64,000 nt of DNA from Volvox africanus (lineage: Eukaryota; Chlorophyta; Chlorophyceae; Chlamydomonadales; Volvocaceae), in NCBI GenBank assembly GCA_030268105.1, contig BSDZ01000112.1, positions 372,001 through 436,000 on the forward strand, read 5' to 3'. The translations under genes and the position numbers were made by a program. Every line of letters starts with the position of its first letter. Position 1 is the first letter of the stretch. Shown one piece after another: positions 1 to 64,000 of the stretch. The notes below the pieces were generated by a model. It did no database searches. It saw nothing but the letters and a program-made list of their open reading frames with translations, and was not told the origin of the DNA.

Positions 1-244
1 CAGCCACCCACTCATCCTGTCAATAATTTTAAATCAAAGTACAGTTATTCATACTAGCCCGGGCTTTGGTGTGATGAGCCAGGCACTGTGGTTTGTTTGG
101 ATGGGTCCAATGAAACCCTTCCAATTGCCATCCACCGTGGCCATGCATGTATGCACGGAAAAAATTAAAATATCCCTCACCCCAAATTGGCATGCAAGCT
201 ACATCTACGTATCTCCTTACTTGCATGACAGCATGATTAAATGA

Positions 245-3200
245 ATGCAATATTACTGTGCTGCAAAATTCACAGATGCATGGCTGCAAAAGCACAAGTT
301 CAGTCGTTGTCAGGACCCTCTTGGTCAGGAGGTTTATGCATGTACTCAATGCCCATTTACTGGAAGGACACGGTCGCAGCTTTATGGGCACATGAAGAGA
401 TGCAGACTTTCTTTCCCAGAGGATACCAACTTAAACATGGACAATGAGAATGACTTCAACACCTCTGATGATCATAATGAAGACCATAGCAGTAGCAGCA
501 AGGACAGTTCAGGGCATACATCAGAGGTGTTGTCAGGGGATAGCAGTGGACATTCGCAGGTTCAGGAAGAAACAGCTCTGCCCTCCTCACTTGTTTCTGC
601 TCTCATTCACGTTATGGATGATCTTGATCCTGCCAATCCTAATCACCGGCAAACTCTAGAATATATATCAGCAATCCTGGATAACTTATGCCAACATAGT
701 TATCCTGAATCTGAGGATGATGAACCCGATGCAGCAGAACTTGGTGTACTTTCACAGTTAGGGGCCATGGATCATGGGCAGTTACAGCTGCTGGAACCCA
801 CAAACCCAGCCGAGCTTCTTGCCTCAGGAAGCACTGTTCAAGCGTACAAAGAACGTTTGGATGACCCTCTGTGGAGGGTCACTGTGAATAATGGTGATGG
901 CGTTGTAGTGTGCCAAGGTAAGAGAAGTGTTGAGGCCTATTGTAGGGCATTATTAAACATCTTGCCTTGTTTGACGGATGCATGCCTTTGGAAGAAAATA
1001 AGATTGTTCTCCTGCATGTACATGCATATTGAATGCATGCAGAGGCAAGAATAACCGTGGGTCAGTTTGGATATGCCTGGCTGAAAGAAAAGATGGCTGG
1101 ACGTGTTCGAGATGTGGTTGCAGATCGACAGCTACGGTTCTTGAGGGATATCTGCTTACCTCCTGGTAACCATGTTCCACCCAGTCTTTATGTCCTCCGA
1201 AAGATGCTTGGAATACCAGACCCACGTGATTTCGAGCAGCACATCTGCCTTAGTGAAAAGTGCAGGTTTCCACCTTTACCCACAAAGGACTGGATGGATC
1301 ATCGTGATGACACATGTAATTGCCCAGAGAAGCATAAGCGCTTCAAGATGGTGACCACAAGTGCAGGGGCCCATCCATTACCCAATAAGGTGATTGAATG
1401 CTTACTTGATAAATTAAAAGCTTTAACGTTTGCAGTCATCCCATTAGTCGTTATTGGTATCATCGTAATATATTAATTTGTAGCCTATTACTGTTTCATA
1501 CTGTCATATGTTTTCAGAATGTCCCTGGTTATAGTATATATGTTCTGTTAAGGCTTGGAATGCCCTGGATATCCATTCTCTTATTGTATGCAGAGATACT
1601 GGGATTTTGGGGTGGAGAACATCATACAGGCCATGTTTTCAGATCCACTCTTCCGCCAGCTTCGTGGCACTGGCCGTGATAATGAGCCAGATGACTTCTA
1701 TGGTTCCCAAATGGCCAAAGATATTGACGCAAAAACGAATGGCCAGCTTATGCAGCATGCAAATTCTGCTTATGATCTTGGATTCGACTTTGCCCAAGTA
1801 TATCAGTTCAAAACTCATAGTGTTGGTTTATTACTGATGAGGTGAGAATATGTTGCATGAAAGGTACATTTATATTTTGATTTAATGTCAATAGGCTACC
1901 TTGCTTCAGTTACACGTGCGCGCGCGCACGTGTGTGTGTGTGTGTGTGCGTGTGTGTGTGTGCGTGCATGCGTGTGCATGCACACACACACACACATACA
2001 CACAAGGAAAAATATACATATTATGCTGCTGCATGTTTGGCCCATTCATTTCCCGTGAAATGAGAGGGCACATTATCTCCAACTTTGCATAAAGAACAGT
2101 GGGAAAACTCAAGAGAATTAGGATTTTGTTTTGTTTTGTTTTGAGGTATTTAATTGTCTTTTGACAGGAATGCTGTGGGCCACAGGTTCTCAGTTTAAAC
2201 TTGCAATATCTACACAATATTTAAGCACGTGATCATTCGTGGCCTTGATTGTAATGACTGTGATGTTCATGTATTGCTGTAACTGCTGATCCCTTATATG
2301 ATTGTCCCTTTCGTTAATAAATCCGCAGATGCACAGACCTACCTGTCGCACACAGATCTAAACGTCGTTTTACTTATATCCTTACAGTGATTCCTGGTCC
2401 AGAAGAGCCATCAAGTATGGATGTTTATGTTTCACGGACACTTGATGCATTTAAAGAATATGGGCCATATAGTGAAAGTTCACTTATGGTTATGGGCAAT
2501 GACCGACAACTGTTTGAGCACAAGATCTTCTTAAGTGCTATATTTGCAGGTACGTCACGTTTGCATATGTACGCGCTCAATCATGCTATTGTGTCTAAGA
2601 AATATGCACAAAATTTGGATAAGGGGTGTTAACACTGTGGGCAACTCACCCTGCAAACACGAGCACCAGGGCCCCTGACCGGGATGAGCCAAAGTGGGTA
2701 TATATAATATTTGTGGCACTCCTTAAATATTTGGATATATGTTATATATGTGTATAATGATAAGAATATTGTGATTGAGGCCAGCAAGACAGCTTGTTTA
2801 CATAATTGACATAAGATTGGTACTTTGCATGTGTCCTTTTTGCTGTTTGCCTCATTTGCATGCATGCAGATACTCCTGCTAACAGGAAATTAAGTTTGTG
2901 GAACTCACACACATCAGCTACTGGATGTGGCCACTGCCTACTGAAGGGGGTGAGTGGTGAGGGTGGTGGCATGTACTTTCCTGGCTACGCAGTAGACGCT
3001 GATGTCAACTGCATTTTCGATGGTGTTATACCGGACATGGAAAATGCTCCCCTGTCAGCACGTTGTGGGGACCCAAGAATAATGGTCAGCCATGAAATGC
3101 ATCTCAAGCGTGCAGCATTGGCTATGAAAGATCCTCAGTGGACTGGGATTGTAGGCTGTAAAGGCCTTAGCCCAATTATTCGAGAGCTTGACTACTGCAA

Positions 3201-4629
3201 CTATAATGACGTCTTTGTCGTACCAGTTGCACATGCAGCCCTTTTTGGTGTTATAAAGCGTTTTTGGAACACTATTCTTGGAAAGCTTGGAAGACATGTC
3301 ATGGACTACACCATTCTTGGCCCACAGCGGAAAATTATGGCACAGCGTGCAAGCCACATTATCACAACCAATGACCTTAACCGGCCGTATCGTGACATAG
3401 TAAAACACAGAGGTACCTGGACAATGGAGGACTGGTTGCATTGGTTAGATAGCTATTCAGTCTACATCCTTCATGAGGAAGACTCCCTGCAAAGCAGCAC
3501 ACCACTGATGCCAGTTGTCCAACGTGTTGTCGATGGTATTACCAAGTCCTTTAATATTAAGGTCATGTGGAACAATTTACGGACAGCACTACTGCATTAC
3601 TTCCGTTATGATCCTTCGGACTTTTCAGCAGACGCCAACAATCATGCTGCGAAGCTGCTGAAGTCTTTCAGCATTGCAGCTGAACATGTCTTTGGGATAC
3701 AGTTCTGTACTTACAACCTACATATCCTAGTCTGCAGACTGCGAGAGCAGGAGAATGCACGGGGGCACGTTGCATTTGCTACCGAGTTCTGGGTAGAGCG
3801 TGGAATGCAAATGATGAAGAGTATTGTTAAGTACAGATCACCTACCGTTCCAGAACTCGTACTTGCAGGTGGCTACCTTGCATCTCTTTGGCTCACACAT
3901 CTCAAAGCTGCCCATCCTGAAACGTTTAGGACATTTGATGAATGGGTCCCAGGATACCGTGCAGATAATATTCAATTAAATCCCAGCAAAAGAGATGTTT
4001 TCTTAGATGAGGAGGACAGTGAGGGCTCACAGCTTCTTGGCCAGGGCTACATTGCTGATGCAGAACAGCGATCACACATTCTTGGTGGTATTCTGCGCAC
4101 AGAGGAGACAGAAGATTTCATGGCCCGTACTAACTTATTACCATCGGTCCTACAAGACAGTGACATATACATTTTCAAGCGGGCACTGAAACGGAGAGAT
4201 GAGGTGGTGCTTTCAGTGGATTATGCCAGGGCCACTAAGCGACAGTCTTACCATTTCAAGTGCAAGTATGGCCCTGGGGGTATGGTTTCAGAGAGTGACC
4301 CTAGGGTAAGCATTTTCATTGGGGAAATATTATTCTTTGCGCTGATCCGTCCAAGGTGTGATGTGGCACCTGTAAAAGTTGCTGTCTGCAATCTGCACCG
4401 AGCTGAGGTGTTGAGGCCCAAGGAGCTTTACCGGGTGAAGGATTACTCCAGGCGGGATGCCACGGTGAATGAGGTACGACAGGAAATACTCCTTAATTAT
4501 TTTCCCAAGGAGGTTGGCATGATAGATTCAAAGGTCATTCGTTGCCGTGTCAACAATGAGCTAAGCTATTTCCTCACATATATTACCTTCTCTCAGCTTC
4601 CGACCAATGATGGAGGTGAATATGCCTGA
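245..4629 (+). CDS. Tnp2-type transposase of CACTA element, five exons
   Basis: Exons 245-917, 1043-1389, 1594-1841, 2329-2549 and 2870-4629 join in frame through GT-AG introns to give 1,082 residues. The ATG at 245 directly follows an in-frame stop (242-244), though an upstream exon cannot be excluded. A C2HC zinc finger lies at residues 33-53 (C-x2-C-x12-H-x3-C), followed by an acidic Ser-rich stretch. The exon 3/4 and 4/5 joins rebuild the Tnp2-family signature VIPGPEEPSSMDVY and then a cysteine pair (TGCGHC). Exon 5 carries CKGLSPI and the conserved His/aromatic blocks. Tnp2 binds the element ends and catalyses excision and integration in the nucleus. I see no frameshift or internal stop, so this may be an autonomous source. 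A volvocine-type polyadenylation signal TGTAA is at 4755-4759. Introns 3 and 4 hold a microsatellite and a dispersed repeat. Confidence 0.85.
1912..2002. repeat. GC/GT/CA alternating purine-pyrimidine repeat
   Basis: This lies in intron 3 of the transposase. It opens with a 22-bp perfect palindrome at 1912-1933 built from CG and GT steps, continues as (GT)n, then (CA)n. Such alternating tracts can adopt Z-DNA or cruciforms. Confidence 0.9.
2626..2695 (+). repeat. Dispersed repeat 'TGTTACACTGTGGG', copy A
   Basis: It begins GTGTTAACACTGTGGGC and contains GGGCCCCTGACCGGG. The same sequence order recurs at 46824-46962 (plus) and 18990-19140 (minus). This copy lies in intron 4 of the transposase. 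The TG start suggests an LTR end or a small non-autonomous element, but no complementary terminus was found. Confidence 0.7.
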
Positions 4630-5853
4630 TCATTTGCTGCTGATTGGGTACATGTGCACAAGCACAATTAAAATGTAGTTGTGAACTCTTGTATGTAGCC
4701 TGTGCATGTTGTACCTAATATGGGGGCTGGGGTTTATTGATGCCGGACATTGCTTGTAAAAAAGTGAGAGGCATGGTACATTTGATTTTGTGATCAATCA
4801 AGCCTCATGAACAGTGTATGGGGAACCAATTAGTTAGCATGGTAGGGTGCGGACTTGCTTTCTATTATTCCTTAAGCCCCAGGAAGAAGGGGCGGGGTTT
4901 ACACAAGTGTACAGTTGCATGTTGTTTACCTTGGAAGGCTTAACTCCAGGGGATTGTGACTATATTGTCATTAGCTTCATTTGGTGGTTGATGGAAAAGG
5001 GTATACATCATGTGTATGGCAGATCTTGCGCCATGTTACCCGCGCCTTGGTGATGTTTTCTTGTTCTATCTGACTGCAGACCCTTTACTTTCCCGCATTT
5101 TTGCTGGGGTTTCCTTGCATGCATACGTATTCATATGTGGCGTTCAAGGTTAAGATCATGCAGACACATGCCGCTGGAGTGTGCTAGGAATAGGGAGTAC
5201 CAGTACATGTATGTGCTTCCCTGTCTGCTGCTAAATAATGAATGTGTGGATTGATGTAATTGATTTGGGGACAGGATTCATTATGTTTGGTTGCTGCCCT
5301 TCGTTCAAAATCATAATGCATATGCTGCTAGGAAGTATCAAAGATATGTGCACGCTTTTGTGGTAAGAAACAATTATGCTGGCTTCCAAAAGTCAATAGT
5401 TCCCTGGCATTTATCTGCTGTATTTACTTGCATGCATGCAGCTTCATTCAGTGCATGCTATACGGGATGACAGAGTTGACACAATGTTTATTTATTGCTT
5501 TGAATGACACACAAACAGATGGACGACCATTCAAATAAAGGAAGTAAGTTAGAGTAGTCTAATAGCCTTCTTCTTTACGAACTGCAAATCGTTTGAATCT
5601 ATAGGAGTACCAAGGTGGTCAAGTTACGACTTCCGTACTGAAATCAGAACCTTAAGGGCTAAGCCTGGCCCAACAGCTGGACTTCTTCATATCATGAGTG
5701 AAATCACGATTTTGGCAGTTGGCATGGACTATTGGCGAATGACATAAACATTTTAAACAAGGTGTATAGGGCATACACATATCTTACACTTTCCTTTCAT
5801 GCATATGCACAAATATGCATGCTCACGGGGTGTACTTCTTTGGTCGACGTTGT
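4630..5853. other. Non-coding interior of CACTA-1
   Basis: This is the stretch between the transposase stop and the part shared with CACTA-2. Only short open frames are present and none is convincing. Homology to CACTA-2 starts at about 5854. Confidence 0.6.
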
Positions 5854-5981
5854 ACACAGTCGTCAGGTCGTCCATGTCATACGGTAGCAGTTCTGTTGGA
5901 CAGGCAGCATACGTACAATTTCTGCAGCATCAACAGCTAATAATATATTTATAAAGGAATATTAATTGCTTCAGTAACGAA

Positions 5982-6610
5982 TGGAGCCGCCTTCTGCTTA
6001 TGATGGAATGACATGAAACTCTTTGCATCCCAGAAACACTATTTCCTGAAAGTCAGGAACATTTTCAGTGTGTCATGCCTCGAACGGAGCCACTGGAAGG
6101 CAACATCGTGTTGGAGCTGCTAGATGGCATCGATGAAGGCAGCGGCAGCTTGGCTCAAAGCTTGGCTCTTCCTTGTTTAAGTAGCGATGAGAAGTGACTT
6201 CATTGTGACGTGGATGTTTAGAATTACCATTGCAAAGTTTGTACTTGTGATGCCCTGTCTATGTGCATTTTATGCTGTGATATGTTTTGGTAGCCAACGC
6301 CGCCTGTACGCCTTGCTTGTAGGTGTGAGCTGCAGGATCTAAGGAAGAAAGTGCAGCTGCAGGAGGAAAGCCTGCATGTGGAGCAGGAACACTCGTTTTC
6401 TCTGCAAAGCGAGCTTGACACGGAGCGGCTTAAGCTCCAAAGCCAGGAAACGGATGTCAAATTGGAGTGGAGCGATCAGCAAGCTTGCAAAAGGAGCTCT
6501 TGATGATGGTTTCGTTGCACCAGTACCTGGGAGCGAGGGCCAGCGGGATGGGATGGAAGGCCAGGGTTCTGGGCAGCCCTCAGTACAGCACCGTCTAGAG
6601 GAATCATTGG
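5982..6610 (+). pseudogene. Second gene of the CACTA family, damaged; coiled-coil part
   Basis: The sequence after ATG 5982 matches the intact 73-residue frame of CACTA-2 (11072-11293, minus) but is frameshifted a few codons in, where a short stretch is missing. Downstream, an acceptor-like site near 6328 opens a frame of about 58 codons (to about 6505) beginning CELQDLRKKVQLQEESLHVE, a strongly heptad-patterned coiled coil. About 260 bp including this segment are absent from CACTA-2. In maize En/Spm the second product, TNPA, dimerises and binds subterminal repeats; a similar role here is inference from position and coiled coil only. Confidence 0.45.
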
Positions 6611-7375
6611 GTTAGGAACGTGCTTGGAGTTTCTGGAGCCATGAAACAATTTTGGTTAGGAATGTGCATGACGTTTTTTATGCGATGATAAAATAATAAC
6701 CGTGCTGAAAATTGTGGCGTGAATCCGTTGAACTATTCATTCCCGTGCAGCGATTGAACTATTCTGCCTTGCCTTATGTCTGGATTTGGGAAGCATTGGG
6801 GTCATAGATTACGTCTCACACATGGTCATTTTCATGGTCAATTTTCGCACCTACGCAAAGCTGCTATGGTGCTTGCCGGACAAGGCTAAATAATTTTGGG
6901 GGCCTGCTCGATGTGTAACTGTGGCTCTTGGTGACTTTGTTTGGGTCTCCATCTGGCAACATTGTTGCCTGGCTACTGTGTAAGGTTTGCTGTTGCCAAC
7001 TTTCCGCGATCCTTACCCACGCTTGCTAACTCCGGCAGCTTGCTGCTTAATAATTAGAAACCCTTCCATCATTAGAAAGGTAGCCATGAACAGCCATGTG
7101 TGGCACTTAAGAGTTTTATGTTAAAAAGTAAGCCACATTTACAGGTTCTAAATCCATATAATGGTAGCGATTTAGCGATGTTAACAAGCGTTCACCAGAG
7201 CAATCTCTTGTCAACGACTAGTATTCATAGCGCTATCCTAAATTGAAATTAACTTTGAAGATATTTTATGCACAAAGTCTCCAATGCTACTGCACAATAA
7301 GAGCAAGTAAGCAAACTAAATAAATCCGGCGAACCCGTGCTCCGAACTTTATTATGCGCTATCTACATAAACTTT

Positions 7376-7770
7376 GCGTAAACTGCGTTACAGTGCGTTA
7401 CGTGCGTATGGTAACGCAATGTACGCAAGATATACGCAAGCTGTTTGCGTACAGTTAACGCGTGCATTAGGTTTGCGATCGCGTGCGTTAGGTTTGCGTT
7501 AGGCTCGCGTTAGAACATACGCAAGCCCCCGATTTTCGAGCACCACGAAACGTAATAAAAATTACAGGGAACTTTTATAATCATTATAAATATTGTTTTC
7601 ATTTAAACGAACTTGAAAACGACGCACTATAACAGACGTTCTGTCCAGTTTTCTATTTCTTTGCGTTAGGCTCGCGTTAGGCTAACGCAACCGCTAATGC
7701 ACAAAACGCACACATACGCGCCCTAACGCAGCCTAACGCGAGCCTAACGCACGAATCTGTTGTTATAGTG
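7376..7770. repeat. Subterminal repeat array and right terminal inverted repeat of CACTA-1
   Basis: Many copies of TGCGTTAGG or its complement, with variants TACGCAAG and TAACGCA, occur in both orientations, ending in the terminal TTGTTATAGTG. Arrays of this kind next to CACTA ends are normally the binding sites that bring the two ends together. Confidence 0.85.
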
Positions 7771-7791
7771 AATATACAGCGTGCCTCAATA

Positions 7792-8325
7792 TCACGTGAC
7801 TTCTGGGGTAAAGTGTACAAGCAGGGCAACAGTCAACTCATCAAACGTGAAGTTTTCCCGTGCAGTGATCCATTGATCATACCATGTCTTTGCTATACCC
7901 TCGAGGGTATTCCCAACAAAGAGACACCTCACCTCATCATGTTCACCGCCATGGACCCACTGCAGGTACTTCCAAATATCACGTAGATAGAAACGAGTTG
8001 CATTCACAATGTCACGTCCAACATTCATATCATGCAAGATAAATAATTTCGGTGCTGTGATAGTAAACCTCTTCACCTCATTACCATCGGCGCGGTCTTG
8101 CATTTGAGGCGATAGCAAACCCCGTTGATTGGCAATTCCATCTGTAACCGTCAGGGCTGCCAAGTGTGGTGTAGTAAGATGGATAAGGGCCTGAAACACA
8201 AGAGGATCTTGAGCAGTAATTGTGTCAATAGTCTCAGGATCCCTATCAAACGTTCTAGGAATGGTACCCGGCTCAGGTGGACATGCCAAGCCTACAAACG
8301 ACGGGTCATCACGTCCCGTCATCAT
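7792..8325 (-). pseudogene. Copia-like gag fragment
   Basis: A 177-codon open frame on the minus strand. The C-terminal third, LEGIAKTWYDQWITARENF followed by FDELTVALLVHF, matches the helical core of retrotransposon Gag proteins. The frame stops at 7792, 22 bp before the CACTA-1 end, so it is truncated. A diverged relative is at 34455-34764, sharing an ATRxYLRD block. Gag forms the cytoplasmic particle in which reverse transcription occurs; this copy cannot be functional. Confidence 0.65.
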
Positions 8326-8816
8326 GGAACACTGACCAATATATTCAAATTGCGTGACAATAAACGATGCACATAATTCTAAAGCAAGTGTGCAAGGGAT
8401 TCACATGAATCTAGCACAAGAGTACAAGTAATTTGGTCAGCGCACTGACAATACTCTTGCAGACTTCGAGTAGATATGGTAGATACGTACTCATTTGGTC
8501 CCTGTAGTCCGCGTGATCAAAGCCTCCAGCTGATTAGCACGCAAGTTGTAACCAGGAGCTATCGCAAGCGGTGCTGGACCACTAGTTTCACCTGCAACTC
8601 AGAGCGAAGGCTCACACCACAATTGCAGTAAACTACAAAGGTATAAAAGCAATCACAATTTGGAAGCAACAGTATCTAATATGGAGTGGACAAGTTCTTC
8701 GGCGATAATGTCTAGTGGGCTACATTGCCCATCGTCGACAGTCATCCTAGAAAGAACTTACTTCCTATCAAGCATCATTAGGCAGTCAGGCAATGAACCT
8801 GTCTCGATACCAAATT

Positions 8817-9625
8817 TGTTGTATCCTTCCTTCTTCAATCATGCACTGAATCTGCACGTCTGGATGTTAGCTAAGTGCACACCAAGCTTACGAACAGCAA
8901 GGCGATCCAATGCAAGCAAAGTGACAGTGGAAGACTCAATGATGAGGAAAGATCCAACTTACAGTAGTCTTCGTTTACAAATAGGTAGTCGGCCGTCAGA
9001 CCCCACGGGCAATGTTCATCATCTGGCTGAAGATGATATGCTGGAATAGCTCAGGCCGAATATAAATGAGTATAACGTATGTATGCGAATTAGATAGTAA
9101 TAAGTACACGAGTACTTAGTCCAAAGTAGCATCGAGCCGACTTCGGTCTCTAGGCGGCCGTCCTCGCACCTATCACGCCGCAACACCGATGTGCAGTACA
9201 GGTCTCACTGGATTCCGATCTCAAGTGTGAGTACCATTGTGGCACTGCTATAAATATTGCGTAATCCGTGATATTAATCAATGCAATGCATGCAATATGT
9301 GAAGGTCCGAATAATGATATTCGGTTGCCGACCCAACCATCACGATCATCGCATATTGCATACGTGTATGGTTTATGACACAGATGAGGTAATAACAAGT
9401 ATTATTACGTGGGATACTATGCCAACAGATAGATCGCGCATTAATTATCAGCATCGAGTCAAACATGTTGACCAACAGCATGATGTCGTAGATGATAATG
9501 CGACATGCCTGATTAGCTAGATATATTCAAATATATCATGCTAATATAATTATGTCATGCTCCATAATGCCCAAATGGATTGCAGTCTACTTCGGTGCAA
9601 ACGGTGATTGAACCGGCGTACAACA
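8817..9625 (-). repeat. LTR of the Copia-like element (copy 1)
   Basis: The bounds are TGTTGTATCC at 8817 and GTACAACA at 9625 (plus-strand reading), the TG...CA ends of an LTR. It is related over several blocks to 34996-35852 and to 16690-17605, for example the GTCCTCGCAC and ATATTCGGTTG segments. No gene is seen in it. Confidence 0.65.
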
Positions 9626-9762
9626 GCTGACGGGGGTAAGCATCCCATCATGGGCAGGATCACCCTTAGCCTATCGTTAGGTCCTTTGCGTGTTGTGACC
9701 CGGCCGTACGTGCTGCAGGGCTTGGCAGAGACTGCACCGTACATAATGGGGTCTGCGACATT
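9626..9762 (+). pseudogene. Gypsy pol fragment, left of CACTA-2
   Basis: The plus frame reads SLGPLRVVTRPYVLQ...GSAT, almost the same as the minus-strand Gypsy copy near 36250-36350 (LGIGPLRVVTRPYVLQ). It lies between protease and reverse transcriptase. It continues exactly at 14072 once CACTA-2 and one ATT are removed. Confidence 0.75.
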
Positions 9763-10160
9763 CACTATAACAACAGATTCGTGCGTTAGGCTCGCGTTAG
9801 GCTGCGTTAGGGCGCGTATGTGTGCGTTTTGTGCGTTAGCGGTTGCGTTAGCCTAACGCGAGCCTAACGCAAAGAAATAGAAAACTGGACAGAACGTCTG
9901 TTATAGTGCGTCGTTTTCAAGTTCGTTTAAATGAAAACAATATTTATAATGATTATAAAAGTTCCCTGTAATTTTTATTACGTTTCGTGGTGCTCGAAAA
10001 TCGGGGGCTTGCGTATGTTCTAACGCGAGCCTAACGCAAACCTAACGCACGCGATCGCAAACCTAACGCACGCGTTAACTTTACGCAAACAGCTTGCGTA
10101 TATCTTGCGTACAGTGCGTTACGATACGCACGTAACGCACTGTAACGCAGTTTACTCAAA
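9763..10160. repeat. Left terminal inverted repeat and subterminal array of CACTA-2
   Basis: CACTATAACAACAGATTCG, then repeated GCGTTAGG/CCTAACGC motifs. It is nearly identical in inverted orientation to 7376-7770. Confidence 0.9.
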
Positions 10161-11071
10161 GTTTATGTAGATAGCGCATAATAATGTTCGGAGCACGGGT
10201 TTGCCGGATTTATTTAGTTTGCTTACTTGCTCTTATTGTGCAGTAGTCTCGAGACTTTGTGCATAAAATATCTTCAAAGTTAATTTCAATTTAGGATAGC
10301 GCTATGAATACTAGTCGTTGTACAAGAGATTGCTCTGGTGAACGCTTGTTAACATCGCTAAATCGCTACCATTATACGAATTTAGAATCTGTACATGTGG
10401 CTTACTTTATAACATAGAACTCTGAAGTGCCACACATGGCTGTTCAGGGCTACCTTTCTAATTATGGAAGGCTTTCTAATTATTGAGCAGCAAGCTGCCG
10501 GAGTTAGCAAGTGTGGGTAAGGACCGAGGAAATTTGGAAACAGCAAACCTTACACAGTAGCCAGGCAACAATCTTTCCAGATGGAGACCCAAACAAAGTC
10601 ACCAAGAGCCACAGTTACACATCGAGCAGGCCCCAAAAATTAGATAGCCTTGTCTGGCAAGCATCATAGCAGCTTGGCGTATGTGTGAAAATTGACCATG
10701 AAAACGAGCATGTGTGAGAGGTACTCTATGACCCCAAGGCTTCCCCAATACAGACATATTGCAATGCAGAATAGTTCAATCGCTGCACGGGAATGAATAG
10801 TTCAACGGATTCACGCTACAATTTTCAGCACGGTCATTATTTTGTTATTGCATCAAAAACGTCATGCACATTCCTAACCAGAATTGTTTCATGGCTCCAG
10901 AAACTCCAAGCACGTGCCTAAGCCGATGACGGCGCTGTACTGAGGGCTGCCCAGAACCCTTGCCTTCCATCCCATCCCGCTGGCCCTGGCTCCCAAGACG
11001 GGGCACATAGACGGGGCATCTCTAGTACAAACGTTGCAATGGTGATTCTAAACATCCTCGTCACAATGAAG

Positions 11072-11293
11072 TCACTTCTCATTGCTACTAAAACCAGGAA
11101 GAGCCAAGCTTTGAGCCAAGCGGCTGCTGCCTTGGTCGATGCCATCTAGCACATCCGATGCAATGTTGCCTTCTAGTGGTTCCCTTCCAGGCATGACACA
11201 CTGAAAATGTTCCTGACTTTCAGGGGAAAAGTGTTTTCGGGATGTAAAGAGTTTCATACGGGACTTTCCATCATAAGCAGAAGGCGGCTCCAT
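11072..11293 (-). CDS. 73-residue protein of the CACTA family, function unknown
   Basis: An intact frame from ATG at 11293 (MEPPSAYDGKSRMKLF...) to a stop at 11072. It is conserved with a frameshifted copy at 5982-6200 in CACTA-1, including the stop codon, so it is probably a real exon of the family's second gene. I recognise no domain. It could be one exon of a longer spliced product, since CACTA-1 has a coiled-coil segment just downstream that this copy lacks. Confidence 0.4.
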   Translation of the reverse strand: MEPPSAYDGKSRMKLFTSRKHFSPESQEHFQCVMPGREPLEGNIASDVLDGIDQGSSRLAQSLALPGFSSNEK

Positions 11294-11639
11294 TCGTTAC
11301 TGAAGCAATTATTATTTCTTTACAAATATATGATTAGCTGTTGATGCTGCAGAAATTATACGTATGCTGCCTGCGCAAGCAAGGTTGTCCAATAGAACTG
11401 CTACTGTATGACATGGACGACCTGACGACTGTGTACAATGGGTGGCATTAAATGTACATATAAAGGATGTTGTAAAGCAGGGTTTCGAAACATTGTTGCT
11501 TACATGGGATTGATTGGCAGCCGCACAACCCTGGACGGAGTACGGAAGCACTACTCTTCGCTTTTAAGTAGTAAGTATGCATAAGATTTGTATTTTACTT
11601 TAACTAGTAAAAGAATAAGTTTTTTTCCTGCGTTTATTT

Positions 11640-13018
11640 TTGTCGTGTACGAAATACTTTATTGCCACCAACCCGCAGAAAAACGGCCGAAATGACGTGC
11701 CATTAGGAACTCATAATGGGCGCCCTAGCAAAGGCCAAAAGCAGCCCGCGCATGGTGAAGATGCATCGATGATGGCGCTGGCTGCCAACGCAGCTAGCAT
11801 ACATCAGAAGGAGAAGGAGGTCAAGGCCGCTAGACACTGACAGGTTAGTGCAAATACTAGTAGTACGGAGAGTGGATGATGGGGTGTGCAAATTACCAGG
11901 CGCGCTTAGCAAAATTATTGCTGGATGGGTGATGTACATTACGGATCTCATATACAGGGATGTACAGATCATTAATGTCCTTTAACCTGTTTTCTCCTTT
12001 CTGTCTTTTATGTAATTGTTCCTATTCTCCCCAAACGTACTTCCTTTTTATGTAGGCAAAGAGTTCACAGCCCTCTACGACAAGGAACTCCAGCAGGAAA
12101 GCTAGGAACTCAAGCAAGGCGGCAGCAAAAAAGGTACAGCCCATTCATCCTGTCTTCCTGTTTTATTGAGCTGTAATTTTATGTTTCGTTATATTCTTTT
12201 CATTTGCTGTGTGCTTTGTCGTTTGATGTGCCATATGTCGATTTATTTTTCTCTTTTTTGATAGAAATTGTAAGCTTGTAATTTCTCAAATCATATATGT
12301 ATGCTAACGTCGGCCCTTGAAGGTAACGAACGATGACGATGTGCGGCCATCCATGAAAGTGAGGCGACCAAGCACGGGCACCAAAAGAAAGGTACGAAAT
12401 ATTGAGGTCAGACATTACTTACTTTTTAATATAACCTTTTTATTACTACCAAGTCCCTTCACGTATTTTGGACCAGCAGGTGCCGTTGGAAGACAAGTCT
12501 ACGGATGACGATGACAGTTACGACCACCAGGGACAGAAGGTAATTTCCTTAGTTCAGCTTATTATCTAAACTTCCTTCATGTTTGAATGTATAATTATAA
12601 TATGTGTTGTTTTGACTGATAAAGGTCAAGAGTGTTTCGGAAGGTGTGCGATGTACACGGGCACTACGTCAACGTAGGAGCTCAGGGAGTTAGCAGAAAC
12701 AGGTAACAAAGTGTCCAAGTACATAGTACAGCAAATGAAAGACTATGCTTTTAGAATGATTAGTGGTACTTAAAAGCACTGCCCACCCTAGACATGATTA
12801 AGATTATTGTAACCGGAAGTGATAATTGCTGAGTGGTGACAGCTTAATTTACATTTATACATATGTATGTAAATAAGTATAATTTTCCTTTTCTAAACTT
12901 TTCAGGAGTTGCTTGAGGAGGAGGTGAGCGAGGACCAGAAGATTGAGGACGAGCAGGATGACGCCACCACTGCGCCAGAGGAGGACGACAACAGAGAGAG
13001 TGAAATAGAATACTATTA
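11640..13018 (+). pseudogene. Multi-exon gene fragment carried inside CACTA-2
   Basis: A series of short open segments bounded by plausible splice sites: about 11690-11840, 12057-12134, 12323-12390, 12480-12538, about 12625-12700 and 12905-13018. They encode Lys-rich stretches (HQKEKEVKAARH; AKEFTALYDKELQQES) and end in an acidic tail (EELLEEEVSEDQKIEDEQ...) with a TAG stop at 13016-13018. In-frame stops occur near 11838 (TGA) and in the second segment (TAG), so it looks decayed. No counterpart is present in the equivalent part of CACTA-1, so it may be a captured host gene or a second family gene. Family not recognised; exon joins were not all phase-checked. Confidence 0.4.
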
Positions 13019-13504
13019 GATAGAACTAACATCTAACATGTTTGTTTCTAAGCTTATATTAGAGCGGGCTGCTAAATGTGCGGTGGCAGATGAAGTTAGG
13101 ATGTATGTACCTAATGATGATTGAAATGATTGGTGCATGGTACAAATGATTATTGAACTCATAAACAAATTTGATTGGCAGGATTGGATGTGTAGAAATT
13201 TGATTGTTTCGTTGAATTAATGCGTACTCACCAATGGCTGCTTACCTGGATGCTATCCGAATATTGAACTGTAAATTATTGCCTGGAATATTTTCATCTA
13301 TCAAAACTGAAATCCTATTGATATTCTTCATAACAGCTACGTACATTATGACAGGATAGTTTCCGTACACACAAAAATAATTCTGCAGCGGGTGGGCAAA
13401 ACAGCAAGCAATAACAGGAACGAGAACTGAAACAGTAAAGAAATAACCAGAACGACCAAAAGTAGTTGCAGTGAGCAAGAATGCGAGGCTGCCTCGTACG
13501 CAAA

Positions 13505-14068
13505 GTGAAAGTGGCGCGAATGTTGCTATCGCACGCGTAAGACCTTGCGAAAGCGTGCGAATATGTTAGTTACATGCGTTTAAAACTTTTACGCAACCCA
13601 CAACTGCTACCTGTGTACGCATTATTCGCAGCATACGCAAGCATGCGTTAATGCGCGTTAATGCGCGTTAGGCGTGCGTATATTGTGCGTTAGAGAACTT
13701 TAACTTCCATGCACGCTATGTATTTTTGCTTGCGTATGGGTCTCTAACGCTTGCGTTGCGTTAGGCCTAACGCACACCTTAGAATCTATGTGGGTGCGTT
13801 TGACATTGCGTAAGTTCGCGTTAGGTTGCGTTAGCTAACGCAAAGTAAACGCAAACATTTTCGTTCCCTCCCAAAAAAGTTTATTTGCGATTGCGTTAGG
13901 TGCGTTAGGATTGCGTTAGCGATACGCAAGCAATAACGCAATGCGTTTGATTTGCGTTAGGCTTTGCGTTAGCTCGCGTTAGTTCGCGTTAAGCTTGCGT
14001 TAGGCTTGCGTTAGGGGTCCCTAACGCGAGCCTAACGCGAGCTAACGCACGAATTCCTTGTTATAGTG
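13505..14068. repeat. Right terminal inverted repeat and subterminal array of CACTA-2
   Basis: More than twenty GCGTTA/TAACGC motifs in both orientations, ending CGAATTCCTTGTTATAGTG. The last 26 bp match the inverted left end apart from about four bases. Confidence 0.9.
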
Positions 14069-14606
14069 ATTACGACAGTACCACGCGTGCATCGACATGG
14101 AGGCCACAACCCTGCATCTGTGCAAGGGTACTCTGTTGATTAAGGTACCTTTCCTGTCGTCTGAAAATGTCACACCAAAGGAGGGCGAAGCTGAGGCGGT
14201 GCCTATGGTTAATTTCGCTGTGACCGCAATTGCCGCGCGAGCAGAACCGGAGCTAGTCGGGCGTAAGGAAGCTGTCCGTTTGTTATGGAAGGGTGCCCAT
14301 GGACTGCTTTTGAGGCCGCGGGTGGGCTGCATTGCCACCACCGTGCAGACTTCTGTGGATCCTGAGGTTGAGGCCTTACTGGCACAGTATGAGGACGTCT
14401 TCAAATATATCCCTGGGCTGCCACCTATGCGTCCTGTTGATCACACAATCCCTCTCATGCCTGGAGCGCAGCCTGTGGCCCGGCCAATGTACAGGTTGAG
14501 TCCATTGGAGCTGGATGAGGTGAAGCGCCAGGTGACGGATTTGCTTGCAAAGGGTATGATACGCCCCAGCACATCCCCGTATTCTGCGCCGATTTTGTTT
14601 GTTTGA
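14069..14606 (+). pseudogene. Gypsy pol fragment, right of CACTA-2 (pre-RT linker and RT start)
   Basis: The plus frame continues from 9762 and includes PPMRPVDHTIPLMPGAQP, YRLSPLELDEVKRQV and [17 protein letters not shown], the standard start of Ty3/Gypsy reverse transcriptase. It ends abruptly at 14606, where the sequence switches to an opposite-strand copy of the same family. The catalytic part of RT is therefore missing. Confidence 0.85.
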
Positions 14607-15955
14607 GGTTTCTTAGCGGTGCAGCAATGACTGAGTAGCGCTCTATGAACTTACGAAAGTAGTTGGTCAGGCCCAAAACCTTACGCAGCTCCTGCAGGTT
14701 GGAGGGCACTGGCCAATCCCGAACAACAGCAGTTTTCCGGGGGTCCATCCATATGCCATCCTGAGACACTATATGCCACAGATACTCCACCTGTGGTTGT
14801 GCCTAGTGGCACTTAGAACGCTTAGCATATAGCTGCTCACGCCGCAGAACCTCAAAGACCAGGCAAAGATATTGTATGTGCTCCTCGCGGTCTTTGAAAA
14901 CACCAGGATATCGTCCAGATAACAGATGACGAATTTGTCGATGTATGGCCCGAAGATACAATCCATGACGGCTTGGAACGTGGCAGGGGCGTTCGTCAGT
15001 CCGAAACTAAGGACGGTATATTCAAAATGGCCAAACGGCATACGGAAAGCCACTTTAGGGATATCAGATTTGGCTATACGAATCTGATTATACCCCTGCT
15101 GGACGTCAATGGAGCTAAAGAATGCAGAATCTTTCAGCTTATCCAGCAAATCATCGACACTTGGGAGGGGATAACGGTTCCTCACCGTTGCAGCATTTAA
15201 CCCCCTATAATCAATGCACATTCTCAGAGTCCCATCCTTCTTTCCCACAAACAGAATAGGGGCGGAGTATGGGGATGTGCTTGGCCGTATCATACCTTTT
15301 TTCAATAGCTCAGTAACCTGTCGTTTGACCTCATTGTTGTATCCTTAATGCATTTCGGTAAATCATTAAGATATAATAAAAATCTGTTCATTATTTAATA
15401 ATATAATATAATTAATTATCAGTTTAATCGTTACATGTTCCCATCTGGCATTCGATTTGCGGATTTGGTCTCGGCTGCTGACGACCAATACTAACCGACT
15501 TCCCGAAACATCCGAACCTGTCAGTTACTCCATAACCTGTATGGACTGGGCCATTTACCGCCTGAATGGTAAATGTTGGAACACTTGGTTCCTGGTTCAC
15601 TGAATCTCCGTTTGTAGTGGTGACTTCTGAAGGTCATGCCTGGTTCGAGGCCTTATGGCCTCTCAAGTACGACCTAGTCGGCGGCTCTACATAATCGGGC
15701 TCTGGCACAACAACCGGTACCTTTTGATACCACCCTTCGTGGTTACCATATACAACACTCATCCAGCTCCAAAGGGCTTAGCCGATACAATGGGCGGGAA
15801 ACAGGTACTGCGCCAGGCACCATAGGTATGGTGTGATCCACAGGCCGCATTGGAGGCTTACCAGGGACCTCCTGGAATGTATCTGCATATTCCTGTAACA
15901 GGGTCTCAAGCTCAGGGTCAGTGGTATCAGATGGGATAGAAGTTGCACTCAGGTG
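14607..15955 (-). pseudogene. Gypsy reverse transcriptase fragment, opposite orientation
   Basis: On the minus strand, from high to low coordinate: linker (PPMRPVDHTIPMVPGAVP), solo LTR interruption (15335-15757), then [18 protein letters not shown], the RT core ([34 protein letters not shown]) and the catalytic [10 protein letters not shown]. After that a frameshift and a stop near 14810-14900 break the frame before the thumb region (VPSNLQELRKVLGLTNYFRK, 14625-14790). It faces the plus-strand copy tail to tail. RT would copy the element RNA to DNA; this copy is dead. Confidence 0.88.
15335..15757. mobile_element. Solo LTR, 423 bp, with CTCAT target-site duplication
   Basis: It begins TGTTGTAT (15335) and ends ATACAACA (15757), an 8-bp perfect terminal inverted repeat with TG...CA. 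It is flanked by CTCAT at 15330-15334 and 15758-15762. Removing it and one CTCAT rejoins the Gypsy frame as ELDE-VKRQ. Solo LTRs arise by recombination between the two LTRs of a full element. Confidence 0.92.
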
Positions 15956-16265
15956 CATCTTCCGATCGGGCCTTTGTAGGCCGACACAACAGACATACAA
16001 CTATGGTATCGAGACAGGTCGTGGACTGATCCGGATTCGAATTCCAGTGACTGCAGCTGAGCGGGCGCACCTAGCCACATAAGGAGGTTATGAAGGAGCC
16101 TCGAAGGAATCCTTCCTTCCAGGATGGTGTTACCCTGGCCCTGGGATGTGAGGACACATTACGAGAAGGGGGATAATTATAGTATCCTGTGGTATCTACG
16201 GGTAGTGTTAAAGATTGAGCCATCGACGGTCATCTTCTGATCGGGCCTTTGTAGACCGACACAGA
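15956..16265 (+). repeat. Dispersed 'ATCTTCCGATCGGGCCTTTGTAG' repeat, copies 1 and 2
   Basis: Copies at 15956-15990 and 16180-16265 share CTTCCGATCGGGCCTTTGTA. A third is at 16925-17005 and inverted copies are at 42477-42540 and 42660-42735. At 15995-16025 the sequence ATACAACTATGGTATCGAGACAGG repeats the LTR-end/PBS arrangement seen at 8800-8824, so these may be pieces of LTR elements. Confidence 0.6.
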
Positions 16266-16439
16266 GATACAACAAAAGATACAACAGTAATTTTCTTTGC
16301 TCTGAAGTCTTCCGCTACCCCTGAGATTGCCTCCGGATGCTTTGCTATCTTGTAAGCATCTCGGCACTAGCACTTAATGCCCAGACGCGCAGATAAGTGC
16401 ATGAGCGACGAAGACGAATACAACATATGTTGCCCCATG

Positions 16440-16530
16440 TCGATGGACGGTGAAGGACCCGATTATAGTCACCTGCGAGCTGACCAGGAGCGGAGTTGAC
16501 GCCTTAGTTGATTCGGCAGATTCCGCTGGA
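16440..16530 (+). pseudogene. Possible Gypsy aspartic protease remnant
   Basis: The plus frame reads VTCELTRSGVDALVDSADSAG, which resembles the retropepsin active-site strand (ALVDSGAS). The catalytic DSG is DSA here. The frame ends soon after. It is short, so the call is tentative. Confidence 0.35.
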
Positions 16531-16689
16531 TGCCGGTGGTGGGTGCTGAACCCAGGAAGAGCACTGATTTCGGAGAAGTCGGCATGGGAGACCGGATGAG
16601 GGTGCCCCGAAATACCGGGGAAGGTAGGGACTGCCAGGTTAGTGGCCACGGGTGATGTACCCCCCTATCCCACACACAACATATCTAAT

Positions 16690-17605
16690 GGACTAGGCCT
16701 GTTGTTGATATTAGCCATAGACGGGACCTACTACAGAATGATCAGGGTAACCGGCAATCAATGCCCAATGCTCAGGCTTGGGCCAAATGTAATGTAGTAT
16801 TTGACTTAGGCCAAATAGTTCAATATGATAAGTATTGAAGATTGTCCGATTAGATCTCAGTAAAAGCTTATGCTATTCGGCCATCCTCGCACGTATTATA
16901 CTCATGATATTGATACGCAGTTTAGTATCCTGGGGTATCTATGGGTAGTATCCAGGATGGACCGTGTATGGTCATCTTCCGATTGTGCCTTTGTAGGCGG
17001 ACATATCACACCAGATTCTTGATCCGCAAGTGTGATAAACTCTAGCAAACGTATCACTAATATTCACATGCAGTATATTATCATTCCCGGCATTTATGAA
17101 ATGCGAATGGCCAAATATCAAGATTCAGTTGCGTAATAACCACTGTGGTCATCGCTACAATCGTATCTCACACCATTACGCTTGTGTCCACGTAACTATG
17201 GTGCAAACATTAATGCTAATCGTTATGATTCTAGGCGTGCTTCTGCATACTTAATCGTGGTGCGTACGCAAACTCGTCTTATCACGATAAGGCCTCTAAA
17301 GTCGCACTTCTCACACTTATGCATCGATCATGCCAGCATTGATGTAATAATATAGCAAATTTATTAATTTAGATAAATGACTATTAAAAAATCATGCCAT
17401 TTAATGCTCGTAAACTACGTATGCCGGCTTGATATGAACATTCATTAGTTGGCGCATTTGATATCGCTGGCCACGCAACGTATAGAACCCCGATTTCACG
17501 GAATCCATAATAACAACTAGATAAATAAATACAGATATATTTATTGGTCACAATGTATTGATTACGTTCGCTTTTCGTCTTGTCGGGTCGCATCGACCGA
17601 TGCAT
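16690..17605. repeat. Copia-type LTR/leader copy 2, truncated
   Basis: It matches 34890-35830 in long blocks: TATTAGCCATAGACGGGACC, the TTGGGCCAAATGTA region, TCTCACACTTATGCATCGAT and GCATCGACCGATGCAT. An internal deletion removes the part equivalent to 34950-35240. Similarity stops abruptly at about 17604, before the LTR end, where different DNA begins. Confidence 0.7.
16925..17005 (+). repeat. Dispersed 'ATCTTCCGAT' repeat, copy 3
   Basis: It holds TATCCTGGGGTATCTATGGG followed by GTCATCTTCCGATTGTGCC, the same order as at 16180-16265 and, inverted, at 42660-42735. Confidence 0.6.
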
Positions 17606-17711
17606 CTTATGATGTAGAAATATAAGTATATGATATTTTTAAATACTGAATGCAGATAAAAGATATTGAATACAGACGTAAAGCTGTAATTACTAGAGTA
17701 GCTACATGAAG

Positions 17712-18035
17712 TGGTACCGTGCGCAAAGCGGTACCGTGAGATAGCTGACAACGCGGTAAGCGGTACTGCGTGATAGTGGTACCGTGCAATAAGCACGGTA
17801 AACCCTTAGTGAGGCATGATTTAAAAGCATGATCTTCATGCAGTAACGCGCGATAGCGGTACCGCTCGATGGCTGTACCATGCGGTGCAGCTTACCGCGC
17901 CATAGCAAGACCGCGCCATAGTGAAAATGCGCGATAGCAATACCGTGCGGTACTGCTATCACACGGTATCACTATGGCGCGGTATCAAGCAGTAGCAGCA
18001 CAGTGCGGCAGCGGCACCGCGCGGCAATGCAAAAC
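17712..18035. repeat. Array of GGTACCGYGCGATAGC motifs
   Basis: More than a dozen degenerate copies of GCGGTACCG and CGCGATAGC in both orientations lie within 320 bp, unlike anything around them. This resembles the subterminal array of a DNA transposon of another family, starting just where the LTR at 16690-17605 breaks off. No terminal inverted repeat or second array was found. Confidence 0.7.
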
Positions 18036-18039
18036 CACC

Positions 18040-18985
18040 ACACAAAAGTATTCTAGCAACTCATCATAAATTTGCATGGTAAGATCATTGCTGTACAAAT
18101 CAGATTAACTGTCAAAATCGTAAGGATACTTCTTGTTTGAATTGTTGGCAGGCTGTTGACTAGGAACGTTTAATAAGAAAAAGAGTATAGAATGAATCCT
18201 GCAGGGCTGGCCAATCCCCTGCAAGAAACATAGCGACTAGATGAAATAAAAGACCGAAATAACCTAACTATTAAGAAGCTCAAAAATGCTTTAAACAGCT
18301 TTGAACTACCACTCCTTACAGGAGCAAAATGTACGACATGACTGCGAAAATTCCCAGGGGCCTTAGTACAGTAGAGAAAAATGTACAGCGAAAACTAAAG
18401 CAACTAAGAGATGTACAATATATTTAATAAAATTTTAACCATTGCGATCAATAGGCTAGCTAAATAGAGCGGTGGCAATTATATATCATATTTTAAAAGT
18501 TATTATAGAGCATTATCTAAAAATTACATAACATTACATATAGAGAACTTAAATGGTTACTTTTAATTAAGGCATGCTCGTAAAAAATAAACTCACGCAC
18601 CCCCGACGGGAATATTTGAACACTCTGTAGGGCTAATAAGCTCGCAGGGACTTTGCTGCAGCTGGTGAGGAATGTAACAAACTACGTCAGTACTTAATAA
18701 AGTTTTTACTGATATTCCATCCTAAACATACTAAATATTATGAAGGCGCTTACAGTACAGCGGTACATACAGTTTGGCTTGTCATGGGTTCTTCCGGCTC
18801 GGCTGTGTAAGAGTGTGCTTTCCTGCTGGTGTTTCTCCTCTGAGGGGATCTGTGTGTGACTGTCAGACTCTTGCCAGGTCAGTTTCGGTTTAGAGGAGAG
18901 AGTTCCCCTTCCTTTTCAGCAGCTAGTTTTCCGTTGGGCCCTTCTGTGGTTTCTTGGTGACCCTGAGTGCTCTGTTAGTGGCCAG
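18040..18985. other. No gene seen
   Basis: AT-rich sequence with only short frames and no recognisable motif until the dispersed repeat near 18990. Confidence 0.5.
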
Positions 18986-18989
18986 GCGA

Positions 18990-19140
18990 GAGCCTCTGAG
19001 GTTTCGCTTGCCCGAGTGAGAGGGGGAGCACGTGGCAGGACAGACAGACAAAGCCACGTGCTCCTCCCCTGCGCTGTGGCTCGGTTCGGTCAGGACCCCC
19101 GGTGCTCGTCTTTGGAGGGCGAGTCGCCCACAGTGTAACA
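18990..19140 (-). repeat. Dispersed repeat 'TGTTACACTGTGGG', copy C
   Basis: Read on the minus strand it begins TGTTACACTGTGGGCGACTC and continues with the GAGCACCGGGGG and TTTGTCTGTCTGTC blocks of copy B (46824-46962). Similarity fades near 18990. Confidence 0.75.
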
Positions 19141-19142
19141 CC

Positions 19143-21885
19143 GATAATATTACATCCTGTACATTAGTGCGTACATACGGTACTATGGCTATGGCTGTAA
19201 TATCCCGTACACGGATGTCCGTATACGAACAGATCTCTATCGATAAATGTCTAGAGGAATCTTCTATTGTTGGAGCTTATCTGAGAGTACAACACTCCTA
19301 CAACCTGCGCCTTGTCGTACTGCTATCGACTACTTATCCCCAAGGGAAGATTATGGTGTTTCTCAACACCTCCTTACCGGGTTTAGTCGCTTCTCTCCCA
19401 TGTCGAAGGTAGGCTGTTCCGGATCGAAACTACCATTGCGTGGATGGCTGGGTCGCGAATAAGAAAAGGATGATGACCTAAACATGTAATAATGTACATA
19501 GCAGTCCAGACTAAATTCCACTCATCTCCTTAACTAGCAACATTTGGTTAGACTACATTAGTACATTGGTTGAATGATGAATGCGAGCTTTCCGTTAAGC
19601 TATCTAACTAGGCAACTTTATTTAAGTTAGCTGCCCAAAGCCACAGAGGTTGCAATCAAACCAGTGCATGCTCACTATATAAAACCAGAGTCCATAGTAA
19701 GCATATATTTTTTATTCATCGTACGTGTAACGTACGACTGCTTCCATTACGCATGCACGCGCATACTGTACGACAACCAAATCAAACGAACGAAGAGGTG
19801 TACACCATCCATGCGCCTAGCAGGCGAAGCATTACCTATAAACTCCCAGATAGAGCCATTCGTACATGGTCTTGAATAACCATAGGATTGAGGTGGCTAG
19901 GGTACGGCGGCATCAGCAGCGTGCAAGTTCATGGTCTCGCTGCTGCCTGCTGGGGAAGCGCACAGTGTGCACGGGATGGACATAACTTCGCTCATGCACA
20001 CGCACAATTTTTGCGCTCTTGTCGAACCCATTACGTAATCGACTGGTCCTACAAGCCCAAATGCGTTGGATGGGTATGTACCAATGAACACCGTACGTAT
20101 ATTATGATTCATAGTGCGTGATTAGGATGGTGTTGTTGCCCTCACTGATATGGTTGATGCTTTGTTGGTTTGTATTAAATTCTCGAGTGTGAACCCTGCA
20201 TGCTTGATGCATGTCGTCGTGTTCTGGATTTGCCCGCAAGCTGATCGCTGGATTCCTCGGCGGTTCAGGATGCCGTACATGCTATCGATCCATCCGTCCA
20301 AGCAACCGTGCCAACGAATCTCCCATGCGCACACACACACCCGCCCGCCCACCGATTCCTAGCTAGGTTGTATCAAGTTCCGATGTCTATCAATAATGTC
20401 AAAACTTAAACGTACGTATCTCAATGTCAAATGTCGCCACCGATGGCAGACGAGCTCGGCCGCCTGTCGGCCAGCGCACCGCTAGCTCACAAGTTGCATG
20501 CACTTATTATTGCCGAATACTTCACCACAGTTACATGGGTTCATTCACCGATTAGTAAACAAGCTTGCTGTACGTAGCAGTGGTACTTATGTTCATCTGA
20601 ACAAATGGTCAGCTGGCAAACACCACACATGCATATGTATATGTAGCACCCTGGGGTATGTATCTAAGGGTAACATATATGGGTAGCAGAGATAGGTACA
20701 ACAATATGCGCTAGAGGTCACAAAGATGTGCGCGATTGTTGACCGCATGTGCTCTATCAGTGATCTACCTGCCTAAGTGCCCACGTACGCAACAGACGAC
20801 ACTATTCCAAACCGGACACCCGTACTTCCTAGACAGGTGGATGAGCTCGCCTGAAGTTCAGAATTTCTTATGCATGCCGAGCGAGCCGGGAAAGCCGCTT
20901 CCTTAATCCCCCGCCTACGTACCTGCTGTTTAGAAAGTCAATGCCTGGCAAGAACGTACTCATCATTAACCGGGAGACCGGAAACACATCACCATCCCAT
21001 CCAGACGTGACCGGCAGCAGCAGCAGTAGCAGCAGTAGGAGCACACATGTGCACAACATTCAACACCAGGGTATTGACTTGTTTGCTGCGGCTGTAGGTA
21101 GCGGGCTTTACCGGCATGCCTATCTAGAGGGAGCAACGCACTGAAAGCCACAGCTAGGTTTATAATCGCTTAAGAAAGCTTCAATCAATCACATTCAGAG
21201 CTACAGCTACAGCTACTGCGACGGCATCATCAGCTGCAGCTACACACATACAGCTACGGTAAGTCACATACTATACCATACCGCATAGCTAAAAAGCCAC
21301 ATACCGCCACATGCATGCGAGCACGGCAGTAGCCAGATAAAGACACAGCTATATCATTAATCAGCGAGGCACAGCTAGCTAGCTATAGCCGCAGCTACAT
21401 ACATACAGGTACTCAGGCAAAGCCAGGAAACCCGCCCCCCACGCACTGGATCTCCCGATGCTTGAGAGAGAAATTGAGCGAGGAAGTCACGCAAGCAGGC
21501 ATTAATTGAATTATCATGCTGATGACGACGTGTGGCCCTTGCCTTATAAGCATCAGACCTTGTTTACGTAGCGAAAACGTATCATCATTATGTTTAGTGT
21601 ATCACCGGCACTACATGTGTAGGAATCGTACACGTAAGGCACATGCTTCCACGACGTGAAGCTCCAGAAGCATCTTCTCAGCATCTCGAGACGCGTTTTC
21701 GGCTCTGAACTACTACAACATGCATCACCGGCACTACATCACCGCTGCCATTTATCACCAGTGACCATCACCTCATCCGTCACCCCTAGCTTTGCTTTAT
21801 CGTACAGACATATGCATGTATCCCCTTCGTCATAAGCGTCTGATCAAACCTTTCAGGCTCGTGGGACATAACCGTCCGTCATCAG
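19143..21885. other. No gene seen
   Basis: Only short frames without splice or codon-use support. It holds an AGCTAC-rich stretch at 21195-21400 and an AGC run at 21013-21042. A small gene cannot be excluded. Confidence 0.5.
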
Positions 21886-23609
21886 TTAGCCGCTAAATAA
21901 CATATCGGCATTTAAAGCCGGGGCGATTGCGGTGACCCCTGACTGTTTGACGTACAGGCAAATACCCTCAACCGGCACCATGTAGGCCGTGTAGGCTAGC
22001 GTCCAGCCTTGACTGTTGAACCCCTTGCAACGGGCATCCGCGTCGCAGGCTGCCAGAGCTTCTGCCGTATTGTTCTTCTGTTGGATTAGTAGACCGCCGG
22101 CTCCGCTAATGCCCGCGAAACTGGCGGGAATCGCCACGTCATTGTCGGTGAAAGTCGTGTATCCAGTGACAGATGCACATACTGCGTCGCCAGGGAGGAG
22201 GGATGCGGAGCCGCATGATTATTATTGTGCCAGATAAGAATACCTAGAATTAGCTAGGATAGCTAGGCCACGACCACATCCCAGCCAACTTAGACCACAT
22301 ACACGGCAGTCGACAACTAACCTCTTCCAGTTCATGTTCTACTTAGGCAACGTGTAGTATAAGTTAGGCTTTTCGTCTATCTTCTGGACTTCGCTCGCTC
22401 GCGAAATATATTACGCGCAATTTCACGATCTGGAGTTTACTTTTGCTTGATATTATGGCAGGCAATATGATATGAACGATATGCTGACAGATCCAGGACG
22501 TTGTATTATTAACTACTAAGATTTTAGATTCGCCGTACAACATTTCATGGTTTTAAAGGCGAAGAGGAGCTGGCCCGGTTGGAAGTCTGTTGCCATACCT
22601 TTTGGTGGTGGAGGAGGTGGTGGTGGCGGAGGCGGAGGCAAAGGCGAAAGTGGCGGCGATGGCGGCGATGGCGGCGATGGCGGTGGTGGTGATGGCGGTG
22701 GAGGTGGTGGTGGTGATGGCGGTGGCGGTGATGGCGGTGGAGGTGGTGGTGGTGATGGCGGTGTTGGTGGTGGAGGCGATGGCGGTGGAGGTGGTGACGG
22801 TGGTGGCGGCGGTGACGGTGGTGGTAGCGGTGACGGTGGCGGCGACGGCTGCGGTGGCCGTGGAGGGGGTGATGGCGGAGGTGACGGTGGCTGCGGAGGC
22901 CTTGGCTGCGGAGATGGCGGCCGCGGTGACGGCGGCCGCGGTGAAGGCGGCCGTGGCCGCGGTGAAGGTGGCTGTGGGGGTGGCGCCGGCGGCGGCGACG
23001 GTGGCGTTGGTGGTGACGGCGGCGGCGGTATTTTCGTATACAAGCAGAACCCTGGTCGTCTCGCGGTTGGCACCAGGAGGGACTTCGCGTATCCTTCTGA
23101 ATTGAAACCTTTGCATCTGGAATCTGAATTGCAGAAAGCTGCCAATACGGTGAGGTTCGCGAAGTTGTACAGGTCATCTCCCGTGTGGTCAATGTCCGCT
23201 TTGACAGTGAAGCCGGGAACAGCTGGGCATACTGCGGTAGGTGATGATTGCATGGTGGGACAAAGTCGCGCAAGAGCAACAAGGGAGAAGTTAGGGGAAT
23301 ACTGAGCGCTATCTATCTATGCCGTACAACGTTTGGAAAATGGACAAATTGACCTCTGAAGAAGATGTGGATAAACACGGAGAAAAAGAAAAATCAAAAC
23401 CAATTAACAATTATTAAGCCTCTGAGACTGTTAAACCAGACGATGAGTGCAGAATCCAACTGTGTGTGTGATGGTTGGGTCCCAGTTCCTGACCGGGATG
23501 AAAACTCCGTTAGATACCTATCCCATACCCATCCACCTACCCATCCCCCCACCCAAGCAGACACCACACACACACATACACACACACACACATATATATA
23601 TATGTGTGT

Positions 23610-23659
<50 letters not shown>

Positions 23660-26067
23660 CTACATGCAGCAAAGACCCGATCACTAGATAGATGTCCACC
23701 AGCCAGCAGGTAACTGGTAATAACTGGTAATAACTGGTAACTGGTCATCATCCCGGACATTTAGGTAGCCGTACATACACACCTCCTGCCTGATTAGGTC
23801 CTGATCCTGCCTGATGTTACAACCTCACCAACCCACCAAGGAAATGACCGACCTGTCACAGGCGGCGGCAAGGGGGGGTTTGGACTCCTAGGTGAAGGCG
23901 GAAGGGGCGGTGCGGAAGGCCCCAGTCGTTTCACGTAGAAGCACGTGCCGCGAGATGGCTGGGTAGTGTTTGCAATAAACTTCGTGTAGCCGTCGGAGTT
24001 GAAGCCCATGCAGTTCGGATCCAGCATACATGCATCTGCTGCCGAAGTGATATTGGGGTACCTGGCGATATTGTCCCCAAAATGGTTAACGTCGGGTCGT
24101 ACGGTATACCCGCGGATGACTGTGCAATCTGCAGGGGGGGATGAAGGAGGGAGGTGGGAGGAGGGAGGGTGCAATTGCTGCATCTGGACTACGTAATCGA
24201 TGAGGGAAGGCAAAGGGGTGCAATACACACGTGGGGTGGGAGCAAAGGGATGCAATAAACATGGGGACTATGCATGACATATCAACCGCAAAAAAACATC
24301 ACTCGAACATCGCGGACGCAGCCGTAGACGACCCCTAGTACCGTTACTCTCCGTGTTAGGAAGAGAGGCGCGGTATTACTCCCCCCGCGGTCTTACTTTT
24401 TTCTTCCTTCTCATTCTCTTATGCATATATTGCTCATCTGAATCCCCCCGACCAACCTAAGAGCCCCTGGCTGCTGCCCATTACTGGCTGTCGTCATTTT
24501 TTATCAGTGTCCTCCCCTTTCCTTGACTCATGGTTGTTTTCTTGACCCATTCTGTTCATTCTTCTCAAGCATCCATACGAACACGCGGTCAAAACGAAAA
24601 GTATTGCTTTGCAAACGATATATACCAGGTCTAGCCAAGTCCATCGTACGCCGTAAATTTTCCATCTCCAAAAACATGATGATATGCATAAGGGGACGGT
24701 GTAACATGCAGGGTTAGACCGTTAGACAGTTCATAGTTAGGCACCTTCGTTAACAAGGCTACCAACGTACTTGTTGAGGGTGGTGCCGGTGGCGCGGGAG
24801 GCGACGGCGGGGGGCGTGGACTGGGTTGCGGAGGCCTTGGCGGCGGAGGTCTCATGATTTTGGTGTACAGGCAAACCTCAGACTTGAATTGTGATGGCGT
24901 GACTTTGCTTTTGAGCCAACCGTCGGTGTTGAACCCCTTGCAGGTAATGTCTTTGTCACAAGCAGTGGCGGTTTCGAAGACGTCGTCGGATGCTTGCGTT
25001 ATATCATCGCCATTGTGGTCAGCATTGACTTGCAGGATGTAGTTTTCGAACTCTGGACAAACTACGTAATGGGTGGAAAAGGCAGGGCGCCGGATGGAAC
25101 CATTATATGGAAATTGAAAGCAGCCAGCAGTTGATGTCTATCTTGCAACCTGCTGAATTAGCAAACAAGACATATCGATTTGCAAGAACAAAAAAAGACA
25201 AGTGTATATGTGCATGTGTTCCTTCCCTCCCTCACCATGTGGTAATGTGAATATGTGGTAATGTAAGTATATCGGAGGAGGCAGGGGGGAGAAAAAAAAT
25301 ATATATATATACACCCCGGCACTTCTCCCCCTGCCTCCGCCACATATTTACATTACCGCATGACTCCCATGAGGGAGGGAAAGAACACGTGCCCCCAAGC
25401 CGCAAACGTTCCCCCTGCATTCCATTTTTTGCCCGTGCTGCTTAGAGCTGTATGGCCTAGCTATCTGGCTACATCTGGTCACTCCTCGTGACCTGTCATT
25501 TGTCCATCCCATACAACGACCCAGATAAACTTTGCAACAGCATAAAGTCAAAATTTGATGTGTGTTGACAAAGAAGACGCTACATATATGCGTGTCACAA
25601 GCCAGATACGTCACGGATGTACTTCATTCCGCCGTGCAACTAACTAGCTCAGGTACCCCCAGGTACGTACCCACATATAGTTAGTTGGTAGCATACCCCT
25701 TATTTTAAAATTTATCACATACAGAGAGAGGTTTTGTGTACCATTATTTATCAGTCATTTAGGGAAACAATACCTCCGACTAAACTTCCAACACAACTTC
25801 CAAGTCCTTACTTCCGACTATCTGAAGCAGATTTCTCCGATTGTCCGTGACATCAGCGGAACCGAGTTCCCCATGCTGCTGTAGCTGCTCTTGGAGATCT
25901 TCAACTGCTTTCCGTTGAGACTCGTTTGCGAAGGCAGTGAAAGCTGACGACTGCAGCAGTAGGAGTAGCGCTGTAAGCACTATTACTCGCTGCACCTGTG
26001 CTGCTGCCACCCGCCGCCACTGCAGGCCGCCTCCTCCACCGGTTGTTTGGCACCACTCGGGGGCCAT
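21886..26067 (-). CDS. Secreted protein with four PAN/Apple-like modules and poly-proline linkers
   Basis: Exons (minus): 26067-25812, 25061-24771, 24128-23853, 23231-22599, 22181-21886; 583 residues. All four introns are phase 1 with GT-AG ends. Exon 1 encodes a hydrophobic segment (VIVLTALLLLLQSSAFTAFA) read as signal peptide, then a short helical stretch. Each later exon encodes one module with C-x(31-43)-C-x5-C-x22-C-[LF]-Y-x-K and a GFN[TS][DEQ]G motif, like PAN/Apple domains. The first three modules are followed by Pro/Ser-rich linkers; the third is an SPPP run of about 140 residues, typical of volvocine cell-wall and extracellular-matrix glycoproteins. An extracellular adhesive or matrix role is inference. 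An upstream in-frame ATG at 26187 would add 40 residues including another hydrophobic stretch, so the start is uncertain. Confidence 0.82.
22599..23035 (-). repeat. Proline-coding low-complexity tract
   Basis: GGTGGCGG-type triplet repeats on the plus strand encode (S)PPP on the minus strand. They are part of exon 4 of the PAN-module gene and make all other frames falsely open. Confidence 0.9.
23568..23658. repeat. CA/TA/GT microsatellite
   Basis: (CA)n, (TA)n, (GT)n in sequence, inside intron 3 of the PAN-module gene. Confidence 0.95.
23658..23800 (+). repeat. Dispersed 145-bp repeat, copy 1
   Basis: Contains TACATGCAGCAAAGACCC, GATGTCCACCAGCCAGCAGG and three tandem TAACTGGTAA units. A close second copy is at 38202-38347. 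This copy lies in intron 3 of the PAN-module gene. Confidence 0.85.
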
Positions 26068-26189
26068 CCTACGTGTCGCACGTGAAGCCGAGCCGAAGCG
26101 AGGCGCTTGAAAGCTGGATAGGCAGAGGGGAAAGCAGAGCCAAACAAAGATACACGTTGTCATGACGTAATAATGAAAAGTGTACACAG

Positions 26190-29100
26190 TATGTGCCGTA
26201 CGTGAGTCATACGTACATCATTTATGATACGCGACCTTTCTTAGGTATTCGGCGGAAGACATAAAAGCATGCGACAGGTTTCATTCTATAGGCTAGATTT
26301 CTCTTGGCTCTTACATGCCCTCCGTGGACGGCTAATCATGAATGGCTGCTCCGTCCGCCGCTATGGCACATACTACGTACCATTTTCACTACTATGTCGT
26401 GACAGGCTGGCCAGCTGGCTGCGTGGCTAGCCGAATGGATTGATGGAGCCATACAGCAATGCCTGACATCACGTCAACCCTTTCATAGCACGCTGTCTCT
26501 CGTTAACATTCATAGCCACAATTCGTTTTTTTGCCGACTTCATATCACAGCTAACATGTCGTATGCCTTTATGTGACATTTTCAGGACGCACGCCGCCAT
26601 CCAGCGGTGTTAAAGCGATCCAACGCGTATCAGTGATTTTGAACTACCGCTCGGACTACCTACCTTAGGGCTGTCTCGGCTGTAAGTACGTAGTTGCTCC
26701 GGCTGGAAGTTATGAAGGTTTACGAAAGCGCCTTAGTGAACGCACAGCTTGCAACTGAATGCGCGGCGGGGCACTTGAGCGGCCTGCGTGTGCGTTTGCG
26801 TGTGCGTGCGTTTGGATATACAACGCAGAGGTACGCGCACAAAGGAGCACAGGGGATGGGTTAGTGAATACGAATTACGATAGACGGATTAGAAACCGCC
26901 AGCCTGAGGATGAACGGAATGCAGGTGGTAGGTAGCTAGGTTGCGCCTCACTATATCGCTTCCTATAGTAGTCTTAAGGGACACACCTGCATGCTGTTCC
27001 TACTTTTTCGACAAGTACACGAGAACTAAAGTGCAAGCCATCGCAGGTTTCTAAGAACCTTCGAACGGACTTTCTGCTTCGGATTTTGCTCTTGGCCGCG
27101 AATACTTAGGAATGATTACTACATATGATAAGGAGACATGCTACCTTACTGACGTCTAGTTGTTCCTTATAAATGGCACGCAATTAGTAAGCAAGTGGAA
27201 TCTCATTCATCTCGCGTAAAGTGCTGCGAGAAAAGTACGTGGCAATAATGGCCAGGGCAGAACAGAGTGCTGTTCACTTTAGGTTTGGACGGAAACATCT
27301 AAGCAACATTATTTACATGTGAATTGGTCTATCCCGGGATATGTTGCGCGCTGTGCGGCAAAAGTTACGGATATGTAAGTCAATCGATCGGAGGGCGCTT
27401 CGGATTACCAATCGACTTCCCATCGGCTCATAAGATACTACGATTTGCACAAATTGACAAAATATCTAATAACTACAGCTACATTACAAGTTAAAACCGC
27501 AATAACACTATCAAGAAAATCAAAAAGTTTAAAATGCTTGAGGTTTCCAAGGCATGCTAGCTAGTCAGAAGCTGTTCATCAGCGACCTACAAACCAACTT
27601 CACAACGCGTTTACGTAGCCCAACATTAAATACAACCTGGGACGTGCAACGTTCAATATTGGTTTAAATAGTTATCGCTCAAGCAAGACCATACCTCTAG
27701 GAAAAAGGAACAACCAAGTGGTGTTGTCGACGTTGTTGCATGCAGACTTCCACTGCTTCCTCCAGCTCACGCAACGAGCTCCGAAAGCTCTGACTCCGGT
27801 GATGCCTTCCTCAGCAGTAATTTCGCCCCAACGCGACACAGACTGTCAGTAACTGCAGTGCACTTATGCAATAGTTTATGGAAAGGTCTAGTTATGACAG
27901 CGTGTGTACACGGTTGAGAGGGGTTGTACATGTATGTACGGGAAGCATCGATTTCAAAGCTCACACAAAGGTATCACACAATTAGGGACAAAATTCAGGA
28001 GAGGTCCATTGTTTTAGATGATACAAAGTTATCAAACCGTACTTTAAAACGTGGCCAGTGTATAATGCTACAGCTCAACGGGCGAGGCTTATTCGCGTCC
28101 GTATATTTACCCCAAAGCGTATAGGACGGCGGCTTCCTTAATTATAAAATGGTAGGTGGATGTATAAAACGTTCTGTACTCCTTTATTTCTTATCAAGTT
28201 GCATATCCTATGAAAGGTCGGTTAGTTACGAATACTACTGGCGGGTTCGGGTGCGCTTCAGCTTACTACAAGGTAGGCGGGCGCCTTCAGCCGAGCTGTC
28301 TGATTTAAAGGGACGGGATTTGGACTTCAAATTCAGTGCATTGTATATATTGGAACGACTCGATGGTTACTGTAGGCATGAACGTCGTCATGCATAATGA
28401 AGAAAGGTGCTCGACATTTGTTGCTTGTGGCGCATCTGACAGAAGTTCGCGACTTCTCTCCGTGTCAATGGGCGAGGCAGTAGCTTTGTAGGTACGGCCC
28501 TTTTGTCAGTCAGTCTGTCTTATGGGTTCGGTGATATTGTACTTTCAGCCGCTTCCGGACACTTGCGGCGTCTTGCAGCGCGTCTCATAAGGCAGGAGAT
28601 GTACTTCAATGTGCTCGCATAATTGAAGGTTTAAAATAACATATTTTTACATCAAAAATCGGAAACAGTAGGCATGCCAGTCTTCACGCCTCTTCGCACG
28701 GAAAGAGGCGTCAGTTAACCAGCGATGCATGTTATTGTAAGCAAACGTCGGCGGGAATCATTCCTGAATGGCATGAAAAAATCTTTGATAATCAGGCTAC
28801 TGATGAATAACACTTAATAGTGTCTTCCTATCATATCGTAACCGAGTACTGATGCGCATGTACTATTCCAGTCCCCAGCCCACCTCTCTACTCTATCTTA
28901 GTACCGCTATACAAGAGCACCGGCAGAACGGAACAGCTTCACGCTCCATCCGCTCGCGTCTTTCAATAATTTCAGCCCTGCTAGAGAGCTATAAATGTAT
29001 CAGCCTGTATCAGGAAAACTACCCTAAGAACTCGCTGTTGGCTTGACACAGCTACTCAAGGCTCGCTCTATCCCCCCTCTGATTAGTATTAGACGGGCTT

Positions 29101-29340
29101 ATCAAGCCGGTCTAGGCCCTTAAAGCTCACGTAACGATACACCCATCATCGATGGTTATCGCGCGACAACAAATAGTAAACCCGATCATACATTCGGGAG
29201 CGGTTGATTTTGGTGTACGCTCGCGCGCTTTTGACCCGTACTGTTGCAGCATGGTACTCGCCGGCCACCTTGGTTGGGGAGTAATGACCAGGCTTTTATT
29301 AGAGGTCGAAGTCAGCTGCACCACCACAAAACCCAGTAGT
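26190..29340. other. No gene seen
   Basis: About 3.1 kb without a frame, splice pattern or repeat that I can support. A GTGCGT run is at 26786-26812. Confidence 0.5.
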
Positions 29341-29346
29341 ACACTG

Positions 29347-29434
29347 GGTTGGAAAGTGAGCAACACTTATATACGAAAGAATGATAGAGCAAGTGATGGC
29401 CCACGAAGGGCCGGGCGCTTTGCTGATTTCAACA
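29347..29434 (+). repeat. Left LTR of TRIM
   Basis: About 94% identical by eye to 29576-29665; differences include the first base, ATGATAG/ATGTCAG and a 2-base indel (AGTGATGG/AGTAATACGG). Confidence 0.85.
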
Positions 29435-29451
29435 GGTTATGAGCCCCGAGC
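29435..29451 (+). promoter_or_regulatory. Primer-binding site of TRIM
   Basis: GGTTATGAGCCCCGAGC begins directly after the left LTR. Its complement contains GCTCGGGGCTCATAACC, the expected anticodon stem-loop of initiator tRNA-Met. Confidence 0.75.
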
Positions 29452-29575
29452 GCACATGCGCGGCTGGCCGGATCGCCGGTTCGAATCCCGCTGGCTGTTG
29501 ACCAGGGCAGGGATGCCGGGACGAGGCAGCTATCGGGAGGCCGTGGAGCTCGACGGAGTGTCGCTCACGGGGGGG

Positions 29576-29665
29576 TGTTGGAAAGTGAGCAACACTCATA
29601 TACGAAAGAATGTCAGAGCAAGTAATACGGCCCACGAAGGGCCGGGCGCTTTGCTGACTTCAACA
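29576..29665 (+). repeat. Right LTR of TRIM
   Basis: Starts TGTTGG and ends CAACA, directly after a run of seven G, and is followed by the CACTG duplication. Confidence 0.85.
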
Positions 29666-31674
29666 CACTGGAGTACTCCTAGTGTGTGACTGGTGTGCGA
29701 CGGACATTTTATAATGTTCGCCGCTTCGGTTTCGGTTCGTAGCCAGTGCACCCTGTCGCATCGGGCGATTAGGGTCGGTACTCGGTAGATTGGCTTTGAA
29801 AGCAGTACAGCAGTACAAAAGGAACGGTTGCTACTGTACAGATAGTTATGTCTGGGTTTTATATTTCAAAATCTGTGCACACATGGTTCGTAAGCCCAAC
29901 ATACCAAACGTATGTACGGTAAACTTAATAAATGCCCTTTAGTATATTTCTTGACATCCGCCAGCTATTCGTGTTCAGTATCGTAAGTTTAATGATATCC
30001 ATTTTAGGGAATTGATTTACAGCACTCTATCCGTCTTTTGCTCAACTGGGCGGGCTCTTCAGAAGCACTGTTGTCACGACGTTGTTGTGAAAATCGTACA
30101 CAGTATGTGCACTTACGTGACATGACATCACCGCTATTCCATACGGGCATGTTCATTACGGAACACATGTCCACTTGCTAGCTAGCTACGCTGGCAGTTT
30201 CGGGTTGCACCAGTTATGAGTTACTCCCTGACACCGGTATATTCCTTGCCGAGCGACATTCCTTGCACTCCTGGCCGGCTAATCTGCGCTCATTCGCTTA
30301 TTTTGGCCTTGCGCTAATCTGGCTTTGGGAAGAGCACGGATAAGAGGCCTATTCAATTAATAGCAGTACATACGCGTTCTAGCGGGCTCCGGATGGCGGG
30401 AACGGTTCTTACATATTGTGGAGCCAGCAGGAAGTGAGTACAGGTGTCAGCAGCAGGATGCATGTAACTTAATCGGTTCCCAAAATGCGTCACTTCAAAA
30501 ATAGTATCCTCATTCTTGTTACAATAACAGAGGGGACGGAGTCATGCTTGGTAAGCATGCTGAAGATCGATATCTGCTGCCCAGCGAGGACGTTGGGAGC
30601 AGATTACATCTTTCAACGCCATCACGCACCGTCGTGTCTCTGTACCCTCCTGTTTGAACAACACGCAGCACTGCACATCTGTAGGTTTAATCACCTGCAT
30701 GCTGCCAGGCTAAAACACATGTATGGGTGTTATCATTCTGGCAGCTTCGGCGCCCGCAGGCTATTGGCTCGCTAGATAAGGGAACGGGAATGCATGCATG
30801 CATGGCTCCGTGGGTTGATAGATACTGATAGGTAGGTGGCAATTCACCTACCCTTCCCGCAGATACGACGTTATGGTCTGAATGCATTCACTCAGACGAA
30901 CCTTGCTATGTAATGCTCCATCATCCTGTATCTAACCGGATCAGCCCACGGGCCTGACATGGTCTACTCGCTCGTCAGCCGGCTCATCTGAGTGAGAGCT
31001 CTAAAACCTCGCGTGCCTGGGCCAGGGGCTGCTTGAAATCCGATCACTATAACACCTCAAGCCCCAATTCAAGCCGAGCGCCTTGCTGGGCATAACATAC
31101 TCCCCCATTATGTATGTATGTGCATAACGACCAGCTGGCTTAGCCCGCCTCCAACGCACTCAGCACTCGGCTAAATATATGTACAATGGCAAATCCAGGA
31201 CAGAGGAAACCTTTCATAACACGTAACAAGGGTTCATTCGAAGCACAGGCGCCTGTAATTAGGCCTGTAGGCCATTCACACGCGCAACCAAACAGTTAAA
31301 GGTGCTTGGTTCCGAAATTTCGAAAGCATGCGGAAGTCTGGACCTCACGCACTGGCCAGTCTACCACTGCAACAACGAACATTAGTTCTGCTGTACGAAC
31401 GCACCGTTCTATCCCCTGCATGTAGATAGGCTGCGGGTCAAGGGCTAGATGGAACTAACGGGGGGGCACACGTTAGTGTGCGTGCGTGTGCATGCACCAT
31501 GCATGGTTCTTCTAAATGCAAGCTAGATACATGGCCGGCAAGGAAACGATGTAGCGTTGATTTAAAAACAGAATCTCATGACATTAGTTGTTCGCAGGTT
31601 GGATACTAGCTACCTCCACATAGTTATAAACCCCCAATCCTCCGCGGAGCTCCAAGCAAGGGCATCTTATTTCC

Positions 31675-31680
31675 TCACAC

Positions 31681-31732
<52 letters not shown>

Positions 31733-31744
31733 GTATGTATGTAT
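31675..31744. repeat. CA/TA microsatellite
   Basis: (CA)n followed by (TA)n and GTAT units. Confidence 0.95.
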
Positions 31745-31750
31745 ACCCAT

Positions 31751-31788
31751 CTACAACGTTTTAGTTGTATAATACTAAAACGTTGTAG
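31751..31788. repeat. Perfect 15-bp inverted repeat with 8-base loop
   Basis: CTACAACGTTTTAGT, loop TGTATAAT, then ACTAAAACGTTGTAG. It lies immediately after a microsatellite. Confidence 0.95.
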
Positions 31789-31958
31789 GAGCCTGCTGCC
31801 TGTTAAAGCTAGCCTTCATTCATATCATTCAGAAACGGGCAATAACAATAACAGTAATAGTAATACCACGCCGGCCGTAGCCTGGCGTGTGTTAACGAGT
31901 AACTGAAAGGCGGGTTGCATACGTAGCCTACCCTGTATGCCCGCAATACCAGATGGAG

Positions 31959-32066
<108 letters not shown>

Positions 32067-33928
32067 CATACTCTATACATATATATATATATGTATTAGC
32101 ATCCGGGACGGACCGCGTCTTTTTGGACATCTATCTTCAAATTAGGCTTGTAACAGAGATACAACGAACATAATAGCATTTATAGCTTGGTCGCAAAAAC
32201 ATTAGTGCAGCAGGCTAACGTACACAAATCCTTACAAGGTATATCGCAATCAAGCAATCGACATAAAGCAAGTACTTGCATATCTAGATGATAACTTCGT
32301 TATGCCACATCTATCTTGATGCTAGCAACGGTACTTTTGAGGCTTAACGGCTTCTTGTACGTTTTCCTATAACCCTGGCTTCCAAATGACTGACCCTAAA
32401 TGAACAACAGTGGAAAAAGCGGCTAGGGAAGGGTCTGCTGCTGCACTGCTGCTATCTAGCTGCAGACCTGGGGAGCTCCCTGCCACAGACCGGAAAGACA
32501 CCAGGACGGAGTTTGCTTGCTTCCTCCGTCCCTGGGCGCCCAGTACCCAGGTAAGGCGAAGGTTGCATGTGATTAACATTGCGTTGTTTATTGTCGAAGA
32601 GGCCCAGAGCTTTAGTTGCGCCATTGCCGGCTATCTAGCGTGTGCTGTCTTCCTACCTTTCAGCGCGTGGCCTTGTGACTACCAAGCGGCTGTAGCGACC
32701 TGTGGCCTTCCAGCACCCCACTCAAACAGACACAATGACGTACGGGACTGTTTCCGTCTCGTTAATGCTGCGAATTATATATTTGGTGGGAAATGATAAA
32801 TAATTATCGTGCTTGCTAGGTACCCACTGCATGCTGCGTTTCACGTTATCTTCCTCGGAGAGAGGCGGATCTGTTGTCGCTCATTGATGACTCATGAAGA
32901 ATTCATGATAGACGGATAGAGCTGCCGTTCACCTGCATCAGATGGGAATATGGGAATAGGTTGCGTCCATTCGCTTTCATCAACATTGGTATTGCTTTTG
33001 GTCCTGTTCCAAGGTCACATGAAACAAAACTGCAGAAAAACGTTAGGAAGCTGGGAATGCGGCATGCTTTATCTCTTAAGTTTTCTCAGGGGACTGTTCA
33101 TGAAAGAGCCAAAAACAGCTGATTTAGTTACATCCTTGTCTAAATTTTAGATTCGGAACTTTTTTATTATAGATGGGAAATAAGATCATCAAAAGATAAA
33201 GTTATCCGCAACATCAGCGGCGAATACTTGTGTAGTGCCTGTTATCGGCACAAATATATATTGATATAGTAAATAGCAATTATATCTTAATTTCTAAGGA
33301 TGCATGGCCTCCTTTATAAAAGAGATTGAGCTGATATCCGCACGTACTGTTGTCTTGCAAAGCATAATTCGCTATCGTTCTGTGACGAGCGAATGGCACT
33401 TCGCATGCATTCCTAAGCGCAACTTTGTAGCGCTTCATGCATTTTGATAAAACACATATTATATATCGGAAATTGAACTTAGGTCCATATGAAACGCATG
33501 ATTGCGAGCATATTGGCATTATTGTACTATCAGAGCGACATAGGCCGTCGGTCGCGATATGCATGATACGCGCTAATAATTATTATTTAACAAAGTAAAA
33601 TTACCGGCATAGCGTATTTGCATACTATACCGCGCATGAGCTCCCGGTTGTCGCTGGCAAGCTTGTGTAATGGCGTGAGTAACGTAACTCACTATGCATG
33701 AATCTTTGCCCGCGCATAGATTACACTGTTGCAATCAATAAGACGCATTGCACTGATGGAATGAAGGCTTTTATATGACGATTCCTGCTGTAGATCAGAA
33801 TGGTACGTCCTATTAGACGAGATACGTCAAATCTCCTATTATTATGTAATTAAGTTATTTATCACAAATTGCCAAAGTCTGACAACTCAGTTTCGCTCTT
33901 TCTGGCGCTTCTGCGCCGTTCACGCTGT

Positions 33929-34450
33929 TACATTGGCCCTCGCTGATGTGGGGAATCCAACCGTCAATCCGGGTTCATTTGGCCTTAATGCTGAAAGAGG
34001 TGGAGCTAGCAGCCATTACAGCGATGTCATCCGTCACTATTGCACGAAGCCAGGACACTTCATTGATTGTCTGAAGAGAAAAGCGGATCGCCAAGTCAAT
34101 GGTGGAACTGGCGGTGGCTCAGGTGGTGGAAGGCACTCCTATTCCTATGCGCCGCATCACATGACATTTGCCATAAAAGACAATGGCTCACATCTACTTT
34201 ATTGGCATCTGGATTCTGAATCAACATGGCATGTCACCTACAATGAGTCAAAGTTAGTGGACGTACAACCACTATCCCCCGACAAGCAGCTGGAGATTGT
34301 GTGTGTCGGCAGCCAAATTCTCATACCAATGGCTGTCGGGAACCTGAGCATGCACAGCAACATCATAAAGAACTTGCAACTATCAATTTACGTCTACGTG
34401 GCACGTGAGCCTGTCGTAAAGATTATATCGATCTATCAACTAGATAGTTG
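33929..34450 (+). pseudogene. Copia gag zinc knuckle and protease fragment
   Basis: The plus frame carries a degenerate zinc knuckle, RHYCTKPGHFIDC, lacking its first Cys and one residue of spacing, then WHLDSESTWHVTYNESK. The latter matches the Copia protease active-site strand (normally W-x-LDSGAS-x-H-x-T), with the catalytic Gly changed to Glu. It ends near 34450, where an opposite-strand gag begins. Inactive. Confidence 0.75.
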
Positions 34451-34454
34451 ATTC

Positions 34455-34764
34455 TAACATCACGCAGATATGCACGAGTTGCATCAGCAGTGCTACGCTA
34501 ACCAATCCCATATCATCTCTCTCAAATGCCATGGGCAGGCAAATAGGACTTCACAACCTGTGTGCTCTGAGGCAACCCACACAAGTATAGGTCGGGCACA
34601 CTGCAATCAGCTTCTATCCTACCAAGAGCAAGCACTCCAGACAGATACAGGAAGTATTCGTTCAAGCAGTCCCTAGTTTCCGTCGTTAGTGCGATCAAGG
34701 CCTTCAACTGATCCAGACTCTTGTTCGGATCAGCAGCCGCAGCAGCGAGCGAGAAACAATCCAA
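34455..34764 (-). pseudogene. Copia-like gag fragment, opposite strand
   Basis: The minus frame includes LDQLKALIALTTETRDCLNE and LYLCGLPQSTQVVKSYLP, then stops, then an ATRAYLRD block shared with 7960-8000. It is a diverged relative of the gag at 7792-8325. Its leader and LTR follow at 34770-35852. Confidence 0.55.
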
Positions 34765-34995
34765 TTCACCTGCTGCTCAGAGCACAAGCTCATGCAGGCG
34801 ACACGGCAAAGCTACACAATCGACAAACAATTACAAACTGGAAGCAGCGACGATCATAACACCACACCCAAGATCCTCCACGAATGTATCCAACGGACTA
34901 GGCCGCTTGTTGTAGATATTAGCCATAGACGGGACCTACTTACAGAAAGATAAGGGTAAGACAGCCCGTGAACGAACCTGTCTCACCACCAAACT

Positions 34996-35852
34996 TGTTG
35001 TATACCTCTTAACTGCTCATGCACTTATCTGCACGTGTCAATCTAAACGTTAAGTGCCAAGTGCTGATTGCTCACAAAACAGACCAAAGCATTCGAACGA
35101 GCTTTCAAGGGCAGCGGAAGATTTCATAGTTGAAACGGTTACAACTTACAGTCCAATAGATGCGATGCGGTGTATGCGGTGCATGCGGTGCATTCGGCTA
35201 TCAGAACCAACGCCAGCCAATCATCATCTAACGGGCTATCTTTGCTAAGACTTGGCTCAGGCCAAATGTAGAGTAATACAGTTCAATATAATAATATTGA
35301 CGAGTATCCGATGAGAGCTTGGTAACAGCGTATCCTATTTGGCTGTCCTTGCACATATTATACTCGCGATACACCAGGTCCTAGCAGACTTATCACCGAT
35401 ATTCGCATGTAGTACATTTATCATTATCAATTATTATCATTTCATCATTGTTATCATTATCATTTCATATTTATCATATCAAGCCTTCCCGGCATTTATG
35501 CAATGCGAATGTCCAAATATTAATATTCGGTTGTAGCTTAACCACTGTGGTTGTCGAGAACTCACACTTCTCACACTCATGCGTCGATCATGCCAACATT
35601 ACAGTAATAATATAAAAAATATTATTACTTAAGAATTTATGCCATTTTAATGCTCATAAGCAATGTATGCGTATTAATCTTACAGCTGGCAACACAACAC
35701 CGAGAATCCTGATTTCACGGATTCCGGAATGCATAACTAGCTAAATATATACAGATATATTTGTTGATATCAATGCATTAATTACGTTCGCTTATCATCT
35801 TGTCCGGTTGCATCGACCGATGCATTGATGATAATTGACCCATTATACAACA
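34996..35852 (-). repeat. Copia-type LTR, copy 3
   Basis: Plus-strand ends TGTTGTATACC (34996) and ATTATACAACA (35852). On the minus strand, four bases after the LTR end, is TGGTGGTGAGACAGG at the same place as the PBS-like TGGTATCGAGACAGG of copy 1. The element interrupts Gypsy pol after GMIHPST. An alternative inner bound is TGTTGTAG at 34908. Confidence 0.65.
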
Positions 35853-37115
35853 ATGTGCTGGGGTGAATCATACCCTTCGTCAGCAAGCCTGTCACCTGGC
35901 ACTTCACCTCGTCAAACTCCAGTGGACTGAGCCTGTACATGGGTCGTGAAACAGGTTGTGCTCCAGGCACAAGTGGTATGGTATGATCCACAGGACGCAT
36001 AGGTGGAAGCCCAGGTACGTCATGAAAAACGTCTGCGTACCCTTGCAACAAGGCTGCGACCTCAGGATCCACAGAGGTTTAAGTGGTTGTTGCATTCAAA
36101 TGCAACCAAGGCCTCACAAGCAGTCCATGGGCGCCCTCTCGAATCTTCGAATCCTTGCGCCCCGCTGGCTTAGGTTCAGCTTGCTTGCCCATCGCGGCCC
36201 ACAGTGAAGTTAACCATGTCGAGGTGAGCCCCATATTGCCATAATGTTGAAGACCCCAGTATATATGTGGCAGCGTACATGAGCTCTTGCAACACATAAG
36301 GTCGGGTCACAACACGCAGAGGACCTATTCCAAGGTAAAGGGCGGCCACATCCACACTGTTAAATAGCACGGTGCCCGATTCGAATCACGAGATACACTG
36401 CATACCCGCCAGCAAAGCTGCAGCTTTACGGCAGCTATAGGCAGGTAGAAGGATGCATGCAGCAGTATCTGGACGTTGACACCTACACCTCGTATAAAAG
36501 GTCAGCTGCACTGACAGCTCGTGAAGAGATTAGGGGACGAACAAAACAGTGTGGTCTAATAAATCGAGAGACGACAGAGGGCAACACCCTGCAAACAAAT
36601 TACACAGCGGACCAAAACCCAAACGTCCAGTGCAACCATCAAGCGACATTCAATCTTCAGTCACATGTTCGATTTGTTCAAGGACCGAAGGCAACAGTGC
36701 CCTCACGAATGGCCACACTGACGACCACTCCTCACGCGCTTGTTCTGCGTTCCCAGGCGGATTCCCCCTCCAAACCAACCTGGGCAGTCCCCTACTATGG
36801 CTGCGGAGCCAAAGGCGGTTACAATGGGCAATCCCTCGTTGGATGGTCCAACGCACATCTCAGGCAGACCTTTTCTTTACTCCAACACGCAAGCTCGGAT
36901 TGCATGCATACCCATTTTGTCAGCCATGTGTCATTGTTCAGCATCCGCTTTGCATCCGGGACGACATCGTGCAAAGCCGCTGCAGTCGGCGGACCTCCCT
37001 TCCTCTTGCCTCCCACCGGACCCAAGCTCGGACCTGCACACGACCGTCGATGCAGCCGTAGGGAACCTACTGCCGGTTTCTCAATCAACAGCCTCAGTGT
37101 CACAAGCCGGATCAA
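35853..37115 (-). pseudogene. Gypsy gag-pol fragment
   Basis: On the minus strand from 37115: gag C-terminus with a CCHC knuckle (VCLRCALDHPTRDCPL, near 36830), a decayed middle with several stops, then LGIGPLRVVTRPYVLQ, a linker, PPMRPVDHTIPLVPGAQP, YRLSPLEFDEVKCQV and GMIHPST, where the Copia LTR cuts in at 35852. Same family as the copies at 9626-15955. Confidence 0.8.
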
Positions 37116-37119
37116 TATA

Positions 37120-37190
37120 CAATATACAATATATATAGTATGAACATTATATATATGTATAGTATACTATATATATATATATATACATAA
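37120..37190. repeat. AT microsatellite left of pheT fragment
   Basis: Tandem ATATAC/TATA units directly abut the bacterial fragment; a similar TA run (37514-37532) lies on its other side. Confidence 0.9.
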
Positions 37191-37191
37191 G

Positions 37192-37510
37192 CATGCAGCG
37201 GTTGGCCGAAAGAATATCCTATATAATTTGTAACATCAACTATAGCGGAAATAGACCCCACCCCAATATTTTCAAGATGCTCTCTTAACCATTTCGGGCT
37301 TTCTATATTTTGAAGATTTTTAAGTTCGTAAATTGCAAATAGTGGGCAGGCTTCCTGATTTAAAATATGAACTCCAGCATTTGAGGAAAAACTTCCTTTG
37401 CTTTCTGGAATTTCCAACTTCTTTAAAAACGCCTACCCCAGCAGCAGCCAAGTCTCGTGCGATACCGTAAACTCCAAGGCTATCAGCTCTATTTGGCGTT
37501 ACATTAATAT
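37192..37510 (-). pseudogene. pheT: Bacterial phenylalanyl-tRNA synthetase beta subunit (pheT) fragment
   Basis: The minus strand encodes [20 protein letters not shown], a frameshift near 37430 (VGVF to LKKLEIPES), then [33 protein letters not shown] and IVDVTNYIGYSFGQPLHAY. These are the order and spacing of the segment of bacterial PheT running into the B3/B4 domain, about residues 155-270. PheT forms the alpha2-beta2 synthetase in bacteria; the known organellar PheRS is a single chain without this region, so an organellar origin is unlikely. The fragment is AT-rich, truncated at both ends and frameshifted, hence non-functional. The residue choices (EACPLF, YSFGQP) are of Rickettsiales type. 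Transfer from an endosymbiont is inference; assembly contamination is unlikely because retroelement DNA lies nearby on both sides. Confidence 0.85.
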
Positions 37511-37514
37511 GGAT

Positions 37515-38200
37515 ATAGTATATATATATATAGTTTGAGCATTTATTTCCTGAAACAAGACCCTGGAAGCAAGGTTGCGTTCGCGTTATGTTTTTATTAT
37601 TATTCGTTTATTTCACAGGCGGCACAAATATTCGATGGAAATATATCGTATATCACATGGTGTGAGACGTGTAATTAGCGAGAGTGAGATGCACTTTAGT
37701 ATATCTGTACTATGCAGTACTATTTGCACTGGCCGGTACCTCGACGCCTGCCATTGGCAGAAACCCGCTATCTCACAGTTCAGCCGTCTACTCGAAATAT
37801 CCTGAAAACCGTTCGACATGATACGGCCCCGTGCTGCTGAACTCGCTCGCTCATCCGACTCCTGCCTGACTCGTGAGATGATAACTCCATATCCCCCAAT
37901 GGCCCCAATCCATACACACAAGCATCACCCCCTCGATTTCCCCGTGCCTCCCTGCCACGCACACCTCCGTGTCCCTGACTTCAACACTGGGCTCAATTGA
38001 TATCGTCCCTGGACCGCCAACTAGAGTGCGTGGATTCAGTGCCTGATTTTGTGTTTTCTGAAATTTGTGACCAACACTACTGTAGTAGTCGTACAGTGCG
38101 ACACGCATACACCGACGAACATAAAGATAAGGTGCTAGTACGCTCGTACATATTCAGTACCTCCAGAGGCCTTATGTTGTTGTATCTCTGTCATATATAT
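37515..38200. other. No gene seen
   Basis: Short frames only, no motif. Confidence 0.5.
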
Positions 38201-38201
38201 C

Positions 38202-38347
38202 CGCCTACATACATGCAGCAAAGACCCCATCGTTAGGTAGATGTCCACCAGCCAGCAGGTAACTGGTAATAACTGGTAATAACTGGTAACTGCCAATCAT
38301 CCCAGACATTACATAGCCGTACATAATACCTCATGCCTGATTAGGAT
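38202..38347 (+). repeat. Dispersed 145-bp repeat, copy 2
   Basis: Same order as 23658-23800: CTACATACATGCAGCAAAGA, GATGTCCACCAGCCAGCAGG, tandem TAACTGGTAA and TGCCTGATTAGG. Confidence 0.85.
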
Positions 38348-38349
38348 CC

Positions 38350-39195
38350 CAAACATTCAGCAACAACATAAATAAAATATATAGTTCCCCACCAGGTCTG
38401 CCCAAAGATGAGTTCGTGGCGTGGTAATACGTGTCACGACTGATGGTGTTACTGGACACAGCAGTCGCCGGTGTGCGAACTATCCGTGTATATATGATGA
38501 TTATGATAAAATTGGAAGTGAGAGGCCTAGGATGGAGCGGGGATTCAGTTTGCTGACCCGGTCGGCTTAGTTTATGGGCAGTTTATGCCCGAAAAAGCCC
38601 CTCAGGCTATACGGCACGGAGATGCCAAAAGGTGAGAAGCGATCCCAAAGAGCTCGGAGATTAGGTTATATTTATCTTAATAACATATAGACCTTTATCC
38701 TTTATCTTTTGCGTTAGTTGGTTTGTATCGGTTGAGACTGATGGCGTTTGGCGTCCGATGACGGGCTGTACGGCACCAGAGTCGAACAGATATTTTGGCG
38801 ATGATGAGGCAAGTGACCTCTGTCACTTGGCTCTAGAAGCGTTAAGTTCTTCTTGAGCGTAAAAAGACCACCATTATATATCTTTTCCTCGTAATCTATA
38901 ACGACGTGAGTGCCGTCCAATCCATTCTGCCGGACCGATCGTAGGGCTTAGGTCCCGACACCGAGCCGCAGCCAGCAGGTGCTACTTTCTGCAGCCGACG
39001 GACGGACAGCCAGCTGGAGACAGCAGCTCAACTCATGTCCCTTCAAGATTCTTCCAAGGCCTTAAACCCTATCCAGCTATGAGGGTGTGCCCAAGCCATG
39101 GGTACCCGCCCTTTGGGGAGGTTCCCATGTACAACGGCAATATACTTTAAACCCTTCTGCTCTGTGGAGTCTATGCTGCTGTGATCGCATTCAGC
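38350..39195. other. Degraded retroelement-like sequence
   Basis: A minus-strand PKYLFDSGAVQPVIG near 38760-38805 resembles a retroviral-type aspartic protease (DSGA). It is out of order with the RT/RNase H fragment to its right, so it is probably a separate piece. Nothing else is clear. Confidence 0.35.
39077..39128. repeat. Left arm of inverted repeat
   Basis: TATGAGGGTGTGCCCAAGCC, ATGGG and CCGCCCTTTGGGG, repeated inverted at 40430-40485. The two arms flank the Gypsy RT fragment. Confidence 0.75.
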
Positions 39196-39199
39196 AAAA

Positions 39200-40030
39200 T
39201 CAGCCTGTGCAATGCGGGATGGCGCGATAGTGCGTCAGCCACTAAGTTCAAACGTCCAGGGCGATATAGCAATTCGAGGTTGAACTGTTCTAGGAATTCT
39301 ACCCATCGTGTTTGTCTGCGGCGTAGTTGAGCCTACCTGTTTAGGTATATCAGCGGCATGATGTGTGACCAACGTAAATGGAATAGAGCTCTGTGGGTAG
39401 CATCGCCATTCTCACAAGGCATTAATAATTCTTGTCCTCGCGTGCCGTAATTACGTTCGGCAGGTGAAAATTTCATTAAGGTAAAAGCCACCGGGCGATT
39501 TTCTTGATGGAGTACGGCACCCGTACCGTTGAGCGAAGCGTCGGATACGACCTCGAGCGGAATAGTTTCGAATAAAACGGCAGATCCAATTCAACAAAAG
39601 ATCTGAGTTGGGATACATCTTGGGAGTGGGCTGGTTTCCTAAAGCTAAAAACAATTCTAAGATGCGCGGCATGTTCTGTGGCGTTCTTTGAAAAGATGAA
39701 AGCGTCGTCCAAATAACCTGTGACAAATCTGTTAGAGATATGGTGCGAAAATCCGATTCATTGCGGTAGACAAACCGAACGGTAGAACACGCCATTCAAT
39801 GTGTCCTAGTGGCGTCGTACAGCAGTCTCTAAAGCTCTGTAACCTATGCACATTCGGAGTTCTCCAGTCTTCTTTGCAACGAAGAGAATGGGGCACCAAA
39901 AGGGGACGTGGATGGTCTAAGGAAGCCTTTCTGTAGCAAATCTGTAACTTGCTTTTCAACCTCTGCGAGTTCAAGTTGGAATAAGCGAAACTGAGGCCTG
40001 AAAACGGTTTGTGAATCGGGTTCATATTCG
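39200..40030 (-). pseudogene. Second Gypsy family: RT to RNase H fragment
   Basis: Minus strand, frames interrupted: FQLELAEVEKQVTDLLQKGF, LRPSTSPFGAPILFVAKKTG and LRMCIGYRA near 39840-39990, further RT pieces, and then the end of RNase H at 39200-39330 (LNRQAQLRRRQTRWVEFLEQ, LLYRPGRLNLVADALSRHP). Several frameshifts. The sequence differs clearly from the Gypsy family at 9.6-16 kb and 35.9-37.1 kb. Confidence 0.8.
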
Positions 40031-40429
40031 TTTTATAGTGTTTTCCATTATATGAGTGGATAAAGTGAAGAGACCGGAGCGAAGCCTGGTGAGGGCTTAC
40101 AGGTCTAGGTGCAATTTGAAATATTCGCCGCTATGAGTCGGCCATACACAGGTTACCTCTCATATATATTGTCCAAAAACTACAAGGGTATGCATGGCAC
40201 ATGGGGCTGACGGGATACCGCAAATGTTGTACAGCCGTAACTGGCCCGGGGCAGCCAGTAGGTTCAGAATCGCGAAACAAGCTGGCGGATTATGCCGCGG
40301 TTCCTTCCTAGAATTTCCTGAACTCATTCAGTGTGTCTGCGGGGTGCAATGCAGTCGCGGCAAATATGCTTCCCTGCTGAATTCTTTTGGGCAGCTTCAA
40401 AACCGCTCCAAGGGAAGGCAGCCCTGGTA

Positions 40430-40485
40430 CAAAGGAACCTCCACAAAGGGCGGGTCCCCATGGCTTGGACACACCCTCATATCTC
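40430..40485. repeat. Right arm of inverted repeat
   Basis: Contains CAAAGGGCGGGTCCCCATGG and CTTGGACACACCCTCATA, the inverted match of 39077-39128. Confidence 0.75.
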
Positions 40486-41399
40486 CCCCTATCCCATAGC
40501 CATGTGACAACACTGCCGTGTAGGAGCAAGATCATCTCCGAGCGCTTGTGATAGCTAGAGTTAGGTTTCCGCAACCTAGCCTAGCCGGACACTTGCTACT
40601 CTGTTCGTCGCTGCCTACGCTCAGCTCCTCGCGCGGTAGACACTCAGCTTCGTGACCCACCCTAGGGTCACTTGAACTTTCAACGCTTAAGTCGACTACA
40701 TCCAGCCAAATCCTTTGTCGCAAGTCCACTGCCTTGCCTACCAGTTGCTCTGAGGCTATCCTTGTGCCGCCTACTGCAACTCAATGTCTACTAGGCGCCA
40801 GCCGGACAAGCAGAAGCCCTCGCAGAAGTCCTCACCGGAGCCGACCGGACCACGACTCTCCTTGGTGACTCGAAGGAAGCCTGGCTCCGGAGCCTGAGCG
40901 CTCATCGTCAAGGAAGTTGATACCTCAGGTCAGTGTCGCCTAGACAGGCAGTTCACTACAGCCCCGAGCTGCGGCATCAAAGTACCTCACGGGGACGGGA
41001 TCAGCGCGATTCTTCACATGCTCACCATTACCCACATCATCCCACACGCCGGCGATTGTGGAGAGATGGCACCTAACCGGTGGATGTCTACTGACCCCCG
41101 GGTCGGCAGGCAGAAGACGGTCGGTTTCCCTGAGTTGCCATTACCTGCAGTGAGCGCGGCTGAGGCCCCTGACGCCCCAGTTAGCGATGCAGAGGTAGGA
41201 AAAGTGGGACTTCCAAGCGGTACGGCCACACCCCTAGCGGCGCGGTTACCCCCAAGTAGGCGCGAACATCACCGAGGAAGGCAAGGCAGACCTCCCTAGC
41301 GGTGCGATGATTGTCGTCGTCCTGCCTACCATTATTTAGGACAGAGGTAGTTCCAGTAGCTGCTGCATGTGTAATCCTGCTGCCTCTGATCGATCTGCC

Positions 41400-41400
<1 letters not shown>

Positions 41401-41446
<46 letters not shown>

Positions 41447-41448
41447 AC
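41401..41448. repeat. (ATG)n microsatellite
   Basis: Sixteen tandem ATG units. Confidence 0.98.
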
Positions 41449-42476
41449 GTCATATAATGATGATAATGACACCTTCTGAAGCGGGAAACGTATACTCCAC
41501 TGCTGAGGCCGCCGCCTGCTGAACATGTTGCATAAAACTAAATCAAACTCGATGACGATCGATGATGATGATGATGTTGGACCCAGGGGTTGGCAGTACA
41601 AATAAGCATCATAAAACACGTCAGCGCATACAAGTGTGTCAATCAGCACACAGCAGCCCGCCCGATTATTGCAACCCTTGGAGTGATGCCTGATGTGACG
41701 CATGAGTGCGCCTAATGACTGAGGGGTATTTAACCCATCAGATATCCTTTTTTCACTTCACACTACAGCGCAGGTCTGTAAAATATCATGATGTATAATG
41801 ATTAAGCAAGACCCCTGATCTGTCATTGACTTGCAAGCCCTTTACAATTATTAGTGTATATGACATGACAGCCTGCCGTACGATACATTTCTTACTCAGA
41901 AGCACACTGCGTTGTATAGTTTACTGCAAAAGTGGAAATTTGGCTATGCGCCCAAGCAACAGGACTAAAACCCCGCTGCTGGCCATGCCAGTGTTTGGAT
42001 GAGCAGGTGCATGCAGTATCCATTCAAGCCCCGTCATCCCTCGGGCCCCACTTATCACCACCACCACCCCCGCATACATCTTTGGGGCTAATTTGCTACG
42101 CACATCAGTAACAGGGCAAGACCATAATCTTTAAATGATACCACTTGGGGAATGCGGTAAGGGCAATTGCAAAAGTGATGTCACGACGTCATCAATCTTA
42201 ACGATTCACGGCACCCTCGTTCCTTATTCCTGTCCCACGGCTCCAGGTATGTGGACTCCAGATAGCCTAGGGGCTTTAATTCCCTCCCTACCTTCCCCTC
42301 GTCGTGTTCTGTCGTCATGTGTTCTTCCTATCATGCCCAACGTGTACCTCTTGCAGCCTCCAAGCCTTATCCCTGCCAGGCAGCAGCCTCAGTTCCACTG
42401 CTACCCATATGACTTGGGTCATAACTCCAGCTGAGCCGAGCCTCCAGGTGCTGGTTTATCCCTGTTATGTCCGCCC

Positions 42477-42735
42477 AAGCAAATAAGGCCCAATCGGAAG
42501 ATGTCCATACACAGTCCATTCCGGATACCAGCTACCCGTCGACACTCCAATACTACAGTATACTACAGGTGCCTCCATACAGTGTATCATCGTTCTCCCA
42601 ATCTCTCACATCACTCCACCGCCCCCTGTTATAACTCTCCCCTGTTATAATACTCGCCTAACAGTAAAGGCCCGATCGGAAGATGTTCCGTTTCCTGTTC
42701 ATCCAGGATAATAGCCATAAATGGATACCCCAAAG
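42477..42735 (-). repeat. Dispersed 'ATCTTCCGATCGGGCC' repeat, two inverted copies
   Basis: GGCCCAATCGGAAGATG at 42487-42503 and GGCCCGATCGGAAGATG at about 42669-42685, the latter followed by ATCCAGGATAATAG and GGATACCCCAAAGGATAC, matching 16925-17005 inverted. Confidence 0.65.
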
Positions 42736-43233
42736 GATACTACATCTATTACCCCTCAGATGGTGCGTCCTCAGATGGGTGCGTCCTCGCGTCCTACAGC
42801 CAATCTCCCTTATATATAGTCAGATAGATTTGGTCCCTCTCGGTCTGGTGGTGGGACTTAATACCTCCTAACATCTCCCGCCCAACATCCTGACCGCCCA
42901 CACGCTTGCAATGGTGGAGGGTCTCGAACCCGGAGGTAGGTAAACCCCAGAATACGAAGCCCCTCCGCACAGTGTTGCCCTGTTCAGATTCTCAGTTTCT
43001 TCCCCCGCATTGATCACTCACATACACAATTCTCTCGACTTCCAAGTTCTTGACTTTACAGAGCCTCACTGATGACGTTTGCGACCCTCCCTACGATCCC
43101 CGATGTGTATGTGTATGTGGATGTGTATGTGGATGTGGCGCGTCACAGCCACCTAAGACTGTCGCTTGCAGCCACACACATGAGTCCGGGTGACGGATTT
43201 CTCCTGTTCGCCCCAACACCGCTCACCGCCTCA

Positions 43234-44241
43234 CAGGTAGCTGCATTTTTGCCGATAGGCCTTGCTGTTGCTGCAGCAGCTGGAGCTTAGGCACTATCGT
43301 TGGGATGTGCGTAGAAGCAGCTGCAGCAGATCCTGATGCTGATGCGACAGCAGCAGTGCCAGTGGGTGCAGGTGCATGCACGTTCGGCTGCGGATGTAGT
43401 GATGCTGTGACGTTACCCTGCGGGTGTGCATGTGGGTGTGCGTTAGGCTGCGCTTGTGGTATCTGTGGATGCAATTTGCCTTGCAGTGTTGTCCGTAATG
43501 AAGACTGATGCCGCGGCTGCTGGTGCTGGTGCTGCTGAGGCAGAGGCTGTAGCTGTGGCTGCGGCTTCTGAGGCTGATGACGCTGTTGTTGCGACGGCGG
43601 TTGCAGCAACGCGGTATCACACAGCCCACACCAGCGATCCAGCTGTTGAATGATTGTATTGACATTAACTCCCTGGCCACGTGCGGTCCCATCGTACTGC
43701 TGCACGTCAGAGTGCGGTTGCAGCTGCACAATCAGAGGCCGCGGCGGCGGCGTGGCCCCCGCAACTTCTCCCGTCGGCTTCGAAACTGCTGCCGCTTCCG
43801 CCGCCTCCCCTCGTGGTGGTGACGTCGACCGCCTCGCCGCATCCTTGGCACGCCGCGCGGCAACTTTAGCGCGTCGTTCCGCTGCCACAGCACGGTCCAC
43901 GGCCTCCGCGGCGGCGCGCTGCGCCGCTTCCGCTGCTGCGGCGGCACGTGCCGCTGCTGCCGCGGCCGCGCGCCCAGCGTGCACCACCTCCGCGCGCTCT
44001 GCCGCATCGTGTTCCGTAGCTGCGGCAACAGCATCCCGCGACGCAGCGGCGGCAGTTTCCAGTGCTGCCACCTCTGCTGCCATCTGCAAGAGAGAGCGCT
44101 CCAGTGCAAATAGCGTCTCCGGGTCAGCACTGGCTGGCCGATTACCGCGGAAAGCTTCTGACCGGTTGGGTGAGTGCCGGTGAGCGCTCCTGCGTCCGAG
44201 TTGGTCCTGCTGCCCCTTGCCACCCTTCCTCGCACTCCCTG
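43234..44241 (-). CDS. Exon of an Ala-rich, Gln/His-rich protein, function unknown
   Basis: A long minus-strand open segment from an acceptor (TTACAATAAGCAG, near 44242) to a possible donor (CCT|GTGAGG, near 43234), or to a stop at 43223 if unspliced. It encodes a basic stretch, then an Ala-rich predicted helix (DPETLFALERSLLQMAAEVA and on), an RRAKVAARRAKDAARR-type basic segment, a short ordered block (VNVNTIIQQLDRWCGLCDTA) and a long Gln/His/Pro-rich tail. This composition suggests a nuclear or scaffold protein, but I recognise no domain. It may be a 3' exon of the same gene as 47034-48675. Confidence 0.5.
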
Positions 44242-44829
44242 CTTATTGTAAAGTGAATCGATCAAATGACAAGTTGGCAAATGGTAAAAGCCGAAATGGG
44301 TATAAAAATACACCGAATGAGGGCAAATACATGAATATAAATGGCAATACAGGCGCCATGTAAAGGCCAAAGGGGAATGGCAACGAAACGCCAAGGGATG
44401 CGAGGAGCGCTGGAGAATGCCTCATCCAGAAGATGGTGAGAAGCTAAATACAATCAGGGACCAAGGACGTGCGCGCGGTGTGCCGTAGGTTCCACTTTGG
44501 AGAACAGCTCCCAGCAAGTGCCTGATCTCACTGATCTCACTGATCCCAGTGATCTCACTGATCCTAATTGGCAGAGCGCTGCTAAAGATCAAGTTTACGT
44601 GCATCTACCCGTCTGTGCATCCATGCGTGGGACTAAGGGACTCAGTTAAGGGCGGGGAACAACCGCTGTGTTGGCAGCTGGGACAGGGGTGCTGTGTCCA
44701 GTACCACCATTATCAACACTACCACCACCGTCACCAGGGGGAGAGAGGGGCAACCCTAACGATTCTCAATTTACTTGACCTGTCACAGGCTCCGTTAACT
44801 CACCGCCTAACGGCCACAGGACCCATAAG

Positions 44830-45148
44830 CTCATTTTGCATAAAGACCTGACCCACGGGTCTGTTTCGCATACCTGGCCCACGGGTCCGTTTCGCACGGA
44901 CAAGGCGGCCCTTCCTAGACGTAATAGCGCTCCATCCCAGCGCCTTCCTCCGGGTGCTGGCACCGCCGCCCGCGGGTCCTCCACCAGCGCCCCGCCGCGC
45001 CGGGGTGCGACCGCCAGTTGACCGCGACCTGAAGGGGGCGGCGCCGCTGCCACCGTGGCTGTCGTCAGCTCCTCCCGCGCCACGGTTTCGGACGTAATGA
45101 CGAGTCGGAGTCAGGTGCGGTGTGGAGGAGGACCTGCAATTGGGGAGC
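44830..45148 (-). CDS. Possible exon of a Gly/Arg-rich protein
   Basis: Minus strand, preceded by an acceptor-like TTGCAG near 45149; open for about 100 codons (SSSTPHLTPTRHYVRNRGAG and on). Low complexity; a real exon of the neighbouring minus-strand gene is possible but not proven. Confidence 0.3.
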
Positions 45149-45154
45149 ATCATT

Positions 45155-46150
45155 GGCGGTCGTCATTAGGGAATGCAGCATCCGTCAGAATGACCAACCG
45201 TTACTTAATCTAAAAACCAACTCCAAAACCCAAAAACCTCAAAACCCTGGCACCCATCAAATCCGTAAGCATCACAAAAGCTGAAGAAGACATTTAAATG
45301 ATATGAGGGGTAAGTCGAGCTTCCTAGACACATCCCAGGGCTGCCGTTTGCGCATCCCAGTCCCCCCCCGGCCCCCCCCCCCCGTCCTGTTTCATGCAGT
45401 TCCTAGGGCGGTCGTGCAGATGTTGCGGGCAGTGATAGCATGCATGCACTACGACGGCAAGGAGCGGTTCGCTACGGCATGACGCATTAGGTAATTCAGT
45501 AATTAAGCTCACGGATTTTCGCTGGGTGCCGGTGCTAATCGGTCTATTGCTCCTGTGTGGAAATCGGAGCCACTCCCGTGAGCGGCGGCAGGGAATCCGC
45601 GACAGTGACGCAGGCGCGATTGGCAGCAACGACGTAGGCAATCCCCGTCCAGCAGCAGCGGTGTCGGCAATCCCCAGCAGCAGGAGCCGCTGTACCCCGG
45701 ACCATACCTGGGGCGTGACAGAAACCGCTGAGCAGGTGACAGCGTGCGGGTACGTGTCGTTGCGGGTGTGGTGGTGGTGGCCGTGCCGGGGTGCTTCCGT
45801 CGCTTTAGTCCAGCACGAACCGGGACGTTGCCGGAAATGGCACCGGACCGCCGTGGACTCGATCTGCGACAATGCGGAGAGCAAAAGGCGCAGAGAGATG
45901 TGAGAGAGAAATAGAGGAGATGGATGCTATGAAGGCGGAGAAGGAGAAGGAAAAGGAGAAGGAATGGGAAGATGCCAGAAAACATTGGAAGGCGAACTAC
46001 AGCAAGAGAAAGATAAGCCTTCATGACGTCGGGAAGTTGCGACTTTGGGTTCTAAGTGTGAGGTTATCGACTTTTGAGGCTGACTACTCGGAGAGTTGAG
46101 GTCGGAAGACCGCTGGTGGGGTCGCAAACCCTCTCAAGGCCCCCACTCCC

Positions 46151-46211
<61 letters not shown>

Positions 46212-46823
46212 TATCTTTCGGTGCACCACATCCCGCCTTGCGAGATGCTCCCACAGCTACAGAAATTCATCCTGGCCCACCTCCGCAACAGCTTTTTGGA
46301 GCTGCTGCCTCGACCGCCCTGCCTGCCTGGACTCGCACGGCTGTCAGTAGCCCGGCGCTGCTGCCGCTGTTTTGTGAACAGGTGGTCGTAATTCCCCTGC
46401 GTAAGTCAGCAGCAAGCGAGCAGCGCAATGGGTACCGGTTTCGTACGTATAGGTAAAGCGTCACCGGGAAGGGAAAGAAAATTGCGAACATGGCGACGAC
46501 GATGACGACGAAGATAATGAAGATAATGAAGATGATGAAGGATGAAGCGGCCAAAAGCCAAACCCAGAAGGCAACTACGGTAACTGAAGATTTAACGAGA
46601 GCGTGCGGGGAATATTTATGCAGCACAAATAGTTTTCCGGACGCCTAGAAGCGGGAGGAAGTCAGGGGTTAGGGTGGGGACGAGAGGGCTCGTCTCGTGA
46701 TGCATATAAGTATATGTAAATGTATATGTATACCGTACCCTGTCTAAGTCTTGGCAGTATATCTCTCATATCCTGCCTGACCCATGAGATAACTACTTAT
46801 AATTATCTGTATCTGTATGTTAG
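45155..46823. other. No clear exon; tetranucleotide repeat
   Basis: Open frames exist on both strands but GC-rich simple sequence makes them unreliable. An acceptor-like site at about 46648 (CTTCTAG) is in phase with the 47034 donor and would continue ASGKLFVLHKYSPHALVKSS. Confidence 0.4.
46152..46210. repeat. (CAGA)n / (CGGA)n microsatellite
   Basis: Tandem CAGA units turning into CGGA units. Confidence 0.97.
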
Positions 46824-46962
46824 GTGTTACACTGTGGGCGACTTGCCCTGAAAGGACAAGCACCGGGGCCCCTGACCGGGCCGAATCACAGCGCAAGGGG
46901 TAGCACACAGCTTTGTCTGTCTGTCTTTTCGCGCGGTCCTCCCCTCGCCCGAGCCAGCGAGG
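46824..46962 (+). repeat. Dispersed repeat 'TGTTACACTGTGGG', copy B
   Basis: Begins GTGTTACACTGTGGGCGACT, then CACCGGGGCCCCTGACCGGG and TTTGTCTGTCTGTC. It lies in the intron after the 47034 donor. Matches 2626-2695 and 18990-19140. Confidence 0.8.
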
Positions 46963-47033
46963 GCACACATATATGCGTATGTAAATGTATATGTGATATG
47001 TCCCTCTTTTTTGCGGTCGGATTTGGACCTTAC

Positions 47034-48675
47034 AAAGTCCCCTGAAGCCTCGATTAGCTTATTTGATACCTGTCCAGTCGCCAATGCCTCGCGGTGCAGC
47101 ATGCTCATGAAAGCCGCCTGCCGCTGGTTATCAGCGACCGTCGTCGTCACCATCGGCGCCGCTTCAGCGGCGCCCCCGCCGTAGCCGCCTGCCGGTGGTG
47201 ATGTCCCTTGTCTATACGTGTACTGCACATTATTGCCGTACCCGCCACCACCAGGAATATCAGCCATATCCGCAACAACTGATGCGGGCCCTCCACGCGT
47301 CGGCTGAACGTGTCGCAAATCGGACTCAGATGTGCGCCAGACGGGAGGTGCTGCCTGCAGCGGCTCTGAGACCGTAGGGCACGAGACTGGCACCGGCATT
47401 GCTAACCAGGCTGAGCCGCAGCCGGTGCCAGGAATGCTAATCCAGCCGGTGCCAGGCTGCAAGTGCGGCTGCTGGGATGCTGACCCAAACGGCATGATAC
47501 GCCCCGTCGCGCCGCCATGCGAAACACCTGCGGAGGTTGAAGCTCCGCCAGTGATGTCGCCGGGTGTCGTGGAGTGTAATTGCTGCCGCGGTGGCGGTGC
47601 ACTAGGATTTGACCGCAACTGTGGCTGCTGGTATGGCTCCGAAACCGCACCACCGCCCGACTGCTGCCTCGACGGCGACATCACTGCTGACAGAACGACC
47701 ATGTCACTTCCGTCTGGGTTGACGGGGTGTCCCCATACCCATGGTACAACATTGGTAGCGCCGCCACCGCCACCGGCGGCATCGGCATCAGTGCCGGCCG
47801 CTGCCGGACGGGTGACACGTGACAACGGGCTCCTGCCCAACGGCACTGTAGTACTCACTCCCGCTGGCTGCGCCGCCGCTGCATGGCTTTGCCGCGGCGG
47901 CGGGCTTCCTTGCCCCATGAGTTCTGGGCCGATCCCAAAGCCAAAGCTAGACGGCGCCACTACCGCCGCCGCCGCTGCTCGCGGCTGTGCTCCGGAACCA
48001 TTAAGGATCTGGAAACCGAAGGAGGCATTGTCGGCAGACACGGGAACTGGCTCGGAGGTTACCATGGAGGCCGCCGCGGCAGCGGCAGCGGAGGCGCCGT
48101 CGGGTCCGCTGCCTTGAAGCACGAAGTCGGAGTCAGCGGCACTGGCGACAGCGCGCTGATGAAGAGGGTCCAATGTGGTGCGGGTACCAGGCAGTTCTGG
48201 AGCCTGATTGCCCGACAGCGTTGCTTCCCGGTCAACCCACAACTGCTGTGTCTGTTGCACCGGCTGCCACGGCGGACGCGGCGCTGTCGCCAGCTCTGGC
48301 TGTCCTTGCCGTACCTGCGGTGACGCAGGCACCATTTTCATGCTAGCGGAGGTGATTCCTCCTCCTCCTCCTCCTCCTCCGCCGCCGCCGCCGCCATTGT
48401 TTTCAGTGGCTTCACGCAGCCGGCGGCCAAAACTACCAGCGCGAAGGAGCCAAGGTGCCTTATTTGTCCCGACGTCGCCGCCACCGCCGATACTGCGGTT
48501 ATGGCTGCGGCCGCCGTTGCCGATATGTCCAGCACCCGCCGCTGCACTCGGTGCGCCACGGGCGAGCAGGTGTAGATCACCCCAGCTTACGGCCGACACG
48601 TGGCCGGGGGAATTCGGGGCTTGTGGGCGCGGGGTTGCCAGTGGCGTCGGACCCATCGAATCGGGCATTTCCTGT
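47034..48675 (-). CDS. Large exon of a Gly/Ala/Pro-rich protein, function unknown
   Basis: Minus-strand open segment from an acceptor (CCTGGCACAG, near 48676) to a donor (GACTTT|GTAAGG at 47033). About 547 codons: a start-like MPDSMGPTPLATPRPQAP, a run of 13 Gly, several Ala runs, repeated aromatic/Gly blocks (SFGFQILNGSG; SFGFGIGPELMGQG) and a more ordered C-terminal part (VTTTVADNQRQAAFMSMLHR, EALATGQVSNKLIEASGDF). The two FGF-containing blocks suggest a disordered scaffold or RNA-binding partner, but no family is recognised. The N-terminus may include more upstream exons. Confidence 0.5.
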
Positions 48676-48679
48676 GCCA

Positions 48680-49990
48680 GGGAAGGAGGGGAGATCGAAT
48701 AGAGGAGACATGGTACTGCTGGACGGAAACTGCTGATGAGTACAAGATCACTGACCGTGAAGGTCGGATGATGGCCACTGGCCACTGGCCTCGTCCACGG
48801 GGGAGGAGGAGGAGGAGGAGGGAAGTAACGAACAAATCAGGTCGGGATGGGGTATACTTGCATGGTTACGCTGCTATGGTTTTCGGGTTTTCACTTTCCA
48901 ACCGACTCTGCTGACATCACATAAACCTATCTCGCATTCAGACTTAAGTGAGTCGGTTTACGTGCGTGCCGGAAGAGGGTGTGCAAGGGTGCAGAGCGGT
49001 GAGGTATTGGAAAAAAACAAGCTGCTACTGCTGGGGGCCGGCAGTGATGATGAGTAGGACGGGGTAAGAATGGCAAGTGGACATGACGTCATGGCGGGAT
49101 GCGGGGCTACCCGCGTCTGCGGGGCGTGCGCTGTGTGCCATGAATGAAGGAGGGAAGAAGGGTCCCAAGGCTCCCTTCCCCCGCCTGCCACTTGCTTGCA
49201 TGATTTCTTTATACTGTTTCATCCCCCCACCCCATATTGCCCACCTGTCCGCCACCGCCGCACCGCACTCCACGCCACTCCATTCCATTCCACTCCACGA
49301 CGCGCCCCTTCACACGTTTCGCTTTGTCGCAATCCGGGACTCCCCCCCCTACACCTCGAATGCATCCCACCTACCAGCGCGCCCCCTTCACTTAGCTCGT
49401 TTCAACCTGTTCGCTATTGAGCCCGACACACTGTACCGCACCTCGCGTAGAGCCCAGATCGGCATGCTGGTGTCGGTCCGCGCAGGGGAGAGCAGCGACG
49501 GCGCCGCGGGGTTGGGTTGAAAGCCTATCGCTGCTGAGAAGACGCGGGGAGCTACCCGCCGCTTGAGCTACCAGTAGGCAGCGTCAGGCCAAAGGCGAAG
49601 GGAGAAGGGGGCGGATTTCCCGATGGCGCCACGGAATGGCCGATGAAGGGAAAACGGAAGGAGAGGAGGAAATTGGGGGAGTGAGGGAAAATTCTACGAA
49701 GGATTTTGCTCAAGTTGTTTGTTCATCATCTGGGGCTTTGTTTGAGGGCCAGATAATGACCGATGGAGGTTCGGGTTGTTGGATTGGTTGGTTCAACGAC
49801 CCAAGGGCCTTCAGTCCAATAAGGCCCAGCGGCTAAACAGTTTCGTATCCATTAGACCTCAGCCCGTAACGCCCCCACATTCCATTAAACGGCCCCACAT
49901 GTTTCTTCTATTCCCTTACCCTCTTATCTATTCCAACACCCTCCCCCCAAGCCTGCATAGGTGCATTCCCCAATGTCCCCATACCCGCGA
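48680..49990. other. No supported gene
   Basis: A possible ATG-started alternative frame (48709 down) overlaps the exon above but stops soon. Rest is low complexity. Confidence 0.4.
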
Positions 49991-49997
49991 ACCCTAC

Positions 49998-54357
<4,360 letters not shown>

Positions 54358-54369
54358 GGTTGCGTTCAC

Positions 54370-55223
54370 CTGCGGTTACAGTTGGCAGTAGCCGAGAGAT
54401 GCGCTTAAGGAGCATGTGAATGGGATTGCCAGATAAGAGACCAAATATCATCGGAACATAATGCTCGTGAATAGCGGAATAATCTCACCTCGACATCACC
54501 TCCCTGCAATTGTTTGTCAAGGACAATTACATCGCTTTTTGGCGGTGCCCGAGGCCCAACGCGCTCGCTTGATCCTAACATCTTGAATTAGACCCTTTAA
54601 TAGTGGTTTTGCAAATCGACCAGCTAGTGGCAGACCTGTCGAACCTGTCCCGCTGTGTCCGTTCGCAAAGGCTGCTCAGGATGGCGCAGAAATTATAAAT
54701 AAATTGACTTGTGGATTCAAAAATCCAATATACTATCAAGCAGTCGCCACTTGAGGCTGTAAACAGGGCAATGGCTCAATGCAAACCGACGAAACTGTTG
54801 ACCGGTCTGATCAAGGATAGGATGCAGCGAAATAAATAACACGATGTTACACACCGTGGTCTAGGTACTATCTCTATGATTAGGTAGTGCACCTTTTGAA
54901 GTGACTTTAGCCTGGATGAGAAAGATTGCAGCAACCCAATAATTTACAGATTCACCTAAATTCATTTGTCTATGGTTTGTCGCTAATGGGTTGGCATTCG
55001 ACACCAAAACTGCTTTTTCCTCGATTAACCGAATGGATTCGGAGCCAGCCACCATCTTTACCTTTCAGGCTCTGCAACCCCGTTTGGTAAAACATGCAGA
55101 AAATTCATAATGAGGATGTCCTGTACAATTAAATTTCGTTATTATTATCAACGTTTTTAAAGCCGCGTTTAACTATGTGCAGTTGATGCACAAACGAGTA
55201 TAACCTGATTGACAAGAGTAAAT
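54370..55223. promoter_or_regulatory. Intergenic region between divergent genes
   Basis: About 0.85 kb, AT-richer than its surroundings, between the minus-strand LRR gene and the plus-strand large gene. It probably holds both promoters; no specific element is recognised. Confidence 0.4.
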
Positions 55224-58200
55224 ATGAACATGGAACAGACGACTCAAGATTTACATTCAATTGCAGCTCGTCTTCGATTGCTGGGCTCGCCGTCGCCCGA
55301 TGTCGACGAAAGGTGAGTCGTAGCTTGTTGAAGGTTCCTAAATAGCGGGTCCAGTCAAGTAAATGGCTGCGCACATACATATCAAATCATCGGGCAGACT
55401 GCATCTCATCTCGGCTTTCCGGCCGCCGCAGCGGGACCGACATCGTGAAAAGTTGAACTTCTGAACCCCATGTCAGTGCATCGGCCGATATTTCACTTTC
55501 TGCTGCGCAGCAAACTCGTGAATGCTAGTACTATAGCGGAAGATTTGCTCGCTGCTACGTCTTCCTTCCCGCCACGCGCGGGCGACCCGCCTCTCCCGGT
55601 GCTTGCTCACTACTGCCGCACCGCGATTGAATGGACGGCGTCATGCATTCTCAAATTGAAGCCCCCACCTGCTTCAACGGCTCAGGTATTTGCGAAACAT
55701 ATCTTCTTCTATCTAGCATACCTTCTTAGTTGGGAAGGACGTGCCCATAGGAGCGGCAGGTAGACCTCATGCTCCCAGGGGGCCACAAAATGGCCGCACA
55801 CCTTTCTGAAATACACTGATCCAATACGTAATAATATAAACGTCTGTCCTTGACTTTGTCTTTTCAACTTTATCCGGCCAGACAACATTCCCAACCAGCG
55901 AGCCTCCACTAACAAGGCCGCCGTGCTAACCTTCCCTTCAACTCCCTTCAACATTCCTTCAGCCCTTTGTCTGTGGGGCCTCTGCCTTTCTCCCTCTCTG
56001 CCTCTCACACAATACACATACTCATACACATACACGCACGCACTCCTTGGAATGTCTTATTCGTTTCCACTATTTTGTTCTACACCTCCAGAGCTCCCCT
56101 TCAGCGGAGGCCCAGCGGAGGGCATATTTAGCCCGTGCACTGCAGCTCTGGCAGCTACTGCGATTGCTGCTGGAGGACGACCCGGGGGACCGGAGGGGCA
56201 AAGCAGCTGGAAATGCTATCGGCGGCGGCGGCAACGGCGGCGGGATCAAAAGGAGCAGTGTAGCGGCATTGGCCCTGGCGGGCTCCCCAACATGCAGTAT
56301 CCCGGGGTCGGTTCTGGCCAGTGCAGCGGCGTGTCTGCGAATCGCGTTACCACCGCAGCCGGAGGGAATAAAACCAGGTCCAGCACCAACGGTAGCAGTG
56401 GTAGCGGGGCTTAAACCCTCGGCTGATGACGGAACTGCAACTCCGGCTGTTGATGCGTCGTTGCCCGTTGTTGCTCAGTTGTGTCGCTTTGTTCGGTGCA
56501 GCTTGATGGTGCTGGTGTCCGGGGACGCAGGAGCAGCAGCCGGCGGCAGCGGCGGCGTCGGTGTTGGCGGCGGCGTGATGATGCGGCCGTCCCTGGAGCA
56601 GTGCGTTGCACTGCTGACGGTCCTGCTTGACATACGGCCTCGGAAAGGCCAGTACGGCACCGGTTCGGGAGCCGGTACCGGTGCAGCAGGGGGTGATGAT
56701 CCAGACGGCGCTGGCGCTGGTTGCAAGCAGCACGGCAAGAAAGGCCGAGCAACAACCGCCGCCCCCTCTCAGGCTGCTGCCGCTGCCCATGGCGGATCAG
56801 GATCAGGATCCGCATGCAGCGACGGGGCTGCGGCGGAGTCTGTCCTCGCGCCAGTTGTAATGGCTGAGTGGGCTCGTCTCTGCGTCGCCGTACTGCACAT
56901 GACCCATGGGTCAGCGCTGGGCCATCCCGCACCTAAAAAGGTATGGAAGTCATTTGTCCCAGACCTGGTCCTGTCGCTTCTGGAAGTTTCTCAGTCACAA
57001 GAAGCCCTGGGGATCACCCTGCAACTTGTGCTGGGAGTCCAGGGAGGACCGCAGCAGCAGCCGCCAGCGACGGCGACGGCGGCCGCAGCAGCGGCGACTA
57101 TGACGACGGCAGTCGCAGCTGCAGCCGCCAAGGGCGACACAGCACCAGCAGCACCAGCAGCTGCTACGGCAGTTTCCGAGCTAAACCGCGCGGCGCAACA
57201 GCTATTAGGTGCCGTACTGTTCCATGAGGCCCACATCGGCGCGTTATCGGAGGTACGGCTAAACCCATATTTACCCCCACCCTTTGTGACATCATCATAT
57301 GGGGGCCATCCCTTGGGGGCCCCTGTCCGCGAGGCTTTAAGATGGTTTCCGGGCCTCGGGTCGACCCAGCTTTTTAGGTGTGATGCCACTGCGGCTTGCG
57401 ATTCGGGATAAACGCGGTGTTGAACCCAAGGAATGGAGATGTACGGCCCCGTTTGCCTTAAAACTCGCTGAAAGGCAACCCATCACTAATAGCGGCCTGG
57501 ATAAAGTCCCAAGTTTATTCCGTAATTCCATATTGACTGGCTTCCTATGTTTCAGGTTAGGTGTGTCTTGATTAGGCATGCCCTCGTTCCCTCGTCCTTC
57601 CTCCTCTCCGCAGCTTTTTTTTGCGCTACAGCCGAGCTGTGGGCTTGAGATAGAAACTGCTACTGCAGCCGGCGCAGTCGCAGCAGCCCCAGACGCTGCA
57701 GCAGCGGGCGCTGGCCAGACGTCCCTCGAAGTGGCTGCGCCATCCGGACGCAAAGCCTCAGTGGTGGCGTCGGCGGTTGTGGATGCGGCGGCTAACGGCA
57801 GTAGCAGCAGTCTGCAGGATTCCAAGACGCTACTGCCGGGATTTTGGGAGGTGGTGGGCCGAAGTTACTCTGGACAGCTGCTGCAGGTAGGAAGGATGTA
57901 GGGGGATGATTTTGGAAAGAACGGACCCATGGGTCATAGGAAAAACCCCCTCACAGAGGCGTTTTGGGGTGAGGAGGTGGATGGAGGTGGGAGAAGGGGC
58001 TGGATTAAGCAACGGGTCCATGGGTCACAAAACCTAAAGGACTCGACCAACCGAAAGGATATGGCGCGTAAACCATATCTCTGCCGCCTCTCCTCACAAA
58101 GTCATAAATTGTACACTTAAAAGATGTGGATGAGGACATTCAGAGGAAATGCCCGTCCTTTTTATGCCTTCTGTTTTCCGTACGCATTTTTACACGTGTT

Positions 58201-61200
58201 TAGCTCTTACTTTTATTATTGACTGAGACCATTCAAATTCACACAAATGCATACATTTACATACGTCAGCACATCCTGGGGCCATATGCGCATTTTGTAT
58301 GCATGGTCATATGTACCATACATATATCACATATGTACACATATTTTACTTACCTTATGTATTTAAACGTATCCTATAGATATATTGTGTGTATGTATAC
58401 ATGTATATAGTATAATATATTGTAATATTATATATATAACATAATATATACGTACCCACGCACGCACTCGCAGGTCCTTGCAGCGGCAATAGCAGGCGGA
58501 AACCAAACCCGCAGCATAGGTGGCTGTAGCACTCCTGGCGGCACTGCGGATGCAATCATCCTAGGCCTGCCATGGCTACTGCGGACGTTTTGCCGGGCTG
58601 TCGCGCGATTGCGTTATACCCTGATGGCCGACGCCTCGGCGGGAGCTACTGGTAGCGGCGCTGCCGCTGCCGCCGCCGCCGCTGCCAAGAGCAAGACCAA
58701 GCGGTCCGGAGGCGGCGACGGCGGCAAAGGCAACGCCGCCGCCCCACCAGCTGACGGTGGCGACGGTGCTGGGACACTGTCGCATGGAGCCCTGGCGGCG
58801 GCAGAGTTCAACTGCATGACGGTCTTGTCGTACATGTTGTTGCAACCTCCACCGACGCCGGCAGCGGCGGATGCAACGGGAGGCCGCCCGACCAAGAAGC
58901 GCAAACTCGCGGATGGAGTGGAATCAGCAGCAGCGGCAGCACGGCCGATGACGCCATCAGCGGCAGTTGCGACGGTGGCGAGTCCGTGGCGGCGGATGGC
59001 TCTGGCGGGGCTGCTGGCGGCTGGTCGTGTAAGTCGCAAATGGCTTGGCGAAATATTCAAACAATAATATTTGTTGAGTACCGTGGCCTGTTTGAACGCT
59101 CCATTTTGTTTCGTGGATGTCGTATCGTTGCGTCAGCATAGGGCCCCGATGTGATGTTTATTACCGTCCGGACGTTGCTGTTCCCCTGGTTGGTGTTTAG
59201 ATGATCCGATATGCATTAGAATAAGCTATGCCAATATTGACGGCTTGTCACGTATTGGTTCCGGATCTGGTTTGGATTTTATTTCCTTATTTCCTTAGTT
59301 GGACGTTGGCTAAATAGTATGCTTAGCCGCCTACATGGTTAGCTTTGTTGTATTAAAAATGCGTTGTGACTTTCGTGTGGAGATACTGGCATAATGCCGT
59401 ACATAGCTATGCCGTATTTTGGTATGCCGTATATGTCCTGCGTGGCACCATGTGGTGTACCGATGTTGGAATTTTCACGTGGCGCATCGTGCTTGTGATT
59501 TATGTCGTACATGTGACCTGCATGCAACGTCCTCTTTCCGTCCCCTTTCACCGCCTCCCAGGTCGCTGGAGTTTATCATCCAACTAGGGATACGACAGGC
59601 GCACATTGTGCCGTACTTGCGGTCATTGCAGACAGCCTGCTGGCATCAACGTCGACATCAGCGTTAGCAGCAACGGCAGCGGCGGCGACGGCTGGAGCGA
59701 CGGCGAAGGCGACTGTGGAGATACTGTTGACAGCTCAGAAACAGACGCCTAAAAAAGGACAGCGTAAGGCAGCGGCGGCGGCGGCATCAGAGGATGCATC
59801 TGGTGCCGCTGGTGCCAGCGGCGGCGGCGGCGATGATGGGCCATATAGTGGACTGCATTCGCTGAGCGGCTCCCTGGCACTATGTGCCGTACTTGATCTG
59901 GATCACAGGTAGGGTACGACAGGCTGTACGGGCGGGACGTTCACGAAGATATGGAGTTCAGAAGGAAGCAGGTGGTCGTAGCCATAACAGCCCAACACGG
60001 TGCTGTCAAAAGGGCCTTATCAATTATGGCACAGTTGCGAGGAGACGAAGCCGCCATCATTCCGTGCAGTATCATGCCGTACGCATTGTGCCGTAATTCG
60101 TACTTTCCACCTGCCGCGCGTACCTAGGGTTTTGACGACCCATTTGGAACGAGCTTGGTCGTTGTTGTGGGGCACCGCCCTCGGAGACGCACCCAGCACA
60201 GGAGGGAAGACAGCGGTGCCGGCGATGTCACCAAGGCGCAGCGGTGGTGCCGTTGCCGCAGCCGTCTCCGTCGCTACTGCCGCCGCAATGCTACAGCGCA
60301 CTCTCCGAGCGTTTTCAGAGCTACGCCAGCTACAGTCACTCCTGGAATCAATGCTCGTTGCGATGCGAGTTTTGTACGGCGGTGGCGGCAGCGCCGGCAC
60401 CGTGGTGGCGACGCTGCTGGTGCGGCCGGAGGTGCTGGCGGCCCTGCGTCATGCCATCTTTTCAGCGCCATCAGGTGCGCTCGTACGGCTCAGGACTGTA
60501 ATTTTTCTTTCCCCCGGTTTCCCCTGAGGCGGGTGGGGTGGGAAGGTTTGAGGGGCTTCGAGTATGTACGGCAGCTCAGGGACGACGTACTGACCCGTTA
60601 CTGAGTACGAACACCCATTGTGTCAGCGATTGATCAATCCGTGGATGCGTGGCAGCTGTCTTGCAGTGCGGTCTTTGGCATTGTTGTATTTCGCCGTACT
60701 ATGTGGATCTATTAGAGTTTAGGGTTTAGGGTTTTACGGGGGCTTACTACTCATGGAGTAAGCCCCCGTACTATTTTGATCCACCTCTTCGTCTTACACG
60801 GCCCTTCGCGCACACCTTCCCGCACCTTGGATCTGGGGTTCATGGAATCTGAATATGGATCTGGATTTGGATCACGTTCTCGATGCGAAGTTGGGGTGCT
60901 TGAAATGACACAGGGGGTTTTCGCCTGCTCGCAGGTCAGCTTCCCGCGCTTGTTGACTGGGTGGCGACCGATCTGCAGGCCTGGATTGAAGCCGTCCAAC
61001 AGACCCATGGGTCTTTAGAGGCTGTAGCTGCGCCGGCGGAGGCAGTAGCGCCGGCAGCGGACCTGCTTCTCGCCGCTGGCATGCTGTACGACACTATTTT
61101 AGGGTCAATGCGGCTTGACCTTGCGACGGCCATGCCTGTGGCGAAGGCCAATTTACGACTGCTGGCAGCGATGTCGCGCCCGTTGCTCGCGGCTGTACGA

Positions 61201-63476
61201 CAGTACTGCAAATCGGTTCGTGCTTTTGGTGTCGCCGTCGGCGTGGCTAAGGGCGGCAAGGGGATGTCAGTGGAGCGTGACGAAGATGAAGAGGATTACG
61301 GCGGCGCAGGAGCGACGGTGGGACATATATTGCAGTGTCGTACGGCAAAGCTTGCGATGCTGCTACGCGTGTACGGCGGTGTCGTACGGACAAACGCTGT
61401 ATGTTGCGGGCTCCATCCGGAAATTCAACCCCTCCCCGATCAAGATATCACGCCGCCACGACAGGTAAAGCTGGTGGTCAGGGTATTTGTATTTTGGAAA
61501 GCTGTAATTTTACTTTTCATACCTAAAGAGCAAAAAATAATTTCTGAAAGCTTACAAAGTTAATTTAAGTAATGTACTAATGTGTAAGGCTAGCTGTTTG
61601 CAGTTTAGGGGCATTCCTCCAATACTGCTGTTGTACGGTCTATTTCTTGGATAGGCAGATCCATGTCTAGATCCAGACCTAGATCTAGATCCGAGTAGAT
61701 CCCGACGTGGATTTAAATTCTTATGGACTGAAATAGCTACGTACCACACACTCGCGAACAAATACACAAACATTGGGTTATTGTTCAGTAAATCGGTTTG
61801 GGTTTGTCCGGATTTCGTAATCAGATCAACGGAAGATTCTTTCAAGGTTTGATCGTCCAACCACTTTTTACCAACCTGCCAACCTACCAACGTACGGACG
61901 CAAGCAGGACAACCGACGAGGTGGCGGCTACTTCGAACCTGTACTGATACAAGCGGCCACAGCAGCGGCCGGTGGCCGAACCGACGCCGCCGATGGCACT
62001 GGCGGCGCCGCCAACGTCGACGTCGACATCAATGCCGACGTCATGTCCACTGAGTTGAAGCGCCTGCGTAAGGCCCTTAAGAATGCAGGCTGTAACCACA
62101 CCAGGGTCGGTCCATTGGCAGCATTGGCCCATCTGGTGCTACTGCCGGCTCCTCTGTTGCCGCCGGCGGCGGTGGGACGGCAGCCTGACTTCGTACGGCA
62201 GCCGATGGGAATGGACGAGACCGGCTTCAGTTGGGCGGCGGTGGACGTTTCTCTGGTAGTTCACCGGTGAGTATCGCTCCGGCTGCGTGTGGGTACTTAC
62301 TTTCCTGTCTTGCCGAATCATCTGGATATCCTGGATATGGAGACGTTTAAGGAAAACGCCGAGGCAGTTTCTCATTTCCTTCGTTTCCATGTCTTTATCA
62401 CAAAAGTTAAATACTGTACTTATATTCCCTTTTTATAGGAATTGAGAGCTTAGAGATTTTAAAGGGGTAAAATGGTTTTGGTATTTCTTGCATAAACCCT
62501 GTCAATTTAATTCTATTTTATTATTTTTTATTTTATTCTAAACTTGGTTTATTTTAAATTGTAAACCTTCCGAATCTCTTGATGCACGGTCCTGCTGGAT
62601 CGTGTCGTACCGTCCTACGGCAGGTGTCTGAGCCATCGAGTTCAGACACTACACGAGCGTCTGCTGCGGCGCCGCCATGACTGTCCGCTGTACGGCAACG
62701 CGGATCGGCGTGGGTCGGGGGGGGCGAAGTACACCAGGCAAACGGCTGGAGGGGCGGCGGCGGTGGCGGCGATGACAATGACGGGCGATGCCGAGGGAGA
62801 TACAGACACCGCGATGCCGGAAGAAAGGGAGGAGCGCGAAGTGCGCGTGCTGGCGAATCTTATACTGGCACCCATATCGCCAAGAGCTGCAGCAGTAGCG
62901 GGCTGTTGCGGCAGCAGCAGCAGGGGTCGCAATAGCATCCCAGCGGCGTCACAGATTTTGGATGACGGTGGCGGCGGCGGGTCTAGCTCTGCCGCCGTCG
63001 CCACGCCGTACACTGTGTCGGTATGGGGCGATATAATGGCGCTTATGGGCAGCATAGGGCCCTGGGCGGAACGTACGGCGCTGGAGGAGGTGCTACAGCT
63101 GGCCTTGGGGGCGGCGTGCGGTTGTGGCGCGCCGCCATTCACTGGCCACGATGGGGCCCGCATGCTCCGGCCGCTACAGCCGGTCAGCGCCTGCAGCTTG
63201 CAACTACTAGAATTTCAGAGCCTAGCCGGTGTACGACAGTCACTGCCGTACGCTTGGATGACGGCAGTCTCGGGCGTATTGCACGGCTTGGTTTTGGAGG
63301 TACGACAGCTGAAGGTCGTGACGAACGGGATGGCATTTGCCGGTGAAGTGCTAGAGGGCGCCAACGATGCGGCGGGCGCGGCGGAAACGGCGAATGGTTC
63401 GAGTACAGCGCAAGGCAGCTCAAAGAAAAAAGTGAGGAAGTCCGGATCTTCAAGGCCAGCGAGTGTTGACGGCACC

Positions 63477-63507
<31 letters not shown>

Positions 63508-64000
63508 ACGTCGCGGCCATTGTGGCACGGTTGGATGAGTTCCTAGTTGTGGCGGCGGTGTCCAGGGCCCTAAGGGGGCACGACAGCAACGGGGATGAAG
63601 ACCATGACAGCGACGACATCGGTGGCGGCGACAGCGACGACGGGAAGAGGGAGAAGTCCCTCCGCGGGCTTTTGCGCCAGCAGTTGGAGTTGTTGGAGGC
63701 CGTTGGGACGAAGGTGGGCGTCGGCGACGACGACATGACAGTCACCTCTTGTGAGGGTGTGGTAGGTGCAAACGGCGGCGGTGACGGTGAGGTTGGCGGT
63801 GGCGGCATCGCAGCCACCGCAACGACGTTGTGTGCCCTTCTGACCCTGATGTACGACAAGCTCTACGTGGAACTCAACACGTCGCGTAAGGCCCGAAAGG
63901 GCGTTGCACAGCAAATGGTCGCGGCAACCGCCGCCGTCGTGGACCTGTTGCTGCTCCTCCGCCTGCAGGCGCCGGTTTCAGTCAGCGGTTCTCAGTTAGA
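55224..64000 (+). CDS. Very large Ala/Gly-rich helical protein, 11 exons, 3' end off-window
   Basis: Exons 55224-55312, 55511-55685, 56092-57252, 57614-57886, 58474-59028, 59562-59908, 59962-60078, 60128-60474, 60935-61464, 61908-62266 and 62624 to the window end. All phases agree, giving at least 1,776 residues from ATG 55224 (MNMEQTTQDLHSIAARLRLL). Blocks of conserved-looking helices (ARALQLWQLLRLLLEDDPGD; KSFVPDLVLSLLEVSQSQEA; AQQLLGAVLFHEAHIGALSE; VVVAITAQHGAVKRALSIMA; LERAWSLLWGTALGD) are separated by long Ala/Gly inserts, and there is a KKRKL-type basic motif in exon 5. Size, helical make-up and the LFHEAHI block would fit the nucleolar Urb2/Npa2 ribosome-biogenesis family, but this is weak; other HEAT-like scaffolds fit too. 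Confidence 0.75.
56901..56912. repeat. GACCCATGGGTC palindrome in coding exon
   Basis: In exon 3, read in frame as (M)THGS. Confidence 0.95.
57924..58026. repeat. GACCCATGGGTC palindrome and near copy in intron 4
   Basis: Exact at 57924-57935; GGGTCCATGGGTC at about 58014-58026. Confidence 0.9.
60719..60770. repeat. Telomere-like repeat followed by 14-bp perfect hairpin
   Basis: TTTAGGGTTTAGGGTTTTA, then TACGGGGGCTTACT (60735-60748), loop ACTCATGG, AGTAAGCCCCCGTA (60757-60770). In intron 8 of the large gene. Confidence 0.9.
61002..61013. repeat. GACCCATGGGTC palindrome in coding exon
   Basis: In exon 9, read in frame as (Q)THGS. Confidence 0.95.

Follow-up and report, generated by a model that had tools for sequence, protein, structure and literature searches.

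The closest described case is a nuclear region of about 9 kb in Volvox carteri, which contains pieces of the 16S, murB, ddlB, and ftsQ genes (Kawafune et al. 2015, PMC4324946) and was cited as partial inserts in the 2022 Megaira genome paper (PMC9098888). The host genus and the bacterial group are the same as in the present study, the pieces are truncated and mostly incomplete, and host repeats have been inserted. In addition, the 16S piece lies directly beside murB, from which it is apart in the bacterium, so that the locus resembles a small mosaic (PMC4324946). Complex nuclear insertions of organelle DNA (numts, nupts, and numins) likewise join several fragments in one insertion and carry signs of end joining, but their source is an organelle, whereas that of the Volvox shards is a bacterial endosymbiont (PMC6215612). 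On the scale of a genome, nearly 1 Mb of Wolbachia-like sequence (contig N50 of about 10 kb) was reported from Dictyocaulus viviparus as disabled, mostly short Rickettsiales fragments that were read as traces of a past symbiosis; however, the host is an animal, and that report is not known to describe 100-bp pieces shuffled end to end (PMC4046930). For V. africanus, the assembly of strain 1101-NZ-11 (141.0 Mbp, 129 contigs) was built from long and short reads, and contigs were removed according to their share of bacterial matches (PMC10291315). The string "rickettsi" is absent from the main text of that paper, and our literature search, with most subscription journals outside its scope, found no report of such DNA in V. 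africanus or of bacterial mosaics built in this way.

The whole stretch of V. africanus DNA analysed here, referred to as the window, has a length of 64,000 nucleotides. A protein encoded in it matched VaNZ11_007950 of V. africanus (98% over half its length), and the strain is very probably 1101-NZ-11. On its minus strand at 37186–37514, two adjoining pieces of PheT, the bacterial beta chain of phenylalanyl-tRNA synthetase (PheRS), were found in two reading frames. This shard is of Megaira origin. Its DNA was 96% identical (315/329, E 7e-152, one 1-base gap) to positions 1233383–1233710 of MegNEIS296, the 'Ca. Megaira' endosymbiont of Mesostigma viride, and 90% identical to a lake bin, whereas the other five relatives found showed 66–76% identity over the whole stretch or a part of it. 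The longer PheT frame matched Pfam B3_4 with 53.3 bits (cut-off 29.3) as well as the PheRS beta chain of eight distinct solved sequences; the shorter piece (31 amino acids) gave no Pfam match. When a prokaryote genome collection was scanned with the longer frame, seven loci were obtained, and the best two were those of the Megaira endosymbiont of M. viride (91% protein identity) and the lake bin (86%). A protein search with the 82-amino-acid PheT piece, in which the comparison was limited to similar lengths, returned only two partial or weak relatives. In a tree of eight rows, the shard grouped with MegNEIS296 and the lake bin (93/95; no fork starred, and the row L007 cut at guessed coordinates).

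Both cut ends of the shard fall inside the gene, and alignment to three bacterial relatives revealed an extra T within a T run at 37425–37431 (minus strand) that shifts the frame. With these two cut ends and the frameshift, the shard does not have the intact open frame of a functional transferred gene, and a whole PheT cannot be made from it. The 13 differences from MegNEIS296 were distributed 3/5/5 over the codon positions, as expected, within such small numbers, for a sequence that would be free of selection. A three-way comparison of the shard, MegNEIS296, and the lake bin assigned eight private substitutions to the shard and five to MegNEIS296. Six of the eight in the shard were changes from A/T to G/C, and this bias was slight across all eight polarised shards (33 versus 28). 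The initial annotation had placed a bacterial PheT fragment at this locus, attributed it to 'Ca. Megaira', and described it as a truncated and decaying insert that does not work. The fragment was confirmed by the two frames, the Pfam and PheRS matches, and the DNA match to Megaira pheT, the source by the gap between the Megaira identities and those of the other five relatives, and the state of decay by the frameshift and the cut ends. A best match to an algal PheRS, which that annotation had named as evidence to the contrary, did not occur in the collections searched, none of which was a full eukaryote genome set. Its edges (37192–37510) were at the right locus, but each was 4–6 bases short.

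The shard is bordered by TA-rich host stretches, at 37114–37185 on the left (TA/AT dinucleotide content 0.71 over the final 60 bases versus a window median of 0.12) and at 37515–37535 on the right (0.31 over 60 bases). Outside these stretches, two different multicopy host repeat families were found on the plus strand, each of them recurring in numerous copies on other contigs (40 of 515 candidates scored): that of the left flank at 36700–37113, which begins at or before the query start and whose matches stop at query position 414, and that of the right flank at 37627–37856. The bacterial DNA is thus flanked by host repeats on both sides within a nuclear contig of 1.74 Mb, and the locus is a simple, single-fragment insertion. 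When the MegNEIS296 chromosome was compared with the window at E 1e-3, two low-complexity matches and two shards were obtained, and the reversed chromosome gave no match at the same threshold. The second shard, at 32988–33341 on the plus strand, runs from the last part of the L4 gene into the first part of L23 (MegNEIS296 833171–832799, 79.5% identical, gapped). A phage search gave no match. The AT repeats at both edges and the location in an algal nucleus, as originally proposed, were therefore corroborated by the TA repeats in the sequence and by the host repeat families of the flanks, respectively. The proposal of an insert was right as to donor, nuclear site, and dead state but incomplete, since the insert is not isolated: the second shard and the genome-wide load described below had gone unmentioned.

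Long TA repeats at shard edges were seen in two loci (37114–37185 of the window and L012:2154–2195). A TA content of at least 0.6 was found in 2 of 14 edge intervals of 60 bases versus 0.3% of the tiles of the window, which is only suggestive of an enrichment of TA repeats at insertion edges; such repeats are perhaps break-prone sites.

Subsequently, stretches of the Megaira chromosome were compared with the V. africanus genome (140,993,249 bases in 126 contigs). The 8.2-kb stretch around pheT matched 24 places, with 31% of its length covered, and a second and a third stretch of 10 kb each matched 27 and 16 places, respectively. These three fully scored stretches (28,243 bp, 2% of the Megaira chromosome) together gave 67 matches spread over 30 contigs, with 27% of the query covered at least once. 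A 20-kb stretch gave at least 42 matches (40 of 81 candidates scored) and a further 10-kb stretch at least 44 (40 of 105 candidates scored), 18 of which lay in a tandem array in either case. Scaled to the 1,448,425 bp of the chromosome, the three stretches correspond to about 3,400 shards, 0.46 Mb, and 0.33% of the genome; the figure for shards is a projection from 2% of the chromosome, and single stretches range from 1.6 to 2.9 matches per kb. The extrapolation predicts 1.6 shards per 64 kb, and the window has two. The pheT shard is hence probably one of two to four thousand Megaira shards in the nucleus. A control with 10 kb of E. coli gave no match in the V. africanus genome; its base composition differs from that of Megaira, and an empty result shows little where no known match is included. 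With 8.2 kb of another Rickettsiales bin (L004), 30 places were matched, of which 18 were in one tandem array. At all six non-array places common to L004 and the 8.2-kb Megaira stretch, the identity to L004 was lower, so that, as with the pheT shard, their DNA is closer to Megaira than to other Rickettsiales. Four places (C25:433250, C11:4057920, C16:2766808, and C16:2780406) matched L004:1865–2125 at 81–86% and were not among the places hit by the 8.2-kb Megaira stretch.

Seven further loci of 3.1–3.4 kb each were read; these were the best-scoring loci of the 8.2-kb search and not a random sample. Two of them held a single shard, whereas the other five were mosaics of 8, 8, 9, 10, and 15 pieces, in which several non-adjacent donor fragments from all over the Megaira chromosome were joined in both orientations. 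The 54 pieces from the seven loci and the window's two shards had a median length of 102 bp (29–872) and a median identity of 90% (77–100). With sensitive settings, the window and the seven loci gave 77 matches to the real Megaira chromosome and five to the reversed one, of which three were in a low-complexity stretch and two were weak (E 0.002 and 0.007; 39 and 41 bits). Two of the weakest mosaic pieces (40 and 44 bits) were no stronger than these weak control matches. The low-complexity stretch at 22.6–23.0 kb of the window, a candidate shard, was matched by the reversed chromosome too and was dropped from the shard counts. Some stretches between mosaic pieces had no match to the Megaira chromosome, the search target excluding the Megaira plasmid. 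A 58-bp piece (L012:1180–1237) was identical to the 3' end region of the Megaira 16S rRNA.

Neighbouring shards overlapped or lay within 20 bp of each other in 32 of 45 pairs. These 32 joins were compared with 350 joins obtained by simulating blunt ligation of mutated Megaira pieces, and the two profiles were broadly alike. Fillers of 6–20 bp occurred in 19% of the real joins versus 3% of the simulated ones, and overlaps of at least 7 bp in 12.5% (n = 32) versus 6%; no clear excess of microhomology was seen in the 32 joins against the simulation. Such a picture is what end joining of loose fragments would leave, although it is not proof of that route.

We consider it very likely that the pheT shard is a dead nuclear fragment of an endosymbiont, namely the 'Ca. 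Megaira' of Volvox ancestors, whose DNA would have been fragmented and then inserted at nuclear breaks through end joining, as in complex numts and numins. The bacterium would have lived in the ancestors of this Volvox, and DNA from dying symbionts would have entered the nucleus, cut into pieces measuring tens to hundreds of bases. Loose pieces may then have been ligated together, or straight into nuclear double-strand breaks, via non-homologous end joining. The outcome would be single shards, such as pheT in its TA repeat, as well as mosaics in which as many as about 15 shards are scrambled; later, the shards would have decayed, one would have gained a host repeat element, and some pieces would have become part of a tandem array. 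The pheT shard is possibly the simple form of such an insertion at a break-prone TA repeat. We infer the absence of the symbiont today and likewise the number and dates of the transfer episodes. As to a wider proposal, there is about an even chance that the symbiont was pulverised and religated in bulk, giving thousands of shards that represent perhaps at least a quarter of the Megaira chromosome, possibly in several episodes and with some shards amplified into tandem arrays. Two main rivals, a later dispersal of larger insertions and an artefact, fit the data less well.

A host element is located inside one shard. At the locus L014, a stretch of 382 bp (L014:2311–2692) with GATTG at both edges and inverted ends separates two Megaira pieces that form one uninterrupted sequence in the bacterium. 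Of 292 candidates for this element in the genome, 40 were scored, one of them the L014 copy; it has at least 39 further copies, and 35 of the 40 were full length. Given these edges, ends, and copies, the element seems to have jumped into the L014 shard after integration. Furthermore, the contigs C36 (about 69–330 kb) and C69 (about 4–39 kb), which may overlap in part, contain tandem arrays with Megaira pieces at 18 regularly spaced places, most neighbours being 7.58 kb or about 11.1–11.7 kb apart. The array units carry at least two non-adjacent Megaira-like pieces, from a copper chaperone region and a DUF2659/BamB-like region. Ribosomal DNA is an unlikely identity for this array, since the 7.58-kb units leave at most about 3.6 kb besides the Megaira pieces, too little for an rRNA unit, and the 14 matches listed for 5.8S rRNA (39 of 2,921 candidates scored) were all on contigs other than C36 and C69. 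The 5.8S rRNA-like matches over the cut-off were scattered single places with varied scores on 10 contigs.

These features are relevant to the first rival, in which a few large Megaira insertions were later broken and spread by host duplication, recombination, and transposition. The position of shards among repeats, their recurrence in a tandem array, and the splitting of the L014 shard by a host element would all agree with such a history. However, the mosaics connect widely separated parts of the Megaira chromosome, in either orientation, with hardly any sequence in between, and the matches of the 8.2-kb search hit different parts of the query more often than the same part (31% covered). Moreover, the stretches searched revealed no large block collinear with Megaira. 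We therefore give late dispersal a small chance.

The divergence of the shards was examined by codon position. Within the open frames of MegNEIS296, the 54 pieces showed 163, 105, and 417 differences at codon positions 1, 2, and 3, respectively (rates 0.066, 0.042, and 0.168), and two Megaira genomes compared over 8.2 kb showed rates of 0.057, 0.036, and 0.194. Because the two sets of rates are close, most of the shard divergence was probably inherited from a donor Megaira whose distance from MegNEIS296 would have been similar to that of the lake bin. Decay after insertion would amount to roughly 1–2% per site, as estimated from a simple mixture of both codon patterns. The gaps in 45 coding pieces comprised 14 of one base, one of two bases, and one each of 19 and 20 bases; the 14 one-base gaps are only weak evidence of decay, because the Megaira–Megaira comparison over 8.2 kb, intergenic sequence included, also had 10. 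Two overlapping pairs of pieces had four and three common states absent from MegNEIS296 and mutual differences of 7/101 and 11/86, which suggests related but non-identical donors or separate decay.

The second rival is an artefact of library preparation or assembly, in which Megaira living in the culture contributed DNA that was joined with algal contigs or with other DNA of its own. Living Megaira can indeed occur in volvocine strains (PMC4324946), but the V. africanus contigs rest on long as well as short reads (PMC10291315). Chimeric reads would also not be expected to give 8–15 pieces of about 100 bp with identities of 77–100% within one locus, a shard interrupted by a multicopy host element, a pheT shard that has a frameshift and an even spread of differences, or Megaira pieces that recur in array units. 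A chimeric assembly is unlikely on account of the matches on 30 contigs, the host element within one shard, and the decayed sequence, and we regard an artefact of either kind as very improbable.

DNA capture by Helitron- and MULE-like transposons is known from plants. That such host transposons captured and carried the Megaira DNA would agree with this precedent and with the position of the pheT shard between repeat copies, but no element ends enclosing shards were seen at the loci read, and the sole element recognised lies inside a shard, so that this explanation has only the slightest chance. That the pheT shard is a working or domesticated gene part is scarcely credible, as its one open frame of 106 codons is set against two cut ends, a frameshift, and differences spread evenly over the codon positions.

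Compared with V. carteri, where one region of about 9 kb with pieces of four genes was described (PMC4324946), V. africanus shows 67 matches for 2% of the Megaira chromosome, and a single mosaic can hold as many as 15 pieces. The near-complete ddlB of the V. carteri locus was not found in V. africanus, in which only matches of 123 bp and 46 bp to a ddl-like open reading frame (named by motif only) were obtained. The kind of insertion is already known; relative to the literature searched, the scale, the host, and the mosaic build are new.

Most work on endosymbiotic gene transfer has dealt with organelles of very long residence. Megaira, a living bacterial genus and no organelle, seems to have contributed a large amount of DNA to the nucleus of an alga, and the mosaics suggest that it arrived as ligated debris and not as whole genes. 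The shards form a fossil record of infections by Megaira, whose presence in this lineage is intermittent, and such nuclear copies can mislead PCR for rickettsiae in Volvox. With this finding, the question of whether the transfer rate is set by break repair in volvocine algae also becomes accessible to testing. If the proposed history is true, DNA would flow to the nucleus from a transient symbiont as it does from organelles, and Volvox would be a natural laboratory for studying how endosymbiotic gene transfer begins.
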